A stretch of DNA of 64,000 nt from an uncultured Candidatus Melainabacteria bacterium (lineage in GTDB: Bacteria; Cyanobacteriota; Vampirovibrionia; Gastranaerophilales; Gastranaerophilaceae), in assembly GCA_949902595.1 (NCBI GenBank), contig CATLDC010000004.1:62001-126000 (forward strand), read 5' to 3'. Under the pieces are notes generated by a model. It saw only the letters and a list, made by a program, of their open reading frames with translations, was not told where the DNA came from and made no database searches. This document shows, one piece after another, positions 1 through 64,000 of this stretch. Numbering within the stretch: the first letter of the stretch is position 1; each line of letters begins with the position of its first letter. A program made the position numbers and the translations under genes.

Positions 1-370
1 CGTAGGTTACAAAACACAAATATGTAACAATAAGGCTCAATACAAGAAGCGGTGCCAGTATTCTTGAAAACGACATCCCGACTGCGCGGAAAATCGTGAG
101 CTCTGAATCCTTGCTAAGCTTGTCAAACGTAAACAGAGAGCCCAAAAGCAGCCCTACAGGGAAAGCTTTACCGAGGATTTTTGGAAGCTCATACACAAGC
201 ACCAGAACGCCGGTTTTTACAGTATATTCGTGAGCCAGAATCTTCTTGATTGTGTTCAGGAGCATTTCGGGCGCAATCCACACAATTGTAAACAAAAGAA
301 TTGCAACAATTGTTGTTATCAAAACCTGAGTAAAAATATATCTGTCGTATACGGTGAAAAGCTTTTTCAT
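1..370 (-). CDS. LptF/LptG-family permease, partial (C-terminal part outside window)
   Basis: The first 123 residues of a membrane protein that runs off the left edge. It starts MKKLFTVYDRYIF, has a hydrophobic helix at about residues 12-35, a soluble stretch, and further helices near 70-80 and 105-123. The pattern YDRYI...T...T(I/L)V near the start and LGSLFTF..L..DSEL...R..G in the first loop are typical of the YjgP/YjgQ (LptF/LptG) family, which forms the inner-membrane channel that extracts lipopolysaccharide for transport. The gene begins one base after the stop of the LptB-type ATPase, so the two are co-transcribed and should form one transporter. I cannot tell LptF from LptG from this fragment. 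Confidence 0.85.
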   Translation of the reverse strand, partial: MKKLFTVYDRYIFTQVLITTIVAILLFTIVWIAPEMLLNTIKKILAHEYTVKTGVLVLVYELPKILGKAFPVGLLLGSLFTFDKLSKDSELTIFRAVGMSFSRILAPLLVLSLIVTYLCFVTY

Positions 371-371
371 C

Positions 372-1097
372 CTAAAGTTTGAAATCCTTTCCTAAGTAAA
401 ATTCTTTGGCCACAGGGTCATTTGCAACATCCGTGCTCTTACCCTGAATCTTGATTTTACCGTCAAATATTACATAAGCCCTGTCTGTAATAGAAAGTGT
501 TGCTTTCGGGTTGTGGTCTGTGATTAAGACTCCGAGCCCTTTTTCTTCTGAAATCTTTCTGATATTGTCCTTGATTTCCCCAATCGCAATAGGGTCAATA
601 CCCGCGAAAGGCTCGTCAAGGAGCATAAAATCAGGGCTCGCTGCGAGCGCACGTGCGATTTCAACACGCCTTCTTTCACCGCCTGACAAAGCTACAGCAG
701 GTGCCTTTCTAAGCTTCATAACTCCAAATTCTGTTAGCAATTCTTCAAGCTTTTTCTTCTTTTCATCAACCGTAAGTTTGTCGTTCATCTCAAGCACAAG
801 CTGGATGTTTTCTTCAACAGTAAGCTTTCTGAAAATAGAGTTCTCCTGCGGTAAATACCCGATTCCGGCTTTTGCCCTAAGGTTCATCGGCCAGTTTGTG
901 ATTTCTTTGTCATCAATAAAAACTGTGCCTGTATTCGGCTTAACAAGACCTACAATCATGTAGAAAGTAGTTGTTTTCCCCGCACCGTTAGGCCCGAGAA
1001 GACATACAACTTCGCCTTTGTTCATATAAAAAGAAACATCGTTTACAACGCTTCTGTCTCCGTATATCTTAACTAAGTTCTTTGCTTCAATTCTCAT
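372..1097 (-). CDS. lptB: LPS export ABC transporter ATP-binding protein LptB
   Basis: A 241-residue ABC ATPase, the cytoplasmic motor of the LptBFG complex that lifts lipopolysaccharide out of the inner membrane. Walker A GPNGAGKTT is at about 35-43, the signature LSGGERRRVEIARAL begins at 137, Walker B MLLDEPFAGID lies near 159-168, and the H-loop ITDHN follows near 194. The signature with three arginines and the DEPFAGIDP wording are typical of LptB. I chose the ATG at 1097 over an in-frame TTG 15 bases upstream because GGGGAG sits six bases before it. The next gene on this strand is an LptF/G permease, which supports the assignment. Length fits the family. Confidence 0.95.
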   Translation of the reverse strand: MRIEAKNLVKIYGDRSVVNDVSFYMNKGEVVCLLGPNGAGKTTTFYMIVGLVKPNTGTVFIDDKEITNWPMNLRAKAGIGYLPQENSIFRKLTVEENIQLVLEMNDKLTVDEKKKKLEELLTEFGVMKLRKAPAVALSGGERRRVEIARALAASPDFMLLDEPFAGIDPIAIGEIKDNIRKISEEKGLGVLITDHNPKATLSITDRAYVIFDGKIKIQGKSTDVANDPVAKEFYLGKDFKL

Positions 1098-1273
1098 TTC
1101 TGCTCCCCGCAATTCATTTAAACATGATACAACAAAAGAAGCTTAGATTGAATTGTAAAGTTTTGTTAACATGTTGTAAAAAAAGGGCAATTATGCGTGA
1201 GAGAAAAACTTTATTTATATGTAAGGTAAAACAAGGTTAGTTCAACAACAATTTTATATTGTAGGAGGTCATT

Positions 1274-2215
1274 ATGTCATATTTAGGTGGCATACCTGGA
1301 ATAGGATTAGATTCAATAGGCGCCTATGGCGGACTGGGTTCATACGGACTAGGCGGAAGCGGGACTTACGGTTCTTATGGCGACCCGACGATGATGGGAA
1401 TGGCATCACCATACGCGATGGGCATGATGGGGATGTATAATCCGACATTCATGGCGCAGATGAATCAGATGCAGCAGAATATGGAAAAATCCCAGCTGCA
1501 GCATTCAGGTGATATGCATGACATGTTGCTGGCTAACCAGACACGCGCTTTTCAGGTTCAGGACAAGAACATTTTTGAAAAGGCAATGGTTGATGCAGCT
1601 GTAAATCAGGGCATTGAAAACTTGTCAAGAAAAGTTAAAGAAGGCGATCAGGATGGTATTTGCGAAGCTTTTGATACTTTGAAGCAGACAATTTATACAA
1701 AGTATCATGACTACTTTGAGGCAAACGCTTCTAAGATAAGCCCATCACAGAGTGTCACCCAGTTTATTGAGATTCTTTACGGCAAAATAAGGTCACAGCA
1801 GGAAGGTCAGACAGTTGATCTTAGAAGCGATATTGAAAAATATGGTGAAACAGCATTCGAGCATGGGTTTATGAAAAGCTGGCGCGGCGGTGATTATCAC
1901 CAGAAATACACAGATGAAACAATGAGCTACTTATTTGGAACATCGATTGATAACAAATCTCACAAAGCGAGAATGCAGAAAATGGGCGGCAAGGTTGAAA
2001 GCGCAGTTGAATACGCAGCAGCTCCTGTTCTCGGTGCCGCAGCAGGCTGGGGGGCAGCATCAGTAATAACAGGGCTTGGTAAGACGGTTACGCCTGAATT
2101 TGTTAGCAAGCATGTAACTTGGAATACCTTCAAGAATTGCGGAAAAACAATGGCCTGGATTGGAGCAGCAGCAGCTTTGTTGGGTGACATCTGGTGGCAA
2201 AATTCCAGAGCATAA
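1274..2215 (+). CDS. Gly/Met-rich N-terminus protein of unknown function
   Basis: I do not recognise this 313-residue protein. Residues 1-40 are rich in Gly, Tyr and Ser, 38-70 are rich in Met and Gln, and 75-230 look like a soluble alpha-helical domain with many charged residues. Two hydrophobic Ala/Gly-rich segments lie near the C-terminus (about 245-270 and 293-307). There is no signal peptide. A strong AGGAGGT ribosome site lies seven bases before the ATG, and a perfect hairpin terminator follows the stop, so it is a single-gene transcript. The two late hydrophobic helices suggest membrane association, which is only inference. Confidence 0.85.
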   Translation: MSYLGGIPGIGLDSIGAYGGLGSYGLGGSGTYGSYGDPTMMGMASPYAMGMMGMYNPTFMAQMNQMQQNMEKSQLQHSGDMHDMLLANQTRAFQVQDKNIFEKAMVDAAVNQGIENLSRKVKEGDQDGICEAFDTLKQTIYTKYHDYFEANASKISPSQSVTQFIEILYGKIRSQQEGQTVDLRSDIEKYGETAFEHGFMKSWRGGDYHQKYTDETMSYLFGTSIDNKSHKARMQKMGGKVESAVEYAAAPVLGAAAGWGAASVITGLGKTVTPEFVSKHVTWNTFKNCGKTMAWIGAAAALLGDIWWQNSRA

Positions 2216-2226
2216 ATGATTTGAAC

Positions 2227-2253
2227 GAAAGCCGCTTACCTTAAGCGGCTTTC
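2227..2253 (+). terminator. Intrinsic terminator after the Gly/Met-rich gene
   Basis: A perfect 12-bp stem (GAAAGCCGCTTA and its complement) with a CCT loop lies 12 bases after the stop codon. The run of T is short (TTTCTCTT), so efficiency is uncertain. Confidence 0.75.
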
Positions 2254-2255
2254 TC

Positions 2256-2283
2256 TTGACATTTCAAATTGATATTTTATGAT
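2256..2283 (+). promoter_or_regulatory. Promoter of tRNA-Gln
   Basis: TTGACA at 2256-2261, a 16-base spacer and TATGAT at 2278-2283 make a near-consensus housekeeping promoter. Transcription would start about ten bases before the mature tRNA. Confidence 0.7.
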
Positions 2284-2299
2284 AATAAATGTCACGCGA

Positions 2300-2372
2300 T
2301 GGGGCGTCGCCAAGTGGTAAGGCACCTGGTTTTGGTCCAGGCATCTCGGAGGTTCGAATCCTTCCGCCCCAG
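2300..2372 (+). tRNA. tRNA-Gln (anticodon TTG)
   Basis: The seven-base acceptor TGGGGCG at 2300-2306 pairs with CGCCCCA at 2365-2371, and the discriminator base is G. The anticodon stem CCTGG/CCAGG encloses loop TTTTGGT, which places TTG at the anticodon. The T arm contains GGTTCGAATC. A weak first pair (T-A) and discriminator G are typical of glutamine tRNAs. The 3' CCA is not encoded, so it must be added by a nucleotidyltransferase; one candidate is encoded at 17.2-18.1 kb. Confidence 0.97.
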
Positions 2373-2432
2373 ATTTAATTAAACCCTTTGATGATTAATC
2401 GAAGGGTTTTGTTTTGACAGCAAGGAGGAAAT

Positions 2433-3281
2433 ATGAAAAAGATTTTAGCACTTATGCTCACACTGGCAGCAAGTATGCAATTATCTGTATTTGCAGCAGC
2501 TGCTAACACAAACTGGACAAGCAAGGCAAATGTTGAGAGAGTTAACAGAATTGGTAAGGCTCTTCTTGCCAAGAACAATCTGCCTACAAAAATCAACTTC
2601 AAGGTTATTGAAACAGATGATGTAAACGCGTTTGCAAACGCAGACAAAGAAATCTGTGTTTACACAGGGCTATTAAAATTTGTAAACAATGATTCTGAAC
2701 TCGCTGGTGTTATCGCACACGAAATCGGACACATTGTAAACAATCACGTTGCAAAACAAAATGTTGTCGGAACTGTAACTGCAACAGCGCTTTATAATAC
2801 AAACATGGATGCACGCCTTAAGGCAGCTGCAAACTCTGCTAACAACCTGACCATGCTTAAAATGTCAAGAACAGAAGAATACGAAGCTGATATTACTGGT
2901 GTTGATTTGATGACAAAAGCAGGCTACAACCCGCTTGCAATGGTTTCAGTGCTTTACAAAATCGGCGGAAGCTATGCTGATTTTACTTCAACTCACCCGT
3001 CTGGTGACAAGAGAACAATGTACATCTATGATTACATCACTTACACTTACCCTGCAAAAGCAAAGGTGCCCTACAACACTGATTCTTACAAAAAGTTCAT
3101 GGCTTATGCAGGACCTATAGTTAAGGAAAGAAACAGCAATCCTAAAAAGCTTGCAGCTTTCAACAAACAGCAGGAAAAGCTAAAAGCAAAACGCGCTGCT
3201 AAGCTTGAAAAATATAAAACAGCAAAACAAACAAACGGCTGGGATAGGTCAATGACAGTTCTTAGAGCGATATCTAATTAA
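2433..3281 (+). CDS. Exported M48-family zinc metallopeptidase
   Basis: 282 residues beginning with a signal peptide (MKKILALMLTLAASMQLSVFAAA) and carrying the zinc site HEIGH at 96-100 and the downstream EYEAD motif at 149-153 that supplies the third ligand in M48 peptidases. It resembles periplasmic quality-control proteases of the BepA/LoiP group, lacking the multi-helix membrane domain of HtpX. The last ~45 residues are Lys-rich. AAGGAGG lies before the ATG. A hairpin terminator follows. Substrate is unknown; a role in outer-membrane or periplasmic protein turnover is inferred from the family. A second M48-type gene sits 2.4 kb downstream. Confidence 0.9.
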   Translation: MKKILALMLTLAASMQLSVFAAAANTNWTSKANVERVNRIGKALLAKNNLPTKINFKVIETDDVNAFANADKEICVYTGLLKFVNNDSELAGVIAHEIGHIVNNHVAKQNVVGTVTATALYNTNMDARLKAAANSANNLTMLKMSRTEEYEADITGVDLMTKAGYNPLAMVSVLYKIGGSYADFTSTHPSGDKRTMYIYDYITYTYPAKAKVPYNTDSYKKFMAYAGPIVKERNSNPKKLAAFNKQQEKLKAKRAAKLEKYKTAKQTNGWDRSMTVLRAISN

Positions 3282-3285
3282 AAAT

Positions 3286-3314
3286 AAAAAGCTCCCCTTA
3301 AACGGGAGCTTTTT
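3286..3314. terminator. Bidirectional terminator between convergent genes
   Basis: AAAAAGCTCCC...GGGAGCTTTTT flanks a seven-base loop, with A and T tracts on both sides. It can serve the M48 gene on the plus strand and the convergent gene ending at 3317 on the minus strand. Confidence 0.8.
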
Positions 3315-3316
3315 AT

Positions 3317-3778
3317 TTACCTGTACTTCTGAATCATTTTTCCATAATCTATAAAATCATTTTCATCATAATTTCTTATTGCTTCGTTAAATCTATCCTC
3401 TAAATTTCCATCAAAAACTTTACCTTCCCAGCTAGATTTATAATCACTGGTTTCAAATAGTTTAAATAACATGAGTGGTCTTCCAGCACTAAGTAATCTT
3501 GAAAAGAAGCCTTGTTTTATATCAAAATAAATACTTAACGAGTTATTAATTGTTTGTGATTTATTTGCACTATAATTATTAAAATTTTGTACTCTTTTAT
3601 CTAAAACAATATAACCATCTCTTTTTTGAAAAATATCTTCAAATATTTTATTTGATTGGATAGAATCAATAACCCTTTTAACGTTCTCAGCTTCAAAAGA
3701 CTTTCGATACATTCCCATTAATCGAATACCTTTAAGTTGTTTAAATACTGGTTGTTTTTCACTTCTTTCTATTTGCAT
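3317..3778 (-). CDS. Unknown protein with N-terminal PVFxxLKG motif
   Basis: I do not recognise this 153-residue soluble protein. It has no signal peptide and no membrane helix. Its start, MQIERSEKQPVFKQLKG, has a short polar lead followed by Pro-Val-Phe and a near Gly, the same arrangement seen at the start of three other unrelated proteins in this window (3926, 31469 and 45200-46042). The rest is mixed alpha/beta with many Asn, Lys and aromatic residues. It is transcribed away from the gene at 3926 across a 147-bp spacer that holds a 12-bp inverted repeat. AAAGG precedes the ATG. The coding region is more AT-rich than its neighbours, which could mean transfer. Confidence 0.75.
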   Translation of the reverse strand: MQIERSEKQPVFKQLKGIRLMGMYRKSFEAENVKRVIDSIQSNKIFEDIFQKRDGYIVLDKRVQNFNNYSANKSQTINNSLSIYFDIKQGFFSRLLSAGRPLMLFKLFETSDYKSSWEGKVFDGNLEDRFNEAIRNYDENDFIDYGKMIQKYR

Positions 3779-3840
3779 ATTAATCAGCCTTTCAATTAAG
3801 TTTACATGAGTATATGTTATTATAAAACTCCTAAAATTTT

Positions 3841-3888
3841 TTTTTGCTATTTACATTTAAAAATTTAAGCTATTTGAAATAGCAAAAA
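3841..3888. repeat. 12-bp inverted repeat in a divergent promoter region
   Basis: TTTTTGCTATTT (3841-3852) is repeated inverted as AAATAGCAAAAA (3877-3888) with a 24-base gap. It lies between two divergent unknown genes, so it may be an operator or a hairpin in the leader of one of them. Confidence 0.5.
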
Positions 3889-3925
3889 TTTTTATTTACA
3901 GGGTTTAATAACAGCGTGAGGTCAA

Positions 3926-4573
3926 ATGAATATTTCAGCACAACCCGTTAATTCCCGACAATATCATTACAAGACTCCAGCTTTTGGCGCGAAAGTTGTT
4001 GACAGACTTTGCGTGAATCTAAAAACAGACACAGTCAGCTTTCTCAACAACGGTACTGCTGTTCTTGATGAGCCAATGCCTTTTTTCAAGGGCATAAAAA
4101 ATCTCCTGAACGCGGTTACAAAAAACATAAAAAACAATGTTGAAGGAAAAACATGTCTCGATTCGCTTGATAAATACCGCCTAAGTGAAATGCTTGAGTA
4201 TTTCCCGAGAAAATTGTTTGAAAACAGAATGCTGAATGGTGTAGTTGGCTCAGGAAACAACAACCTTGCATTCAAAATCGATAATAATGAAGTGCTGTGC
4301 GTTTCAGAAGACATGAACTTTTTTAACAAAAGACCTTTTGAGGATTTTGACCTGCCGCTTATTTCAAAAGGGATGTATGATACTTATTTTACAAAAAATA
4401 CTCAGGGTTGGTTTATAAGAAAGCTTGGCGAGCCTGTAACCGACAGTGAGCTTGAAACAATTAAGCAGGAAATATTTAAAAAGGGGTATAAAGTTAAGGA
4501 CTGGAATCCGGAGCAGGGCTGCAAGCTGGATAACAAACTCTATCTTATTGATTTTGAATGCGCCTACAAATAA
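3926..4573 (+). CDS. Unknown protein with PAFGAK motif and kinase-like remnants
   Basis: 215 residues, no signal peptide. Residues 1-25 are polar and end in TPAFGAK, matching the Pro-Phe-Gly start motif of several other proteins here. The second half has features like a reduced protein-kinase or aminoglycoside-phosphotransferase fold: a Gly-rich turn GVVGSGNNNLAFKI at about 105-118, a hinge-like FIRKLGEP at 163-170, DWNPEQ at 192-197 where a catalytic loop would lie, and LIDFE at 207-211 where the metal-binding Asp would be. The expected invariant Lys is not clear. GAGGTC precedes the ATG. A kinase-like role is inference only; no family is certain. Confidence 0.75.
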   Translation: MNISAQPVNSRQYHYKTPAFGAKVVDRLCVNLKTDTVSFLNNGTAVLDEPMPFFKGIKNLLNAVTKNIKNNVEGKTCLDSLDKYRLSEMLEYFPRKLFENRMLNGVVGSGNNNLAFKIDNNEVLCVSEDMNFFNKRPFEDFDLPLISKGMYDTYFTKNTQGWFIRKLGEPVTDSELETIKQEIFKKGYKVKDWNPEQGCKLDNKLYLIDFECAYK

Positions 4574-4583
4574 TATACTGCAC

Positions 4584-4612
4584 TTTACATTTCGCCTCTC
4601 CCGCGGTATGAT
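4584..4612 (+). promoter_or_regulatory. Promoter of pheS
   Basis: TTTACA at 4584-4589, exactly 17 bases, then TATGAT at 4607-4612. The leader to the ATG at 4632 would be only about 13 bases, just room for the ribosome site GGGAG, so no T-box or attenuator fits here. Confidence 0.7.
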
Positions 4613-4631
4613 TTTCTAAGGGAGAATAGCA

Positions 4632-5666
4632 ATGAAAACACAATTGGAAAACATTTATTCATCAGCAAAAGCAGATATTGAAAAAGCGCAGTCTATTAGC
4701 GATATTGACGAAATCAGACTGAAATACCTTAGCCGTAAAGGCGAGTTTAACTCTATAAAGAAGGGGCTTAAGGATTTATCTGACGAGGATAAAAGAGTCG
4801 TGGGCGCTCTTGCAAACCAGATTACACAGGATTTGGAATCATTGTTAAAAGAGAAGCACGATGCTTTTTATCAAAAAGAGCTGAATGAAAAACTCCGGAA
4901 AGACAGAATTGATATTACTCTTAGCGGGAAATATATTCCGCATGGAAAAGTTCATCCGCTAACCTCAACTACAAACGAAATCGTTTCAATATTCCAGAAC
5001 CTCGGGTTTTCAGTTGTGGCTCCGGAGCTTTCTCCGGAAGTTGAGACAGAATACTACAACTTTGATATGCTTAATATCCCGAAAGAACACCCTGCACGTG
5101 ATGTTCAGGATACATTCTTCTGCAAACTTGCTGATAATGTGGTTTTGAGAAGCCAAACTTCCGGCGCGCAAATCCACGTTATGGAAACCCAGAAACCGCC
5201 AATCAAGGTCATTTCACCGGGGCGTGTTTACAGAAACGAAAATATTAACGCAAGAAAGAACAACTTCTTCCATCAGATTGAAGGTCTGTATGTAGACAAG
5301 GACATCACATTCGGCGACCTCAAAGGTGTGTTGAACGAGTTTATAAGAATCTATTTTGGCGCAGCACGCCCGACAAGATTCAGAAACAGCTTTTTCCCGT
5401 TTACAGAGCCTTCTGCCGAGGTTGATGTTCAGTGCATCATGTGTCAGGGCAAGGGCTGCCGTACATGCAGCGGTACAGGTTGGCTTGAAGTTCTCGGATG
5501 CGGTATGGTTGACGTTAATGTGCTGAAAGCAGTTGGTATTGACCCGGAAGTCTATTCCGGTTTTGCTTTTGGTATGGGGGTTGAAAGACTTGCGATGCTT
5601 AAATACGCAATTGATGATATTCGCCTGTTCTTCAACAACGATAAGAGATTCCTTGAACAATTCTAG
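4632..5666 (+). CDS. pheS: Phenylalanyl-tRNA synthetase alpha subunit
   Basis: 344 residues, the catalytic subunit that activates phenylalanine and charges tRNA-Phe with PheT in the cytoplasm. An N-terminal coiled-coil (about 1-90) is followed by the class II core: HPLTSTTNEI (motif 1 region), RSQTSGAQIHVM, SPGRVYRNE (motif 2) and GFAFGMGVERLAML (motif 3). A Cys cluster CxxCxGxGCRxCxGTGW lies at about 264-282, as in Gram-positive PheS and unlike E. coli. The pheT subunit is not adjacent, so the two are encoded apart or pheT lies elsewhere. GGGAG precedes the ATG. Confidence 0.97.
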   Translation: MKTQLENIYSSAKADIEKAQSISDIDEIRLKYLSRKGEFNSIKKGLKDLSDEDKRVVGALANQITQDLESLLKEKHDAFYQKELNEKLRKDRIDITLSGKYIPHGKVHPLTSTTNEIVSIFQNLGFSVVAPELSPEVETEYYNFDMLNIPKEHPARDVQDTFFCKLADNVVLRSQTSGAQIHVMETQKPPIKVISPGRVYRNENINARKNNFFHQIEGLYVDKDITFGDLKGVLNEFIRIYFGAARPTRFRNSFFPFTEPSAEVDVQCIMCQGKGCRTCSGTGWLEVLGCGMVDVNVLKAVGIDPEVYSGFAFGMGVERLAMLKYAIDDIRLFFNNDKRFLEQF

Positions 5667-5705
5667 GATGTAAATAGGGCTGTGCCCGAAAATTTAGGAG
5701 TATGT

Positions 5706-6398
5706 ATGATGAAAAGATTATTAGCAGTGTTGTTTGTGCTGGGCATGATGCTGAAGGCTCAGGCAGCAGAAGTTTTATTGATTAATCCCAATGAGCAGGC
5801 AAAGATTCAAAACAAAATCAGCACAATTGGGTTTAATATCCTGAATGCGAATGAAATCCCTCAAAGAACAATGTTTATTTATGACACCTCTAAGACAATG
5901 AATGCATGCTCTGCTTTTTACGGCCGCAGAATTGTTATGTACAGAGGTATGTTTGTAATGCTTGATGACGATGACATGATTGCAGCCATTCTAAGCCACG
6001 AGATTTCTCACAGTATTGATAGTTACCATGGTCCTTTTAGAGGTACGTTTAGCTTTTTCGCACAGAGTTATGCTCCTAAAAAGTATGAATACAAGGCTGA
6101 TAAGAGAGCTATAGATTTTATGGTAAAAGCCGGCTACCACCCTGTTGCAAGCATTGTGGCTATGAATAAAATAATGGGACAGAATAGATATGACTGGCTT
6201 AGCTCACATCCGCTTACCAGCAGGCGTATGATGGAAGTTTATGAATATATCTACAGGAAATATCCTGAATACCTTGTTGAAAATAAATATAAAACTAATA
6301 TTTATTACCAGAACTTTTTAATCACTTCAAAAGAAAACAGAGCCAAGTTCCAGAAAAAGATTGAAAAGAACTCAAGAAGAAGTGTAAACTATCTCTAG
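5706..6398 (+). CDS. Exported M48-like metallopeptidase
   Basis: 230 residues with signal peptide MMKRLLAVLFVLGMMLKAQAA and zinc motif HEISH at about 98-102. EYKAD further on supplies the third ligand, followed by KAGYHP and SSHPLTSRRM, the same order as in the M48 gene at 2433. I chose the ATG at 5706 because AGGAG ends five bases before it; an in-frame GTG at 5682 has no such site. It sits seven bases before another exported protein and is probably co-transcribed with it. It is shorter than the first M48 protein and lacks its Lys-rich tail. Probably a periplasmic protease. Confidence 0.85.
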   Translation: MMKRLLAVLFVLGMMLKAQAAEVLLINPNEQAKIQNKISTIGFNILNANEIPQRTMFIYDTSKTMNACSAFYGRRIVMYRGMFVMLDDDDMIAAILSHEISHSIDSYHGPFRGTFSFFAQSYAPKKYEYKADKRAIDFMVKAGYHPVASIVAMNKIMGQNRYDWLSSHPLTSRRMMEVYEYIYRKYPEYLVENKYKTNIYYQNFLITSKENRAKFQKKIEKNSRRSVNYL

Positions 6399-6405
6399 AG
6401 GTTTG

Positions 6406-6924
6406 ATGCGAAAACTTTTAATAATTATACTCGTTTTGAATATGCTTTTACTGCCGTCTTTTGCAATTATTGAAGACGACTTTGTTAACGCAACTCTGGA
6501 TAAGAATCTTAAAATCAAAAAGCCACAAGAAACGGTTATTTCCAATGAAATCCCGGTGAAGATTCGTATCAAAGATGAGTTAACAACTAAAATCCGTCCT
6601 GTTGAAGGTGATTATATAGAATTTGAAACAGTTGAAGCTTTCAAATCCTTTCCGGCCGGTACAACAGTTAAAGGCAGGATTGAATATCTTTCAATGAACT
6701 TTACATGGGGCGTGCCGGCTGATATCATAGTCAGTAATTTTAAGATAGGCAACAAGCCTCTTTACGGCGAAATCAAATCAACAGGCGCAGACCGTACGCT
6801 ATGGCTGAGGCCTGTAATCATTCTCTCTACTTTGCTTGGCGGAATAGGGGTTGTTCTTATTCCAATAAGAGGCGGCCATGCAAAAATAAAAACTGACAAA
6901 ATCTATACTGTTTATTACAGATAG
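6406..6924 (+). CDS. Exported protein of unknown function
   Basis: 172 residues starting with a hydrophobic signal (MRKLLIIILVLNMLLLPSFA). The middle is beta-rich and contains FPAGTTVKGRIEYL, wording like the LPxGTxIxA...V signature of TrbI/VirB10-type beta-barrel domains. A hydrophobic, Gly-rich stretch (PVIILSTLLGGIGVVLIPI) near the end is followed by a short basic tail. The protein at 19252 has the same order: signal, PxGTxI region, Gly-rich hydrophobic segment, K-rich tail, so the two may be distant relatives. I chose the ATG at 6406, with AGAGG four bases upstream, over the TTG at 6403. Confidence 0.75.
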   Translation: MRKLLIIILVLNMLLLPSFAIIEDDFVNATLDKNLKIKKPQETVISNEIPVKIRIKDELTTKIRPVEGDYIEFETVEAFKSFPAGTTVKGRIEYLSMNFTWGVPADIIVSNFKIGNKPLYGEIKSTGADRTLWLRPVIILSTLLGGIGVVLIPIRGGHAKIKTDKIYTVYYR

Positions 6925-6925
6925 C

Positions 6926-7801
6926 CTACTTCTTGAATAAAACTTCTTCTAACGCAAGCGCGGTCTTTGTTTTTGCAAGCCCTCCCTGCGAAGTCTCCTT
7001 AAGAAGCGGGGACATAAGCTGGCCGGTAATCTTAAGAGTATCAACAACTTCATCTAGCGGAATTTTGCTTTCCACACCGCAAAGCGCGAGCTCCGCAGCT
7101 GTTACAGCGTGCACAGCAAGAAACGCGTTTCTTTTTATGCAAGGCACCTCAACCAGCCCGCAAACAGGATCGCAGGTAAGCCCTAAAATGTTTTTCATTG
7201 CAAGCGCTGCAGCCTGTATGATTTCATTTGTATCACCGCCGAGCATCTGTGTTAAAGCTGCTGCTGCCATTGCAGAAGCCACTCCGCATTCGGCCTGACA
7301 TCCGGCTACTGCACCTGCCAGCTGGACTTTGTTGGAAACAAGGAGCCCGACTATTCCGGCTGTCAAAAGCCCGTTAATCTGCTCTGCTTCTGAAATATTT
7401 TCTTCTTCGGCAACAGCAATTATTACAGAAGGTACAATACCGCAAGAACCCGCTGTAGGGCAGGCTGCGATTCTTCCCATTCTCAAATTTTCTTCTGCTG
7501 TTGCAAGCGCGTACGTTGTAATTTTTTCAAAGGTCTTGCCAAACAAAGCAGCACGCTTTTTGAACCTTTCAGGGAGCTTTACGCAATCATCTCCACACCA
7601 GCCGCTAATAGCTTTTTCGGTTGATTTAAGCCCGTTTTTTACTGCCTGTTTCATTGCAAGCAAGTCTTCAAGCACCCTCAATCTTATAACATCAATTGAG
7701 TCTCCGCTCAAACATGCTTCTTCATCCTGCGCTATTTCGTATATTGCTTTGTTTTGAGCTTTACATTTTTCAGCCAGTTCTGCAAAAGATAAAATCGTCA
7801 T
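6926..7801 (-). CDS. sdaAA: L-serine dehydratase, iron-sulfur-dependent, alpha subunit
   Basis: 291 residues. With the beta subunit it converts L-serine to pyruvate and ammonia, using an oxygen-sensitive 4Fe-4S cluster. Cluster and active-site segments are visible: ACPTAGSCGIVPS, GAVAGCQAECGVASAM and LTCDPVCGLVEVPC. The gene follows sdaAB by two bases, downstream of a response regulator, all on the minus strand. Two-subunit, clustered SdaA is typical of anaerobes and Firmicutes, in keeping with other anaerobic markers here. Start MTILSFAELAEKC fits family alignments. Confidence 0.95.
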   Translation of the reverse strand: MTILSFAELAEKCKAQNKAIYEIAQDEEACLSGDSIDVIRLRVLEDLLAMKQAVKNGLKSTEKAISGWCGDDCVKLPERFKKRAALFGKTFEKITTYALATAEENLRMGRIAACPTAGSCGIVPSVIIAVAEEENISEAEQINGLLTAGIVGLLVSNKVQLAGAVAGCQAECGVASAMAAAALTQMLGGDTNEIIQAAALAMKNILGLTCDPVCGLVEVPCIKRNAFLAVHAVTAAELALCGVESKIPLDEVVDTLKITGQLMSPLLKETSQGGLAKTKTALALEEVLFKK

Positions 7802-7803
7802 TA

Positions 7804-8454
7804 TTATAATTTCCTAATATTTGTCACAAAAAATACGTCCTTAATCTGCCGCACCTTTTCCACAACGTCTTCTCCCACCGGAATATCAAGTGCAACGTAC
7901 ATGGAGGCTGTGCCGCCTTTTGAGCTTCTGTCGCAATGCAGGGAGGCAATATTAACTTTTTGTTTTTGGATAATGTCGCTGACGGTTGAAATCATGCCGG
8001 GCTTATCTTTGTACATCAAAAGCAGAGTGTCGTAGCTTCCGTCAATATCAGCCGTAAACCCGTTTATGCAGTTGATTCTAATCTCACCTGCACCGACCGA
8101 GTCACCGCAAACCGTCATCTTGTCATCAATGATTATATCAACAGAATTTGGGTGCCTTGATATGTCTTGAACGTACTCGTAAGAGTAGTCAATATTTTCT
8201 GCAATGTCAAAAATGTTTTTGATTAGAGGATCGTCCACCATGTAGCCAAGAAGCCCTGCAAGCAAGCCTTTATCTGTGCCGTGTCCGAATCCTGTTGTTG
8301 CAAAAGAGTTGTAGAGCACAAATTTTACTTTAGAAAAGTTGTCTTTGTAAATATTTCTCGCCATCAGCCCCAGCCTTACAGCTCCTGCTGTGTGCGAGCT
8401 TGACGGCCCAACCATAATCGGGGATATTACAGAAAAAATCGACTTCTGTTCCAT
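7804..8454 (-). CDS. sdaAB: L-serine dehydratase, iron-sulfur-dependent, beta subunit
   Basis: 216 residues. The N-terminal domain begins SIFSVISPIMVGPSSSHTAGAVRLG, the classic serine dehydratase beta motif (GPSSSHT) that contributes to the substrate site. A C-terminal ACT domain (about 140-216: KPGMISTVSDIIQKQ, VNIASLHCDR) probably senses serine. I chose the ATG at 8454, one base after the response regulator stop; a start at 8475 inside that gene has no ribosome site. It lies directly upstream of sdaAA. Confidence 0.93.
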   Translation of the reverse strand: MEQKSIFSVISPIMVGPSSSHTAGAVRLGLMARNIYKDNFSKVKFVLYNSFATTGFGHGTDKGLLAGLLGYMVDDPLIKNIFDIAENIDYSYEYVQDISRHPNSVDIIIDDKMTVCGDSVGAGEIRINCINGFTADIDGSYDTLLLMYKDKPGMISTVSDIIQKQKVNIASLHCDRSSKGGTASMYVALDIPVGEDVVEKVRQIKDVFFVTNIRKL

Positions 8455-8455
8455 A

Positions 8456-9064
8456 TTAGTAATCGTCCTCGTCATGGTCTTTATTCGCGTTGATATAGCC
8501 TTCCATTATGTTGTAGAGTGAGTTCTGCCAGTCACTGCTTTTTTCAAGGAAGAAATCAGCTCCGCGTGCTTTACACTGGGCTTCAATTTCTTTTCTCGGC
8601 GATGCGGTAATCACGCCTATAATTGTATTAACTCCTGCGTTTGCAGCCATTTTTTTGAGCTCTGTAAGCAGGATAAAGCCTTCACGTTCAGTCGGGATGA
8701 ACAAATCCATGACCACATACTGGTATTTGCGTTTTTTGAACTTGTTGACAGCGTTGTAGATTTCCTGTGAGCAGTCAATATCGTAATCAAACTGTGAAAG
8801 AAGTACTTTGAGCTGGTATGTAATGACCCCCAAATCGTCAACAATCAGGATTGCAGGGCCTGTCGGAGCATATTCTTCTGCCTCGGAGTTAAGAGCTTTG
8901 CTCGCAATTGGTTTTCTAGCGTTGCTGTTGAGTTCTCTTAAGGTGTCAACAATATTAATCAACTGGTTTTTTAAATCCAAAAGGCCAATGTTTTTAGGCG
9001 GTTTATCATTAGTAATGTTATAAAACAAATTAATAAACTCATCATCTAATTCAATACTTGTCAT
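8456..9064 (-). CDS. Single-domain response regulator with N-terminal extension
   Basis: 202 residues. Residues 1-62 form a helical lead including IGLLDLKNQ; residues 70-190 form a receiver domain with ILIVDD (acidic pocket), VVMDLFIP (phospho-acceptor Asp), ITAS and FFLEKSS (conserved Lys). The last residues are Asp/Glu-rich. There is no DNA-binding output domain, so it probably acts by protein contacts. TAGGAG lies before the ATG. Its stop is one base from the start of sdaAB; shared transcription does not by itself show that it controls serine use. No histidine kinase is nearby. Confidence 0.9.
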   Translation of the reverse strand: MTSIELDDEFINLFYNITNDKPPKNIGLLDLKNQLINIVDTLRELNSNARKPIASKALNSEAEEYAPTGPAILIVDDLGVITYQLKVLLSQFDYDIDCSQEIYNAVNKFKKRKYQYVVMDLFIPTEREGFILLTELKKMAANAGVNTIIGVITASPRKEIEAQCKARGADFFLEKSSDWQNSLYNIMEGYINANKDHDEDDY

Positions 9065-9165
9065 ACTAGCTCCTACTTTGTGACAATTATATCATATTAC
9101 GCCTAAAAAAGTAAGACCTTTGAAGTTCGGTTGTTTAAATTATTTTTGTTTTGTTTATTTTGAAG

Positions 9166-9171
9166 TATAAT
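9166..9171 (+). promoter_or_regulatory. -10 box of a leaderless transcript
   Basis: A perfect TATAAT ends exactly six bases before the ATG at 9178, and there is no ribosome site. Transcription should begin at or next to the A of the start codon. The -35 region is weak. Confidence 0.6.
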
Positions 9172-9177
9172 TTATTT

Positions 9178-10065
9178 ATGAGAAAATTTATTGTATTTAC
9201 ACTTCTATTCTTGACTATCGCACAAACAGGATTTGCAGCAGAGGTGCCGTTTTTCAAGCTTCGTGCTGAAAACAATGATACCCGTGAGATAAAATCGCTG
9301 CTAAATTCGCAGGTGAAATTTGCTAATAAAACAGATTTTGATAAATTCATCGCAACATACGATAAACACTATGTTAACGCTGACGGCTTTGACCTGGAAA
9401 CATATTCAAGCCTCGTAAAAGATATCTGGAAAACCTATGACAAGATAGAATACGGAATAAAAATCAAGAATATTACTGTTAATAACGATAATTCCGCAAT
9501 CGCAGAACTTGTAGAAACATCTTATGCTGATATACCGGTCTCTGCAACAATGGACGGTGTTTTGAAAAGCGAAGCAAACAGCGTTTACTACCTGAAAAAA
9601 ATCAACGGCGAATGGAGAGTTACCTCTGATTCTGTAATAAGCGAGACGACTTCCATGCTCTACGGTGAAGCAAGAAATCTTGATATAAAACTCACTGCGC
9701 CGACCCAGATTCCGGCTAATACCGAATACACTGCATCACTTGAGTTTACTCCGCCAAAAGATTACATTGCTATTGCATCAATCGCTAACGACAAGGTTGA
9801 ATACCCGCAGAAACAGGCAAAAGAAGTGTTCAGAAAGTTTCCGGAAGACAATATATTAGAAAGGCTGTTTACTTCCAACTCTGATAATGTAAACGAATAC
9901 ATCGTTGCTTCAATCGGGCTTACCAAAGCTGATATATGCGATTTGAGCCTTAAACTCAGCCTTACAGGTTTCGGGTACCAAATTATTAGAGTCAACGTGA
10001 TTCCCCAAAACAAGTTTATCCATAGTGAAGGATTAGAAGAAAATGAAAATGTCGAAAGCAAGTAA
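9178..10065 (+). CDS. Exported protein with NTF2-like and Ig-like regions
   Basis: 295 residues with signal peptide MRKFIVFTLLFLTIAQTGFAA. Residues about 35-165 resemble an NTF2/SnoaL-like fold: a helical start (LLNSQVKFANKTDFDKFIATY), then strands with AELVETSY and YYLKKINGEWRVTSDS, the usual NTF2-like closing strand. The last ~120 residues are beta-rich (ANTEYTASLEFTPP) and may be an Ig-like domain. Function unknown; probably periplasmic. I chose the ATG at 9178; an ORF start at 9151 would precede the -10 box. The gene overlaps lspA by 23 bases. Confidence 0.8.
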   Translation: MRKFIVFTLLFLTIAQTGFAAEVPFFKLRAENNDTREIKSLLNSQVKFANKTDFDKFIATYDKHYVNADGFDLETYSSLVKDIWKTYDKIEYGIKIKNITVNNDNSAIAELVETSYADIPVSATMDGVLKSEANSVYYLKKINGEWRVTSDSVISETTSMLYGEARNLDIKLTAPTQIPANTEYTASLEFTPPKDYIAIASIANDKVEYPQKQAKEVFRKFPEDNILERLFTSNSDNVNEYIVASIGLTKADICDLSLKLSLTGFGYQIIRVNVIPQNKFIHSEGLEENENVESK

Positions 10066-10510
10066 AATTACATATTTTGTTGTTTCAGTTATATTTTTTA
10101 TACTGTTCGACATGTACTTTTCAAACCTCTTGCTAAAATACTCTGAAAGCATAGAGGGCAATTCTGTTTTCGATATAATCTCTGTCCAAAATTCAGGTGC
10201 TGCTTTTAGTATCCTGCAGGATTCAAGAATGTTTCTTATATGCTTTTCAGCTCTTGCAATACTCGGGATTTCGGCTTACCTTATGAAACACATAAAAAAT
10301 GCTTCTGTGTTCGGGGTATTTTGGACATCAATGCTTGTTTCAGGAATCTTTTGTAACATGTACGAAAGAATCTCTTTAGGTTATGTTAGAGATTTTTTCA
10401 AACTAAACTTTGTTAACTTTCCGGTATTTAATATTTCAGATATATTCATTAATATAAGCGTGTTTGCAATTGTGTTCATAATTATAAAACACAGCTTTTC
10501 AAAAGCTTAA
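10043..10510 (+). CDS. lspA: Lipoprotein signal peptidase (divergent)
   Basis: 155 residues with four hydrophobic helices. It fits LspA, which cleaves lipoprotein signal peptides in the inner membrane. VQNSGAAFSIL matches the conserved N-x-GAAFS segment; YVRDFF and FNISDIF place both catalytic Asp residues in the usual context. The protein is divergent: the normal GN(L/V)xDR reads CNMYER, and the Lys that usually follows the first-helix Asp is missing. It overlaps the preceding exported-protein gene by 23 bases and ends in a strong terminator, so the two form an operon. Confidence 0.85.
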   Translation: MKMSKASKITYFVVSVIFFILFDMYFSNLLLKYSESIEGNSVFDIISVQNSGAAFSILQDSRMFLICFSALAILGISAYLMKHIKNASVFGVFWTSMLVSGIFCNMYERISLGYVRDFFKLNFVNFPVFNISDIFINISVFAIVFIIIKHSFSKA

Positions 10511-10539
10511 AAAAGGGAGACATTTGTCTCCCTTTTTTT
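10509..10539. terminator. Bidirectional terminator
   Basis: AAAAAAGGGAGACA (10509-10522) pairs perfectly with TGTCTCCCTTTTTT (10525-10538). It separates convergent lspA and the pilin/S74 gene and has T tracts in both directions. Confidence 0.9.
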
Positions 10540-12078
10540 ATTTCTCCAGCTTTTCGATTCTTTCAATCAGATTCTGGTTTTGTTTTTGCAGTTCGGTAAT
10601 TATCTTTTGCTGGTTTGCAATGATTTCATCCTGCGAGTGGTTCTTGGAGTCCAGCTCCTTTATTGCATTTATTACTGCATAGAACATGTCCTCTATTCTA
10701 ATTTTCAGGAACCCTTTTTCATCCTTTGTAACCGCAGATGGGAATACTTTTTGCAAATCCTGCGCAATTACACCGACATGAGGAGTCTTGGCCTCATCTT
10801 TTTTGTAGGTGTAATGATAGAAATCTAACTTTTTGAGCGCTTCAAGCCCGTCTGTGTATTTGTTTCCGACATTCTTTAGACGGCGGTCAGAATAATAATT
10901 TCTATAAAGCGTGTATAACCCATCGTTGTATCCGTTCTGGTCTAAAGCCTGAAAAGTTTTTGCGGTGTCACCGCCATCGGATATGGCGCAGGAGAGGTGG
11001 CCTTTGTTCCTGTAATGCAGACCTGTTTGGTAAGATGTTCCTGCGCCGTTTAAAAGCACGTTTTTGCCTACAACGAGATTTCCCGGGATAAAGACTGTGT
11101 AATCAGCTGTTCCGAGGGTAATCACGTTATTGCCGTTTGTAGTAACGCTCGCGCCAATTGCAACGGAGTTGGTTCCTAAGGCTCTGGCGCTGCTGCCTAT
11201 TGCAATGCTGTTTTGTCCGGTGGCATTTGTCGCAACACTGGAACTTGAGCCGATAGCAATTGCGCCTGGTTTGCTAGCCTTGGCTTTGCTGCCGAGCGCA
11301 AGAGAAAGCTCTTCGGTTGAATTAGCCCCATACCCGATAGCAATAGACTTGTTCGCACTAGCTTTAGTAAGATTTTCCACAGAAACCGTTGGTGATGCCC
11401 CTATATTACCGGAACCACCTATAGCAATAGCATTCCATCCAGCAACACTCCCGTTACCAATGGCACACTATCACCTTTTGAGTTTGTTTCCGGCCCTATT
11501 GCAATTGCGCCAGACTCTTCTGTTTTTGAATCGTATCCGATTGCGACAGAAGAGTCGCCATTAGCTTTTGCAAGGGTTCCAAGTGCAGTAGAGTAGAATT
11601 TGTTAGCAGAGGCTGAGTTTCCTATTGCGGTAGTGCAGTCTCCGGAGGTTTTAGCAGTCTGCCCGATTGTTACAGAGCTTTTGCTTTCTATTGTTTGTCC
11701 GCTTCCGAACGCAACGGAGTGTTCCGGGATATTAGCGTTTGAGATACCGGCTCTTCCTGATGGGTCTGCTGTAACTTGCATTACTTCGTCGCCTTTGCCG
11801 AAGGTTAGTTGGGAGTTGGAGTTTCCGCAGTCGATGTAGAGACGGGTGTTTACTCCTGTTGGGACTTTGGAGGCTCCGATTACTGCTGTTACGTCTTTGC
11901 CTGCCATGTTGAATGCTGCGTTGCCTTTGGTATCGATAAAGACCCAGGGGCTGCCTGTGGCTGAGGAGGAGCTTTTGCTCATCTTTTTGCTAACTATTGG
12001 TGCGGTTGCGGCTGCGATGATTGACATGATGAGCAGCACTATCATCATTTCCATCAATGAAAATCCGGGTTGTTTCAC
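10538..12078 (-). pseudogene. Type IV pilin-like / trimeric head repeat / S74 chaperone fusion, frameshifted
   Basis: Two adjacent reading frames (12078-11419 and 11380-10538) join into one protein of about 513 residues if one base is restored. It starts with a prepilin signal MKQPG|FSLMEMMIVLLIM, with cleavage after Gly and Glu at +5. A short spacer leads to about ten YadA-like head repeats of the form SxAIGxxAxA. The C-terminus is a peptidase S74 intramolecular chaperone, with YSDRRLKNV, HVGVIAQDLQKVFP and a final coiled coil; such domains trim themselves off trimeric phage tail spikes. In the break, minus-strand GATAGTGTGCC should read GATAGTGTGGCC (D-S-V-A); downstream the repeat pattern continues unbroken. 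The start is GTG with AGGAAGAG upstream. Likely a pilus-tip or surface trimer. Confidence 0.85.
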
Positions 12079-12117
12079 GTTCTCTTCCTTTCTATTCCTA
12101 TTTTGAAGAGCATTGAA

Positions 12118-12325
12118 TGTAACACAATACTCATTGTGTTACATGTGCTACGCACGTAGACCGTCTTGCCCAGTCGGGATAAGGCCTACAGGCTTGGCGC
12201 TTTTTTGCCTGATTTAGACCTACAAGTGGGAAGTAAGTAAAAATTGCTAAAAATGAAACACTGGATATAGTTGCATTACAACCAGCATGATGGTATAATG
12301 TAACATAATGAGTATTGTGTTACAT
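12118..12325. repeat. Pair of 26-bp palindromes in inverted orientation, MITE-like
   Basis: A palindrome with arms TGTAACACAAT/ATTGTGTTACA occupies 12119-12144. A second, with arms TGTAACATAAT/ATTGTGTTACA, occupies 12299-12324 and is the reverse complement of the first with one mismatch. They enclose about 154 bp without an open frame. The layout resembles a small non-autonomous inverted-repeat element or a pair of operators. No clear target-site duplication is visible. The left copy lies in the leader region of the pilin/S74 gene. Confidence 0.5.
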
Positions 12326-12336
12326 TAGAGGTAACA

Positions 12337-12375
12337 AAAAAAATGAGGCGGCTTGAAAAGCCGCCTCATTTTTTT
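12337..12375 (-). terminator. Terminator of the prohibitin operon
   Basis: An 18-bp stem (A-tract, ATGAGGCGGCTT, loop GAA, complement, T-tract) lies immediately after the stop codon of the prohibitin gene. It is strong in both directions. Confidence 0.9.
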
Positions 12376-13162
12376 ATTTTGCCGAAACATTTATGAACGG
12401 AACCGAATTGCCTAACATATACTGTGGCATTTTGCCATCCCATTTCTGCACCGCCTCATACTGAACAAGTGATTTGTTCTGACTCAATGCCTGCGCCCTG
12501 ATTGCCATTGAACGGGCTTCTGCCTCTGCTGCAATAACTTTCTGGCGCGCTTCTTCCTGTACCTGAACAGTTTTGTTCTTTGCCTTCAAAGCTTCCTGCT
12601 CCGCTGTTACCTTGCTTTCAATTGCGCGCTCAAACACATCAGAATAATTGATTTCTGTCATCTGGAAGTCTGTTACATTAATGTAGTTGTCACCGAGCTG
12701 GGTCTGGAGCTTGAATAGTATATCGCCTGTTGCTTTTTCCCTGTTTGCAATCAGGTCTTGTGCGTTCCATTTTCCGATAATGTCTTTGATTGTACCTTCT
12801 ACAACCGGAGTAAGGATTGTGCTTACGTAATCCATGCCAACTTCCTGAAAGAGTTTGTTAACTTTGTCCGGCTGTACGTTGTAGTTAATAACATAGGTAA
12901 TTCTTGCCTGTTGGATGTCTTTTGTATAAACAGAGGTGGTCAATGTATTTTTTTGAGTCTTAACGTCCATTGTTCTGAATTTTTGTATGAATGGAAAAAT
13001 CAGGTGCAGGCCTTCACCATAACACTGCTGTTCAACCTCCCCGAGTCTTATTTTAATCCCTCTTTCACCGGGACCAACCATAACGAACGGGTTGCACATT
13101 GTGAGGAAACACACGAGCAAACACAATACCAGAACCGGCATTCCAAAAAACTTTTTGTCCAT
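12374..13162 (-). CDS. Prohibitin/HflC-type SPFH (band 7) membrane protein
   Basis: 262 residues. A single N-terminal membrane helix (about 8-27) is followed by an SPFH domain (VGPGERGIKIRLGEV, HLIFPFIQKFRTMDVKTQ) and a long Ala/Glu/Gln-rich coiled coil (190-230), as in prohibitins, which form large membrane-bound rings that organise lipid domains and regulate proteases. It follows a small two-helix membrane protein on the same strand by 17 bases. No FtsH or NfeD gene is adjacent. Function in this organism is inferred from the family. Confidence 0.9.
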   Translation of the reverse strand: MDKKFFGMPVLVLCLLVCFLTMCNPFVMVGPGERGIKIRLGEVEQQCYGEGLHLIFPFIQKFRTMDVKTQKNTLTTSVYTKDIQQARITYVINYNVQPDKVNKLFQEVGMDYVSTILTPVVEGTIKDIIGKWNAQDLIANREKATGDILFKLQTQLGDNYINVTDFQMTEINYSDVFERAIESKVTAEQEALKAKNKTVQVQEEARQKVIAAEAEARSMAIRAQALSQNKSLVQYEAVQKWDGKMPQYMLGNSVPFINVSAK

Positions 13163-13179
13163 CTCAATCCTTTCTTATA

Positions 13180-13371
13180 CTATTTTAGGCCGATAAGGGC
13201 TAAGGCTACATAAAGAGCTGCTACAAAGAAAACAAAAGCGCCAAATGTCATAAGCATTTGCTTTCCGTACTTCTGGTACAGATTCTCGCCTGTAATGTAG
13301 CATAAAGTTATAATACACAAATTCACTAACACAATTAGCGACAAAAACAATAATAAAACTCTTATAACCAT
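13180..13371 (-). CDS. Small two-helix membrane protein upstream of prohibitin
   Basis: 63 residues, nearly all hydrophobic apart from a central loop (TGENLYQKYGKQ). Two membrane helices are at about 4-24 and 40-60. GAGGG precedes the ATG by five bases, which supports this frame over the overlapping one on the same strand. It is probably co-transcribed with, and may partner, the prohibitin protein. No family recognised. Confidence 0.7.
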   Translation of the reverse strand: MVIRVLLLFLSLIVLVNLCIITLCYITGENLYQKYGKQMLMTFGAFVFFVAALYVALALIGLK

Positions 13372-13441
13372 TACGTCCCTCTTTCAAGTTTTATTATAAA
13401 TTATAATCCACATCCTGATATCATATATTAAGTGGATTTTA

Positions 13442-13450
13442 TGCTAAAAT
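13442..13450 (+). promoter_or_regulatory. Extended -10 box of a leaderless transcript
   Basis: TGCTAAAAT (TG-n-TAAAAT, extended -10) ends exactly six bases before the ATG at 13457. There is no ribosome site in between, so the message should begin at the start codon. Confidence 0.6.
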
Positions 13451-13456
13451 AATCCT

Positions 13457-14389
13457 ATGAAAAGACTTTGCGTTTTTGCTCACTGGGATAAAGATTGTAT
13501 AGTTGATGAGTATGTTATCTACTACCTGAAAACCCTGAAAAAGGTTTGCTCAACTCTCATCTTTGTGTCTGACTGCGAAAATATAAAAAATCCCCAATCC
13601 CTGACAGGAATCGCTGATTATACCCTGATTCAAAACCACGGCGAGTACGATTTCGGCTCATACAAACGCGGTTTCTTGTTTGCAAAAGAACAGGGACTCG
13701 ATTTTGATGAACTCGTGCTTGTAAACGACTCCTGCTATGGGCCTTTTTATCCGCTGGGGCCCGTTTTCGATAAAATGTCAAAGAAAAAATGCGATTTCTG
13801 GGCACTTACAAAAAATAACTACGGTCTACAGGCAGCTGCTTTTGAACCCCACCTGCAAAGCTATTTTCTGGTATTTAGGCCGCAGGTTTTTAAAAGCAAG
13901 GTGTTTGAAGACTTTATCGATAGCATAAAACAGGAGCAGGATAAAGGTCTGATTATTTCTAAATACGAAATCGGCCTAAGCAAGACTCTTTATGAACACG
14001 GGTTTAAATCAGAAGTCTATATTGATAAATACAACCACACAGCAAACACCCTGACTTACAAATGGAAACGCCTTATCACACGCCATAAGTTCCCGTTTGT
14101 AAAAACAAGTGTTATCAAAAACGGAATCTATGTGCTAGGGGAGGTCAAGGACTGGCGCGAAGTTATATCTTCTGTTTCAGACTATCCTTTGAGTCTTATT
14201 GAAAACCATGCCGGCAGATTTACGATTACGGAAGAAGACAGGTTCTCAAAGCTCAATCTTTACAGAAAAATCCGGTTCAGAGTTCTCAATAACTCCCCGA
14301 TGGAGGTCAGAGGCGCAGCTATTCGGCTGGAAAAGAGCCTGTATTCATTCTTGAACAAGCTTTGTTTCAATAAACTCCAGAAGTTCTGA
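13457..14389 (+). CDS. Rhamnan synthesis F (RgpF)-like surface-polysaccharide protein
   Basis: 310 residues. It matches the general form of RgpF-type proteins: MKRLCVFAHWDKDCIVDEYVIYYL near the start, VLVNDSCYGPFYPL as the conserved central box, and HLQSYFLVFRP downstream. These proteins transfer or assemble sugars in polyrhamnose and other cell-wall glycans. The 3' end overlaps the convergent glycosyltransferase gene by 45 bases, which suggests linked but opposed transcription. It sits next to a three-glycosyltransferase operon and probably works on the same glycan. Exact sugar is unknown. Confidence 0.8.
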   Translation: MKRLCVFAHWDKDCIVDEYVIYYLKTLKKVCSTLIFVSDCENIKNPQSLTGIADYTLIQNHGEYDFGSYKRGFLFAKEQGLDFDELVLVNDSCYGPFYPLGPVFDKMSKKKCDFWALTKNNYGLQAAAFEPHLQSYFLVFRPQVFKSKVFEDFIDSIKQEQDKGLIISKYEIGLSKTLYEHGFKSEVYIDKYNHTANTLTYKWKRLITRHKFPFVKTSVIKNGIYVLGEVKDWREVISSVSDYPLSLIENHAGRFTITEEDRFSKLNLYRKIRFRVLNNSPMEVRGAAIRLEKSLYSFLNKLCFNKLQKF

Positions 14390-15544
14390 CGCGCATTTTT
14401 CCCAGCTGAATTTCTTTGCTCTGATAAGCCCGCGCTCAATGCAGATTTCGCGGAAAAATTCGTCATAATACATTTTTTCGTATGCTTCGCACAACTCTTC
14501 GTCGTTTTCCGGATTTATCCGGATTCCTGCATCACCAATAACCTCAGGAAGCGAGGATGTGTCAGAACATATTACAGGGCAGCCGCACTGCATTGCTTCC
14601 AAAACCGGAAGCCCGAATCCTTCGTACAAAGAAGGGTAGATGAACATTAAGGCATTTGAGTACCATTTTGGCAGGTCTTCGTCTTTTATGTAGCCTGTGA
14701 GAATGATTTTTGTGCGGTCAAATTCACCGATAGTGCTCAAAAGCTCTTTTTCGAACTTTTTCCACGTACCTCCGCCGAGTACCAGATAGAGGTCGTTGAT
14801 TTTGTTGCGCTCAATGAATTTGAAGAAATTCCTGATTGCAAAGATTATGTTCTTCCGCTTCCCGAGCGTGCAGAGCGAAAACACATATTTGCGTGACTCG
14901 TCTGTTTTTGTTGGTTTAAAGTTTTCGTTTGCACCGAGAAGCGTTGTTTTTATGTTTTCAGGTTTTATGAATGGAAAATAATCCAAAACATCCTGTCTTG
15001 TGGATTCGGAGTTTGTTACATAAAAATCTCTGTCGTTAATCGCGTTGTAAATCTTGTAGTGCCAGTCTTTGGGGCTTTTTGAAACGCCTTTGTCCATAAT
15101 CGGAATTATGTCATGAATCATCCGGAAACGCTTTAAATCAGAGGCTTCTATCTCTTTAGAGCCCGGTGTAAACGGTGCAAAATACGCGTCAAAATCTTTA
15201 AGCTGTTCCAGATTTTTTTTATTCACCTTGTAAAAATACCTGTCGTAGAAGCGTGTGAGAATCAAGATTGCGTACTTGAATCTAACCGGAAAATTCCTTG
15301 TAGTGTAGATTAACCAGCCCCAGAATTTGTTCAGCGCAGAGTGCTCTTCAAGTAGAGGAATATCGGAAAACTTTTCAATCTCTTTCATAAACCTGTGTCT
15401 ACGATAATCGCAGCTGAAAGTTATATCAATTCCGCGTTTTTTAAGCTCCAAAAACAGATTCAGTGCAACATTAAACACTCCGGCTCTGTGGCCTGAATCC
15501 TCGTTATAATAAGACAATTCCGTGCAGTCAAAAAGCAGCTTCAA
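14345..15544 (-). CDS. GT4-family glycosyltransferase
   Basis: 399 residues, GT-B fold retaining glycosyltransferase. The C-terminal nucleotide-sugar domain has FSLCTLGKRKNIIFAIRNF, VLGGGTWKK, ILTGYIKDEDLPKWYSNA and the family box MFIYPSLYEGFGLPVLEAM with the E-x7-E type motif. The N-terminal acceptor domain (1-200) is less conserved. The start overlaps the upstream glycosyltransferase stop by four bases. It is last in a minus-strand operon with two GT-A type transferases. Likely builds lipopolysaccharide O-chain or capsule. Confidence 0.9.
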   Translation of the reverse strand: MKLLFDCTELSYYNEDSGHRAGVFNVALNLFLELKKRGIDITFSCDYRRHRFMKEIEKFSDIPLLEEHSALNKFWGWLIYTTRNFPVRFKYAILILTRFYDRYFYKVNKKNLEQLKDFDAYFAPFTPGSKEIEASDLKRFRMIHDIIPIMDKGVSKSPKDWHYKIYNAINDRDFYVTNSESTRQDVLDYFPFIKPENIKTTLLGANENFKPTKTDESRKYVFSLCTLGKRKNIIFAIRNFFKFIERNKINDLYLVLGGGTWKKFEKELLSTIGEFDRTKIILTGYIKDEDLPKWYSNALMFIYPSLYEGFGLPVLEAMQCGCPVICSDTSSLPEVIGDAGIRINPENDEELCEAYEKMYYDEFFREICIERGLIRAKKFSWEKCASELLEFIETKLVQE

Positions 15545-16371
15545 CGTTTGAACACTCCTTTTTTCAGTCTGTTTTTGATTTTGGTTCCAAGAACATAAAT
15601 CTCATAAATCTTATTCAGCGGAAACGACTTAAACTGTCGGGTCATTCTCTGGAGCTGGTATTTTTCAGCACCCGAGATTGATAAATATTCTGCAAACGGG
15701 TATTTTGAATAGTAGTAAGCGCGGTTTGTTTCAAGGTTCTGGTTGAGATTCTTTGAGGTTACTGAACCAAAGTGGAAGAAACACACTTCATTGCATACAA
15801 AAACTCCGTAGCCTGCCTGTATTGCCCTGTATTTAAAGTCATTGTCCTCAAAAAAAGCCTGTGCATAGTTTTCGTCAAAGGTGCCGATTTTATCTATCAC
15901 ATCTCGTTTTGTAATGACACAGGAAAACACGCACTCATCAAAGCTTTTTTCGTAGTTTTGTCTGTAGTCAAAATTCTTTTTGAAATACTCAATATAAGTC
16001 TTTTCGTCAGTCGTGTCGTAGTGCGGGTTTATGTGTCTTGGTGATACAAATGCCGCGTTTTCTTTTTCAAACACCGCTTCTATTTTTTCAAACCAGTTGG
16101 GATAAAGCAAAATGTCGTTATTCAAGAATCCAATGTACTCGCCTTCTGCAATCTCAAGCCCCTGATTGTTGCCTTTTGAAAACCCTTTGTTCTCATCGTT
16201 TAGAATAAGCTTAACATTATTGAAACTTTTTAAGTACTCCCTTGTGCCGTCTGTTGAGCCGTTATCTACAAGAATCAGCTCAAAGTCTTTTGTGTACCTA
16301 TATAGGCTTTCTATGAACTTTTTTGTATACTCCAGCTTGTTATAAGTTAATGTTATTATGCTTAGTTTCAT
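15541..16371 (-). CDS. GT2-family glycosyltransferase
   Basis: 276 residues, GT-A fold. LSIITLTYNKLEYTKKFIESL opens the domain, ELILVDNGSTDGT binds nucleotide, and FLNNDILLYPNW gives the metal-binding Asp pair. AQAFFEDNDFKYRAIQAGY carries the ED catalytic segment. It resembles rhamnosyl- or O-antigen-type transferases. The start overlaps the upstream gene by four bases (ATGA), showing translational coupling. Donor sugar not determinable. Confidence 0.9.
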   Translation of the reverse strand: MKLSIITLTYNKLEYTKKFIESLYRYTKDFELILVDNGSTDGTREYLKSFNNVKLILNDENKGFSKGNNQGLEIAEGEYIGFLNNDILLYPNWFEKIEAVFEKENAAFVSPRHINPHYDTTDEKTYIEYFKKNFDYRQNYEKSFDECVFSCVITKRDVIDKIGTFDENYAQAFFEDNDFKYRAIQAGYGVFVCNEVCFFHFGSVTSKNLNQNLETNRAYYYSKYPFAEYLSISGAEKYQLQRMTRQFKSFPLNKIYEIYVLGTKIKNRLKKGVFKR

Positions 16372-17246
16372 AACCCCATTTTACTCCGAATGTTTTGCTT
16401 GTAAAACTTCATCAGGTTGTTAATCTGCCTGTCATTTGCGCCCAGCCTGTTTGCAGCGTATAAGGAGCGGCCTTTGCACACGCCAAGCTGGCGCATGATG
16501 TTTGTGCTTGCAAGTGTTTTGATGTGGTTTTTGACCACCCTTATTTTGCGCCCGCTCAAAAGCGCCATGAACCAGAGCCAGACATCATCTGCATAAGGCG
16601 CGTTTTTCAGAAAAATATCGTCTCTTAAGACTTCTTTTGTAAAACAATTTGGCGGGTACAGAACTCCACCGACTCCGGTAAGGAAATTATCAAACCGCGC
16701 GGATTCTTCCTCAACATGTTTCTGCCATTTTTCATAAGGAATAATGTTTCCGTCCTCAACTCCGACCCTGTGCGCCCTGTGGCAGTGGATGTCTTCCTGA
16801 CGCATGATGTAGGAGTAATAGAGCTTTGCAAGCCAGTCTTTCGGGTAGTAAACGTCATCATCTGCCGTTACGATTACCGCATCCGGAAATTCCTTAAGCG
16901 CATAAATAATCTTTGTGTAAGACCTTATGTCCTTAACAAACCTGATTTCCAGCCCGTTTTTTATAAACCTTGTTATCTCATATGGCAGGTTTGAAATGTC
17001 TTCAAACTCATCACTTAGCCACAGAATGATTCTATCCGGCTTGACCCTCTGGTTTAGAAGCGAGTAGAGCGAAATCACCAAATCGTCAAACCTTTCCTCA
17101 TAAGAAGTCAGAGACACAATAACCGGCACATCCCGTTTCGGCTGCATAACCCCGCAGTAGTCCCCTATATTGTCAGCCCAGAATCGGATTAGAGGTGGAA
17201 ACACGAACCTTAAATGGAATTTGCAGTTAAGGATTCTATCCATCAT
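16368..17246 (-). CDS. GT-A type glycosyltransferase
   Basis: 292 residues. A GT-A-like core begins VPVIVSLTSYEERFDDLVISL and has VKPDRIILWLSDE, AVIVTADDDVYYPKDWL (DxD-type metal site) and YADDVWLWFMALLSG where the catalytic acid lies. It fits a family of glycosyltransferases often found in capsule loci. I moved the start from 17261 to the ATG at 17246: it overlaps the preceding TGA in ATGA and has GGAAG just upstream. Shares four-base overlaps with its operon neighbours. Confidence 0.82.
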   Translation of the reverse strand: MMDRILNCKFHLRFVFPPLIRFWADNIGDYCGVMQPKRDVPVIVSLTSYEERFDDLVISLYSLLNQRVKPDRIILWLSDEFEDISNLPYEITRFIKNGLEIRFVKDIRSYTKIIYALKEFPDAVIVTADDDVYYPKDWLAKLYYSYIMRQEDIHCHRAHRVGVEDGNIIPYEKWQKHVEEESARFDNFLTGVGGVLYPPNCFTKEVLRDDIFLKNAPYADDVWLWFMALLSGRKIRVVKNHIKTLASTNIMRQLGVCKGRSLYAANRLGANDRQINNLMKFYKQNIRSKMGL

Positions 17247-18103
17247 AGGCTTCCGACCCATATTTTGTAAAGAAGCAGGCTCTCCATTGGTGTGTGGCTG
17301 TTAGGCTCCTGTGTTTTCAGAAGCTCAAACCACTCAATAATTTTGCGCTCCTGTCTTGTAAGCTCAAGTCTTGAGAGATCAAAAAATCCCAGATACATAA
17401 GCCACGTATTAGTAGTAGGGTATTTTTCAACAATCTGCTCTATAGAATAACCTATTTTAGGCACCTTTTGGTCAGGTCCGAGCAGTTTGTACATTCCGCT
17501 GTCAATAAACTTGTTCAAAGCCTCCTGCTTGTTTAGATTAAAAGTCTCTTTGAGTTCTTTTTTCAGCCTGTGATAGCTCATATCATAATTGATGTTTTCT
17601 AAATACTCCTGCTGGAGTTTTCTCGTTTTTTCTCCGAGTCTGAATCCGAACCTAACAGAGAACTTTAGCCCTCTTATAATCCTTGTAGGGTCGTCTATAA
17701 AGCTGTTTTTGTGCAGCACATTGAGTTCTTTTTTCTCAATATCCTCACGTCCTCCAAACGGGTCAAAAATCTCGCCGTCAGAGGTTCTTTTTGCCATCGC
17801 ATTTATTGTAAAATCTCTGCGTTTCAAGTCCTTTGAAAGAGCGCAGCCGATTTTATCCACAACAGGCAAATGTCCAGGTTTCGGGTAAGACTCGGTTCTT
17901 GTGGACGCGATATCGATTTCTTTGTCGTCTACAAGAACGCGCACTGTACCAAAATCCGGATTGCGCTGGATAATATCCATATTTTTAGCAAACTTAATGG
18001 CATTACCTTCATAGCAGTAATCCACGTCAATGCTTTCAGCACCGAGCATTTCGTCCCTTACGACTCCGCCAACATAGTAAAGTTTTTTATCCTCTAGTAC
18101 CAT
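17243..18103 (-). CDS. CCA-adding enzyme / poly(A) polymerase family nucleotidyltransferase
   Basis: 286 residues. Class II nucleotidyltransferase signs are clear: YYVGGVVRDEML, IDVDYCYEG (metal-binding D-x-D), IDIASTRTESY, RRDFTINAMA and DPTRIIRGLKFSVRFGF. The protein is shorter than most full CCA enzymes (about 400) and ends soon after the neck domain, without an HD domain. It could add whole CCA, or only A or CC. The tRNA-Gln here lacks encoded CCA, so such activity is needed. It sits inside a glycosyltransferase operon, an odd context. Confidence 0.85.
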   Translation of the reverse strand: MVLEDKKLYYVGGVVRDEMLGAESIDVDYCYEGNAIKFAKNMDIIQRNPDFGTVRVLVDDKEIDIASTRTESYPKPGHLPVVDKIGCALSKDLKRRDFTINAMAKRTSDGEIFDPFGGREDIEKKELNVLHKNSFIDDPTRIIRGLKFSVRFGFRLGEKTRKLQQEYLENINYDMSYHRLKKELKETFNLNKQEALNKFIDSGMYKLLGPDQKVPKIGYSIEQIVEKYPTTNTWLMYLGFFDLSRLELTRQERKIIEWFELLKTQEPNSHTPMESLLLYKIWVGSL

Positions 18104-19136
18104 CTTTCACCTTTTTGTTGTGTATAAGTGATGATATGAACGCGCTAAGAATAAATGCAAGCCCCATCAGGCCCGTTACAACCTCCGGAACTTCGTGGAA
18201 AGTTGATACAAACATCAATATAGCAAGCGTTCCAATTGCCCAGTGTGCGCCGTGTTCAAGGTACAGATACTGGTTAAGTGTTTTCTTTTCAACCAGCATA
18301 ATTGTAAGTGAACGAACAAACATTGCGCCGATAAAGAGCCCGATTGTGATGATTAGAATATCCTGACTCAATGCAAATGCACCCAGAACACCGTCCAGAG
18401 AGAAAGACGCGTCAATTAATTCCAGATATAGAAAACCAACAAGTCCTGAGCATTTTACAGTGTCTTTGCAGAGTTTTGCCCTTGCTTCCTGTCTTCTTTC
18501 AAGCCATTCTGCGAGTCCGTCTATAAGCAGGTATGTTACAATCCCCGCAATACCGGAAGTCAGTACGCTGATTCTTGTATCAGGAGCGATTTTAAGCATA
18601 AGCAAGCCGAGTGTACACAGGGTTATGATTGTGCATGCGCCCTGAAATTTTGAGAGTCTCTGGATTCTGTTTTCCAGAAATCCTATCCAGTGCACTTTTT
18701 TGCCTTCTTCTGTAAAATAGTCAAGAAAGAGCATTAGCAAAAATGCGCCGCCAAAGGTTACAATCGGAGCGTGGGTAAGTTCCAGATAATGTGCGTATTT
18801 ATGCACATCATGAAGCGCCATATCAAGTACTGACAGGATATTCAGGTGGGCAAATATTGAGACAACAAGGAGCGGGAATAAAAAACGCATACCAAAAACT
18901 GCGATTAGTATACCCCATGTAATAAATCTGTGACGCCATTTTTCAGACATACCTTCGAGTTTCATCGCGTTAACTACCGCGTTATCAAAGGATAAGCTGA
19001 CTTCCAGCACAGCAAGCACCATTGCAATAAATATGCAGGTCATCCCTGTACCGTTATGTACGTGTTCGCCCCACAGATAGGCTGCTATCAGCCCGAAGAC
19101 TGTAACAATATATGACCCCAAAAAATAATGTAACAT
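18087..19136 (-). CDS. DUF475/TerC-superfamily integral membrane protein
   Basis: 349 residues with about nine hydrophobic helices. The segments VLEVSLSFDNAVVNA (helix 2) and LELIDASFSLDGVLGAFA (about 235-252) are the paired acidic motifs typical of TerC-like proteins, thought to move or bind metal ions such as manganese. It is the first gene of the overlapping minus-strand operon (AGGAGAG before the ATG) and overlaps the nucleotidyltransferase start by 17 bases. Substrate not determinable. Confidence 0.85.
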   Translation of the reverse strand: MLHYFLGSYIVTVFGLIAAYLWGEHVHNGTGMTCIFIAMVLAVLEVSLSFDNAVVNAMKLEGMSEKWRHRFITWGILIAVFGMRFLFPLLVVSIFAHLNILSVLDMALHDVHKYAHYLELTHAPIVTFGGAFLLMLFLDYFTEEGKKVHWIGFLENRIQRLSKFQGACTIITLCTLGLLMLKIAPDTRISVLTSGIAGIVTYLLIDGLAEWLERRQEARAKLCKDTVKCSGLVGFLYLELIDASFSLDGVLGAFALSQDILIITIGLFIGAMFVRSLTIMLVEKKTLNQYLYLEHGAHWAIGTLAILMFVSTFHEVPEVVTGLMGLAFILSAFISSLIHNKKVKDGTRG

Positions 19137-19196
19137 TTAAAACTCTCCTTACTTCACCAATTATATTATAATAACAACTTAGTGTAAACATAGGGA

Positions 19197-19225
19197 TTGA
19201 AAAGATTAAGAGGGTTTGTTATACT
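19197..19225 (+). promoter_or_regulatory. Promoter of the Cys-rich exported protein
   Basis: TTGAAA, a 17-base spacer and TATACT lie 27 bases before the ATG at 19252, which has AGGAG seven bases upstream. Confidence 0.65.
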
Positions 19226-19251
19226 GAGGTATGATTATTAGGAGTATTAAC

Positions 19252-19974
19252 ATGTTAAAGAAAATTTTATCATTTACTTTTATTCTATCTATTTTGAGTT
19301 TGAACACTCTTCCGACCCTTGCAGCGTGTGCTGAAAGAACAGTTGCGGTTGAGCATCTGGATGTACACAAGGATGCGCCTTGCAATGTTGTTACAATAAC
19401 AAATCTGAGAAAGATTGTTGAAAAAGGTAATGTGCTTCAATTTGCATTTGATGAAAAGTATTTCTCAAAATGCTCTCAAGCAGGCGAGCTTGTACACTTT
19501 GTAGTTCCTCAGGCACTTTATACCTGCGAAGGTACACTTATTCTGCCATGCGGAACAAAAATTGTTGCAGAGGTTACAAATGTTGAAAAACCAAAGTGGT
19601 TCAACAAAAATGCACGTGTTAGTTTGATATTCAGAAGAATCGTGTTACCGGATAACACATGTATTGAAATAAAAGCACGTCCATTCACTAAGGACTGCAA
19701 GCTTAAGGAAGGGCCATGGACAACCGCAGGAAAAATTACCCTGTCTACTTTGACCCTCGGTATTGTTGGCGCGGGTGCCGGTGTCGGGTTTGCATTTATT
19801 CCTAACCCTGCAAAAATCGGAACAGGGCTTGCAATCGGTATTCCTGTAGGTTGCGGTGTCGGTTTTGTTCTCGGGCTTGTAACACCGGGATGTCACTACA
19901 AGGCTAAGAAGGGCGAAATCGTGTTTGCGATTCTCATAGATGAATTTAGTGTATGTAATCCAAAATGCAAGTAA
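19252..19974 (+). CDS. Cys-rich exported protein, possible lipoprotein
   Basis: 240 residues. The signal sequence MLKKILSFTFILSILSLNTLPT ends in LAAC, which fits a lipobox, so residue Cys-26 may be lipidated. Ten more Cys follow, several in CxxxxC-like spacing. The middle resembles the beta region of TrbI/VirB10-like proteins (LPCGTKIVAEVTNVE, RIVLPDNTCIEIKARP). A Gly-rich hydrophobic stretch (about 160-205) and a basic tail follow, the same order as in the protein at 6406. I moved the start from 19231 to 19252 on the strength of AGGAG. Function unknown. Confidence 0.78.
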   Translation: MLKKILSFTFILSILSLNTLPTLAACAERTVAVEHLDVHKDAPCNVVTITNLRKIVEKGNVLQFAFDEKYFSKCSQAGELVHFVVPQALYTCEGTLILPCGTKIVAEVTNVEKPKWFNKNARVSLIFRRIVLPDNTCIEIKARPFTKDCKLKEGPWTTAGKITLSTLTLGIVGAGAGVGFAFIPNPAKIGTGLAIGIPVGCGVGFVLGLVTPGCHYKAKKGEIVFAILIDEFSVCNPKCK

Positions 19975-19975
19975 C

Positions 19976-20006
19976 AAAAAAGAGACCCGAAAGGGTCTCT
20001 TTTTTT
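19976..20006. terminator. Bidirectional terminator
   Basis: AAAAAAGAGACCC, loop GAAA, GGGTCTCTTTTTTT between the convergent exported-protein gene and rpsT. Strong in both directions. Confidence 0.9.
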
Positions 20007-20022
20007 AGCTTTTTAAAAAAAA

Positions 20023-20289
20023 CTATTTTGCTAATTTTTTAATAGCAAGAACAAGTCTTGATTTCTTTCTTGCAGCTGTATTTTTGTGCAAAATACCTTT
20101 TGAAACAGCCTTGTCGCATAATTGATATACTTTAGAAATTGCTGCGTTCAAAGCTTCTTTATCTTCACCTGCTGCTAAAGCAAGAGCTTTCTTTTGAGCA
20201 GTTTTGATAGAGCTTTTGAAAGCTACGTTTCTTAGTCTGTTAGCTTCTGCAATAAGAACTCTTTTTTTTGCTGACTTAATGTTTGCCAT
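20023..20289 (-). CDS. rpsT: 30S ribosomal protein S20
   Basis: 88 residues, very basic, binding 16S rRNA in the body of the small subunit. MANIKSAKKRVLIAEANRLRN is the standard S20 start, and NTAARKKSRLVLAIKK the usual end. I placed the start at 20289, with AAAGGAAAT upstream, rather than at the longer frame start 20343, which adds 18 residues not found in S20. Monocistronic. Confidence 0.97.
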   Translation of the reverse strand: MANIKSAKKRVLIAEANRLRNVAFKSSIKTAQKKALALAAGEDKEALNAAISKVYQLCDKAVSKGILHKNTAARKKSRLVLAIKKLAK

Positions 20290-20400
20290 TTTTAATTTCC
20301 TTTCACTTGTAACGAATACTCCGGCTAATGACTTCCATCGCATCCGTTTATCACTTGAGGATAGTGAGTATAATTATTTTAAAACAAAAAAAGTTTTTGT

Positions 20401-22776
20401 CTAGCTTTTCTTTATTTCCGTTAGCGTAGGGTCGAGCAATCTGCGTCCGATGTTGTCAAAGTTTATTGAAAACAAAGTCTTGTTTCCGTATTTAATCATC
20501 TTTTCAACAACCCCGTTTCCGTACTTTGCGTGCATAACAATGTCGCCCTGCTGTATCGGGTCGCTTACAACCATATCCTCCTGCGGAATATCAGCATTAT
20601 AAACCGGTACAATCGGTGTCGCAGAGTTTCTTGTCTCAAGAATTTCTGACTCCTCGCTAAATTCTTCGACCGGAGCTTCCTGTAATTTTATACTATCATC
20701 AGGCACTTCTTCTAAAATACCGTCTTCTTCCGGTTCTGCGAGTTCTTCTAATGTATTATCCTCTTCTGCAATTTCTTCCAGAATATCTGTATCGTCGCTG
20801 TTAAGCTCGTCTATAAAGTCCAAATCAGAGTCGGAAATCTCTTCTTCCCTGCGTTGAGTGAAGACCTTGTCCACATCTTTTACTATTTGCTCATCAAGAG
20901 ATTCAGGGGTTAATTCTTCTTCGTCCTCTTCTTCCATCTCGATTAAAATGTCGTTCTCATCAGCTTCAAGCGGGTCTAATTCTATAATCTCGTCAAAGTC
21001 CTCGCTGTCATTGTTGAGAGGCAAAACCTGCAATTCTTCTTCCTGCTCAGGCTCTTCTTCAATAACCTCGCTTGCCTCTTCCTCAGGTATCATTTCTATT
21101 TCCGGAAGTTCTTCAAGCTCTTCTAATTCCATGCCGGAAGGAAGCTCGATTTCTTCTTCAATTTCTTCTTCTGCCTGCTCTTCAACAACTTCTTCTTCGA
21201 CCTCTTCTATAATTTGAGGCATCTCTTCAACCTGCTCAGGCAAAGTCTCAACCTGTTCTAAAACAGGCTCTTCTTCGAGCTCCAAAGCTGGTTCTTCTGG
21301 CTCTGAAATGTAGTCGACGATTTCTTCTGACGGATGGATTTCAGTCTCAAAGCTTTCAGAAATTGTAAGCTCTTCATATTGTGCAGGCTCTTCCTGAATT
21401 TCTTCTACCACTTCTGGGTCTTCTTCAAACACGCTTGTTGGTGGCGGTGTTATTTCTTCAACCTCTTCAAGTTCTTCGGATGCTTCTTCTTCCGGGGTTT
21501 CTTCTTCAACCGGTTCCGGTTCTGATTCAGCAATGAGCTCTTCCAATTCTTCTTCTGATTCAGGCTCCTCTTCAATGATTTCTTCCTGCTCAACAGCTGG
21601 AAGCTCGTCTATCTCCATAAGCGGTGATACGAGAGGAATGTAGTTTGTAGCCTCACCAACAACAAGGTAAGAATCCTTGCGCATTGATTTTAAGAATGTT
21701 GAGTAAATATTAAATATCTCGTTGTTTGCAAACGCAGGAACAATGATAAAATTGTCAAACACATTCTTGATATCGTTCAGGTATTTGAATTTTGAATGCG
21801 TAATAAGCGTTGTTGCAACATTCTGGTTTGACAGAACATCTTTTATGCTTTTTTTGCTAACAACATTTGAGAGCTCTAAAAATACCTGCGTGTCAGAGCT
21901 TTCACCTAGAACCTCATAAATAAACCCGATGTACCTGTTTAGAAAAACAGGGTCGAGCTTTGTAAGGTCAATGATTGCGCATTTTGAGCCCAGAATTGTT
22001 TTAAGGTTGTCGATTTCTTCCTGCTTGCTTGCAAAATAGCCGAGTTTTGCAAACTTAACGAGCTTGTTTTTAAGAACAAGGAGTTTGAACACATGTTCTT
22101 TTTCAACCATGGTATCAACAATTGTTTTCAAGGCTTCAAACGGAACAAAAGGCACGCTTTCAGAATATTCTGCAAGGTCTCTGAAAATCTCTATGATTAA
22201 AGACTTACTCTCTGCTGTCGCGTCATCAAGGCAGTCTTTGTACATAAAGGCGAGTGATTCTTTGTTGAGCGGGAGTTTGAAATCCACGCCTGCAACAAAT
22301 TTCTTTGCCTCAATAACTCCGAGGGTATCAATAATCAAAACTTTTTTTGAAAGGTTGTTGAATTGTTTTGTTAGATTCTTAACAATAGTGTTGTTGTCAG
22401 TCTTTTCATCAACGCTTATAAGCATTTTTTTGTCAAACGCAGAAGAATCTATCTCAATATTCCATTTGTTATCAGCCGTTTTACCTGCAATTACAGGTGT
22501 TTCTGAATTGATTGAGTTTTTAAGGATTTCAAAAGTAAACTCACTGATTTCGCAGTCATTTGAAGGCAGGGTTTTGTCATAAGCTCCGAGTTCGCCGTTT
22601 GCATACAGGAACAAGATTTTTGCATACCCGATTGAGTTTTCGCCCGAGCGCTTTAGCTGGATAACCTGTGCAACATAGCTTTTATCCATTCCATCAATCT
22701 GGATAAAGGATGACAGGTGGATATTTTTGTCTGCTTCAAATTTTATAAAACCGTCTCTTACATCTAAAATCTTCAT
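20401..22776 (-). CDS. Large acidic protein with degenerate HerA-like N-terminus and UvrD-tail-like C-terminus
   Basis: 791 residues in three parts. Residues 1-385 are ordered and resemble a HerA-type ATPase that has lost its Walker A: an N-terminal beta barrel (FIKFEADKNIHLSSFIQIDG), KVLIIDTLGVIEAKK in the place of the strand usually reading V-D-x-H-G, and VFLELSNVVSKKS where Walker B would be. Residues 385-730 are extremely Glu-rich and low complexity. The last ~55 residues (QGDIVMHAKYGNGVVEKMIKYGNKTLFSINFDNIGRRLL) match the Tudor-like tail of UvrD/PcrA helicases, which contacts RNA polymerase. I moved the start to the ATG at 22776, six bases after AGAGGG. The HerA link is inference. Confidence 0.8.
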   Translation of the reverse strand: MKILDVRDGFIKFEADKNIHLSSFIQIDGMDKSYVAQVIQLKRSGENSIGYAKILFLYANGELGAYDKTLPSNDCEISEFTFEILKNSINSETPVIAGKTADNKWNIEIDSSAFDKKMLISVDEKTDNNTIVKNLTKQFNNLSKKVLIIDTLGVIEAKKFVAGVDFKLPLNKESLAFMYKDCLDDATAESKSLIIEIFRDLAEYSESVPFVPFEALKTIVDTMVEKEHVFKLLVLKNKLVKFAKLGYFASKQEEIDNLKTILGSKCAIIDLTKLDPVFLNRYIGFIYEVLGESSDTQVFLELSNVVSKKSIKDVLSNQNVATTLITHSKFKYLNDIKNVFDNFIIVPAFANNEIFNIYSTFLKSMRKDSYLVVGEATNYIPLVSPLMEIDELPAVEQEEIIEEEPESEEELEELIAESEPEPVEEETPEEEASEELEEVEEITPPPTSVFEEDPEVVEEIQEEPAQYEELTISESFETEIHPSEEIVDYISEPEEPALELEEEPVLEQVETLPEQVEEMPQIIEEVEEEVVEEQAEEEIEEEIELPSGMELEELEELPEIEMIPEEEASEVIEEEPEQEEELQVLPLNNDSEDFDEIIELDPLEADENDILIEMEEEDEEELTPESLDEQIVKDVDKVFTQRREEEISDSDLDFIDELNSDDTDILEEIAEEDNTLEELAEPEEDGILEEVPDDSIKLQEAPVEEFSEESEILETRNSATPIVPVYNADIPQEDMVVSDPIQQGDIVMHAKYGNGVVEKMIKYGNKTLFSINFDNIGRRLLDPTLTEIKKS

Positions 22777-22861
22777 CAATAACCCTCTGGAAAAAATTTT
22801 ACCATGAAAAATGAAATTTTAATACAATTCTTTAACTCTATTTACATTTGTGCTTAGTTTA

Positions 22862-22870
22862 TGCTTTAAT
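22862..22870 (+). promoter_or_regulatory. Extended -10 box of a leaderless transcript
   Basis: TGCTTTAAT (TG-n-TTTAAT) ends exactly six bases before the ATG at 22877. No ribosome site is present. Confidence 0.5.
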
Positions 22871-22876
22871 TCAAAT

Positions 22877-24079
22877 ATGAAAGAATTTGAATTAAATAAT
22901 AAGATTAGAGCTTGCTTTAAGCAAAATAAAAACACTCCGAGAGTTGCACTTACACTAAATTTTTCAATCTCAAATCCTGAAAAATACGCAGGTGAATACT
23001 CGTTGATGAACAGACTTCTTCTTAAGGGCACAAACTCACGCTCTTCGGAAGAGATTTCGAACATTCTTGACGAAAACGCAATCGAGCTTTCTACAGAGAT
23101 GAAGTGCGATTACCTGAAGTTTAAGTTTGTTTGTCTGAACGAAGATTTTGAGCTTGCTCTTTCAATATTGAGCGATATTATTCAGAACCCGACATTCAAG
23201 GAGTTTGATAAAGAAAAAACAAAGCTAAAAGGTGAACTAACAGCAGAACTGGACTCAGCAAGAGTCAAAATTTCTGATCTGTTTACCAAGACCTTATACA
23301 AAAATCATTATTACGGTCACAGCTACACAGTGGCGCTTGATGAAGTCGACAAAGTCACACAGGAAGATGTTAAAAAATCTTACTCAGATATTGTTGAAAA
23401 CAGCACAAAAACACTTGCGCTTGTTGGTGATGTGGAAAACGCAGAAGAGCTTTTGAACAAATACCTCGGTTCGATTCCGAAATCAGTAGAAGTTGAATCA
23501 GCTGTTCCGACTCCTGATTATCTAAAACAGACTTGTTCAGAGCTTATAAAAGAAGACGCCAATCAGGCGCAGATTCTTCAAGGCTGGCGTGTTGCTTCAA
23601 TGGGAAGCGAAGACCATCCGGCGTTAATGCTTTTGAACGTGATTCTGGGGGCAAGCGGGCTTTCTTCCCGTCTGTTTATGGAGCTTAGAGAGAAAAAGGG
23701 ACTTGCTTACACTGTAAGAACTGCTTACGAATCCCATGTAAAGGCTGCGTCTTTCAGCATTTACATCGGAACAGAGCCTTCTAATATTCAGACTTCTATA
23801 GAAGGCTTTAAAGAAGAAATCGAAAAGATTAAGACAATCCCTGTGAGCGAAGAAGAGCTAAACAACGCGAAAAATAATCTTATCGGAAAGCAGCAGTTTG
23901 TGACAGAAACAAACTCCCAGCAGTCAAGTTTGATGGCTTATTATTCAATAATGGGCAAACCTTTTGAATACCAGAATGAGGTGCGTGAAAAGATTAAGCA
24001 GGTGACATCAGAAGACCTGCTTGCCTGTGCAAACAAATATTTCACAGATGATTTTGTTTTGTCTGTGCTAAAACCATAA
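22877..24079 (+). CDS. M16-family protein lacking the zinc motif
   Basis: 400 residues with the two-domain M16 (insulinase/processing peptidase) layout. The expected HxxEH after the first strand is replaced: the segment reads GEYSLMNRLLLKGTNSRS where active enzymes have G.AHFLEHM.FKGT. The C-terminal half keeps the conserved LSSRLFMELREKKGLAYTV (Arg/Tyr substrate-binding box). In some bacteria inactive M16 subunits pair with an active one; no partner is seen next to it. It precedes an M14-type peptidase and uppS with short gaps, suggesting an operon. Start chosen at 22877, where the frame meets a leaderless promoter. Confidence 0.85.
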   Translation: MKEFELNNKIRACFKQNKNTPRVALTLNFSISNPEKYAGEYSLMNRLLLKGTNSRSSEEISNILDENAIELSTEMKCDYLKFKFVCLNEDFELALSILSDIIQNPTFKEFDKEKTKLKGELTAELDSARVKISDLFTKTLYKNHYYGHSYTVALDEVDKVTQEDVKKSYSDIVENSTKTLALVGDVENAEELLNKYLGSIPKSVEVESAVPTPDYLKQTCSELIKEDANQAQILQGWRVASMGSEDHPALMLLNVILGASGLSSRLFMELREKKGLAYTVRTAYESHVKAASFSIYIGTEPSNIQTSIEGFKEEIEKIKTIPVSEEELNNAKNNLIGKQQFVTETNSQQSSLMAYYSIMGKPFEYQNEVREKIKQVTSEDLLACANKYFTDDFVLSVLKP

Positions 24080-24091
24080 CGGGAGCGGGAA

Positions 24092-24658
24092 ATGCAGTGC
24101 TGCGGTAATCTAAAGAATCCTTCTGTGCTTGTTATAGGCTGTTTTCATGGTGATGAGCCTCAAGGCAAATATTTGATTGAGGAGTATTTGAACAAGATTT
24201 CTTCAACGAATCTTTTGTTCATCCCCTGTCTTAATCCTTGCAAAACCCGTGTCAACTCAAACGGCGTGGATTTAAACCGCAATTTCCCGACTGAAAACTG
24301 GGTGCTTGGAGAAAAAAACGAGTTTTTCGGAGGTGAATCTCCGGCAAGCGAGCCTGAAACCAGATTTGTTATTGAAACGGTTGAAAAATATTCACCTAAG
24401 CTTATCTTGACGCTTCATGCGCCTTACAAAGTCGTAAACTACGATGGTGACGCTTTTGAGGTCGCACAAAAGATTTCGGATATAACAGGTTATCCGGTAG
24501 AGCCTTCAATCGGATACCCGACTCCTGGGAGTTTTGGCACCTGGGCGGGGATTGAGAAAAAGATTCCGACAATTACACTTGAATTGGACGAAGAGATTGA
24601 TGTAAAATTACTCACAGAGCCTGTATTTAAAATTTTTGAAATGCTCGAGGAATATTAA
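24092..24658 (+). CDS. M14-type zinc carboxypeptidase, MpaA-like
   Basis: 188 residues. GCFHGDEPQG carries the H-x-x-E zinc pair (about residues 19-22), VNSNGVDLNRNFP is the classic M14 substrate-binding segment, LTLHAPYKVVNYDG provides the third zinc His, and ITLELDEE the catalytic Glu. The compact size and wording are like MpaA, which removes meso-diaminopimelate from murein tripeptides during peptidoglycan recycling. There is no signal peptide, which fits a cytoplasmic role. It lies between an inactive M16 gene and uppS. GGGAG precedes the ATG. Confidence 0.85.
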   Translation: MQCCGNLKNPSVLVIGCFHGDEPQGKYLIEEYLNKISSTNLLFIPCLNPCKTRVNSNGVDLNRNFPTENWVLGEKNEFFGGESPASEPETRFVIETVEKYSPKLILTLHAPYKVVNYDGDAFEVAQKISDITGYPVEPSIGYPTPGSFGTWAGIEKKIPTITLELDEEIDVKLLTEPVFKIFEMLEEY

Positions 24659-24667
24659 GGAATTAAG

Positions 24668-25372
24668 ATGGAAGATATAAAAAAGCTTGTTGAAGAGTGC
24701 GAATTAAAACATGTTGCGATAATTATGGACGGAAACCGGCGCTGGGCAAAGGAAAGAAACCTCCCTTCCGCAGTAGGGCACAAAAAAGGTGTTGATTCTC
24801 TTAAAGCAGCGATGCGCGCGTGTGATGATTTTGGGATAAAATACCTTACAGTGTACGCGTTTTCAACCGAGAACTGGAACAGGAAGCCTGAGGAAGTTAA
24901 TTTCCTAATGGATTTGCTAGGACAAACGCTCAAAAATGAGCTAAAAGAAATGCATGAAAACAATGTGGTCATATCATTCATTGGTGACACAACAAAACTG
25001 AGTCCGAAATTGCAGGATATTCTTGCTAATTCTGTTGAAACCACTAAGAACAACACAGGCGTTAATCTTCAAATCGCATTCAACTACGGCTCACGTGACG
25101 AAATCGTGCATGCGGTAAAAGAGATTATTGAATCCGGCGAAAAAGAGATTACAGAAGAGACAATCTCAAAACATCTTTACACAAAGAACATACCGGATCC
25201 GGATTTGTTAATCCGCACTGGCGGTGAAATGCGTGTTTCCAACTATCTTCTATGGCAGATTGCGTATTCAGAATTTATCGTACTCAAAAAGTTCTGGCCT
25301 GAATTTGACAAGGAAACACTGGCAGAATGTGTTATAGAATTTGCACGCAGAAACAGGCGCTACGGCGGCTAA
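24668..25372 (+). CDS. uppS: Isoprenyl transferase (undecaprenyl diphosphate synthase)
   Basis: 234 residues. HVAIIMDGNRRWAKERNLP is the FPP-binding start with the catalytic Asp, followed by AFSTENWNRKPEEV, FNYGSRDEIV and PDLLIRTGGEMRVSNYLLWQIAYSEF near the end: the full set for cis-prenyl transferases. It makes the C55 lipid carrier for peptidoglycan and surface glycans. AAGGAAT precedes the ATG nine bases after the M14 gene. Its stop overlaps the convergent gatD stop by four bases. Confidence 0.96.
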   Translation: MEDIKKLVEECELKHVAIIMDGNRRWAKERNLPSAVGHKKGVDSLKAAMRACDDFGIKYLTVYAFSTENWNRKPEEVNFLMDLLGQTLKNELKEMHENNVVISFIGDTTKLSPKLQDILANSVETTKNNTGVNLQIAFNYGSRDEIVHAVKEIIESGEKEITEETISKHLYTKNIPDPDLLIRTGGEMRVSNYLLWQIAYSEFIVLKKFWPEFDKETLAECVIEFARRNRRYGG

Positions 25373-26073
25373 TAAGCCTTCCCAACCAGCGATTCATGCG
25401 CCATCTTCTCTATATCATCAGAAAGCGGCTCCGGCTTTGAACCAGTCGCAAGCTCTATCATGTAATCAGCAAAATGCGGGTTCTTAGGCAAAAATGAGCC
25501 ATGAAGATATGTCCCGAAAACATTCTTGTAGCGCGCTCCCTCTGTTTTGTCTTTGCCATTGTTGCCGTTGCCAACCATAACTCTTCCAAGCGGCTCTGTA
25601 TCTCCTTCAAGGTAAGTTAGCCCGCTGTGGTTTTCAAACCCCACAAGAGTGTGCGGCTCTACAAATTCTGTAGTGGCTGTAACGTTTCCGATAAAGCGTT
25701 TGTTTCCTGCAACTGTGTAAGCATCAAGAAGGCTTATTCCTGCAAGTTTTTCGCCCTGATGCGGTTGGTAATAATGTCCCATAAGCTGGTACCCGCCGCA
25801 AATTCCTAGGAAAACAGCCATTCTGTCGCGCTCTTTTTGGAAAAACTCTTTGTGGCGCTGCAATTCTTTTGAGACCTCTATCTGTTGCAAGTCCTGTCCG
25901 CCGCCAATAAAGTAAATATCGTGTTCGCTAACCGAATCGCCGATATTGATTTCATCAATCTGTATCTCAATCCCGAGCCATTCGCATCTGCGTTTAAGCG
26001 CAAGGATATTACCGCCGTCTCCGTATATGTTCAGAAGTTTTGGATACAAATGCGCAAGTCTGACTTTTTTCAT
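25369..26073 (-). CDS. gatD: Lipid II isoglutaminyl synthase glutaminase subunit GatD
   Basis: 234 residues, class I glutamine amidotransferase of the cobyric-acid-synthase type. NIYGDGGNILALKRRCEW at the start, GGGQDLQQ, the nucleophile Cys in FLGICGGYQLMGHYY, and YLHGSFLPKNPHFADYMI with the catalytic His are all typical. GatD releases ammonia for MurT, which amidates D-Glu in lipid II. murT is not adjacent; the upstream neighbour is recO, whose stop abuts the gatD start. This amidation is known in Gram-positives and some cyanobacteria. Confidence 0.9.
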   Translation of the reverse strand: MKKVRLAHLYPKLLNIYGDGGNILALKRRCEWLGIEIQIDEINIGDSVSEHDIYFIGGGQDLQQIEVSKELQRHKEFFQKERDRMAVFLGICGGYQLMGHYYQPHQGEKLAGISLLDAYTVAGNKRFIGNVTATTEFVEPHTLVGFENHSGLTYLEGDTEPLGRVMVGNGNNGKDKTEGARYKNVFGTYLHGSFLPKNPHFADYMIELATGSKPEPLSDDIEKMAHESLVGKAY

Positions 26074-26838
26074 CTAGACCGCCATTTCCCGAATCAGTTT
26101 AACAGATTTCTGTTTCTTGTTTGTGTGAGTCTTAATATACTCATCAAGCAGGTCAAAGCACACCTGACAAACTTTTTCAGTAGCTTTTCTGTCGTAGTCG
26201 CTTTCGTAGTCAAAATCAAATTGGAGCATTGCCTGCAAAAAGTCTCTGATTTTGTGGTGCATTTTTAGCTTCACCCCGAGGTGTTCGTTGCATTCCTTGC
26301 ACACAATTCCGCCCATTGTGGAAGAAAAATACATGTCCTCATCCAGAACCTGTTCTCTGCAGCAAAGGCAGGTATCAAGTTCCACGCAGAACCCCATTAC
26401 AAGAAGGATTTTTAGCTGGAATTTTATTGCAGCAATAAGCGCGTCTTTCTTTTCAGAAGCGTTTGCGATTCTGTTTAAAGCTTTGTAAAGAAGCTCATAA
26501 ATTTCCTCAGAAGCACCTTCCGAGCCTTCACCAAAGTTCATAACCACCTCTGAAACATAAGAGGAGAGCATTAGTTTGTCCATATCTTCCCTTGTTTTTC
26601 TAAAATGATTCACAGTCTGAGCCTGTATGATTGTGTCCATAGAGCGTCCTTTCAGGAGCTGGAGCGAGTTTGCAACAAGCAGGTCCATTCTTGCTCCGAG
26701 TTTGCTTTTGGGCTTCTTAATCCCCTTGGCAACCCCTTTGATAAGCCCGTTTTCTTTGGAATACATTACTATAATTTTGTCTGCATCGTTTAGATTGTAT
26801 GATTTTAAATTAATCGCTTCTGTAACATAATTATTCAT
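26074..26838 (-). CDS. recO: DNA repair protein RecO
   Basis: 254 residues. An N-terminal OB fold (TEAINLKSYNLNDADKIIVMYSKENGLIKGVAKGIKK) is followed by a helical domain and a C4 zinc finger CLCC...CKEC at about 157-180. RecO loads RecA on SSB-coated single strands in the RecFOR pathway. I moved the start from 26910 to the ATG at 26838, which overlaps the pilT stop by eight bases; the longer frame lies within pilT and does not match RecO. Operon pilT-recO-gatD. Confidence 0.92.
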   Translation of the reverse strand: MNNYVTEAINLKSYNLNDADKIIVMYSKENGLIKGVAKGIKKPKSKLGARMDLLVANSLQLLKGRSMDTIIQAQTVNHFRKTREDMDKLMLSSYVSEVVMNFGEGSEGASEEIYELLYKALNRIANASEKKDALIAAIKFQLKILLVMGFCVELDTCLCCREQVLDEDMYFSSTMGGIVCKECNEHLGVKLKMHHKIRDFLQAMLQFDFDYESDYDRKATEKVCQVCFDLLDEYIKTHTNKKQKSVKLIREMAV

Positions 26839-27928
26839 AATATGACTTTGTACCCTGATAAACCCCTCTGAATATCTTTTCCAATTCCGGAACATCGTTT
26901 GAAGCTGCAAGAGCTTCTTCTTCCGTAATACAGCCGTTCTCTACAAGCATTGCAAATGACATGTTCATAGAAATCATATCATCAACCGTGTTGTCACGAA
27001 GCAGTGTGTAAATCTCTTCCGGATTATCCTTGATAAGGTAATCCTTGATTGTCGGAGTGACAACCATGACTTCACAGGCTGGAAATCTCTTTTTCAGCTT
27101 TTCTGAATAAACCAATTTCTGTGCAATTGTTGCCCTCAATGTTTCAGCAAGCTGTTTTCTAATCAGGTATCTGTTTGATTCTTCAAACAGGTTTACGATT
27201 CTGTTAATTGTCTGCACTGCATCGTTTGTGTGCAGGGTCGAAAGCACAAGGTGACCTGTTTCAGAAGCTTTTAAAGCTGCTGACATTGTATCTTTGTCAC
27301 GGATTTCACCGATAAAAATAACGTCAGGGTCTTGTCTCAATGCGTATTTGATACCGTCTTCAAAAGAAGTTGTATCAATCCCGATTTGTCTTTGAGAGAC
27401 AATACTTTTGTTGCATTCAAAAACATATTCAATAGGGTCTTCTATTGTTACAACATGCTTTGAAGTCTTTGTATTAATCAAATTTATCAAAGATGCAATC
27501 GTGGTTGATTTCCCGCACCCTGTAGGTCCTGTAACAAGAATAATTCCGTTCTGGTGGTTAACAAGTGATGACAGCATGTTAGGAAGTGCCAATTCTTCAA
27601 GTTCAGGCACTTTGTATGGGATGTTTCTTATAACAAGCCCTGGTTGTCCAAGTTGTCTGTTGTAGTTTATCCTGAATCTTGATACGCCCTTGATTTCGTA
27701 AACAAAGTCGACATCACACTGTGTGAGTATTTCATCGCGTATTGCAGTTGGTACGATTTCAAGAATAGCGCTATCAACTTCTTCTTTGGTGAGAGGCTTT
27801 AGTGAGGTCTTAATAATAAATCCGTTTTTTCTTATATAAGGCGACTGTCCCACCATAATATGCTCGTCTGATGCTTTAAAAGCTACAGCCTCTTTTAAAA
27901 ATTTAACAATACTAAAATTCTCTTCCAT
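26831..27928 (-). CDS. pilT: Type IV pilus retraction ATPase, PilT-like
   Basis: 365 residues. Secretion-ATPase motifs are complete: Walker A GPTGCGKST at 134-142, Asp box TIEDPIEYVFE, Walker B DPDVIFIGEIRD and His box GHLVLSTLHTNDA. The N-terminal PAS-like domain has KASDEHIMVGQSPYIRKNG. The usual C-terminal AIRNLIRE of PilT reads TIKDYLIK, so it could be a PilT paralogue. It powers pilus retraction and fits the two pilin genes at 10.5-12.1 and 53.8 kb, though no other pilus assembly genes are in the window. GGGAGAGG precedes the ATG. Confidence 0.92.
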   Translation of the reverse strand: MEENFSIVKFLKEAVAFKASDEHIMVGQSPYIRKNGFIIKTSLKPLTKEEVDSAILEIVPTAIRDEILTQCDVDFVYEIKGVSRFRINYNRQLGQPGLVIRNIPYKVPELEELALPNMLSSLVNHQNGIILVTGPTGCGKSTTIASLINLINTKTSKHVVTIEDPIEYVFECNKSIVSQRQIGIDTTSFEDGIKYALRQDPDVIFIGEIRDKDTMSAALKASETGHLVLSTLHTNDAVQTINRIVNLFEESNRYLIRKQLAETLRATIAQKLVYSEKLKKRFPACEVMVVTPTIKDYLIKDNPEEIYTLLRDNTVDDMISMNMSFAMLVENGCITEEEALAASNDVPELEKIFRGVYQGTKSYYE

Positions 27929-27982
27929 ACAACCTCTCCCTAGTTAATCGTACCATTAGCAGAGCGATTTGACAACAAATTT

Positions 27983-28009
27983 ACAAAAAAAATCCGGCTT
28001 GTTTGCCGG
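27983..28009 (-). terminator. Terminator of the Cys/Ser/Gly-repeat gene
   Basis: Read on the minus strand: TCCGGC, loop AAACAA, GCCGGA, then eight T. It lies 25 bases after the stop at 28034. Confidence 0.85.
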
Positions 28010-28033
28010 AGATTATATTTTAACTTATGTTGA

Positions 28034-28378
28034 TTAGCAAGAATAGCTGCATCCGCCGCCAGAAAAGCTTCCTGATGAAGATACAGAAGATGATGCTACA
28101 GAACCGCAAGACTCACCTGAATAAGCGATTGAGCCGCAAGATTCGCCGGCACCTGAGTAAGCAATAGAACCACATGATTCATAGCTTTCACCAAAAGCAA
28201 CTATTGCTGCATCAGACGGGCCAGAATAGAAGCTGCAAGTGTCCATATTGCCTTCTGATAAAGAAGGTGCGATAAGTGATGTGTTATTAGAAATCAGATG
28301 GGTTGTTTTTGGAGCTGCATCTGCGCCAATAAACTTAAAACAAGTGCTGTGTTTATCATCTGAGTTTAGTGTTAGCAT
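28034..28378 (-). CDS. Small Ser/Gly/Cys-repeat protein
   Basis: 114 residues of unknown function. The first ~60 residues are ordinary and polar with two Cys. The rest is almost entirely Ser, Gly, Cys, Tyr and Ala, with three near copies of ESCGS(I/V)A and a final GGGCSYSC. It has its own AAGG ribosome site and terminator, so it is an independent transcript between pilT and secY. The layout (leader plus repetitive Cys/Ser core) recalls RiPP precursors or small Cys-rich structural peptides, but no modifying enzyme or transporter is near. Confidence 0.7.
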   Translation of the reverse strand: MLTLNSDDKHSTCFKFIGADAAPKTTHLISNNTSLIAPSLSEGNMDTCSFYSGPSDAAIVAFGESYESCGSIAYSGAGESCGSIAYSGESCGSVASSSVSSSGSFSGGGCSYSC

Positions 28379-28473
28379 AACCTTAATCCTTACATTGTGT
28401 TTACATATATATAAAGTAAAATAATTTGCTCCGATTTCACGACTTGTTTTTTTCTTTACAAAAGTTTACAAAA

Positions 28474-28507
28474 CAAAATCGCCGGTGTTTTAACACCGGC
28501 GATTTTA
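28474..28507 (-). terminator. Terminator of the rpsE-rpmD-rplO-secY operon
   Basis: AAAATCGCCGGTGTT and its full complement with a minimal loop, followed on the minus strand by TTTTGTTTTG, lie just after the secY stop. It shows the ribosomal operon ends at secY. Confidence 0.9.
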
Positions 28508-28520
28508 ATAAATATCAATC

Positions 28521-29858
28521 TTAATCCTTCAGGAATGTTTCATAATTTCTAGCCAGCAGGTGGGTCTTAACCTGATTAATCAAATCAAGCGCAACACCGA
28601 CCATGATGATTAGAGATGTAGCTCCAATTCCCTGGAGGGTTGTGATTTTTGTTATGTAACTCGCAAACGCAGGAACCAACGCGATAATACCCAAGCCCAT
28701 TGCACCAATAAAGGTTGTTTTGGTGAGGATTTTATCCAACGCTTCTGCTGTCGGTCTGCCAGGCTTTACACCCGGTATTGAAGAACCGTATTTCTTAAGA
28801 TTGTCAGCGATTTCTTTTGGCTGCATATTAGGCATAATTGAAGCATAGAAGAATGTCAAAGCCACAATCATAATGAAATATATTGCGTAGTATGTTATTC
28901 CGCTTGGATTGAAGATTTTGTTCAACACAAGAACAACATCCTGAACCCATCCTGCCGGCAGGTTTGCCTGTCCGACAAGGCTTAGAATAGTTGACGGGAA
29001 CAAAAGAATTGCTACCGCAAAGATAATCGGCATTACACCGCCCGGGTTGAGCTTGAACGGAATAAATGTGTTTACTCCGCCGTAAACCTTGTTGCCAACC
29101 TGTCTTTTTGGGTTTACGATGATAACTTTTCTTACTGCTTCCTGCATTATTACAATAAATATCATTGTAATAAAGAAGATTGTAAGCAGTAATACCAGAC
29201 CCCACATCAGTGCAGAGTCATGTGATACCATCTGCCATGTTCTGTCTGCGTAAAGCGGAATACCTGAAATGATACCTACGAAGATAATCAGAGAACCACC
29301 GTTCCCGATACCTTTTTCGGTAATCAATTCAGACATCCACATTACAAGGATAGAACCGGCTGTAAGTGTAATGATAGAAGAGATGTAAAACATTGTGTGA
29401 TTTACACCGGCAGTTATTGCGTTAGGAAGATGAGCCATATAACCCATAAAGATTATTGACTGGAATACCGCAAGTACAACAGTGAATATTCTTGTGTACT
29501 GCGAAATCTTTCTTCTGCCTGCTTCGCCGTCTTCTTTCTGTAATTTTTCCAACGCAGGAATAATTACAGCCATTAACTGCATAATGATTGATGATGTAAT
29601 GTATGGTCCAATACCTAATGCGAATATTGATACTTTACCTAATGCCCCACCGGTAAACAAATCAAGGAAGCCTATGATATTGTTGCCGGAAGCAATTCTT
29701 GCAAAGATTTCATTATCAATACCGTAGATTGGTAAATGAATCCCAAAACGGAAAGCAATAAGCATTAAGAAAGTAAAGATGAGCTTTTCTTTCAAGCCTG
29801 ACGCATTCCACATTGACATCAAATCTGCCGTAGTCGGCATTCTCATTCCGCCTGTCAT
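28521..29858 (-). CDS. secY: Preprotein translocase subunit SecY
   Basis: 445 residues with ten membrane helices. LPIYGID, GIGPYITSSIIMQLM, ITEKGIGNGGSLIIF, IIVNPKRQVGNKVYGG and AFASYITKIT are conserved SecY segments. SecY forms the channel for protein export. Its start overlaps the rplO stop by one base (TAATG). It is the last gene of the cluster; adk, map and infA, which often follow secY, are absent here. Confidence 0.97.
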   Translation of the reverse strand: MTGGMRMPTTADLMSMWNASGLKEKLIFTFLMLIAFRFGIHLPIYGIDNEIFARIASGNNIIGFLDLFTGGALGKVSIFALGIGPYITSSIIMQLMAVIIPALEKLQKEDGEAGRRKISQYTRIFTVVLAVFQSIIFMGYMAHLPNAITAGVNHTMFYISSIITLTAGSILVMWMSELITEKGIGNGGSLIIFVGIISGIPLYADRTWQMVSHDSALMWGLVLLLTIFFITMIFIVIMQEAVRKVIIVNPKRQVGNKVYGGVNTFIPFKLNPGGVMPIIFAVAILLFPSTILSLVGQANLPAGWVQDVVLVLNKIFNPSGITYYAIYFIMIVALTFFYASIMPNMQPKEIADNLKKYGSSIPGVKPGRPTAEALDKILTKTTFIGAMGLGIIALVPAFASYITKITTLQGIGATSLIIMVGVALDLINQVKTHLLARNYETFLKD

Positions 29859-30307
29859 TATACTAATTCAACCTTTCCGCCTGCTGCTTCGATTTTTTCT
29901 TTAGCTGATGGAGTTACATAAGTAGCTTTTACAGTAATAGCTTTTTTGATTTCTCCATTGCCAAGGATTCTAAGTCCGTCACAAGAAGGATGAGCTCTGC
30001 CGATTTCTTTTAATGATTCTAAAGAAATTTCAGCAATGTTCAATTCTTCAAGTCTGCCAACATTGATTGCAGCGTAATTACGCGCGTTGATTACCTGGAA
30101 TCCTTTCAATTTAGGTAATCTTCTGTAAGCTGGCATCTGACCGCCTTCAAAACCTCTTTTAGCAGTTCTGCCTGAACGTTGTCCTTCACCGTTGTGGCCG
30201 CGGCAAGATGTTTTACCGTGTCCTGATGAACGTCCTCTGCCTACTCTTTTTGATTTTCCTGTAGCGCCTTCAGCAGGTCTTAAATCTTCTAATGTTATGT
30301 TTGTCAT
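29858..30307 (-). CDS. rplO: 50S ribosomal protein L15
   Basis: 149 residues. LEDLRPAEGATGKSKRVGRGRSSGHGKTSCRGHNG is the typical Gly/Arg-rich extension reaching into 23S rRNA, followed by FEGGQMPAYRRLPKLKGF. It lies between rpmD and secY as in most bacteria. Confidence 0.97.
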   Translation of the reverse strand: MTNITLEDLRPAEGATGKSKRVGRGRSSGHGKTSCRGHNGEGQRSGRTAKRGFEGGQMPAYRRLPKLKGFQVINARNYAAINVGRLEELNIAEISLESLKEIGRAHPSCDGLRILGNGEIKKAITVKATYVTPSAKEKIEAAGGKVELV

Positions 30308-30336
30308 TTTATTTTCCTTCTTTAAAATTTATCGAT

Positions 30337-30513
30337 TTATTCTACTACTTCTACAAGATGTGAAATCTTGTTAACCATGCCCATAATTGTAGCGCTGTCA
30401 TAGTGTTCTACAATCTGGTCTTTTTTTGTAAAGCCCAAAGCCTTAGCAACTTTGCGTTGTGATTCTGAGCTTCCGATTAAACTTCTTACAAGTTTTATTT
30501 TTATTTGTTTCAT
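30337..30513 (-). CDS. rpmD: 50S ribosomal protein L30
   Basis: 58 residues, found by reading the minus strand between rplO and rpsE: it begins MKQIKIKLVRSLIGS and continues QRKVAKALGFTKKDQ, with a short acidic end (VEVVE). The IKLVRSxIG and LGL/LGF-x-K-x-xxxV pattern is that of L30. Position between rpsE and rplO is the conserved spc order. It is followed by rplO after 29 bases. Confidence 0.93.
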   Translation of the reverse strand: MKQIKIKLVRSLIGSSESQRKVAKALGFTKKDQIVEHYDSATIMGMVNKISHLVEVVE

Positions 30514-30568
30514 AATCTTTCAATTCCTTATTATTATTTCATTAAACTTTATAACTTAAAATAGCCTA

Positions 30569-30636
30569 CTAGTTTAATAATTCAGAGAAGTAAGATACCT
30601 TTCTTCTCTTATTTACCCCCTAGTTTAATAATTCAG
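30569..30636. repeat. 17-bp direct repeat at the 3' end of rpsE
   Basis: CTAGTTTAATAATTCAG occurs at 30569-30585 and 30620-30636. The second copy is the last codons and stop of rpsE; the first lies in the rpsE-rpmD spacer. It looks like a small tandem duplication of the gene end. Confidence 0.6.
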
Positions 30637-31249
30637 CCATTGTCAAACCGCGTTTTTTAGCAACTTCATTGAACGGTCTTAATGATTTAAGAGCTTCAAT
30701 AGTTGCGTTAGCAGCGTTAAGAGGTGATTTTGAACCTAATGATTTTGAAAGAATGTTTTCAATACCAGCAAGTTCAAGAACTGAACGAACTGCGCCGCCT
30801 GCGATAATACCGGTACCTTGAGAAGCCGGTCTAAGCATTACAGCACCTGCACCTGAACGACCTGTGATAGGGTGCGGAATAGTTGTTTTGAAAATAGGCA
30901 CTGTAACAAGATTTTTTCTACCGTCAGCAATAGCCTTCTGGATAGCGATGATAACTTCTGCAGCTTTTGCACAGCCAACACCAACCTGTCCTTTCTGGTT
31001 ACCAACAATAACGATAGCACGGAAGCTCAATTTCTTACCGCCCTTAACAACCTTTGTTACACGACGGATTTGAACAACCTGTTCTTTCCATTCTGATTCA
31101 GGTTTTACTTCCTGAGTTTCAACTCTTTTCTTTCTTCCGCGTTGTCTTTTTGCAGGAGCTTCTTCTGCTGCTGCTTCAACAGTTTCTACAACTTCTTCAG
31201 TCACTTCAACTGTTTCTTCTACCTGAGTTTCTAGTTTTTCTTCTGACAT
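30620..31249 (-). CDS. rpsE: 30S ribosomal protein S5 with acidic N-terminal extension
   Basis: 209 residues. The S5 core starts near residue 55 ([23 protein letters not shown]) with [20 protein letters not shown], and [21 protein letters not shown]. The first ~35 residues are Glu/Thr/Val-rich and acidic, followed by a basic patch KRQRGRKKR; this extension is absent in most S5. rplR and the rest of the spc operon do not precede it: a plus-strand gene lies 220 bases upstream, so rpsE opens this operon. AAAGG precedes the ATG. Confidence 0.96.
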
Positions 31250-31468
31250 GTTAAACCTTTCTTAATTTTTTCTAACATATAGTGTTCTACTTGTTTTTTT
31301 TGATATGAACAACTGAATATCCAACAACAAAAACACCTGAAATCCGGTGTTAATGGTATATTCAATTGTGGGTTCTTTTCTGACATGAAAATTGTAAAAC
31401 AAACATGTTTGGATTGCAAGCTGCTGTTTACTTCTATTATTTTTGTGTATAATTATTTTGAGGTTAAA

Positions 31469-32023
31469 ATGTTAAATATCGTCGTATCACCAATCACATC
31501 CCCGGTCAACTGTTATACAAATCCGCAAAGAAAAGCATTGCCAATTACTTTTCAAGGGCTCAATAAAGATGTTTTTGAATCAACAACACCGGTTGTTACA
31601 AAGCTCACAAAAGCTAATTTCAAAGAAATTTACAGCTTGTATTTGAAATACAGAGAAAGCGCAAATGTAAAATCCTCAATTCAAGAGGTCAAAAATTTTC
31701 TCAATGACGAACATAGAAGAACCGGGGATGAAATTTTTGCTGCAAAAATTGGTAAAAAACCTGTCGGTTTTTTGCACTTCGGAAAAGAATACTCAACTCT
31801 TAGCGGTAATATCCGCTACAGAATGAAAGCTTTGTTTGTAGATGAAGATTATCAGGGCAAAGGTATTGCTAAAAAACTCGTCAAAGCAATGCAAGATTTT
31901 GCCGGAGATAAGGAAGTTGTTGTAAAAGCCAGACGCTCTAACGAACACTCTCCCTACTTGTATCCTAAAACAGGCTTCCATGAAGACGATTTCTTTATCC
32001 ACTTTGTCTATAAAAAGGATTAG
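31469..32023 (+). CDS. GNAT-family acetyltransferase with N-terminal PITFQG motif
   Basis: 184 residues. A polar lead (MLNIVVSPITSPVN...) ends in LPITFQGLN, matching the Pro-Phe-Gly start motif seen elsewhere in this window. Residues 50-184 are a GNAT domain: FKEIYSLYLKYRES, ALFVDEDYQGKGIAKKLVKAM (acetyl-CoA binding Q-x-x-G-x-G), and a short C-terminal YPKTGFHEDD. I moved the start from 31385 to the ATG at 31469, four bases after GAGGT. Substrate unknown. Its 3' end overlaps the convergent DUF212 gene by four bases. Confidence 0.85.
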   Translation: MLNIVVSPITSPVNCYTNPQRKALPITFQGLNKDVFESTTPVVTKLTKANFKEIYSLYLKYRESANVKSSIQEVKNFLNDEHRRTGDEIFAAKIGKKPVGFLHFGKEYSTLSGNIRYRMKALFVDEDYQGKGIAKKLVKAMQDFAGDKEVVVKARRSNEHSPYLYPKTGFHEDDFFIHFVYKKD

Positions 32024-32496
32024 CCCCCAACTAACTTAGAAAACAAATAGTGCATGTAATAAGCGTACCCGACCCCGAAAATAGCACCAATCAAAACCTG
32101 CATCGGAGTGTGGCCGAGGAGTTCTTTTAATTTTCCCCCTGCCTCTGCTAAATCCTGCTTGTACAAATCCATTATAATCTTGTTTAGACAAGCTGCCTGC
32201 TTCCCTGCTGCACGCCTCACGCCTGCTGCGTCGTACATTACGATAAACGCATAGCCTAGTGCAATCGCAAACTCAATTGAATCAAAGCCGCGAATTAGTC
32301 CAACGGTTGTGGAAAGCCCCATAACCCCTGCTGAATGTGAGCTTGGCATGCCGCCTGTTGTTGTAAAGAGTCTCAAATCAAGATTTCTCTTGACAATGAG
32401 GTGCAGAACGCATTTTACAAACTGCGCCAGAATTATTCCGGAAAAAGCAATAAAAATTACTTCGTATCCTGTACCGTAAATCTTAGAAAAATCCAT
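32020..32496 (-). CDS. Divergent PAP2-family membrane protein (DUF212)
   Basis: 158 residues with four hydrophobic segments. TTGGMPSSHSAGVMGL and MYDAAGVRRAAGKQA are the conserved boxes of this family, related to acid phosphatases that act on lipid phosphates. It follows ispA by nine bases; a role on polyprenyl phosphates is plausible from the neighbour but not shown. Confidence 0.88.
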   Translation of the reverse strand: MDFSKIYGTGYEVIFIAFSGIILAQFVKCVLHLIVKRNLDLRLFTTTGGMPSSHSAGVMGLSTTVGLIRGFDSIEFAIALGYAFIVMYDAAGVRRAAGKQAACLNKIIMDLYKQDLAEAGGKLKELLGHTPMQVLIGAIFGVGYAYYMHYLFSKLVGG

Positions 32497-32505
32497 TCAA
32501 AACTC

Positions 32506-33372
32506 CTAACCAGCGACTCTCGCCTTCAAATTGTCTAATATCTCCTCAAAAACTTTTGATTCATACTTGCCTATTATATCATAACATTCTTTAAGCAGAT
32601 AGTTAAATTTATTTTTAGCCTCATCAAGCCCGTACAATGAAACGTAGGTAAGCTTTCCGGAGTTCTTGTCCTTGCCCACAGTCTTACCCAATTCCTCAAA
32701 AGACGAAATCTCGTCCATGATGTCGTCGTAAATCTGGAACGCAAGCCCGAATTTTTTTGCAAAATCGTCAAATTTCTCAATAGTTTCTTCTTCAGCACCG
32801 GCAACAATAGCCCCGATTCTGACTGCAAGACGGAAAAGCACCGCTGTTTTGTTAAGATGAATAAAATCAAGCGTTTCTTCCGGTGATTTTACAAGCTTTC
32901 CGCCTTCTGATTCAATATCAACCACCTGACCTGCAATCAATCCGTAAGCTCCGCCAAATTTTGTGTACTCATGCAGAATCCTTACAATCTGGGTGAGCGA
33001 TAAATCCTTGGACTTTTCAATTATAACCTGCGGAGCAAAAGTCAAAAGTGCATCACCTGCAAGCACTGCGTTTGCTTCGCCAAAAACTTTGTGATTGGAA
33101 GGCTTTCCGCGCCTGAAATCGTCGTTGTCCATACAAGGCAAATCGTCGTGGATAAGGCTTTGAACATGAAGCATCTCGATTGCGCAGGCTGCTGGCATTG
33201 CTTTTTCAATGTCAGCTCCGAGAATCCTTGCTGTTTCAAGACACATGACTGGTCTCAAGCGCTTTCCCGGGAGCATAAGCGTGTATTTCATTGCCTTGAA
33301 AATATCTTCCGGATAAGTAATTTGCAAATACTCGTCCAAATGCTCGTCAACCAGTTTAATCAATTCTTTCAT
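32506..33372 (-). CDS. ispA: Polyprenyl (farnesyl/geranylgeranyl) diphosphate synthase
   Basis: 288 residues, trans-prenyl transferase. The first Asp-rich motif is IHDDLPCMDNDDFRRGKPSNH, with the longer DDx4D spacing typical of bacterial FPP/GGPP synthases, and the second is QIYDDIMDEISSFEELGKTVGKD. PGKRLRPVMCL precedes the first. It supplies farnesyl or geranylgeranyl diphosphate, the substrate for uppS. Its start lies within the end of rsgA by 17 bases, so the two are coupled. Product chain length cannot be read with certainty. Confidence 0.92.
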   Translation of the reverse strand: MKELIKLVDEHLDEYLQITYPEDIFKAMKYTLMLPGKRLRPVMCLETARILGADIEKAMPAACAIEMLHVQSLIHDDLPCMDNDDFRRGKPSNHKVFGEANAVLAGDALLTFAPQVIIEKSKDLSLTQIVRILHEYTKFGGAYGLIAGQVVDIESEGGKLVKSPEETLDFIHLNKTAVLFRLAVRIGAIVAGAEEETIEKFDDFAKKFGLAFQIYDDIMDEISSFEELGKTVGKDKNSGKLTYVSLYGLDEAKNKFNYLLKECYDIIGKYESKVFEEILDNLKARVAG

Positions 33373-34357
33373 CGTCTATATCCTTATAAATATTCTGTTT
33401 TTGCGTGTTGCGCGCACTCTGGCGCTTTCTGGTGCTTATTTTAACTGCAAGCTTGTCATTGTGCTGCTTGTGTGCAGTCTCGGTCTTTACACCCTGATAC
33501 TTTACCTTTTCCTTGTAATCCTTCGCCTCTGTTACAAATTCAACATAACTCTGATACCTTGTCTCGTCAATTGTGTCAAGGTGCTGCTTTACAGCGCAGT
33601 CAACTTCGCTCAAATGCAGGCAGTCAGGAAATTTACAGTCTTGTTTGTACTTAGAAATCTCGTCAAAGAGCAAATCAACCTCGTTTGGCATGAGAAAATC
33701 GAACTTAAGGTTGCTAAACCCTGGTGTGTCAATGATTCTGGAATCTTCGTCAATCCTAATTATTTCTGAATGGCGTGTTGTGTGTGTTCCGCGCAAAGTC
33801 TTTTCACTGATTTCTTTGGTTCTAAGATGCAAATCGGGGCAGATTGCGTTAATCAGGCTTGATTTCCCGACTCCTGATGAGCCGCAGAGTACAGAGGTTT
33901 TGCCTTTGAGCAAGTCTTTAAACTCATCAACTCCAAACCCTTCAAGCGCGGAGGTGAAAAGAATATCATACCCGAGTGGTTCGTATATTGAGAATACTTT
34001 TTCAATGGTTGAATCGTCTTTGGAGAGGTCGTTTTTATTAAAGCAGAGCGCTGCTTCAAGGTTATGGTACTTTGCAAAGGCAATATATCTGTTGAGCTGT
34101 GAAAAACTAAGTTCCGGCTCTTTTACAGCAGATATGATAATTACCCTGTCGATGTTGGCAACGGTCGGGCGTGTGATAAAGTTTTTGCGAGGCAGGATTT
34201 TTTCTATTGCGCCATCTGAAAACTCAACAAAATCGCCAACATAAATCTTGTGTTTCTGTTTTTTCAAGACCTCACGGATTTTGCATTCAAAGGTTTGGTT
34301 TTCAGAATCAACATAATAAAAATCTGAATGTATTTTGAAAATTTGTCCCACTGCCAT
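33356..34357 (-). CDS. rsgA: Ribosome small subunit-dependent GTPase A
   Basis: 333 residues. OB fold at the start (GQIFKIHSDFYYV...CKIREVLKK), then a circularly permuted GTPase: NKNDL (G4) precedes GSSGVGKSSLIN (G1) and DTPGF (G3). A zinc knuckle follows: CKFPDCLHLSEVDCAVKQH. The C-terminal ~55 residues are Lys/Gln-rich. RsgA assists late 30S assembly. The start has no ribosome site; the extended -10 box ends six bases before the ATG, so the message is predicted to be leaderless. Confidence 0.95.
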   Translation of the reverse strand: MAVGQIFKIHSDFYYVDSENQTFECKIREVLKKQKHKIYVGDFVEFSDGAIEKILPRKNFITRPTVANIDRVIIISAVKEPELSFSQLNRYIAFAKYHNLEAALCFNKNDLSKDDSTIEKVFSIYEPLGYDILFTSALEGFGVDEFKDLLKGKTSVLCGSSGVGKSSLINAICPDLHLRTKEISEKTLRGTHTTRHSEIIRIDEDSRIIDTPGFSNLKFDFLMPNEVDLLFDEISKYKQDCKFPDCLHLSEVDCAVKQHLDTIDETRYQSYVEFVTEAKDYKEKVKYQGVKTETAHKQHNDKLAVKISTRKRQSARNTQKQNIYKDIDDERID

Positions 34358-34363
34358 ATAAAG

Positions 34364-34372
34364 ATTTTAGCA
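34364..34372 (-). promoter_or_regulatory. Extended -10 box of the leaderless rsgA transcript
   Basis: Minus-strand TGCTAAAAT ends exactly six bases before the rsgA ATG at 34357, the same sequence and spacing as at 13442. Confidence 0.6.
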
Positions 34373-34392
34373 TAGAGTTGAGGTAAAGAATT

Positions 34393-34419
34393 GTAACAAT
34401 TTGGCTTAAGTGCCGTTAG
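34393..34419 (+). promoter_or_regulatory. Possible flagellar-sigma promoter of the giant flagellin
   Basis: GCCGTTAG at 34412-34419 matches six of eight bases of the sigma-28 -10 consensus GCCGATAA. The -35 side (GTAA, 15 bases upstream) matches poorly. The call is tentative. Confidence 0.3.
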
Positions 34420-35523
34420 AAATTCTGAAAATGTGGAATTGTATAAGTATAGTGGTTCAAGGATTGATGTATGAATATTAGTACAAACCTCGCATCTCTC
34501 GTCACGCAAAATTCACTCAAACGTTCAACATTAAATCTTAATGAAGCCATAGAGCGCATGACGACTGGCTTCAAAATTAACCATGCAAAAGATAACGCAG
34601 CCAACTACTCTATTTCCAATAAATACTCAACCAAAATAAGCGCCTATGAAGTGGCGGAAGACAATGCCATGATGGGGCTTGACTTAGTCAGCACAGCCTC
34701 GGGCACCCTCGACCTTATTGAAGAGCGCGTTTCGCGACTAAGATACCTCCAGGAACAGGCTCTGAACGGTACAAATGACCAGAAGGCTCTGGATGCAATC
34801 AATGCAGAGTGTAACACTATTGTAGATGAGATTAACCGCATATATTCAAGCACGGAATACAATAACATCCCGTTCTTTTCTTATGAGGATAATAATGCAC
34901 CTTCTGAAACAGTAAAGAAAGCTGACTCATCAACGATTTTCGGTCAGCTTGGGATTGGAGACAGCAGTTTTTCTATCTATGATTCAAGCAATAACCTTGT
35001 AATTACCTATGATACGCTTGAGACTGACAGTATTCACGACTTTTTTGATTCACTTGCAAACCATGGATTGCAGGGGACAATTAATAATGGCGTGATTTCT
35101 ATTACTTCACCTGACGGGAGCTATATTGAAGGCGATTTGGCGGATGCACTGGGGATTTCCAAAATTACGACCCCGTATATAGAGTCCACAAACCAGTCGT
35201 CTACTGCTGATATTACTTACACACTTGTAAGCAATGCGACTGAATCAACTACGTTTGGGGAACTCGGCGCTTCCGGCACTGTTACTATTCGTGACAAGTA
35301 CGATAATCTTGTCGGAAGCTTTGAAACAGATTCAACAACCACTATTTCAAGCTTTTTTAACCAGCTTGATGCACTAGGGATAAGCGGAAAACTGACTAAC
35401 GGTGTGATAACTCTAACAAGTTCTGCCGGTAATTATGCAGCAGCGAGCGGAGCTATTGCGGATTTGGGGATAGGGCTTGTGACTTCTGACGGGAAGCGCA
35501 CAACCGGTGTGGAGCAGACTTCG

Positions 35524-35700
35524 ACCTTGAAAGTAACCACTACCACCTCATCAACCCAGACAGACACTATCTGGCAGACGACAACAACAGAGTCAACAGC
35601 AACCAACACAATCTGGACAACCACGACTACTTCTACGACCCAGACCAATACAATCTGGGTTACAACAACTACGTCAACTACGACCACTAACACTATTACA
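35524..35700 (+). repeat. Thr-rich tandem repeat, first block
   Basis: Encodes three to four copies of a ~17-residue unit of the form T-x-T-D/N-T-I-W-x-T-T-T-T-S-T-T. It resembles O-glycosylated mucin-like linkers. Related blocks follow near 36850-36930 and 37970-38230. Confidence 0.8.
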
Positions 35701-36059
35701 ACTCCAGGGACTTATGTAACACAGAGCACTGGTGCTTTCTTGAAAGAGATAGCGCATATTGATACCACCAATATGACTGCGCTTTCAGAAGTTGCCAACA
35801 AAAATGTTGATCTTGCAGCCGGTACTTATGCAATAAAGACTGTCGAGGATTTAGAAATCCTATCTCAGATGAGCAATGACTACTTGCTTAATAACACTTA
35901 CACATTTGTTTTAGGTTCTGATTTGGACATGGCTGTAGCCGGATATTCTGCTGAAACCGGAAAGAGTTGGACTCCGATTATAAATGGCGGGAGTTATTGT
36001 TTTGACGGTAACGGTTATGCGATTTCTAATTTATACATAAACGCTCCGGAAAGCTCTTA

Positions 36060-36690
36060 TGTAGGACTTTTTGGTTGTTTATCCGGCGGCGGGGTGACAA
36101 TAAAAAATCTTGGCCTGGAAGATGTCTATGTCTCAGGTAGAGACTTTGTTGGCGGCTTAATTGGCGGAGGAGACAGCTTTACAGCAGAAAACTGCTATGT
36201 TACAGGGCATGTGATTGGTAATAATACGGTCGGCGGTTTAGTTGGACAGGGTGGATATACAACTATTTTTGGTTGTTATTCAGAAGCTACTGTAAATGGA
36301 AATTCGACTGTTGGCGGGTTTGGCGGACTTATAGATACAGACAGCAAGATAGAACAGTGTTATTCGGCTTCCAATGTTACAGGTACTCAAAATGTTGGTG
36401 GATTGCTAGGACAGTTATACATGAATGCAGAAATGTATGATTCTTATGCAATGGGAAATGTTACCGGAGGTGATAATACCGGCGGCTTGGTAGGTATCTC
36501 TAGTGATAACGGACATTTTGAACATGTTTACGCTTCAGGTACTGTTTCTAGCTCTTCTGCAAGTGCAGGCGGGCTTATAGGGTTTTCTGATATGAATACT
36601 TATGTGTATGATGCATACGTTTTGGTTAGTAATGCGTCTACTATAAGCGGAATATTTTGCGGATATAACGAGAATGAGGTTTTAGAATTA
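36060..36690 (+). repeat. GLUG repeat block 1 within the giant flagellin
   Basis: Encodes about six repeats containing GG(L/F)(I/V/L)G spaced 25-30 residues apart with intervening CYxxGxVxG segments, typical of GLUG motifs of surface adhesins and some secreted peptidases. Confidence 0.75.
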
Positions 36691-37254
36691 GACCACTGTT
36701 ACTATAATCAGGGACTAGAATATGACTATGTCGGTTCTATGGGCGAAAATGGAAGCTTAACATCTTCTAATATCCAGTCATATACAGGCTCTGTGCCGTA
36801 TGTATTTACTAAAGCAACAAACTATCAAACAACAGTTGGCTCAAAGACTGAGTACATCGTTAGTACAGTTTGGCAGACAATGACGACTTCTACAACCCGA
36901 ACAGAGACTGTTATGGTCTCTACGACTTTGAGCGAAGAAAGAACAGATTTTTTGGCGGTTTTGACTCAGAAAGATACGAGCGGATTGCTGTCTGTATCAG
37001 AAATTAACGGAAAATCTTCGTTTGATGGTATCACATGTGCTGTACGTACGACAGAAGACTTGCAGCTTATTGCACAATTGACGAATGCCGGTAACGAGTT
37101 TTCAACAACGACTTTTATTCTTGCAAATGATTTGGACTTCACCGGCATTGATAATTGGACAAGTATTGGAAACGAGTTTTATGGTTTTAAAGGTTCTTTT
37201 GATGGTAACGGTTACGTAATATCTAAGCTTAATATTGATTCGACAAATGACCGT

Positions 37255-37800
37255 ACCGGTTTGTTTGGTACTTTGTATGGTTCAGTCTCAAATTTGGGGT
37301 TGGAAAATGTTAATGTAAGCGGAGGCACTTATTACACAGGCGCTCTGGCAGGCTATGCAGAATCCTGTCAAATCACCAATTGTTATGCAATAGGTCAGGT
37401 AAAAGGTGCCAAGTACTATGTTGGCGGGCTAATCGGAGGAGGTACTTATGTCGGTATTTATAATTCATACTTCGGAGGTGAAGTCAGAGGATATGACTCA
37501 GTAGGTGGAATCGCCGGTGTGTTGACTATGGCCAATGTTAGTTCTTGCTTTTTTAATGGTACCATTTTGGGTAACGAGCAGTTAGGAGGAATCACCGGGT
37601 ATTATGAAACCGAGCCTGGTTTTGATACGGTTGTAGATTGTTACGTCAAAGGTAAAATTAATCTTCTTTCAGGCTCACCTAATAATGTAGGCGGGTTGTT
37701 TGGCTATTTGGAATGGGCAGAACTGAAAGTTAATCATTGCTATGTTTTAACAGAATCTCCAAGATTAAACGGTCTATTTGCCGGTGGCTTAAATGAGTAC
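37255..37800 (+). repeat. GLUG repeat block 2 within the giant flagellin
   Basis: Encodes about five repeats such as GGLIGGG, GGIAGVL, GGITGYY and GGLFGYL with CY/CF-containing spacers. It parallels block 1 and both are preceded by a matching segment (FDGNGYxIS.L.I), indicating internal duplication of a large module. Confidence 0.75.
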
Positions 37801-37969
37801 AGCACTATTACTATTGAAAATTCTTATTATGGAACATTCTATCAAAGTTCAACCCTCCCTACATACGACGGTGGTCTGAAAGCTACTACCCAAAGCCAAT
37901 TATACACAGGAACCCATCCTTTTACACCAGACAGCACTTCCTTTTTGATGTATACAACAATTACTGAAC

Positions 37970-38230
37970 CCAAAACTCAAACAACAACTGTCTGGATAAC
38001 CACAACATCAGAGGCTACCAGGACAGAGGCTGTTACAACACCTATTTCAAATACAATCCTTGAAACAGAAACTATATGGGAAACTACAACCACTGCGACT
38101 ACTAATACAGAGACCCTGTGGGAAACCACTACAACCTCGACTACTGAAACTGAAACAATCTATACTACAACCACGACTTCCAGCACCCAAACCAGTACAA
38201 TTTACACCACAACAACGAGCGGTGCAACCG
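37970..38230 (+). repeat. Thr-rich tandem repeat, third block
   Basis: Encodes about five units of the form ET-E-T-(I/L)-W/Y-x-TTTT-x-x-T, closely related to the first block. At DNA level the units are imperfect, so slippage would be limited. Confidence 0.75.
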
Positions 38231-39367
38231 GAACCTCTACTTTCAACGATATCGGACTTGCCTCGAATGGCTACATAACAGTGTATTCAAATGGCACCAG
38301 TGCAATAATGACCGTAAAAACGAGTTCAACACTTGCGGATTTGACCGGATTTTTAAGCAGCCATGGTATTACTGCTTCAATTTCGAACGGAGTTCTCGAA
38401 GCCAGTCCGCAAACAGGCTCTTATATTACCGGCATGTCAGAGAATTTGCGTACTGCGCTCGGCTTTGACCCATCGAATTATACAGTGTCAGAAGGCAAAG
38501 GCAACACTTCTTCCAACAAGTATTCAAGCACTATTAATACATCATTGACCGGTGATGTTACATTTGCTAGTGCGGGCGTTTCCGGCGGAACAATTAAGGT
38601 GCATAAAGCTAACGGAAGCTATGCTACTATTAAGATTACAGGCACAGACACCATGCAAACATTGCAGGAAAAGCTCGAGGGCTTAGGATTTACAACAGAT
38701 TTTTCTAATAACAAGCTTACCGTAAACGGCAAAGGTAATCTTTATATTGAAAGCAGCACACTTTCTCTCCTTAATCTTGGTGCAGTGAATAAAGTTGAGA
38801 AAACTAATGTAACAAACTCATCAAGCAATCGTTTAACCTACAAAGAGGCGCTCATGACTCTTGCTGCTGTAGTGCCTGATGAAGCACCTTCACTTGTTTT
38901 CAGGTCGGTATAGATTCTAATGAGGCAAGTCAAATTAGTGTAAGTATCGGGTTTTCTATTAACAATATTGAACAATTCAGAAATATCGGGCTTGATTTTG
39001 ATACAGATTATTTAACAGAAATAGATACTCTTCTCTCCCGTATCAATAAAAAACAAACAGAGTATGGTGCCGCGCAAAACAGGCTTGAAAGTGTGCTTGA
39101 AGAGATTTCGATTCATTATGACAATCTTGTGTCATCACGTTCAACGATTAAAGATGCTGACATCGCAGAAGTATCCAGTGAATACATTCGTCAGCAGATA
39201 CTACAGCAAGCTTCTGCTACTTTGATGGCTACGGCGAATCAGAATCCGGCGTTTGCTCTGGGGTTGTTGTAGAACAATTGCCTCCTCGCGCATTCTAGCT
39301 CCCCAGCTGCTCTTGTTGCGCAAACTCATTTTTTGCGCTACAATAGGTGAAAGCAAGGAGAGAGTTT

Positions 39368-39646
39368 ATGTCAGACGAAAAAGTCGTGAAAATCGGCGCG
39401 AGGGGAAGAAAAAAGGGCGAAAGCATACCTTATCACCACCACAACCACGAAGGAATTATTGAGCCTGTGGTTTGCAGCTTTTGCGGGCGTTCAAACACAG
39501 AGGTGCTCAAAATGGTTAAGGGCCCGGGGGTGAATATATGCTCCGAATGCACGATGATTGCTGTACAGTACTTAATCATGCAGGATAGAATGCTTTCTGA
39601 AGAAGCGCAGCAAATTCTTGATACTTTCTGGGGTAAGAAAAATTAG
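39368..39646 (+). CDS. Standalone ClpX-type zinc-binding domain protein
   Basis: 92 residues. Residues 35-80 are a ClpX N-terminal zinc domain: CSFCGRSNTEVLKMVKGP, then NICSECTMIAVQYL, giving CxxC-x18-CxxC. There is no AAA+ domain. The lead is basic with an H-rich patch (YHHHNHEG). In ClpX this domain dimerises and binds substrates and adaptors such as SspB. A solo copy could act as an adaptor, decoy or regulator of ClpXP. I moved the start to 39368, five bases after AGGAGAG. It lies 13 bases before the helical protein gene, so the two are probably co-transcribed. Confidence 0.85.
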   Translation: MSDEKVVKIGARGRKKGESIPYHHHNHEGIIEPVVCSFCGRSNTEVLKMVKGPGVNICSECTMIAVQYLIMQDRMLSEEAQQILDTFWGKKN

Positions 39647-39658
39647 CGGAGAGAAAAT

Positions 39659-41254
39659 ATGAACAAGATTCAAATAAAAGCTGAAATACTGGCGACTCTG
39701 ACAGCGCTTTCAACTTCAATCCAGCCGGATGCTTCGCTTCTGACTGGCTTGAAGCTTATAGAAGACAAAAAAACTGTTCTTGATGTTCTTATAAGAGAAC
39801 TCGTTAATGCGCCGGAACAGCGCGCTTTGCTTATTTGCTGGCTTCTAACCGAACTTATTGACAAAGATACGCTTAATGACGAGCTCTGGAACGTTATCAA
39901 GGCACCTGAATACAACGACCATGTCAAAATGATTGCTTTTAATATGCTGAAAGATTTGGGCAACAAGATTGACTACGAGGTTATAAGCGGGTATTTTGAA
40001 CAGTTTAACGAGCTTATAAACAAAGAAACAAAAGAACTGCTGGAAACGGCGATTATGAATCCCGAAGCCCAGATTGATTTCATGGACTTTTTGAATGCAA
40101 TCGGGGATGAAGATAAGAAAATCCTGATTAAGTCTCTGGAAGAGGATTACGCAAATGACGCGCTTGCAAACATACTTATACCGGTTTTCTTGTACTACAT
40201 GAACACAGATGTCGGAAATGTTGCGCTTGAAATCCTCGGCCGCTCAAAATCCCAGCTTGTTTATCACGCTATTGAAAACGCACTTTCTTTTGCTCCCGAA
40301 GAGCTCAAGAGTCGTATGAACAAGGCTCTTTCCGAACTCAAAATGGCAGGAATCAGGGTTGATAACACTGTAGAGTTCTACAGAAACATTCTCAAAGAGT
40401 CTGCGCCATACAAGACTTATGTTTCTTTCCCTGACGGGCATGGAAACATGGCGATTATTTTCTCACGCATTCGCGCAAACAGAACTCTTCAATTCCTTGC
40501 AGTGGTTGTGAATCCAAGGTACGGTATCCTCGATTCGTTCGGGTTCAACAACATGACCGAGCGCGATTTCTTCAAGATTGTAGACAAATTCTATAACTAT
40601 CAGGAAAAATACGAAATCAACGCGGGAGTTGCAAAGTATTTACTAAATCAGGCGGAAGAAAATTCTCACATAAACGGGGAGCTGATTCCTTATGAGTACA
40701 TCTGCTGGCAGAGCATCCTGCTTGATGTTGAGGAAGAAAAGCCTAATCTTTATCTTGAGAAAAAAGAGCTTAACCAGAAAGACATAGACAAGCTTTGTCT
40801 TAATGATTATGTTCAGACTTGGTTCTTTGACGAGGTCACCTCAGATGAGTTCAAGACCTTTATTGATAAGCTTTCTGCTGAATTTAAGGCGAACAATTTT
40901 GACGTGGATTTGGACAAGTTTGTTGCTGACAATTTTGACAGTATTTACACGGTAAAAGAGCTTGCTTACAAGCTTGTAATTTTTAACATGGCGGCTTATT
41001 TGAGGATGCTCAAAGGTGATATGGAGCTTGCAGAGCTGTTCTTCTCGCTCGGGTCTAATTACGCATTCCTTACGAATATAATTAGAAAGAGTATTTACGA
41101 ATATTATGTAGGAAAGCGCTACATTCTCAAGAACCAGAGAAAGGCTTCCAACATTTTTGAGAAGCGCATGCAGCCAAAAGTCGACGATTTTGAGCTTTTG
41201 CAGCTTGATATGATAATTTCAAGCATTGAAGCAAGGTGGGTTGACAATGCATAA
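39659..41254 (+). CDS. Large alpha-helical protein of unknown function
   Basis: 531 residues without signal peptide or membrane helix. The sequence is almost all amphipathic helices, with HEAT-like spacing in the first 230 residues (LVNAPEQRALLICWLLTELI, VKMIAFNMLKDLGNKI). A beta-containing segment (about 255-295: YVSFPDGHGNMAIIFSRI, LQFLAVVVNPRYGILDSFGF) sits in the middle. I do not recognise a family. It sits between the solo ClpX zinc domain and ruvX (overlapping ruvX by eight bases), in a conserved-looking operon. A scaffold or adaptor role is only a guess. Confidence 0.85.
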   Translation: MNKIQIKAEILATLTALSTSIQPDASLLTGLKLIEDKKTVLDVLIRELVNAPEQRALLICWLLTELIDKDTLNDELWNVIKAPEYNDHVKMIAFNMLKDLGNKIDYEVISGYFEQFNELINKETKELLETAIMNPEAQIDFMDFLNAIGDEDKKILIKSLEEDYANDALANILIPVFLYYMNTDVGNVALEILGRSKSQLVYHAIENALSFAPEELKSRMNKALSELKMAGIRVDNTVEFYRNILKESAPYKTYVSFPDGHGNMAIIFSRIRANRTLQFLAVVVNPRYGILDSFGFNNMTERDFFKIVDKFYNYQEKYEINAGVAKYLLNQAEENSHINGELIPYEYICWQSILLDVEEEKPNLYLEKKELNQKDIDKLCLNDYVQTWFFDEVTSDEFKTFIDKLSAEFKANNFDVDLDKFVADNFDSIYTVKELAYKLVIFNMAAYLRMLKGDMELAELFFSLGSNYAFLTNIIRKSIYEYYVGKRYILKNQRKASNIFEKRMQPKVDDFELLQLDMIISSIEARWVDNA

Positions 41255-41645
41255 GGTGATGGCGCTTGATGTGGGTACGAAGCGTATAGGGATTGCGCTT
41301 AGCGACTTTATGCAGGTGATTGCGACCCCGCATTCTTTTATTTCGCGTGTGCCTGAGGATAAGGCAATAGAGGAAATTACTAAAATTGCAAAAGAAAACC
41401 GGGTTGAGAAGATTGTTGTCGGTGTTCCGATAAACATGGACGGGTCACAAGGCTTTCAGGCACAGGATTGTATCGATTTTTCACAAAAACTTGTTGGTTT
41501 TGATATAATATTAGAAGATGAAAGGCTGACTTCTGAAGAAGCTGAACAGAGGCTCCGTGAGAGGAAAGTCGATTTTCGAAAAAATAAGGGACTTGTGGAT
41601 ATGGAAAGTGCCTGTGTAATATTACAACAGTATTTAGGAAGATAA
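41247..41645 (+). CDS. ruvX: Holliday junction resolvase RuvX/YqgF family
   Basis: 132 residues. RNase H-like fold with MALDVGTKRIGIALSD (first catalytic Asp), VVGVPINMDGS, LEDERLTSEEAEQ and a closing VDMESACVILQQYL (last Asp). YqgF proteins act in 16S rRNA end maturation and possibly in recombination. The start was set at 41247, with AAGGTGGG upstream, not 41226. Followed by a DUF1292 gene as in many Firmicutes. Confidence 0.93.
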   Translation: MHKVMALDVGTKRIGIALSDFMQVIATPHSFISRVPEDKAIEEITKIAKENRVEKIVVGVPINMDGSQGFQAQDCIDFSQKLVGFDIILEDERLTSEEAEQRLRERKVDFRKNKGLVDMESACVILQQYLGR

Positions 41646-41648
41646 ATT

Positions 41649-41933
41649 ATGAATGAAAACGAAGAATTAGAACAAAATTTTGTAGAAATCTACGGCGATG
41701 ACGGTAACATCGTTAAGTGCGAAATCTATGATGTAATAGATTTTGAGGACAAAACTTACGCACTCCTGCTTCCGCTTGGTGAAGACGAAGAAGACGCAGA
41801 CTCAGAAGTAATTGTTATGGAATATGTTGAGGAAGGCGAAGAAGGCTACTTCCAGAACATCGAAGACGATAACGAGTTCAAAAAGGTTTGCGAATACATA
41901 GAATCACTTAGTGACGAAGACGACGAGGAATAA
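41649..41933 (+). CDS. DUF1292 (YrzB-like) protein
   Basis: 94 residues, strongly acidic. VEIYGDDGNIVKCEIYDVIDFEDKTYALLLPLG is the typical core of DUF1292 proteins, which often neighbour ruvX. Function unknown. The gene starts after a three-base gap and ends five bases before the Clp-N gene. Confidence 0.88.
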   Translation: MNENEELEQNFVEIYGDDGNIVKCEIYDVIDFEDKTYALLLPLGEDEEDADSEVIVMEYVEEGEEGYFQNIEDDNEFKKVCEYIESLSDEDDEE

Positions 41934-41938
41934 TAGTT

Positions 41939-43276
41939 TTGTTTGAAAGATTTACTGAAAGAGCAGTTAATGTAGTGAGCGAGTCACAGAGACTTGCTGC
42001 GGAGACCGAATGTTCCGAGGTTATGCCGGAACATCTTTTGCTTGCGCTTGTAAGAGAAGCAAAAGGCGTTTCATTGAAACTTTTTAGAATGTACGGACTC
42101 ACCGCAGATGGGATTCAGCAGGAAGTGGAAAAATACCTTATTAAAAAACCTGCTAAGTCTGAAACAATTCCTTTTAGCCGCTCTTTTAAAGAAATCTTAA
42201 AACACACGGTGGATTTGGCAAGCCGCTCCGGAAACACAAACATCCTTTTTGAACACCTGTTTTTGTCTGCAATAACCGATAAAAATTCTAATATTCAGGC
42301 AATTTTGCAGAGCTTCAATTTTGATATTTATAATTCAAGAGAAATCCTTACAAAGCTTGTTCAGAGAAAGATTAAACGCCTTGAGCATCCGGAGGTTGAA
42401 GAGGATGAAGAGAAAAACAGCTCTTTTGAATCTGTTTATGAAGGCGAAGCCCTTACAGGTGTGTTTGACAGGGCTGTTTCAAAGCTTTCTGCAAAAGGGT
42501 ATGAAATTCTAGGTACAGAGCAGATAATGGCTTCGATTCTTGAAACAGCTGATTCTGAACTGGTTAAGATCATTAACAAATACGGGCTTGATGCAGAGAA
42601 TTTTGAACAGAAGCTTGCAGAACAGCAGTCACGTCAGGCTGAATACGAAGACAAGAAGATTATTTTCACCCCGAACGCGTTTTTGATGATGAATTCAGCT
42701 TTGCAGACCGCAAAAGAGCTGGGCTCTTCTGTGATTACGCCGGAGCACATTGTGCTTAGCGTATTGAAAAACAAGAAGGGATTAGCTTACGATGTAATCA
42801 AGTCTCTGGGAATCAACGGGGAGAAGCTTTCAGAAGAGATACTTAAGCCGATTGAAAAACAAATGCCTGAAACGCTTACCATTATGAAGCTTGCAAAAGA
42901 AGAGGCACGCAGAATCGGGCGTAATGTTGTCGGGACAGAAATGTTCCTTCTTGGAATCATTGCAGAAGGCACAAGCGTTGCGTTTGAGGTGCTTAATGAT
43001 TTGGAAATCACAATGAAAGACGCGCGACTTGTGGTTGAAAACCTTGTTGGATATGGTAATGAGTACTTTGACAAGGAAATCGTGTTTACAAACCGTGCAA
43101 AACGTGTGCTTGAAAAAGCTTGGCTTTCTGCTAAGAAATCCAGCAAACAAAGGATTGAGGCTGTTGATTTGCTGCTCGCAATCTTAGACGAGCCAAATTC
43201 GCTTGCGATGAAGGCTCTTGACCAACTCGGGGTTGATGCTGTTGAAATTAAACACGGGATTCAAGGTGTCAGATAA
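41939..43276 (+). CDS. Triple Clp-N (ClpC-type repeat) protein without ATPase
   Basis: 445 residues. It starts MFERFTERAVNVVSESQ as in ClpC, which supports the TTG start at 41939 behind GAGGAA. Six Clp-N half repeats form three complete Clp-N domains: about 1-148, 168-305 and 308-443. The third is nearest to ClpC (GRNVVGTEMFLLGIIAEGTSVAFEVL). A short acidic linker (about 150-165) separates the first. No Walker motifs or AAA+ domain exist. Clp-N domains bind substrates and adaptors; a free set of three could compete for or recruit adaptors. Follows DUF1292 closely, and tilS starts four bases later. Confidence 0.9.
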   Translation: MFERFTERAVNVVSESQRLAAETECSEVMPEHLLLALVREAKGVSLKLFRMYGLTADGIQQEVEKYLIKKPAKSETIPFSRSFKEILKHTVDLASRSGNTNILFEHLFLSAITDKNSNIQAILQSFNFDIYNSREILTKLVQRKIKRLEHPEVEEDEEKNSSFESVYEGEALTGVFDRAVSKLSAKGYEILGTEQIMASILETADSELVKIINKYGLDAENFEQKLAEQQSRQAEYEDKKIIFTPNAFLMMNSALQTAKELGSSVITPEHIVLSVLKNKKGLAYDVIKSLGINGEKLSEEILKPIEKQMPETLTIMKLAKEEARRIGRNVVGTEMFLLGIIAEGTSVAFEVLNDLEITMKDARLVVENLVGYGNEYFDKEIVFTNRAKRVLEKAWLSAKKSSKQRIEAVDLLLAILDEPNSLAMKALDQLGVDAVEIKHGIQGVR

Positions 43277-43279
43277 AAC

Positions 43280-44626
43280 ATGATTAATCGTGTAATAGAA
43301 TTTTTAAGAAAATACAACTTGCAGGATAAAACAATTATTGTCGGCTTTTCGGGCGGGTATGATTCCATGTGCCTTGTTGATATCCTGTCCAAAATCAAGG
43401 AGCAGCCGGAATTTTTTGAGATGACTGTTGTTGCAGCGCACTTCAACCACAACTGGCGCGGAGACGAGTCTTTGCGTGAGCAGGAGATTTGCCGCCTGTT
43501 TGCAAGCGCTAAGGGGATGGAGTTTTACACCAAGGATTCACCAAGAGGTGTGAAAAAAACAGAAAACGACGCGCGAATTGCGCGCTACGAGTTTTTTGAA
43601 GAAGCCTATGACGAATTTGACGCAGACGCCGTGTTTACCGCTCATAACAGGGATGATAATGCGGAAACTGTGTTGTACAGAGTTATAAAAGGCACGGGAA
43701 TTGTCGGGCTTAAGGGGATTGCAGAAAAGCGAGACTACTTCTACAGACCGCTTTTGCAGACTAAGCGCTCTGAAATTGTTGAATACTGTGCAAAGAACAA
43801 TCTTTCGCCTAACAACGATTCGTCTAACTCGAACACGGCATACCGCAGGAATTATTTGAGGCTCAATGTTATTCCGGTACTTGAAAAGATTAACGAGGGT
43901 GTGAAGGATGCGCTAAACACGCTTTCTGTTGTGGCGTCCAGTGACAACGAGATTATTGAGGAGTATTTGGGTGCGATAAGGCCAAGGGTTATTGTTGACG
44001 AGAGGATTGTCTCATTAGAATACAAGAAGCTTTCCAAGCCTGTTAAAATGCGCTTTTTGCATGAGTTTGTACAGTCACTTGGCTTGGATTACGATTTTAA
44101 GAAAATAAACGAGATTTTTGACTTTATTGAAACCAATATAACCCAGAGAAACGGCAGCACGCTTTCTCTTGCTTCTGCGCAGTGGCTTTATGCAGACGAG
44201 AAGGTTGTGGAAAGTATTCCGCGCAAGAAAAAGCCGGAAGAAGCTAATCAGGTTTCGATATTGATAGACGGAGAAGGTGAGTACAGGGTTGGTGAGCACA
44301 AGTTTATCCTGCGGCCTTACACGGAAGAAAACCTGTTTGTGTTTCCGGAAGCGACTTCAAACTTTGCTTATGTTGATTTGAGCGGAGTAAAATTCCCGCT
44401 TGAATTACGCAACCGCAGGGAAGGTGACACAATAAGGCCGTTCGGGATGTCTGGTTCAATGAAGCTTAAGAAATACCTTAATTCAAAGGGGATTCCGCGT
44501 CATAACAGGGATGAGATTCTGCTTCTTGCGGACAAGGACGAGATTCTCTGGGTTATGGGAACGGGTTTGAGTAACAAAATAGGGGTGCGCAAGGCGCCGA
44601 CGCATGTTGTGGAGTGGGTAATATAA
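43280..44626 (+). CDS. tilS: tRNA(Ile)-lysidine synthase
   Basis: 448 residues. PP-loop ATP site VGFSGGYDSMCLVDIL at about 22-37, then VVAAHFNHNWRGDES and HNRDDNAETVLYRVIKGTG, all typical of TilS. C-terminal domain has RNRREGDTIRPFGMSGSMKLKKYL. It changes C34 of tRNA-Ile(CAU) to lysidine so it reads AUA. In many Firmicutes tilS precedes hpt, as here; the next start overlaps this stop by one base. Confidence 0.95.
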   Translation: MINRVIEFLRKYNLQDKTIIVGFSGGYDSMCLVDILSKIKEQPEFFEMTVVAAHFNHNWRGDESLREQEICRLFASAKGMEFYTKDSPRGVKKTENDARIARYEFFEEAYDEFDADAVFTAHNRDDNAETVLYRVIKGTGIVGLKGIAEKRDYFYRPLLQTKRSEIVEYCAKNNLSPNNDSSNSNTAYRRNYLRLNVIPVLEKINEGVKDALNTLSVVASSDNEIIEEYLGAIRPRVIVDERIVSLEYKKLSKPVKMRFLHEFVQSLGLDYDFKKINEIFDFIETNITQRNGSTLSLASAQWLYADEKVVESIPRKKKPEEANQVSILIDGEGEYRVGEHKFILRPYTEENLFVFPEATSNFAYVDLSGVKFPLELRNRREGDTIRPFGMSGSMKLKKYLNSKGIPRHNRDEILLLADKDEILWVMGTGLSNKIGVRKAPTHVVEWVI

Positions 44627-45156
44627 TGCAAATGATTAAAGAGAGTGATTTAAAAGTTTTGTTTGAGGCTGACCGGATTCAGGATGCCATAGAAAAACTC
44701 GGTTCTGAATTGAACGAGATTTATGCTGATGAAGAATTGTACCTGATTTGTGTACTCAAGGGCTCTGTGATGTTTATGGTGGATTTATCCAAACATCTCA
44801 AGATGCCTCTCAAGATGGAGTTTATACGCCTTTCAAGCTACGGTTCGGGTTTTTCTTCAACAGGGAAGGTGAATGCTGTTGATATTTCGCTTCCTGATTT
44901 GAACGGGAAAAATGTTTTGATTATCGAAGACATAATTGATACAGGGCATACGGCGAAATTTCTGGTAGATTTTATCAACCTGAATTTCAAGGCAAAGTCA
45001 TTGAAGTTCTGTTCGCTGCTTGATAAGAAAATCAAGCGCGAGGTCGAAATCGACGCTGATTATTATTGTTTTGAGGTGGATGACAAGTTTTTAGTCGGCT
45101 ACGGGCTTGACTATGACGGGTATTATCGCAATTTGCCGTATATCGGGTATGTATAA
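44626..45156 (+). CDS. hpt: Hypoxanthine phosphoribosyltransferase
   Basis: 176 residues. LICVLKGSVMFMVDLSKHL near the start, the PRPP loop VLIIEDIIDTGHTAKFL and FLVGYGLDYDGYYRNLPYIG at the end define purine salvage HPRT. It joins hypoxanthine or guanine to PRPP. The start at 44626 overlaps the tilS stop (TAATG). ftsH, which often follows, is not present; a hairpin and a convergent gene follow. Confidence 0.95.
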   Translation: MQMIKESDLKVLFEADRIQDAIEKLGSELNEIYADEELYLICVLKGSVMFMVDLSKHLKMPLKMEFIRLSSYGSGFSSTGKVNAVDISLPDLNGKNVLIIEDIIDTGHTAKFLVDFINLNFKAKSLKFCSLLDKKIKREVEIDADYYCFEVDDKFLVGYGLDYDGYYRNLPYIGYV

Positions 45157-45186
45157 ATCAACCCCTCTATTTCTAGAGGAGTTGAT
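45157..45186. terminator. Hairpin between convergent hpt and EF-hand genes
   Basis: ATCAACCCCTCTA, loop TTTC, TAGAGGAGTTGAT with one mismatch. There is little T tract on either strand, so it may be a weak terminator or a 3'-end stabilising hairpin. Confidence 0.5.
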
Positions 45187-45199
45187 AGATAAGAGTTAT

Positions 45200-46042
45200 T
45201 TATTTCAATAAATAGTATGCTTCTTCAAGAGCCGTTACTCTGCCTGCTCTGGCAGCTGCAAGTGTGTCATCTAGTTTTTCGTAATGTAAGCCATGTTTAG
45301 TTGCGTAGTCCTGCATTACATTGACTAAGTGTTTACGCACCTTTGCCTCGTATTCAGGATAGTCTTCGTGACCTTCAGGTCTATATGTTACTTCGGATCT
45401 TGAAGGATGAACAGCGCACTTGTATATGTTTGCAATATTTGGATTATCACTCAGATACTCTTTTTGAAACTCATTAACAACCGTAATAAGATTTTCTGCA
45501 TTAATTCTTTGTATGTTTTTGTAAGCGTTATCGTAGTCATATTCATATCTGGTATTTGTTCCAAATAATCTCCCTGGTTCGGTTATTTTGTTTATTTTCA
45601 TATTGAGGATAGAATTAACGATAGCACGAGCCTCTTCTCTTGAGTGTCCAATGGCTTTGCTGCCGGTAGCTTGAGCCGGAGTCTTTTGCCCCGATGTTTT
45701 AGCCGGTGTGTCGCATTTTTTCATGCCTAGAGCGAGCTTTGCAAATTCATCAATATTAAGTCTACCATCACCGTTTGTATCGTAATCGGATAATTTAATT
45801 TGGCTTTCTGTGCCAAGATAGTTTTTTAATTCGTCGGCTGAAATGTAATAATCAGTCGGGTTTGTGTCAGCGTTTCTAAATTCGTCTGTGATGAACTGGT
45901 TAAACTTGTCCTGCAACTTGTTGTTCTGCGCGTTTAATACAACGGCAGAGCCCATAATTGCTGTTGCGGCTAATAATGTTTTTGCACCTTTGCAGGCAGA
46001 AATACCTGAAAACATTGGTGAGCTGATGTTTTGAATCTTCAT
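45200..46042 (-). CDS. EF-hand protein with N-terminal SPMFSG motif
   Basis: 280 residues. MKIQNISSPMFSGI shows the Pro-Phe-Gly start motif shared by several proteins here; a hydrophobic Ala-rich segment follows (about 22-38: TLLAATAIMGSAVVLNA), which could be a membrane anchor or an internal signal. An EF-hand pair lies at about 65-105: ISADELKNYL and the calcium loop DTNGDGRLNIDEF. The C-terminal half is helical with SREEARAIVNSIL and no recognised domain. Possibly surface-linked and calcium-binding; inferred. Confidence 0.8.
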   Translation of the reverse strand: MKIQNISSPMFSGISACKGAKTLLAATAIMGSAVVLNAQNNKLQDKFNQFITDEFRNADTNPTDYYISADELKNYLGTESQIKLSDYDTNGDGRLNIDEFAKLALGMKKCDTPAKTSGQKTPAQATGSKAIGHSREEARAIVNSILNMKINKITEPGRLFGTNTRYEYDYDNAYKNIQRINAENLITVVNEFQKEYLSDNPNIANIYKCAVHPSRSEVTYRPEGHEDYPEYEAKVRKHLVNVMQDYATKHGLHYEKLDDTLAAARAGRVTALEEAYYLLK

Positions 46043-46155
46043 TGGTGTATACTCCTTTTTGTCTTTTTGTTCTTACATACTTAAAGTACTGTAAAAAAAA
46101 ATTTGCTAGCATTTTTGAGATATAATTAATATAGTTCTTAGACGAGGAGTATAAA

Positions 46156-47361
46156 ATGCACAATATAAGAAAGATTACGGATGATATCATCTATTTGGGC
46201 TGTTCAGACAGGCGTTTGTGTCTTTTTGAAAGCGCATACCCTGTAAAAGACGGGATGTCTTATAACTCATATCTGATTAACGATGAAAAAACAGTCTTGC
46301 TGGATACTGTTGACAAGACTTGCGCTGAACAGTTTTACGAAAACCTCAATGCTGCTCTTGGAGAAAGGAATCTTGATTATATTGTTGTGCAGCACATGGA
46401 GCCTGATCACGGCGCTTTGCTGGAAGAAGTTGTAAAAGCTCATCCTGGTGTCAAAATTGTCTGCACGCAAAAAACTGTTGCGATGATTAAGCAGTTCTTT
46501 AATTTTGATATTGATTCACACGCAGTCGTGGTAAAAGAAGGCGATACACTTAATACAGGGCGCCATGAGCTTAAATTCATCATGGCACCGATGGTCCACT
46601 GGCCGGAAGTTATGGTAACTTATGATTCAGCCTCCGGGATTCTCTTTTCCGCAGACGCGTTCGGCTCTTTTGGCGCGATTAACGGAAACCTTTTTGACAG
46701 CGAAGTTAACTGGAAGCATGACTATCTGGATGAAGCTAGAAGGTATTACACAAATATCGTCGGAAAATACGGGCTTCAGGTTCAAATGCTGCTCAAGAAA
46801 GCTGCTGAGCTTGATATTAAGATGATTTGTCCGCTCCATGGTTTAATGATACGGGAAAACATTGATTTGCTGGTAGAAAAATACAACAGATGGTCAACTT
46901 ACACACCGGAAGAAGATTCTGTCATGATTGCGTATTCATCAGTATACGGTGGTACAGAAAGTGCTGTTAGTCTTCTTGCAGCAAAGCTTGCTGATAAGGG
47001 GGTAAAGAACATCAAGATGTTTGACGTTTCTATGACTCATCATTCGTTTGTTCTGGCAGAGGCGTTCAGGTATTCGCACATTGTTTTTGCGACCACGACG
47101 TATAATGCCGGTATTTTTGAGTCAATGGAGTGTTTGCTTCATTCAATTGTGGCTCACAATCTTCAGAACAGGAAATATGTGCTTATCCAGAATGGTTCCT
47201 GGGCACCGACTTGCGGCGGTTTGATGAGAGAATTGCTTGAAAAGCTTAAGGGAACAGAGATTTTGGATGATACAATTGCTATTAAATCTACTTTGAAGGA
47301 AGAGCAATTAGCCGGAGTGGATAATGTTGTAAATACAATAGTAAATTCTTTAGGTATGTAG
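46156..47361 (+). CDS. Flavodiiron protein (FprA-type oxygen/NO reductase)
   Basis: 401 residues. The metallo-beta-lactamase domain has the diiron ligands in QHMEPDHGALLEE, VHWPEVM, SADAFGSFG and CPLHG. The C-terminal flavodoxin domain (about 255-401) has IAYSSVYGGTES for FMN. It reduces O2 to water, or NO to N2O, drawing electrons from rubredoxin, whose gene follows by 27 bases. This is an anaerobe's oxygen defence. GAGGAG precedes the ATG. Confidence 0.95.
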   Translation: MHNIRKITDDIIYLGCSDRRLCLFESAYPVKDGMSYNSYLINDEKTVLLDTVDKTCAEQFYENLNAALGERNLDYIVVQHMEPDHGALLEEVVKAHPGVKIVCTQKTVAMIKQFFNFDIDSHAVVVKEGDTLNTGRHELKFIMAPMVHWPEVMVTYDSASGILFSADAFGSFGAINGNLFDSEVNWKHDYLDEARRYYTNIVGKYGLQVQMLLKKAAELDIKMICPLHGLMIRENIDLLVEKYNRWSTYTPEEDSVMIAYSSVYGGTESAVSLLAAKLADKGVKNIKMFDVSMTHHSFVLAEAFRYSHIVFATTTYNAGIFESMECLLHSIVAHNLQNRKYVLIQNGSWAPTCGGLMRELLEKLKGTEILDDTIAIKSTLKEEQLAGVDNVVNTIVNSLGM

Positions 47362-47388
47362 TAAAGTATAGACAAAAGGAGAAAAATT

Positions 47389-47550
47389 ATGCAAAAATAC
47401 GTATGCACAGTATGTCACTATGTTTATGACCCTCAGGCAGGAGACCCTGATAACGGTATCAATCCGGGCACAGCTTTTGAAGACTTGCCGGAAGATTGGG
47501 TTTGCCCTCTATGCGCAGTCGGAAAAGACATGTTTGAAGTAGAAGAATAA
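47389..47550 (+). CDS. Rubredoxin
   Basis: 53 residues, too short to be found by long-frame searches. [15 protein letters not shown] and [17 protein letters not shown] give the two CxxC pairs that bind one iron. It is the likely electron donor of the flavodiiron protein just upstream. AAAAGGAG precedes the ATG. A terminator follows. Confidence 0.97.
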
Positions 47551-47558
47551 AATTTATA

Positions 47559-47590
47559 AGAGCCCGCAAGTTTGCGGGTTCTTTATTTTT
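47559..47590 (+). terminator. Terminator after rubredoxin
   Basis: GAGCCCGCAA, short GT loop, TTGCGGGTTC, then TTTATTTTT. Confidence 0.85.
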
Positions 47591-47656
47591 CTGGTATAAT
47601 CTTTGTAACCCAATATTACATGTAGACGAGTGGATAATTTCATCCAAATTAATTAT

Positions 47657-47684
47657 TTGTGAAAATTTCTATGTAATGTATAAT
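47657..47684 (+). promoter_or_regulatory. Promoter of clpP
   Basis: TTGTGA at 47657-47662, a 16-base spacer and a perfect TATAAT at 47679-47684, about 44 bases before the clpP ATG. No CtsR-type or HrcA-type repeat was seen. Confidence 0.5.
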
Positions 47685-47727
47685 GATATTGTCACTTTTG
47701 ATATAGATAAGAAAGGAAAATAAGAAA

Positions 47728-48315
47728 ATGAGTTTTGTACCTGTAGTAATTGAACAATCCAGCAGAGGCGAGCGTTCATTCGACATCTTCTCAAGACTTT
47801 TGAGAGAAAGAATTATCTTTTTAGGCACACCTGTTGACGATATGGTGGCAAACTTAATCGTTGCACAGCTTTTATTGTTAGACAGTGAAAACCCTGAAAA
47901 AGATATCATGTTATACATCAACTCTCCTGGCGGAAGTGTTACTGCGGGCTTAGCTATCTATGATACAATGCAGCACATCAGAGCCGATGTTCAGACAATC
48001 TGCTTAGGTCAGGCTGCTTCTATGGGCGCATTCCTGCTTTGCTCAGGAGCAAAAGGCAAGAGAATGGCGCTTCCTCACTCAAGAGTACTTATCCACCAGC
48101 CTTTAGGCGGCGCGCAAGGTCAGGCAACTGATATTGAAATTCAGGCGCAGGAAATCTTGAGAATCAAGAAGACTTTGAACGAAATCATGGCTTCAAACAC
48201 AGGTCAATCAATCAAGAAGATTGAGAAAGATACTGACCGTGACTACATCATGACACCGCAGGAAGCTCTTGAGTACGGTATGATTGATAAAGTCATCACA
48301 AAAGACGCTATGTAA
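47728..48315 (+). CDS. clpP: ATP-dependent Clp protease proteolytic subunit
   Basis: 195 residues. Catalytic Ser in [14 protein letters not shown], His in [15 protein letters not shown] and Asp in [28 protein letters not shown] is the oxyanion region. It forms the tetradecameric chamber served by ClpX, encoded next. AAAGG precedes the ATG. Followed by a 9-bp hairpin and clpX. Confidence 0.98.
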
Positions 48316-48316
48316 G

Positions 48317-48337
48317 AAGGGTGAAGGCTTCACCCTT
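48317..48337 (+). other. Intercistronic hairpin between clpP and clpX
   Basis: AAGGGTGAA, loop GGC, TTCACCCTT directly after the clpP stop, without a T tract. It may stabilise the clpP message or tune clpX expression. Confidence 0.55.
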
Positions 48338-48363
48338 AGAAGACCAATTAACAGGAGACAATT

Positions 48364-49695
48364 ATGTCATCAAACGACAGACTAAAATGTTCATTTTGCG
48401 GTAAAACGCAGGATCAGGTAAAAAAATTAATAGCAGGTCCGGATGTGTTCATCTGCGACGAGTGCGTTGAGCTTTGTAACGAAATTCTGGACGAAGAGTT
48501 CTTTGAAGGTAAAGAAAAGAATCCTGAAAAACATGAGGAAAAGGCTGTTGAAACAGACGAAAAAGCGATTCCAAAACCTCATGAAATCAAAGCTTACCTT
48601 GATCAGCACATTGTTGGTCAGGATGATGCAAAAAAAGTTCTCTCTGTTGCGGTTTACAACCACTACAAACGTTTGAAGCACAACAAAAAAGAAGACACAA
48701 ACGGTGTTGAAATCCAAAAATCAAACATTCTGCTTGTAGGCCCTACAGGAAGCGGTAAAACACTTCTTGCGCAGACTCTTGCAAAAATGCTTGATGTTCC
48801 GTTTGCGGTGGCTGATGCTACAACACTTACAGAAGCTGGTTATGTTGGTGATGATGTTGAAAACATTCTTCTAAGACTATACCAGAACGCTGACTTTGAC
48901 CCTAAAAAAGCAGAGCGCGGTATTATCTACATAGACGAAATCGATAAAATTGCAAGAAAATCTGAAAACACCTCTATTACAAGAGACGTATCCGGTGAAG
49001 GCGTGCAGCAGGCTTTGCTGAAGCTTATTGAAGGTACAATATCAAACGTACCTCCACAGGGCGGAAGAAAGCACCCTCAAGCTGATATGATTCAGATTGA
49101 CACAAGCAATATCCTGTTTATCGTGGGCGGTGCGTTTGTTGATTTGGATAAAATCATTGAACACAGGGTTAAAGACGGCTCTTCAATCGGGTTTGGAAAA
49201 TCTGCTCCAACTCAGGCTGAGAAAGAACAGGCTGCTGCAAGACTGCTCAAAAAATTGCAGCCGGAAGACTTGCTGAAGTTCGGTCTAATCCCTGAATTTA
49301 TCGGGCGTATTCCTGTTTACGCAGTGCTTGATGCTTTGGATGAAAGCACACTCAAAATGATTCTTACAGAACCTAAGAATGCAGTTCTTAAGCAGTACCA
49401 GTGCCTGCTTGCAATGGACGGGGTTGATTTGGAATTTGAGCCGGAAGCAGTTGATTTGATTGCTAAAAAGGCTATCAAGCGCAAAACCGGTGCAAGAGCG
49501 CTGCGCTCAATTGTCGAAGAATTGATGCTTGATGTTATGTACGATATTCCAACCAAGCACGATATTACAAAGTTTGTGATAACAAAGGACATGGTTGAAA
49601 AGCAGGAAGAAATCGAAAACAAAGCAGAGTTGATTCATCTTCCACAGAATAATACCACTGATTTGTCACAAAAGACAAGAGCAGAAATCGCATAA
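48364..49695 (+). CDS. clpX: ATP-dependent Clp protease ATP-binding subunit ClpX
   Basis: 443 residues. Zinc domain [18 protein letters not shown]...ICDECVELC at 10-40, Walker [17 protein letters not shown] near 124, Walker [14 protein letters not shown], and [16 protein letters not shown] with the sensor region. It unfolds tagged proteins and feeds ClpP. The N-terminal zinc domain is the same type as the solo domain encoded at 39368. AGGAGA precedes the ATG. Confidence 0.98.
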
Positions 49696-51186
49696 TCACT
49701 CTTTGTATAAGAGCGTGTATAAATAACGGTCTTTGTAATTATTAAATTCATCTTTTGAAAGCTCATGGATTGTCTGATATTCAGAATCTATGAGCTTTTC
49801 AAAACGGATTTTATAGATTTCGTTTTGTGAGTTAAAGAACATAATTCCCTGGATATTGTTAAACAAATCAATTATTATGTGCCCGGGACAATTAAATTCC
49901 GGAATCGGCATTATTCTGGTTTTTATTTTGATACTATGATGCTCTGTATTGGCAATTAAATCCTCTACGCTTTCTGTTAGAATATCTTCGCTCTTAACAA
50001 TGTCTCTCAGATTGACTGTATCATCCATGGCCTGTATATTTTTAAGAATTTCTGCCAGTCTTTCAGGAAAATCTATTTTGTATTTCAGTATTAAATCAAT
50101 TGATTCACAATAGGTCTTTTTATCAATATTTTGAATATATCTCTTCAACACATCAATATTTTTCTTCTTAATAATCCAGGAAGAAGCAAGCTTGTATGTA
50201 TTATACTTGTATCTTATGCAATTTAGAATAATTCTAACTGTTCGTCTTATTTTTTTATTCCTAAATTCCGGTATAACTTCTCTTATGCCGCCAAAATCAA
50301 CAATCTTGCCGTTAATCGAGTTGTCAAATTTTAGCTGCTCATTAACACTTATTGAGATGTAATCCAATAATAGCCGGGATTGTTCAACATACGAAGGATT
50401 TGCTTCAAGGTACTCACTTATAAGAAAACTATCGCAGTAATGAGCTCCGGCAACTCTTCCAAAAAAGAATTTTGCAAACTTATTCTTGCGCGCGTTATGA
50501 GTGGCAAATAGTGCCATCTGCGGTTCTGCAAAAACGCCATGGTTTAGAAATCGCATATTATCATCGCTGTTATACAAGTAGAAAACCTTGTAAAAAAATG
50601 ATTTGTCACTAATATCAAGCCTAAAACCGTTACCATTAAACCCGCAGCCAAGATAAGTTAGTTTTACAGGCTGATTGACTATCGAAGAGAGTTCTTCTTC
50701 AAAGTCAGTGGTGTCTAATTCTGCCTCATCGAGAAATTTTTCTTTTTCAGAATTAAATTCCTGTTCATAAAACAAATTGAACTTCAAAGCATAGCGGGCC
50801 AGATGTTCATAGATTTTTAATACAATAGTTTTTTTAATGCCTAAGGAGATTTTTTCTAAAAAGACAGATGGAATTGAGCCAATATTTCGGTTTATTTCAG
50901 GAAATCTTTTGAGCAAAGCTGTTATTTGTTCTGCATTGTAGAGATTCTTTTTCAAGATTTTGTTAAGCGACGGGTAATTCTGTTTGTTATCAGCTTTTAA
51001 CAAGGTTTTTTCTTTGTTGTATATAAATTCACATAAGAAATTTTTTACCAGCAACTTGCGGTTAGAAACAATATCACTGTTCTTTTTCAAAACATTGAGT
51101 TGAACGATTTGCTCTGCCCGGTATTCCAATTCTTCTTTTGTTTGAATGGAGTTTATCTTTTCTAAAAGTTCATAAAGCTTTTTCAT
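49696..51186 (-). CDS. Unknown protein with kinase-like segment (G-loop, DFG)
   Basis: 496 residues, no signal peptide. Residues 1-170 are helical. Residues 175-300 carry kinase-like marks in order: YLGCGFNGNGFRLDI (Gly-rich loop, 178-192), FFYKVFYL (a Lys at 200), EPQMALF (Glu 221), a hinge-like FLISEYLE (254-261) and GKIVDFGGIRE (DFG at 297-299). No HRD is visible, so a pseudokinase or a short phosphotransferase-like fold is possible. Residues 300-496 are helical plus a small beta region. The gene follows the big EF-hand gene after a hairpin. I cannot assign a family. Confidence 0.8.
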   Translation of the reverse strand: MKKLYELLEKINSIQTKEELEYRAEQIVQLNVLKKNSDIVSNRKLLVKNFLCEFIYNKEKTLLKADNKQNYPSLNKILKKNLYNAEQITALLKRFPEINRNIGSIPSVFLEKISLGIKKTIVLKIYEHLARYALKFNLFYEQEFNSEKEKFLDEAELDTTDFEEELSSIVNQPVKLTYLGCGFNGNGFRLDISDKSFFYKVFYLYNSDDNMRFLNHGVFAEPQMALFATHNARKNKFAKFFFGRVAGAHYCDSFLISEYLEANPSYVEQSRLLLDYISISVNEQLKFDNSINGKIVDFGGIREVIPEFRNKKIRRTVRIILNCIRYKYNTYKLASSWIIKKKNIDVLKRYIQNIDKKTYCESIDLILKYKIDFPERLAEILKNIQAMDDTVNLRDIVKSEDILTESVEDLIANTEHHSIKIKTRIMPIPEFNCPGHIIIDLFNNIQGIMFFNSQNEIYKIRFEKLIDSEYQTIHELSKDEFNNYKDRYLYTLLYKE

Positions 51187-51200
51187 TAAATTTCCTATAA

Positions 51201-51238
51201 AACAATCACTTTATATATTGTAATATAAAGTGATTGTT
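51201..51238. terminator. Strong hairpin between the EF-hand and kinase-like genes
   Basis: AACAATCACTTTATAT pairs perfectly (16 bp) with ATATAAAGTGATTGTT across a six-base loop. Both outer flanks are A/T tracts. Read on the minus strand it terminates the large EF-hand gene, and it lies just before the ribosome site of the next gene. Confidence 0.8.
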
Positions 51239-51255
51239 TTTTATTTTGTTGTTTT

Positions 51256-53604
51256 TTAGAGTGACATGAATGACATAAATTTGTTTAGCATTGTTCCTGT
51301 GTTGATGTATACGCAGTAAGTATTTGTTTTGCTGTATGACTCACCAAGGATAAGGCCTGTAGAGTTAATGTCTTCACCGCCGCCTTTGCTAGCTGAATCA
51401 CCGGCTGAGCTTTCGTATTTGTATGTTGTTTGCCAGTAAGTGCTTGTTGTAGCGTGGCTTTGACCGTTTGCATCAACGTAAGAGAATGTGCAAGATTTGT
51501 CACTGCGTCCCTTGCTGCACTGTTGATCGCTCATTGCGTCAATTGCCGCTGTGTAGTAGTTTATTGTAGTTGCTACAGCCAGTTGAACTTTTGTTGCGTT
51601 ATATCCGGCTGCAATTAAATCGTTAGCAAAAGATGTTAATAAATTGCGTACAGATTCTTTAGCAGCGTTTTTACTGTCTTGCAAGCTGGAACCGCCGTTT
51701 CTGTGGAAAGAAGATAACATAGCTCTGTTGTTTCTGTTTGCAATTGCATCGCTTACGTATGCTCCGTTAATAAGTATGTTATTTTCACTGCTTAAGTTAG
51801 TTGCATCTTTCTGTTTGCAAACAACTTTGATTGTCTTAGCTTCGCCGACCTGTTCCCCGTCAACTGTTACGGTTACTTTGATTTCGTATGTGCTGTCAGT
51901 AGCAGGTGCTTTTATTGTAATTACACCATTTTCAACTGTAGCATTGCTGTTATTTGTCTTGTACTGTATTCTGTCTGGAGAGATTGGAGTGTTTCCGTTC
52001 TTGACATCAGCTCCAATGCTGAATGTGTTTGTTGTGTTCGGCAGAATAGAAATGCTGTCGCCAATACCGCTCCAGCCTCCTACTGTAAAGGTAGAGATGT
52101 CGCCGATTTCTAAGGCTTTTTCTTTGAGCTCTCCAATAACCTCATCAATCTGGCTTGGATACATTTTATTAATTGCTGTAGCGTAGTTTTCGCCATTGAA
52201 TGCAGTCTTGACAGCTTCTTTTATAAGAGTGCCTTTTGCGCTCAATGCTTTGCAGTACTGAATAGCTGCGTCACGCGTTTGTGCCAATGATTTGTCGTTA
52301 TCCGGCTCCTTCAATGCTGCCGCTGCAAGCTTGTCATACATTGTGTTCAAGTCTTCAAGGTTCATATCACCGAGCCCGTTTGGATAAAATTCTGCAATTC
52401 TGTTTTCAATTTGATTTACAGCCCAGTCAACAAGTTTTGATGCGTCAAATTCGCCGTTTGAGTCAAACTCGCCTGCTAGAGCTTTTTTGGTTGCCTGTTC
52501 CTGAATGTCTGCAAATACCTTCAAGTATCTGCCATCTTTTTGGATGATATCAGCTACTGAACCGCTAATGCGTGATGATACTGCGTCGTGCAATTCATCT
52601 CCAATCAAGGTGTTTTTTACACTGATTGTTGTTTCAATGTCCTTGAAAGATTTTGTTGCCTTAAATTCTTCAATGCCATAACCCTTGGCTGCTTCCAAAT
52701 CACCCTGCTTTGTATTTGCAACTGTGTTTGAAATGTATTCATTTATTGCTTTGTCATAAAGGTCGCTGTAGTTTGCATAGTCAGCTTCGTTCTTTAGCTC
52801 AGCAAGGTTTGTTTCAAGTGTCTTTTTAAGTATACATTGCTGCAAGTCGTTAAGCGCAGATTCTTCTGTTGCAGTGTAACCGTAATCTGATAAATCAACT
52901 GCATTGTCTTCTTTTAAACCTGCTGTTGCAAGGTAAGCATCTACGATTCCTGTTACTGTTTCTTTGATTGAAGCACCGTCTTCATCGCCAGTCAATGATT
53001 TGATGTATGTGTTTAACATTCCTTGAAGCGTGTTGTCTGAACCGTAAGCATATCCGTACTCGTTTACAATTTCTTTCATTGTAGAATTTAGGTATTCTAC
53101 TGCGCAGTAGTCTGCTGTTGCTTTATTCTGGATTCCTGGAGCAGCTTCTTCTAAGATAGCTGTCAGCTCATCAGGAGTCTTGCCATCTTTGATTGCTTTT
53201 TCAACAAGAGCTGAAAGTCCAGCTGATACAGAGCTTTTCCATTCAGAAGTTGAAGCAATAATTGTTGGGCAGGTAATCTGGGAATTAAATTCGTTGAATG
53301 TTTCGTACATCTTGATACGATTTTCCATTGCAGCCTGCTCGTTTTTATCAAGCGCGTTGTTGTTTTTTACATTGGTGCCCTTGATTTTTGTTGTGTTTTT
53401 ATTTGTATCAATAGTTTTCCAGAAACTGTTGATAAGGTCGTTTTTACCGGCATCGGTTGTTTCACCGTCCCATTCAAAGTTTGCTTCCATAAACTGACGA
53501 AACTCACTTTTTGTGATAGCACCGTCACCTGATTTGTCTGCTTTTGCAACCCAATCTTCCTGCTTTGCTAAAAATTGATAAACTCTTGATACATCGTTTG
53601 ACAT
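51256..53604 (-). CDS. Large EF-hand protein of unknown function
   Basis: 782 residues, acidic, without a signal peptide or membrane helix. EF-hand loops lie near the start: DKSGDGAITKSEF (about 23-35) and a degenerate DTNKNTT/NALDKNE pair. Residues 100-510 are helical with repeated GDE/DG-type turns. An Ig-like beta domain follows at about 540-615 (NNSNATVENGVITIKAP, YEIKVTVTVDG), then a Ser/Asn-rich C-terminal domain with a few Cys and Trp. AAGGAG precedes the ATG. A calcium-bound surface or secreted protein is inferred; no close family recognised. Confidence 0.8.
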   Translation of the reverse strand: MSNDVSRVYQFLAKQEDWVAKADKSGDGAITKSEFRQFMEANFEWDGETTDAGKNDLINSFWKTIDTNKNTTKIKGTNVKNNNALDKNEQAAMENRIKMYETFNEFNSQITCPTIIASTSEWKSSVSAGLSALVEKAIKDGKTPDELTAILEEAAPGIQNKATADYCAVEYLNSTMKEIVNEYGYAYGSDNTLQGMLNTYIKSLTGDEDGASIKETVTGIVDAYLATAGLKEDNAVDLSDYGYTATEESALNDLQQCILKKTLETNLAELKNEADYANYSDLYDKAINEYISNTVANTKQGDLEAAKGYGIEEFKATKSFKDIETTISVKNTLIGDELHDAVSSRISGSVADIIQKDGRYLKVFADIQEQATKKALAGEFDSNGEFDASKLVDWAVNQIENRIAEFYPNGLGDMNLEDLNTMYDKLAAAALKEPDNDKSLAQTRDAAIQYCKALSAKGTLIKEAVKTAFNGENYATAINKMYPSQIDEVIGELKEKALEIGDISTFTVGGWSGIGDSISILPNTTNTFSIGADVKNGNTPISPDRIQYKTNNSNATVENGVITIKAPATDSTYEIKVTVTVDGEQVGEAKTIKVVCKQKDATNLSSENNILINGAYVSDAIANRNNRAMLSSFHRNGGSSLQDSKNAAKESVRNLLTSFANDLIAAGYNATKVQLAVATTINYYTAAIDAMSDQQCSKGRSDKSCTFSYVDANGQSHATTSTYWQTTYKYESSAGDSASKGGGEDINSTGLILGESYSKTNTYCVYINTGTMLNKFMSFMSL

Positions 53605-53752
53605 TTATTTGCTCCTTTATAAATTTTTTTTCCCTATATGAGTATTTACGGCATAATTTTTAAAAACTTTAGGGCTTGGAGAAATTTTGTTACAAAAATT
53701 TACATTTTAAAATGTTATAATCATACTGTAATTTTTAAAAAGAGGAGAGCAA

Positions 53753-54412
53753 ATGTTAAAAAAAGGTTTTACAATAGCGGAACTATTGATTACGCTTGGT
53801 ATAGTGGGTGTTTTGGCAGCCATGACACTCCCGACACTTATGAATTTGAAGCCGGACGATACTAAAATTAAGTATATTAATATTTATAATTCTATTGCAA
53901 CTATTAATGAGGCCGTTCTGGAAGATTCTACTATCTACTGGGCGAAGTACTATACGTCAGATGACACCTCGGATTCAAGCCTGCTGGGCGAACCAATGTG
54001 CCTTGGACTTGCATGTACTGATAAACCGACAGTACTTCCTTACAGCAAAATGTCGTCCTGGTCTGCTTCTCAAAAGTATGCAAGAGTGCTTGTTCAGAAC
54101 TTGAGAGCTGATGAAGACACTCTATCCTGCAGCGGCAGCAAATGTACGTTTAATACTCTTGACGGCGTAAGCTGGGAAGTAACCTTCAATGCTTCTGCTG
54201 ATGAAGATGAAATTATTAAGATAAAGGTTGACTTGAACGGCACAGAAGGCCCTAACGCGACTTTTTCATCAAGCCAGAAAAAAACGGATCAGTTTACTTT
54301 CAATGTGAGCGCGTATGGTTCCGTTGAGCCAACTGATAAACTTGGCAAAGTTTACCTGAAAAACGCTGCTGATTCAACAACAGAAGACGAAGACAAGAAA
54401 GAAGCTGGCTAA
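53753..54412 (+). CDS. Type IV pilin-like protein
   Basis: 219 residues. Prepilin leader MLKKG|FTIAELLITLGIVGVLAAM with cleavage after Gly and Glu at +5, followed by the long N-terminal helix. The globular part has a disulfide-type pair (CLGLACTD, CSGSKC) and ends in an acidic, Lys-rich tail. It is a pseudopilin or pilin subunit and would work with PilT. AGAGGAGAG precedes the ATG. Convergent with the formyltransferase gene by one base. Confidence 0.9.
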   Translation: MLKKGFTIAELLITLGIVGVLAAMTLPTLMNLKPDDTKIKYINIYNSIATINEAVLEDSTIYWAKYYTSDDTSDSSLLGEPMCLGLACTDKPTVLPYSKMSSWSASQKYARVLVQNLRADEDTLSCSGSKCTFNTLDGVSWEVTFNASADEDEIIKIKVDLNGTEGPNATFSSSQKKTDQFTFNVSAYGSVEPTDKLGKVYLKNAADSTTEDEDKKEAG

Positions 54413-54413
54413 A

Positions 54414-55367
54414 TTATAATACCATGCCAGAATTTAGCTCACGCTTGATGTAATTTCCGGTAAACGGACGGTCAAACTTGTTGTATAGCGAGACCCTCAT
54501 CTTTAAAACTTTATTATTCCCGCACAGTATACCTATTGTGCGGGTTTTATAATCCGTACTTACAATTGTTCCGGCTTCCTCAAATGATGTTTCATTCGGA
54601 ATCACTTCTAACGAATGCACGTCAGGCGCAAGGCAAACAGAATTATGGTAAAAATAAGCCTCACACCAAGGATAACAGGCTCTTATAAGCGCACAGTTGG
54701 ATTCTGCACTTTCTGAAAAATCCAATTCCAAACCCTCCGGATGCGAGTAGTAGCTTGACTTGTCTTCTCTCTGCTGGAGCGGGATAATTATGTCTTCCCG
54801 AAGCGCACAGAGCAGCTCGCAAACAACCCCGCGCGCAGTTAAAACAGTGCGCTCTTTTAGAGTCTTACCAGTGTCAGAGGGGTAAATTTTAACTTCCTCC
54901 TGCGCTAGGATTGCGCCGGTGTCATACCCGTTATCCACAAGGTGGAATGTTATACCGCTTGTGCTCTCCTGATTCCTTATAGCCCAGAAATAAGGATTTG
55001 GGCCTCTGTATTTAGGTAGCAGAGAGGGATGAGCGTTTATTGAGGCGATTTTCGGGATATCATAAGTCTCTTTTGATATCTTCTCGCACCATGAGCCAAC
55101 AAGAATTATGTCCGGATTGAGTTTTAGAAGCGCTTTTCTAAATTCCGGACTGTTTACGCTTCTGGCTTCGATTTCCGGAAGGTTGTAGCTTTTTATATAG
55201 TTATGCTCCAGAGACGGGTTAAAAATGTCTTTGAGGCGCCTTAGAATGGGCGGATATTTTATCATTTCCTTGCGAAACACACCAGCGATTTCGCAGTTTG
55301 CATCAAGCGCCCCTGCAATAAGATTGGTAAACATTTCTCCATAGCCGATTATAACTACTTTAAGCAT
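54414..55367 (-). CDS. Formyltransferase-family protein (Fmt-like)
   Basis: 317 residues. Formyltransferase core: LNPDIILVGSWCEKI, INAHPSLLPKYRGPNPYFWAI (Asn and His of the active site) and DNGYDTGAILAQEEV (catalytic Asp), then a C-terminal OB-like region. Wording GPNPYFWAI and sequence around it differ from standard methionyl-tRNA formyltransferase, so a sugar- or nucleotide-formyl transferase is also possible. It overlaps ribF by 13 bases. Confidence 0.75.
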   Translation of the reverse strand: MLKVVIIGYGEMFTNLIAGALDANCEIAGVFRKEMIKYPPILRRLKDIFNPSLEHNYIKSYNLPEIEARSVNSPEFRKALLKLNPDIILVGSWCEKISKETYDIPKIASINAHPSLLPKYRGPNPYFWAIRNQESTSGITFHLVDNGYDTGAILAQEEVKIYPSDTGKTLKERTVLTARGVVCELLCALREDIIIPLQQREDKSSYYSHPEGLELDFSESAESNCALIRACYPWCEAYFYHNSVCLAPDVHSLEVIPNETSFEEAGTIVSTDYKTRTIGILCGNNKVLKMRVSLYNKFDRPFTGNYIKRELNSGMVL

Positions 55368-56194
55368 GCCTCAATATCCTTATTAATCTGTTGTTTTAAT
55401 TCATTAAGCCCGCTGAATTTCTTTTCCGGCCGAATATGTTTTAATACTTCAAACCTCAGGTTCTTGCCGTACAAGTCGCCTTCAAAATCCAGGATATGCA
55501 CTTCTGCAACCGGAGTCAAAGTGTTGTTTACGGTTGGCTTCATTCCCCAGTTGAGAAGCCCTGTTTTGTCTCCCAGCCGGACTTTGTAGACTCCGTAAGG
55601 GATTCTTATAATTTCAGAGGGGTATTCTATATTTGCAGTCGGGAACCCGATTGTGCGTCCTATTTGGGCTCCGTGAACCACTTCACCTTCTAATATAAAA
55701 TTGCTTCCGAGCATGCTGTTGGCTTTTTCAATTCCGCCTGATTTGAGATGCCCTTTTATTGCTGTGGAGCTTACAACTTCGCCTTCAAAGGTTTGTTCAG
55801 GTGTGCAAATGTATTTGTAGCCGTATTTTTCCTGATTTCTGGTGAGAAATTCCGGATTTCCGCCCTTTTGGCGGCCAAAAGTATGGTTAAACCCTGTTGA
55901 GATTGAGACCGGAGCAAATTTTTGGATAATAAATTCCAGATACTCTTCTGCGCTCATGTTTGCAATCCTGCTAAAATCAAGTTCAATGATTTCGGTGACA
56001 CCGAGTGATTTGATTTTTTCTATGGAGTCATGGCGCGAGAGTATGTACTCGTATGGTTTGTCAAAATACTTTGCGGGTGATTCTTTGAAGGTTATTAAGG
56101 TACAATTTTTTGAGATATCAAGTGCAGATTGTATCACAGCCTGATGTGCAATATGCACGCCGTCAAAAAAACCTAAAACTAAACTCTTTTTCAT
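55355..56194 (-). CDS. ribF: Bifunctional riboflavin kinase/FAD synthetase
   Basis: 279 residues. The FAD synthetase part opens at once with LGFFDGVHIAHQAV and has GFNHTFGRQKGG and STAIKGHLKSG. The kinase part contains GRTIGFPTANIEYP and NWGMKPTVNNT. It makes FMN and FAD from riboflavin. The N-terminus is about ten residues shorter than usual. Coupled with the formyltransferase gene downstream. Confidence 0.93.
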   Translation of the reverse strand: MKKSLVLGFFDGVHIAHQAVIQSALDISKNCTLITFKESPAKYFDKPYEYILSRHDSIEKIKSLGVTEIIELDFSRIANMSAEEYLEFIIQKFAPVSISTGFNHTFGRQKGGNPEFLTRNQEKYGYKYICTPEQTFEGEVVSSTAIKGHLKSGGIEKANSMLGSNFILEGEVVHGAQIGRTIGFPTANIEYPSEIIRIPYGVYKVRLGDKTGLLNWGMKPTVNNTLTPVAEVHILDFEGDLYGKNLRFEVLKHIRPEKKFSGLNELKQQINKDIEACLK

Positions 56195-56199
56195 AAAAC

Positions 56200-56442
56200 T
56201 TAAGCAATTACATTGAGCTTGCCGCCCAGAATCTGTTTATGGCAGAAATTTTGCCATTCATTAATGTTGTCAAAAACAACAGGAAGCTTTTCAGCTGGTA
56301 CAGCCTTTTTGCTGGTATAAGGGGTTAAGGAATTAAATGCTGTATCTCCAATTGTTTCGTTACTCCGGCTATTGTAAAAAGGCATATTATTGCTCATATT
56401 GTAGCCATTAGTGTTTTTTACAGAGATTGCAGAAACTAACAT
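56200..56442 (-). CDS. Small unknown protein, Asn-rich start
   Basis: 80 residues, no signal peptide. MLVSAISVKNTNGYNMSNNMPFYNSRSNE has a polar, Asn-rich lead with MPFYN, somewhat like the Pro-Phe-Gly starts elsewhere but without the Gly. I chose the ATG at 56442, five bases after AAGGGG, over the GTG at 56448. It lies five bases upstream of ribF on the same strand and may be co-transcribed. Function unknown. Confidence 0.6.
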   Translation of the reverse strand: MLVSAISVKNTNGYNMSNNMPFYNSRSNETIGDTAFNSLTPYTSKKAVPAEKLPVVFDNINEWQNFCHKQILGGKLNVIA

Positions 56443-56523
56443 AGTCACCCCTTTCGTATTAAAAATTTTACCACACTATTTTTTTTTGCGCAATAACTTT
56501 ATCGGGTAATTTTGGCATGTTCA

Positions 56524-56532
56524 TGCTAAAAT
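56524..56532 (+). promoter_or_regulatory. Extended -10 box of proS
   Basis: TGCTAAAAT as at rsgA and the RgpF-like gene, but here 30 bases before the ATG, which has an AGGGGA ribosome site. It shows that the same promoter form also makes normal, leadered messages. Confidence 0.5.
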
Positions 56533-56562
56533 CTTTTTGTTAAACATAGGGGAATGCAAATT

Positions 56563-58302
56563 ATGAAAATGTCAAAATTGTTTGTTCAGACTTTGAGAGA
56601 ATTTCCGTCAGATGCGGAAGTTATTTCTCATAAAATGCTTGTAAGAGCAGGCTATATCAGAAAACTCACCAGCGGGGTGTATAACTACCTTCCGCTAATG
56701 TGGAGAGTTTTGAAGAAAGTTGAAAACATTGTAAGAGAAGAAATGGATTCAGCAGGAGCGCAGGAACTTCTCATGCCGTTTGTACAGCCAAAAGAACTCT
56801 GGGAAGAATCAGGACGCTGGGAAGTATACGGCAAAGAACTCATGCGCTTGAGAGACAGACACAACCGCGAGATGTGCCTTGGACCAACACATGAAGAAAT
56901 CATTACATCAATCGCACGTGACGGCTTGAAGTCTTACAAACAATTGCCAGTGAATCTTTACCAGATTCAATCAAAATTCCGTGACGAAGTTAGACCGCGC
57001 TTCGGACTTTTAAGAGGTCGTGAGTTTATCATGAAAGACGCTTACTCTTTTGACACAAACCAGGAAGGGCTTGAAAAAGAGTACGAAAACATGGCAAAGG
57101 CTTACACAAGAATCTTCAAACGCTGCGGACTTAATACAAAAATGGTGCAGTCTGATTCAGGTGCAATCGGCGGAAGCGTGAGCCACGAGTTTATGGTAAT
57201 CACAGACACTGACGCAGGTGAAAACGACGTGTTCTACTGCGAATGCGATTATTCTGCAAACTCTAACCATGCTATATCAAAACTTCCGGAGGCTAAGATT
57301 GTTGGTGACTGGGCAAAATCTGAAATCGTTGACACGCCTTCAACCCACTCAATCGAGGAGTTGTGCGCATTCTTAAACATTCCGGCAAGCCTTATTGTTA
57401 AGACCCTTGTTTACATTGTTGATAAAAAGCCGGTGCTTGCACTTATCAGAGGAGACAAGGCTGTTGAAGAGACAAAACTAATGAACGCAGTTGGCGGAAT
57501 CGATATCAGAATCGCAACAGCGGGTGAAATCGAAGAGATGATGTCACTCAACGGATTCGATTCGGAAAAAGGATTCATCGGGCCAAACGGCTTGAAGGAG
57601 TATAATGGATTCCCTGTTACGGTTGTTGCTGATGAAACAGTTAAGGCCATGAAAAACTTCGTAATCGGGGTTAACAAGAAAGATGTTCACATGGTTGGTG
57701 CAAACTGGGGCGCAGACGTTCAGCTTCCTGAAATAGTTACTGATATCAGACTTGTTGAAGCTGGCGAGCTCTGTCCTGAATGCGGAAAACCGCTCAAGGT
57801 AACACGCGGGATTGAAGTCGGAAACATCTTCCAGCTCGGTACAAAGTATTCAAAACCAATGAACGCTGTGTTTACTGATGTGGATGGCAAGACAAAGCCT
57901 TATGTTATGGGCTGCTACGGTATCGGGATTTCAAGAACAGCAGCAGCTGCTGTTGAAGCGCACTATGATGAAAAGGGTATCAAGTGGCCGCTTGCAATTG
58001 CGCCTTACCACGCAATCGTTATTCCAGTAAGCGTAAAAGACGAGCTTCAGATGAAGGTTGCAAAAGATATTTACGAAACACTTAAGAAGCACGGTGTTGA
58101 GGCTGTTATTGATGACCGTGACGAGCGTCCGGGTGTTAAGTTTAAAGACGCTGACTTAATCGGATTCCCGTACAGAATTACTGTTGGTAAAACAATCACA
58201 GACGGGCTTGTTGAGTTCAAAGTAAGAGCAACAGAAGAAATGTCTAACATCAAGCCGGAAGAAGCTGCTGAGATCGTTGTAACAGCTGTACACAATTTAT
58301 AA
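56563..58302 (+). CDS. proS: Prolyl-tRNA synthetase, bacterial type
   Basis: 579 residues. Class II synthetase: AGYIRKLTSGVYNYLPL (motif 1 side), LGPTHEEIIT, RFGLLRGREFIMKDAYSF (motif 2), an editing insertion at about 235-385, and GCYGIGISRTAAAAVEAH (motif 3), then an anticodon-binding domain (HAIVIPVS, DDRDERPGVKFKDADLIG). It charges tRNA-Pro and edits mischarged alanine. I moved the start to 56563, since the ATG at 56554 touches the ribosome site. glmU follows by 12 bases. Confidence 0.97.
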   Translation: MKMSKLFVQTLREFPSDAEVISHKMLVRAGYIRKLTSGVYNYLPLMWRVLKKVENIVREEMDSAGAQELLMPFVQPKELWEESGRWEVYGKELMRLRDRHNREMCLGPTHEEIITSIARDGLKSYKQLPVNLYQIQSKFRDEVRPRFGLLRGREFIMKDAYSFDTNQEGLEKEYENMAKAYTRIFKRCGLNTKMVQSDSGAIGGSVSHEFMVITDTDAGENDVFYCECDYSANSNHAISKLPEAKIVGDWAKSEIVDTPSTHSIEELCAFLNIPASLIVKTLVYIVDKKPVLALIRGDKAVEETKLMNAVGGIDIRIATAGEIEEMMSLNGFDSEKGFIGPNGLKEYNGFPVTVVADETVKAMKNFVIGVNKKDVHMVGANWGADVQLPEIVTDIRLVEAGELCPECGKPLKVTRGIEVGNIFQLGTKYSKPMNAVFTDVDGKTKPYVMGCYGIGISRTAAAAVEAHYDEKGIKWPLAIAPYHAIVIPVSVKDELQMKVAKDIYETLKKHGVEAVIDDRDERPGVKFKDADLIGFPYRITVGKTITDGLVEFKVRATEEMSNIKPEEAAEIVVTAVHNL

Positions 58303-58314
58303 GGACAGATAAGA

Positions 58315-59586
58315 ATGGTTAAATCTATAATTTTGGCTGCCGGAAAAGGCACAAGGATGAAGTCAGAGACTCCAAAGGTTTTGCATACGATTTTTGACAA
58401 GACTCTTGTGGGGTACATAATTGACGCGGTTAATGACACGGGCATAGCTGATGAAAACATTGTTATTGTCGGTCATCAGGCAGAAAGAGTGGAAGAATAC
58501 ATCAATCAGAATTATTCTAACGCAAAGTGCGTTCAGCAGTCTCCCCAGCTTGGAACAGGGCATGCTGCAAGCATGGCGCTTCCTTGTCTGAAAGACTTTG
58601 ACGGGGAAGTTATTATCCTGAATGGCGATATTCCGCTCATCACATCAGAAACACTCAAAGACTTCGTGGAATTTCACAGAGCTAACAAATCTGACTTGAC
58701 TGTTTTGAGTGCGCTTTTTGATAACCCTGCAACATACGGCAGAATCATAAGAAACGCTGACGGCTCTTTAAATTCAATCGTAGAAGAAAAGGACGCCACT
58801 GCTGAACAAAAGGCTGTAAAAGAAATCAACGCCGGAATTTATTGCCTCAATTGGTCAAAGATAAAATCCGCTTTTGGTGCGTTAAAAAGCAGCAATGCGC
58901 AGGGCGAGTACTATTTAACTGATATTGTTAAGTGGGGCAATGAGCAAAAACTGTCTGTAAATGCTTTTATTCTCAAAAACAATGAAGAGATTTTCGGTAT
59001 TAATTCAAAATCTAATCTTGCAGAAGCTGCAAGGCTTATGAATGATAGAACAATCAAAAAGCATTTGGATAACGGGGTTATGATTATCGACCCGCTCACA
59101 ACCTGGATTAGTCCGGAAACAGAAATCGAAGCTGACACAGTGATTTATCCTTCCTGCTACATAAACGGCAAGAACAAAATCGGCAGAAACTGCAAAATCG
59201 GGCCGTTTGCGCACCTTAGAGGGGATGTTATTTTAGAAGACAACGTTAAAATCGGGAATTTTGTTGAGGTCAAAAAGACAACAATCAAGTCTCACACAAA
59301 CGCATGCCACCTGACTTATCTGGGTGACAGTGAAATCGGTTCTAATGTTAACATTGGCGCTGGAACGATTACAGCGAACTACAACCCGCTCACAAAGGTT
59401 AAGAGTAAAACAATCATAAAAGACAATGTTAAAATAGGCTCAAACTCTGTACTTGTGGCACCTGTAACAATTGAAGAGGGTGCAAATGTGGGAGCAGTTG
59501 GAGTTATTACGAAAAATATTCCGGCGTGGGCGCTTGCAATAACAAGGGCACCGTTGAGGGTGTTGGAAAACTGGGTGAAGAAATAA
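58315..59586 (+). CDS. glmU: Bifunctional GlmU (UDP-GlcNAc pyrophosphorylase / GlcN-1-P acetyltransferase)
   Basis: 423 residues. The uridyltransferase half begins SIILAAGKGTRMKS, with LGTGHAASMA, LNGDIPLI and EINAGIYCLN. The left-handed beta-helix acetyltransferase half has GRNCKIGPFAHLRG, HLTYLGDSEIGSNVNIGAGTITANYN and NSVLVAPVTIEEGA. It makes UDP-GlcNAc for wall and LPS. It is about 30 residues shorter than usual, mostly at the C-terminal end. Strong terminator follows. Confidence 0.96.
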   Translation: MVKSIILAAGKGTRMKSETPKVLHTIFDKTLVGYIIDAVNDTGIADENIVIVGHQAERVEEYINQNYSNAKCVQQSPQLGTGHAASMALPCLKDFDGEVIILNGDIPLITSETLKDFVEFHRANKSDLTVLSALFDNPATYGRIIRNADGSLNSIVEEKDATAEQKAVKEINAGIYCLNWSKIKSAFGALKSSNAQGEYYLTDIVKWGNEQKLSVNAFILKNNEEIFGINSKSNLAEAARLMNDRTIKKHLDNGVMIIDPLTTWISPETEIEADTVIYPSCYINGKNKIGRNCKIGPFAHLRGDVILEDNVKIGNFVEVKKTTIKSHTNACHLTYLGDSEIGSNVNIGAGTITANYNPLTKVKSKTIIKDNVKIGSNSVLVAPVTIEEGANVGAVGVITKNIPAWALAITRAPLRVLENWVKK

Positions 59587-59614
59587 AAAAGCGGCTTTTA
59601 AAAGCCGCTTTTTT
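59585..59614. terminator. Bidirectional terminator
   Basis: AAAAAAGCGGCTTTT followed directly by its complement AAAAGCCGCTTTTTT. It ends glmU and the convergent glycosyltransferase gene. Confidence 0.9.
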
Positions 59615-59615
59615 A

Positions 59616-60299
59616 TTAATCAGTAAACCTGTATTTAATCAAAGTCCAAATCGCCTGCAAACCATCTCTCCATCCGATTTTCTTACCTTCGCTTACGCTT
59701 CTTGCGTTGTATGAAATAGGCACTTCCTGATAGCGTGCGTTTTTCTTGAGGATTTTGGCTGTGATTTCCGGCTCAAAATCAAACCGGTTGGATTTTATTG
59801 AAATCCCTCTGATAAAGTCCGCTCTGAAAGCTTTGTAGCATGTTTCCATATCTGTTAAGTAAGTTTGATAAAGAATACGGGTCATGAATGTGAGCGTGAT
59901 ATTTGCAAGGTAGCTTAGCATGAGGAAGCTTCCGGTGTTTCTGCTGTCAGCAAGGCGGGAGCCGTAAACAACGTCGGCCTGATTTGTTTTGATAAGGTTT
60001 ACAAGCGGCTTGTAGTCTTTCGGGTTGTACTCCAAATCTGCGTCCTGAATAATTATTATATCGCCTGTTGCAGCCTGAAATCCGGTTCTTAGAGCTGCTC
60101 CTTTACCCATGTTGCGCTGGTGGTAGATGACTTTGTAAGGGAGTGATTTGTAAAGCTCTTTTGTGCCGTCTGTCGAGTAGTCGTCTATCAGAATGATTTC
60201 TTTTTCCATATCAAAATCCACTGCCTCAACCTGTTTCAGGATTTCCAGCAAAGAGTCCTTCTCATTGTAGACTGGTATCAAAATAGTTAATTTATTCAT
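59616..60299 (-). CDS. GT2 glycosyltransferase, dolichol-phosphate mannosyltransferase-like
   Basis: 227 residues. LTILIPVYNEKDSLLEIL, EIILIDDYSTDGT and IIIIQDADLEYNP (DxD metal site), then DMETCYKAFRADFIRGI. This pattern is that of polyprenyl-phosphate sugar transferases without the C-terminal membrane part. It transfers a sugar to a lipid carrier, in keeping with uppS and the glycosyltransferase operon. I moved the start from 60323 to the ATG at 60299, after GGGGAG. Confidence 0.88.
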   Translation of the reverse strand: MNKLTILIPVYNEKDSLLEILKQVEAVDFDMEKEIILIDDYSTDGTKELYKSLPYKVIYHQRNMGKGAALRTGFQAATGDIIIIQDADLEYNPKDYKPLVNLIKTNQADVVYGSRLADSRNTGSFLMLSYLANITLTFMTRILYQTYLTDMETCYKAFRADFIRGISIKSNRFDFEPEITAKILKKNARYQEVPISYNARSVSEGKKIGWRDGLQAIWTLIKYRFTD

Positions 60300-60386
60300 A
60301 TCTCCCCTTTCAGCGTAGCACACTTGGACAAAATTGTTATTTTATTATATTATATAATAAACCTGTGGAATTTTAGAGAGAGAAGA

Positions 60387-62054
60387 ATGTCTTTAGAGAA
60401 TTTTATTTACGAGTCCGTGTCTGAAATACTTAATGACAAGTATGAAGAGGTCAGAAAAAGAATAGAGAAGCATAAGGAAATATACCACGACGACACTGCT
60501 ATATGCTTTAGCCTGCTGGCTCTAAACGCCTTTATCAACAAGGACTTTAACTCGTTTTATCAGTTCATGAACGACGCATCTTTTCTCGTTGAACAGTCAA
60601 AAGACTGCCTCACAAATATCCTGCATGAGATGGTGCTCGGGTTTATTAATTTTTCTGAAAAAAGCACTGCTCTTTACGCCATTAACTACAACAAGGCAAG
60701 AAAACTCTCTATAAAGAACCAGAAAACAGAGTTTTTTGAAAAACTTAACTCTCTTTTAAAATGCCCTGCAATAAGCCACTACAGCAACCACAACCAGACA
60801 AAAGACCCGCTTATTGCACTTGTTAATATCGGGCAGGCGGTTGCAGCAGAAAAGAACATTGATTTGCTAATCAAAACAATTGCAGAAGAAACAAAGACTG
60901 CGATGAATGCTGACAGATGCACGGTTTATCTCTATGACAAGGAGCATAACGAACTTTATTCCAAGGTCGCAACAGGGCTGGACACAAAAGAATTACGCGT
61001 TCCGGCTGATAAGGGGCTTGCCGGTCATGTTGTAAAAACTGGTGAGACAATTAATATTAAAGACGCATACAATGACAAGCGCTTTAACCCTGATGTGGAC
61101 AAGAAAACAGGGTACAGAACAAAGAACATGCTCTGTATTCCGATAAAGAATTTTAATCAGGAAATTATCGGTGTTTTTCAGGTTATCAATAAGTTTGACG
61201 AGTATTTTACTCCGGATGACGAGGATTTGCTGGTTGCAATAGCTTCAAGTGCCGGTATTTCGTTAGAAAACGCGCAGCTGTTTGAAAAACAGAGAAAGCT
61301 GCTTGAAGAACAAAAGGTTATTCTGGACAGCTTCATTGAAACCCTGGCGGCTTCAATCGATGCCAGAGACAAGATTACGTCAGGTCATTCTTCGCGTGTA
61401 AGAATGTTTGCAACGCTTATTGCCCGTGAATTTGGGATGGAAAAGCATGACCTTTATGTGCTTGAGCGCGCAGCTGCTCTGCATGATATTGGAAAAATCG
61501 GGATAAGAGACTCTGTTTTACAAAAAGAAGGCAAGTTAACTCCGGAAGAGTACAAACACATTCAGGAGCATGTGGAGATTACGCACCATATTTTGGAGAA
61601 GATTCATTCTTCCAAAGATTTTGAGGAAATAACCGAGATAGCATGCTCGCATCACGAAAAATATGACGGCTCAGGTTATTACAGGCACCTGAAAGGTGAG
61701 GAGATTCCGTTTGGCGGAAGGATTCTTGCTGTGTCTGACGTGTTTGACGCGATTACGTCAAAGCGTCACTACCGTGATAAAATGCCGATTGAGAAGGTTA
61801 TTGATATCATCATGAACGGCTCCGGGTCTCATTTTGATCCTCAGGTGGTTGAGAAGTTTCTATCAGTAAAATTGAGTCAGATTGTAGGTGTATTTGTGAC
61901 AGAGAATCATCTTAAGATTGAAAAAGAGGATTTAAAGACGCTGGAAAAATATAACCTACTTGATTTATATTACTCAATAGTAAATAATTGTAGTAACAAG
62001 TTGTTACAGGTGTTTAACAAATATTACGTAGGTGTTGATTTAGAGCATGAATAG
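60387..62054 (+). CDS. GAF-HD-GYP signalling protein
   Basis: 555 residues. An N-terminal helical region (1-140) precedes a GAF domain (about 145-305: AVAAEKNIDLLIKTIAEET, GLAGHVVKTGETINI) and a C-terminal HD-GYP domain (about 330-520) with SGHSSRVRMF, LHDIGKIGIRD, HVEITHHILE, HHEKYDGSGYY and AVSDVFDAIT. HD-GYP domains break down cyclic di-GMP; the GYP triplet reads GYY here. It overlaps the next gene by eight bases. Start set at 60387, after an AG-rich ribosome site. Confidence 0.9.
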   Translation: MSLENFIYESVSEILNDKYEEVRKRIEKHKEIYHDDTAICFSLLALNAFINKDFNSFYQFMNDASFLVEQSKDCLTNILHEMVLGFINFSEKSTALYAINYNKARKLSIKNQKTEFFEKLNSLLKCPAISHYSNHNQTKDPLIALVNIGQAVAAEKNIDLLIKTIAEETKTAMNADRCTVYLYDKEHNELYSKVATGLDTKELRVPADKGLAGHVVKTGETINIKDAYNDKRFNPDVDKKTGYRTKNMLCIPIKNFNQEIIGVFQVINKFDEYFTPDDEDLLVAIASSAGISLENAQLFEKQRKLLEEQKVILDSFIETLAASIDARDKITSGHSSRVRMFATLIAREFGMEKHDLYVLERAAALHDIGKIGIRDSVLQKEGKLTPEEYKHIQEHVEITHHILEKIHSSKDFEEITEIACSHHEKYDGSGYYRHLKGEEIPFGGRILAVSDVFDAITSKRHYRDKMPIEKVIDIIMNGSGSHFDPQVVEKFLSVKLSQIVGVFVTENHLKIEKEDLKTLEKYNLLDLYYSIVNNCSNKLLQVFNKYYVGVDLEHE

Positions 62055-63561
62055 ATTTTTACAAACATTAATAATATCCGCAATACTGGTGCAATCCGGC
62101 GCTTTTGCAGCAGAAGAAATGAAGCCTTTGCAAGCAAAAACCCAGACCACTGTTGCGAATATGGATATGGTAATCAAAGACAACTTTGTGAAAGCTAAAT
62201 ATGCTTCTGCTGAAAACAGGTTTGTTCAGAGCAATGTAAAAGCTTCCTACGATGATTTTAACGACCTTATTCAACGGGCTGTGCATGACGACTATGTATT
62301 TCTTGTGTACGGCATTAAAATGGCTGAATACGGGTTCTTTGACCTGTCTGATAACTTGATTAACAAACTGGATGATAATAATTTCACTTCAGCGTATGTA
62401 AAAGACATCAAAAACTTCTACTATCCGACTGCAATGGTTAACCAGAAGGATGTTGTGTATCTTGCTGACGCTTATTCGAACATTGTTTATAACAACATGG
62501 CTATCGAGACGACTTCCGAGCTTTTGAACAGCACACAGGCAGCTGAGAGCGATTACAAGAACTACCTTATTGCGCTCGGGTATTACAAGTCAAACAACCT
62601 GCATCAGGCTTTGAAATACATCAATAATGCAATTGTGGAAAACGACACAAACGTGAACTACCTTTCTTTGAAGGCTAAGATTCTTGCTGATTCTAACAAA
62701 CCAAAGCAGGCTTTGAAGGTTCTTGCGCAGATAAAGAAAACAACGTTCACAACAGCTGATTTTCAGGAAAAAGTAAGATCTGTTGAGGAGTACGTTTTGT
62801 ACAAGACCTCAAAACCAGAGGCTTTGAAGGATTACCACCTTGCATATTACTACCATTTGCAGGGCAAGAGCCTGCTTGCAACAAAGGTGCTTCAATCTGC
62901 TATATTGCAAGCAAAGCAGTACAGTCCGCTTGTGTTCTCGCTTCTCGGACGAATCTATTACGAGAACGACGAGCCGTTGAAGGCGCAGGAATTTGCAGCA
63001 CGCGCTTACAGGGAAGATGATAACAACTACCTTGCAGCGCTTACGCTTGCTGATTTGAGTTATGACAACAGAAAGTATGACGAGTCTTTAAAGTACTACA
63101 AGAAAGCCAAAAAGCTTACAAGAGACGCGGAGCCTTCTGTAGGCATTGCAAAGACTTATCTTGCAATGGACAAGGACAAGAAATCCAGAAAGCTTTATGA
63201 AAAGCTTTTGAAAAAATACCAGAACAACGAGGACTTGCTTGTTGAATCCTTGAAAGCATTCCCGCAAAAGGCTGATTATTACCTCCCGCAGGTTGCATCG
63301 ATTGATATTACGAACAACGACATCTGGCTCGGGCTTGCAAACCTTGCAATCAGAGACGGGAATTACACAATGGCTACAACATATTTAAACAATTCTTATT
63401 ATATTGACGAGAATAACTTTAAATACTATTATTATTTAAGTCTGGTACTAAGAGCAAAAGGGGATATTGAGCTTGCAAACCAGTCGCTTGTAAAATGCTC
63501 AAGGCTTAATTCAGACTATGCAGCAGACGTAAATCCGGGGCACAGCATCTATGAAGAATAA
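62047..63561 (+). CDS. Exported TPR-repeat protein
   Basis: 504 residues with signal peptide MNRFLQTLIISAILVQSGAFAA. At least ten TPR-type helical repeats follow (for example NYLSLKAKILADSNKPKQAL, LLGRIYYENDEPLKAQEFA, LTLADLSYDNRKYDESLKYY). It probably acts in the periplasm as a scaffold. It is coupled by overlaps to the HD-GYP gene upstream and the response regulator gene downstream (11 bases). Function unknown. Confidence 0.88.
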   Translation: MNRFLQTLIISAILVQSGAFAAEEMKPLQAKTQTTVANMDMVIKDNFVKAKYASAENRFVQSNVKASYDDFNDLIQRAVHDDYVFLVYGIKMAEYGFFDLSDNLINKLDDNNFTSAYVKDIKNFYYPTAMVNQKDVVYLADAYSNIVYNNMAIETTSELLNSTQAAESDYKNYLIALGYYKSNNLHQALKYINNAIVENDTNVNYLSLKAKILADSNKPKQALKVLAQIKKTTFTTADFQEKVRSVEEYVLYKTSKPEALKDYHLAYYYHLQGKSLLATKVLQSAILQAKQYSPLVFSLLGRIYYENDEPLKAQEFAARAYREDDNNYLAALTLADLSYDNRKYDESLKYYKKAKKLTRDAEPSVGIAKTYLAMDKDKKSRKLYEKLLKKYQNNEDLLVESLKAFPQKADYYLPQVASIDITNNDIWLGLANLAIRDGNYTMATTYLNNSYYIDENNFKYYYYLSLVLRAKGDIELANQSLVKCSRLNSDYAADVNPGHSIYEE

Positions 63562-64000
63562 GATTTTAATTGTGGAAGATCATGAACTAACCCGTTTCGG
63601 CTTGAAGACCGCTTTTGAGTCTTGTGATTTTGTTGAGACAATTTTCGAGGCAGAATCTGCTGAAAAAGGGATTGAGCTTGCCGAGAAAAACGAAATCAAC
63701 CTGATTATCATGGATTTGGGCTTGCCGGGAATGAACGGCATTGAAGCCACAAGAAAAATCAAAGCGCTCAACAAGGATATAAAAATTGTTATCCTGACTT
63801 CCCACAACGACGATCAGGAGGTTTTAAGCAGCCTAAAAGCCGGAGCGAATGCTTACTGCTCAAAAGAAATCAATCCAAAGCGGCTTACGCAGGTTGTGCA
63901 GTCTGTTCTTGACGGCGCAGCGTGGTTTGACCCTTCTATTGCGCATATTGTTCTTGAGGCAGCGACAAAAGTAGACAACAGTGAGCCTGTGAAGCCCGAA
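63551..64000 (+). CDS. NarL-type response regulator, partial
   Basis: The first 150 residues are seen; it runs off the right edge. ILIVEDHELTRFGLKTAF gives the acidic pocket, IIMDLGLPGMNGIEATRKI the phospho-acceptor Asp, ILTSHNDDQE and GANAYCSKEINPKRL the conserved Thr and Lys. The wording is like NarL/FixJ regulators; a DNA-binding domain would follow past the window. It overlaps the TPR gene by 11 bases and belongs to the same signalling operon. Confidence 0.9.
   Translation, partial: MKNKILIVEDHELTRFGLKTAFESCDFVETIFEAESAEKGIELAEKNEINLIIMDLGLPGMNGIEATRKIKALNKDIKIVILTSHNDDQEVLSSLKAGANAYCSKEINPKRLTQVVQSVLDGAAWFDPSIAHIVLEAATKVDNSEPVKPE

Follow-up and report, generated by a model that had tools for sequence, protein, structure and literature searches.

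When a gene with flagellin ends and an adhesin-like insert lies among genes unrelated to flagella, what does it encode: one odd protein, the remains of one, or a member of a larger family? Such a gene was found in the window (the whole stretch of 64,000 nucleotides that was analysed), which belongs to a genome of Candidatus Gastranaerophilales (2.1 Mb, 41 contigs, 99.8% complete). Melainabacteria with flagella were already known (PMC3787301). A first-pass annotation had described a giant, possibly accessory flagellin, with ordinary flagellin ends around an insert of repeats, GLUG blocks and Thr-rich linkers. This description was largely borne out, but the gene was found to be frameshifted, and the main point is a flagellin family rather than one odd gene.

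Layout of the gene and the break in its frame

The features, all on the + strand and numbered from the first nucleotide of the window, are as follows.

34428-34450, +: promoter-like element AAAATGTGGAATTGTATAAGTA (upstream-sequence similarity only)
34471-38913, +: open reading frame of 1,480 aa, comprising the flagellin N end and the whole insert, with an out-of-place stop at 38911-38913
34477-34881, +: Flagellin_N, aa 3-137 (PF00669, E 6.1e-27)
34924-35187, +: 85-aa repeat 1, a FliD-type domain, aa 152-239 (repeat profile, shuffles)
35239-35496, +: 85-aa repeat 2, aa 257-342 (repeat profile, shuffles)
35503-35724, +: Thr-rich linker 1, aa 345-418, period about 14 residues (TNTIWxTTTTSTT; composition)
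35740-36800, +: GLUG beta-helix block 1 (Glug E 6.2e-16; model pLDDT mostly 80-90; fold of the IgA1 protease beta-helix)
36808-36915, +: linker 2, Thr-rich but weak (composition; model pLDDT below 50)
36943-37950, +: GLUG beta-helix block 2, paralogue of block 1 (Glug E 5.6e-12)
37963-38226, +: Thr-rich linker 3 (composition)
38230-38493, +: 85-aa repeat 3, aa 1254-1341 (repeat profile, shuffles)
38551-38802, +: 85-aa repeat 4, aa 1361-1444 (repeat profile, shuffles)
about 38896-38901, +: single frameshift in a short T run (frames compared with the intact relatives L033 and L015)
38883-39272, +: C-terminal part in the other frame, with Flagellin_C at 39015-39269 (PF00700, E 7.6e-17)

As assembled, the window gene is a frameshifted flagellin gene and not an intact flagellin. 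It has about 1,600 codons in total, split over two frames; around the frameshift, the upstream frame ends in ...SLVF and QVGIDSNEAS opens the downstream frame, as in the intact relatives. Both of the ordinary flagellin ends described earlier were recovered, at the E values listed, but the PF00700 half is not in the same frame as the PF00669 half. Because the frame breaks before Flagellin_C, the product of the gene as assembled would be without the C-terminal D0/D1 half, and the window copy should therefore not polymerise. Programmed frameshifting at 38896 was considered and rejected: inspection by eye showed no recognisable slippery heptamer, and a shift is not required in the intact relatives.

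The architecture was compared with that of L033, from another species of the genus; this gene encodes 1,235 aa in one open frame, with 40% identity to the window protein across 905 aa. The order of its parts is flagellin N end, three 85-aa repeats, GLUG block, Thr-rich linker, two repeats and flagellin C end. L033, being intact, shows that this architecture truly exists and that the frameshift is peculiar to the window copy. Intact relatives longer than 1,000 aa include those of 1,056, 1,058, 1,103 and 1,235 aa.

The genes scanned on both sides (GNAT, DUF212, polyprenyl synthetase and RsgA on one; ClpX-type zinc finger, RuvX, Clp_N and TilS on the other) are housekeeping genes or of no known role. 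None is flagellar, in agreement with the first-pass annotation.

Domains of the insert and of the giant FliDs

All the elements of the huge adhesin-like insert were recovered between the flagellin ends. The two GLUG blocks are real, and block 1 is 35% identical to block 2 over 313 residues (Z 30). The duplication of a large module that had been proposed holds for these paralogous domains; the segment preceding them is no special shared module, since it is the start of the complete beta-helix domain and is also found in sister flagellins. Thr and Ser together make up 61% of aa 345-418, 38% of aa 780-805 and 49% of aa 1165-1300, so that three Thr-rich linkers can be recognised, the middle one being the weakest. 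It is possible that these linkers are glycosylated. The genome has a gene for a NeuB-type sugar-acid synthase, and nothing ties it to the window protein.

The beta-helix was examined in L089, an intact sister of the GLUG-type gene L018 (50% identity over the length of the latter). The full-length model of L089, built from four alignment rows, had a mean pLDDT of 57.5 and low confidence outside the beta-helix; residues 150-340 form a right-handed beta-helix with pLDDT of about 90, the rest being poor. The best structural match of this helix was 3n6z of B. ovatus (Z 26.1, 251 residues, 3.4 A), and IgA1 proteases matched with Z 21-25, as against about 16 for the next fold, that of unrelated beta-helices. 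When the two GLUG blocks of the window were modelled together, the same proteins were retrieved (3n6z with a Foldseek E of 1.4e-6).

The likeness to IgA1 proteases raises the question of whether the inserts act as enzymes, either an M26-type IgA1 protease or a polysaccharide lyase, giving catalytic filaments like those of flagellinolysin. The fold is that of the IgA1-protease beta-helix, Peptidase_M26_N (Pfam) reaches its cut-off in L017, and Eckhard et al. 2017 (PMC5595980) listed 17 M26-annotated flagellins as putative enzymes. The match is, however, confined to the non-catalytic N-terminal region, the catalytic M26 domain is not among the Pfam matches listed, and HEXXH occurs in no large ORF of the GLUG flagellin family in the genome. 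We regard enzymatic inserts as very improbable. A catalytic IgA1 protease in particular was rejected because HEXXH is missing, and a flagellinolysin because the insert is without a gluzincin HEXXH domain. As HEXXH was absent from every large flagellin ORF of the host genome, the GLUG domains look like binding or spacer domains and not like proteases.

The four repeats of about 85 residues, described earlier as related to flagellin-IN motifs, are real (mutually 17-43% identical, Z 4.5-17.8 versus shuffles), but Pfam Flagellin_IN (PF07196) did not match them up to E 10. A profile of the repeats instead found aa 140-220 of the ordinary FliD of the host genome (E 4.4e-8 in a small sequence set). 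By this sequence comparison, the repeats are homologous to an internal domain of FliD. One copy is present in the ordinary FliD and at least 28 in a FliD of 4,032 aa from the same genome. A PDB sequence search with the repeat profile gave chance-level matches only.

The ordinary FliD is encoded by an open frame of 593 codons. The first giant FliD of the genome has 4,032 codons and carries both FliD_N and FliD_C; the second, cut by a contig end, has at least 3,797 codons with FliD_C and is the tail-to-tail neighbour of L016, a GLUG flagellin. Open frames of at least 1,000 codons with FliD_N were present in 33 of the 58 genomes in the genus sample, the longest having 6,148 codons; these sizes are open-frame lengths, with only a few sequences followed over their full length. 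In the class sample, FliD frames above 1,000 codons were found only within the same taxonomic family. GLUG repeats also occur in several giant FliDs, one of which (L129) has 21 stretches.

The flagellin family and the state of the window copy

In the host genome, FliP, FliR, FlhB and FlhA form one cluster, and another cluster contains FliF, FliH and a further FlhA; there is also a second FlhB, with FlgL-like and FliD genes elsewhere. A complete absence of flagellar export genes, which would have told against a flagellin, is excluded by the export-gate genes, FliF, FliH and FliD of this genome. Flagellin_N had 19 matches. These reduce to about 16 flagellins when pieces are joined and the FlgL-like L025, so called from its general look and without a FlgL profile, is removed. 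Five of the 16 are standard (open frames of 282-404 codons), 10, including the window gene, are of GLUG type, and one (L020, about 2,600 aa) has another type of repeat. Glug or M26_N exceeded the Pfam cut-off in the window gene, L015, L016, L017, L019 and L021, while L013, L018, L022 and L026 were assigned to the GLUG type by homology. L022 and L026 are both truncated where their contigs end, within a shared N-terminal stretch; their starts are probably the N-terminal pieces L023 and L024, which lie at the ends of other contigs. The remaining seven GLUG-type members were assembled whole, and in all seven the N and C ends are in one frame. No GLUG-type member of the genome is larger than the window copy.

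A tree built from the D0/D1 ends placed 27 of the 31 large flagellins, which came from many species, in one clade that contains no standard flagellin (support 0.74). The window insert was matched in 44 of the 58 genomes of the genus, some of the matches being giant FliDs. Beyond the genus, full-length relatives were found in further genera of the same family and, outside it, in a single genome from a second family of the order; for other families of the class, the matches listed cover the N end only, in frames of ordinary size. In many genera of the same taxonomic family, this search, which covered the class, did not find the GLUG flagellins.

The site of the window gene was compared with that in a sister species, G023, whose surrounding DNA is about 96% identical. 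There, rsgA is directly followed by the ClpX-type zinc-finger gene and the flagellin is missing. Either one lineage gained the gene or the other lost it. No flagellin was seen beside rsgA in the other genomes examined (up to 1.5 kb on each side); the neighbours of rsgA also differ there, so only G023 is informative on the empty site. One of about 16 flagellins in its genome and missing at the same site in a sister species, the window gene is most likely accessory, as had been suggested.

In its assembled form, the window copy is either a pseudogene of recent origin or the product of an assembly error. It may be a dead remnant, a recently inserted or lost accessory flagellin that is drifting after the frameshift and has no present function; its interest would then lie only in showing the fast turnover of GLUG flagellins. 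The frameshift precedes the C-terminal domain, the same site is empty in the 96%-identical G023, the leader contains no simple repeat (poly-G) of the kind described below, and there are other broken members (L053 with an in-frame stop, and one match in G045 with an internal TAA). The roughly 1,600 codons show, however, no lesion but the single frameshift; the sequence downstream of it is free of stops and keeps Flagellin_C at E 7.6e-17, and a promoter-like element is still present. We hold a dead remnant to be only a little short of evenly probable. Alternatively, the frameshift may come from faulty sequencing or assembly, in which case the gene would encode a complete flagellin of about 1,600 aa; this is a serious possibility but falls somewhat below even. 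Every fully assembled sister flagellin in the genome is in one frame, the frame resumes exactly where the intact relatives continue, and the lesion lies within a short T run; against this, the run has four bases, and single-base errors in such runs are uncommon in short-read assemblies. The window gene is most likely an accessory, lineage-specific flagellin, presumably adhesive, that is currently broken or mis-assembled.

Leaders, proposed function and known systems

Comparison of upstream sequences showed that the leaders of sister GLUG flagellins contain an element like AAAATGTGGAATTGTATAAGTA, namely AAAATGTGGAATTATATAAC; the AAAATGTGGAATTGTATAAGTA-type element is present in part before one standard flagellin, L014. 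Five related sister leaders have a poly-G tract about 30-55 bp upstream of the start codon, with 11 G in L017, 15 in L018, 8 in L019, 11 in L023 and 11 in L024, lengths that come from a short-read assembly and may be wrong; within a single strain, the tracts were not seen to vary in length. The contig of L021 ends inside a poly-G run. The whole host genome has about 14 separate runs of at least 9 G. Runs of at least 7 G within 140 bp upstream were found for 10 of 34 large flagellins and none of 34 standard ones (p 0.0009), counts that include related sequences; within the genome, the tract-bearing leaders are partly copies of one another and not independent. When the host genome was left out, the excess was weak (4 of 24 versus 0 of 29, p 0.036).

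These observations suggest that the poly-G leaders are candidate contingency loci, at which expression may be phase variable. The tracts could also be a neutral consequence of G-rich leaders, or arise from the assembly, and we consider this quite possible, though somewhat less probable than not. Other poly-G runs are found in terminators and in the intergenic DNA of unrelated genes, and one contig ends in 65 G, which is clearly artefactual. Moreover, when leaders with tract lengths of 0-18 were folded as RNA, the pairing of the ribosome site hardly changed; since it is nearly constant with tract length, no translational-switch mechanism is proposed from the folding. Neutrality is harder to reconcile with tracts of 8, 11, 11, 11 and 15 G at the same position in five leaders, and with their recurrence before large flagellins of other species but before none of the 34 standard ones. 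An upstream reading frame across the G tract was also considered; by eye, it has a stop before the flagellin start, and therefore a change in tract length would not simply fuse the frames.

On balance, we think it probable that the GLUG flagellins are adhesive accessory subunits of the filament, some of them perhaps switchable, of which the window copy is a broken or mis-assembled example. In this flagellin family of the Gastranaerophilales, the outer D2/D3 region has been replaced by GLUG-type right-handed beta-helix domains, flanked on both sides in the largest members by FliD-type domains. Intact members would probably be exported by the flagellar apparatus and, by means of the D0/D1 ends common to both, may co-polymerise with the standard flagellins, of which they would be a minor complement. 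The beta-helices would then project from the filament and might serve to bind gut surfaces or glycans, possible targets being mucus, food particles, epithelium and other microbes; the giant FliD caps, made partly of the same domains, could do likewise at the filament tip. Poly-G in several leaders may give stochastic on/off or graded expression and so a changing mix of filament surfaces. The case for adhesion is drawn from the domain type and the known adhesive roles of flagella and FliD; the FliD of Pseudomonas aeruginosa, for example, is a mucin adhesin, a flagellar tip protein used for adhesion. It may be noted that proteins with a beta-helix of this type include enzymes, that the helix is also found in protein regions with no adhesive role, and that a shared fold shows no function. 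More tentatively, the whole could form a switchable adhesive flagellum, with phase-variable beta-helix flagellins on the shaft and, at the tip, tentacles formed by FliDs several thousand residues long, both built from one pool of interchangeable domains.

In gut bacteria, flagella are commonly seen as motors and TLR5 ligands. The intact sisters and the giant FliDs suggest that flagella may serve touching as well as swimming: if the proposal is true, about 10 adhesin-like and 5 ordinary flagellins, together with giant caps, would make up an adhesive, possibly switchable, flagellar surface. In the literature searched, with most subscription journals outside its scope, we found no account of GLUG flagellins as a multi-copy family, of so large a FliD, or, in this lineage, of flagellin paralogues with poly-G leaders. 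The FliDs reach about 4,000 aa in this genome and open frames of more than 6,000 codons in its relatives, compared with roughly 600 for an ordinary one.

Diversity in the variable region of flagellins is known (PMC7018530). The giant flagellins of Bermanella and Oleibacter (PMC6248924) exceed 1,000 aa, as do intact relatives of the window gene, and resemble the window gene in their ordinary D0/D1 ends and in duplication inside the insert. Their inserts, however, consist of DE/DX regions found only in flagellins, whereas here GLUG beta-helices and FliD-type domains are present; and the Bermanella protein was shown to build a filament, while the present flagellins are a multi-copy accessory family. 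The flagellinolysins (PMC5595980) likewise have a foreign folded domain in the hypervariable region, but they possess the peptidase motif, and the GLUG flagellins have the beta-helix only. The beta-helix of IgA1 protease (M26) and that of 3n6z from B. ovatus have the same fold as the GLUG domain, at 22-24% sequence identity to it; in the GLUG flagellins it is placed between flagellin ends, without the catalytic part. The 17 flagellins annotated as Peptidase_M26 in the survey of Eckhard et al. 2017 (PMC5595980) may be open to another reading, as the N-terminal region of Peptidase_M26 is itself a GLUG-type beta-helix, and in the GLUG family the matching region is this non-catalytic helix.

Very large flagellins and their surroundings

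Very large flagellins of 1,361-2,619 codons form a second group, with another type of insert.

L020:3413-11269, very large flagellin, own genome, contig C1
L130:2311-6450, minus strand, very large flagellin
L131:1409-5491, minus strand, very large flagellin

Their inserts consist of GDGND-like or NNTV-like repeats in long arrays that look like beta-rolls. When they were searched against Pfam, no clear family was obtained, DUF3060 being slightly under the cut-off in L020. Runs of 8-18 G lie ahead of large flagellin genes in several species, at the sites below and at others, and a CATGCTTTTC-like motif often precedes the run.

L018:3323-3337, poly-G run 5' of large flagellin gene
L055:64-81, poly-G run 5' of large flagellin gene
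L130:6549-6559, poly-G run 5' of large flagellin gene

In the sister species, the site that holds the flagellin in the window carries ~190 bp of different sequence (L122:6917-7111). Part of this looks like a small inserted element, and adjoins a AAAGAATTGTAACAATTT stretch that is shared.

Giant filament caps

Two giant genes for the filament-cap protein FliD were observed in the own genome.

L174:4104-16199, minus strand, FliD, 4,032 codons, contig C21
L181:545-11935, minus strand, FliD, at least 3,797 codons, contig C16

The bulk of the 4,032-codon protein consists of repeats homologous to the 85-residue repeats of the window flagellin. In relatives, open frames of more than 6,000 codons occur.

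Export genes

FlhA and FlhB each have two genes in the 2.1 Mb own genome, both FlhA genes being complete.

L124:9888-11978, FlhA, complete
L125:12117-14210, FlhA, complete
L124:8705-9793, FlhB
L183:2983-4071, FlhB
L126:8160-9683 (also L029), minus strand, 508-codon open frame, FlhA-profile match, contig C2

For the 508-codon frame, a match to the FlhA profile over its C-terminal half is reported (E 2e-45). Having both FlhA and FlhB twice may mean that the genome encodes two export systems for flagella, or a single one next to a type III system of another kind.

Follow-up and report, generated by a model that had tools for sequence, protein, structure and literature searches.

A solo ClpX-type zinc domain protein (zbd) and the protein encoded directly downstream of it (unk) form, in the genomes compared here, a near-obligate gene pair that is specific to their order, and a third protein, built from three Clp-N domains (clpN3), occurs order-wide and mostly independently of this pair. 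All three genes lie in one run within the window, i.e., the whole stretch of 64,000 nucleotides that was analysed, which belongs to a Candidatus Gastranaerophilales MAG of 2.1 Mb in 41 contigs (locus on contig 4).

Layout of the gene run

The genes of the run, followed by clpP and clpX, are:

39368..39646, + strand: zbd, solo ClpX-type C4 zinc domain protein, 92 aa (zf-C4_ClpX, 2.4e-13)
39659..41254, + strand: unk, 531 aa, predicted HEAT-type solenoid plus alpha/beta-helical domain (model; HEAT_2 in relatives)
41247..41645, + strand: ruvX (yqgF) (Pfam RuvX, 6.2e-38)
41649..41933, + strand: DUF1292 protein, 94 aa (Pfam DUF1292, 8.2e-15)
41939..43276, + strand: clpN3, three double Clp_N domains, 445 aa, TTG start (Clp_N, 1.1e-47)
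43280..44626, + strand: tilS, which prolongs the run (ORF and domain match)
44626..45156, + strand: hpt, final gene of the run, ATG at 44626 (ORF and domain match)
47728..48315, + strand: clpP (ORF and domain match)
48364..49695, + strand: clpX, with its own zinc domain (ORF and domain match)

A sequence-only reading of this DNA had described the genes from zbd to clpN3 as a tight run, and this is confirmed by open reading frames, Pfam matches and spacing: 12 bases separate zbd from unk, 3 separate ruvX from DUF1292 and 5 separate DUF1292 from clpN3, and ruvX overlaps unk, its start being either the listed TTG at 41226 or the first ATG at about 41247, and its stop at 41645. The run exceeds that description, since tilS (3 bases after clpN3) and hpt (overlapping tilS) continue it beyond clpN3. 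There is nothing unusual about the genes tilS, hpt, ruvX and DUF1292. The start of clpP is 4451 bases past clpN3, in agreement with the 4.5 kb given before, and the interval contains a flavodiiron-type gene and an ORF on the opposite strand (45200-46042). For the genes from zbd to hpt, pN is 0.07-0.31 and pS 0.52-0.99 in eight congeneric loci (a ninth, near-identical locus is incomplete). Because pN is so far below pS, the reading frames are not due to chance, and the genes are under purifying selection.

The source genome has ordinary clpX, clpP, clpC, and clpB genes. Its ClpX-type zinc domains are two in number, those of zbd and clpX, and a different contig has two more Clp_N frames (835 and 871 aa), which we take as clpC and clpB. 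A search of this genome for ClpS gave no match.

The zbd-unk pair

As for the N-terminal zinc domain of ClpX (PF06689; 1ovx and 2ds5), zbd has four cysteines in a CSFCG...GPxVxICxEC core, with the Pfam match spanning residues 35-68 of 92. Unlike ClpX, it has no AAA+ model match in the Pfam search, and carries a conserved N-terminal peptide and an extra C-terminal helix; being 92 aa long and without an AAA match, it is not a ClpX. The gene context also differs from that of clpX, as zbd is tied to unk and not to clpP. In 19 family members, the four Cys and most of the GPxVNICSEC core are invariant, as are K5 and R12 of the N-terminal peptide, and Gln67, Tyr68, Leu84, and Trp88 (Q67, Y68, L84, W88) of the C-terminal helix. 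Since invariant residues also occur outside the zinc core, zbd is not simply a piece of clpX. The N-terminal peptide, K-V-V-[SKE]-[LFI], may resemble the SspB peptide to which the zinc domain of ClpX binds. A Streptomyces "ClpX C4-type zinc finger protein" (e.g., WP_329224237.1) and the phage families phrog_6797, 5259, and 20296 are similar to zbd in being short and in having the ClpX-type zinc domain alone; the pairwise match of the solo zinc relative covers 32% of zbd only, and no unk partner was seen for the Streptomyces protein within a 2-kb stretch of one Streptomyces plasmid.

A zbd profile built without ClpX was run on 292 genomes of the phylum. The protein was found in 121/121 genomes of other genera in the same family, in the one other member of the order that was drawn (1/1), and in four of the nine genomes of the window's genus, the source genome counted. 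Outside the order, the class-level family (n=5) included, the matches listed score as ClpX-like (E ~1e-8 to 1e-12) and mostly come from frames of ~430-460 aa where a frame is given, and none of them is a solo protein of the zbd type; among the matches listed, zbd thus appears to be order-specific. One class-level genome (G080) has a solo zinc protein of another kind. The corresponding search with unk gave 131 strong matches, which comprise 9/9 genomes of the genus, 121/121 of the family, and 1/1 of the order, and outside the class two weak, partial matches (G103 and G125, E ~1e-16) in unlike gene contexts.

Pfam, NCBIfam and PDB sequence searches with the unk protein of the window gave no significant match, and membership of a known family was rejected on these grounds. 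A viral origin of unk was also rejected, as the viral scan returned 274 pattern matches and no relatives, and a defence system was rejected since the defence models had no match. The AlphaFold2 model of full-length unk (44 sequences) has a pLDDT of 84.9 and a pTM of 0.70, and the C-terminal half modelled alone 90.9 and 0.85, respectively. In the model, residues 1-240 form a HEAT-type solenoid and residues 241-531 an alpha/beta plus helical domain, in which four antiparallel strands precede the helices. The N-terminal half is similar to HEAT-repeat proteins (PF13646): the solenoid aligns with repeat proteins at Z up to 9.3 (114 residues, 3.1 Å), and HEAT_2 (PF13646) matches 9 of 24 unk relatives (best 4.1e-6), the window protein itself falling below the Pfam cut-off. 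Unlike HEAT-repeat proteins, unk has a C-terminal half for which the models point to no convincing PDB counterpart. Foldseek with either model, full-length or C-terminal half, gave no match at E < 0.001, and the best structural match of the C-terminal half found with VIA is the helical part of 1xkp_A (Z 6.0, 80 residues).

Where both genes are present (126 genomes of the 292-genome set), zbd is directly upstream of unk in 125, with a gap between the aligned parts of 1-148 bases (median 17); in the sole exception both genes are at contig ends. The helical unknown had been put forward as a possible partner, and for zbd this is well supported by the adjacency. In sister genera, unk is preceded by zbd in 24/24 loci. 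Outside the family but within the order, the genes zbd, unk and ruvX are consecutive in 16/16 loci, and DUF1292 comes next in 14 of these, the contigs ending first in the remaining two.

At the class level (four loci, with one of the two that do not have the unk-ruvX order being cut by a contig end), unk is located before ruvX without zbd in two loci (L056 and L058). Because unk adjoins ruvX there in the absence of zbd, unk is the older gene, originally placed next to ruvX, and most simply, zbd would have been added afterwards, ahead of the divergence of the order's families. The occurrence of unk without zbd, in these two loci and in 38 public-genome loci, indicates that unk has a role of its own. 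Among 80 public-genome loci, zbd is present in 39 and absent in 38, and the locus is cut in three; all 38 loci without zbd belong to the window's genus (by identity, 69% or more). On the tree of unk, the label "without zbd" takes seven changes, and the starred branches force at least four. On the strength of these forced changes, zbd is dispensable in the window's genus and has probably been lost several times within it. In a test for relaxed sites, 4 of 531 unk columns were conserved in the presence of zbd and variable without it, which is like the control genes ruvX (2/134), DUF1292 (2/94), clpN3 (2/445), and tilS (2/448). That no relaxed patch in unk accompanies the loss of zbd argues mildly against tight co-evolution, but the losses may be recent.

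The triple Clp-N protein

The Pfam search with clpN3 (445 aa) gave Clp_N as sole match, in five stretches, and no AAA+ model. The earlier description of Clp domains detached from their ATPases therefore holds, with no AAA+ found by Pfam on either zbd or clpN3. The double Clp_N domains comprise approximately residues 1-145, 165-300, and 310-445, and each third aligns with the N-terminal domain of ClpC (2y1q and 5gui; best E to ClpC N-domain structures 2.5e-17, 5.9e-14, and 5.1e-30). Unlike ClpC and ClpB, clpN3 has three N-domain copies per chain and no AAA+ rings or modules. Glu31 and Glu105 (E31, E105) align with Glu32 and Glu106 of Bacillus subtilis ClpC, which we take to bind phosphoarginine, and E105, E269, and E334, presumably ClpC-type pocket positions, are invariant across nine diverse members. 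In the arginine kinase search, the control genomes gave no match.

Two other groups of ATPase-free proteins are similar to clpN3. Mycobacterial ClpC2 has a Clp-N-like domain, and its structures 8ad9 and 9p2p match clpN3, but ClpC2 is reported to combine a dimerisation domain at the N-terminus with a single C-terminal domain that binds drugs, and to repress its own gene, whereas in clpN3 the three Clp-N domains fill the chain. The plastid proteins ClpT1 and ClpT2 are of the Clp-N type and accessory to the Clp protease, and domain 3 of clpN3 matches ClpT structures 4y0b and 4y0c at 1.3e-5 and 9.2e-5. ClpT1 and ClpT2 are single-domain proteins, found in plastids only and associated with the ClpP ring, in contrast to the triple, bacterial clpN3.

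The gene is present in 58/58 genomes of the genus (one copy cut by a contig end) and in 19 of 22 genomes of the order's other families; full-length clpN3 occurs in 55 of 60 family genomes and in 0/17 class-level genomes. Its position is less constant. In 25 of 38 family genomes it lies no more than 3.5 kb from unk, and the other 13 carry it on a different contig. Of the 24 loci from sister genera, 22 have it downstream, one does not have it, and in one the contig ends before it. In other families, none of the 16 clpN3 loci fetched has a zbd, unk or ruvX match nearby. These distributions indicate that clpN3 is order-wide and mostly independent of zbd-unk. Conservation of the gene order had been named as a check on the run; the order is conserved for zbd-unk but only locally for clpN3, and the idea of the whole run as one conserved Clp cluster was rejected. 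Since clpN3 joins the run in part of one family only, the genes of the run do not make up a fixed "Clp recognition" cluster. No such conservation is apparent for clpP and clpX, whose nearness had been pointed out: within the fetched stretch they are downstream in 9/20 genus loci and in 0/16 loci of other families, and their proximity was rejected as meaningful.

Possible functions of the detached domains

The ClpX zinc domain is reported to fold independently and to dimerise when isolated (PMC9035409). A peptide derived from SspB is reported to bind ClpX with a KD of ~65 nM, and peptides that contain it to show a comparable affinity for the zinc domain alone, irrespective of where in the chain it lies (PMC12373786). 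Because isolated domains dimerise and bind adaptor peptides, a free zinc domain could pair with ClpX or compete for its adaptors. The free Clp-N protein ClpC2 is described as a sponge in mycobacteria (PMC10030653). That either behaviour carries over to Gastranaerophilales is something we infer from the likeness of the domains. In the explanation that we tentatively prefer, and hold to be possible as a whole, the two modules, both motor-less and lineage-specific, differ in their targets: zbd-unk would serve ClpXP as adaptor or anti-adaptor, and clpN3 would be a decoy, holdase or scaffold of the ClpC type. In this scheme, zbd would form dimers, both with a second copy and with ClpX zinc domains, or take the adaptor peptides of the latter, and its partner unk would carry cargo on the HEAT solenoid or block docking, so that the pair acts as adaptor or anti-adaptor. 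In turn, clpN3 would be multivalent, binding substrates or adaptors of the ClpC type but leaving them unprocessed. It would have entered the run secondarily, in some members of one family, and its place there need not imply a joint function.

The strongest alternative, given that ruvX is the older of the neighbours, places zbd-unk together with RuvX (YqgF) in a process on nucleic acids, e.g., rRNA processing or the handling of recombination intermediates, although we consider this somewhat unlikely. The zinc domain would then serve as a small module for dimerisation or for nucleic acids and would have lost its contact with ClpX. The position of unk directly before ruvX in two of four class-level loci without zbd, and next to it in 16/16 loci of other families, makes ruvX and not Clp the older partner, but the adjacency could have been inherited without shared function. 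Fusions of zf-C4_ClpX to sigma factors are reported from cyanobacteria (PMC11119718), which is consistent with a nucleic-acid module; the zbd core, however, retains the ClpX pattern. PARP WGR domains, which bind DNA ends, are the sole recurring theme in structural matches of the unk C-terminal half, at Z under 5. This likeness, between WGR and the beta part of unk, is weak (Z 4.0-4.8 in most rows, 72-82 residues), as a structural Z under 8 may reflect a common arrangement, and neither unk nor its relatives match the Pfam WGR model.

A more specific form of the preferred explanation, which we regard as unlikely, is that zbd-unk constitutes a new two-component ClpXP adaptor with clpN3 as ClpC counterpart bearing three docking domains. 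As a hetero-dimer, zbd would insert into the ClpX crown or capture adaptor peptides, and thus tether unk, a HEAT/alpha-beta cargo receptor, to the protease. The way in which Clp substrates are selected would then have been reassembled in this lineage out of free docking domains, with ClpS not found in the genome.

Equally improbable is a decoy role, with the free zinc and Clp-N domains drawing phage proteins or peptide antibiotics away from the N-domains of ClpX and ClpC. The ClpC2 sponge is reported to shield mycobacteria from cyclomarin A, and its authors suggest phage proteins as further targets (PMC10030653). Phages use the same detached parts, since the families phrog_6797, 5259, and 20296 hold solo ClpX-type zinc proteins and phrog_35667 a solo Clp-N protein (E 3.7e-35). 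A shielding role fits poorly with zbd being near-universal in the lineage, not patchy outside one genus, and tied to unk, and with the lack of any match to a defence model. The least probable alternative is that the adjacency of the Clp-related genes is incidental, the operon of this lineage bringing together housekeeping genes that are unrelated to each other, which agrees with the ordinary neighbours tilS, hpt, ruvX, and DUF1292 and with clpN3 lying elsewhere in 13/38 family genomes and 16/16 loci of other families. This applies to clpN3, but the adjacency of zbd and unk in 125/126 genomes is not incidental.

Free Clp docking domains are already known singly, as in ClpC2 and ClpT. The strong new fact is the zbd-unk pair; in the open-access literature, no earlier description was found of a free-standing zinc domain of the ClpX type that pairs with a HEAT protein, or of a triple Clp-N protein. 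Carried by nearly the whole order, the two would show that recognition domains of AAA+ proteases can turn into stand-alone regulators, and the solo zinc domains of phages suggest that the same trick is also turned on hosts. With unk beside it, zbd is a candidate for a novel adaptor or regulator of proteolysis, and offers for an uncultivated gut lineage a concrete question, namely how the targets of Clp are chosen.

Phage counterparts of zbd and clpN3

Two coding regions of the window were compared with PHROGs:

39368-39646 (+), zbd, solo ClpX-type C4 zinc domain protein, 92 aa
41939-43276 (+), clpN3, three Clp_N domains without AAA+, 445 aa

Solo ClpX-type zinc domains were found in the phage families phrog_6797, phrog_5259 and phrog_20296, and a solo Clp-N protein in phrog_35667; for most of these the function is unknown.

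Related domains in other genomes

In G080, a class-level relative, three distinct sites encode two solo Clp-N proteins and one solo zinc-domain protein, the latter of a different kind. In the congeneric genome G051, ClpX-type zinc domains occur in pairs within each of two larger proteins that are repeat-rich in appearance, and in G047 clpX is immediately preceded by a second ClpX zinc domain.

Domain proteins in other genomes (coordinates within each fetched locus)
L101:8627-9373, G080, solo Clp-N, 248 aa
L102:8593-9357, G080, solo Clp-N, 254 aa
L103:8305-8742, G080, solo zinc domain, 145 aa
L105:3589-5835, G051, two zinc domains, 748 aa
L106:6697-8316, G051, two zinc domains, 539 aa
L107:3838-3999, G047, second zinc domain copy, 53 aa

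Genes upstream of zbd

In several loci from other families (L045, L050, L051, L053 and L055), zbd and the adjoining HEAT-type solenoid gene are closely preceded by a separate gene judged by eye from its sequence to be HEAT-repeat-like. Positions 34471-39272 of the window span a flagellin-like ORF of 1480 aa with Flagellin_N and GLUG repeats, which ends at 38913, and after it, in a different frame, a flagellin C-terminus of normal appearance, reaching 39272. This arrangement is a frameshift, either real or assembly-derived.
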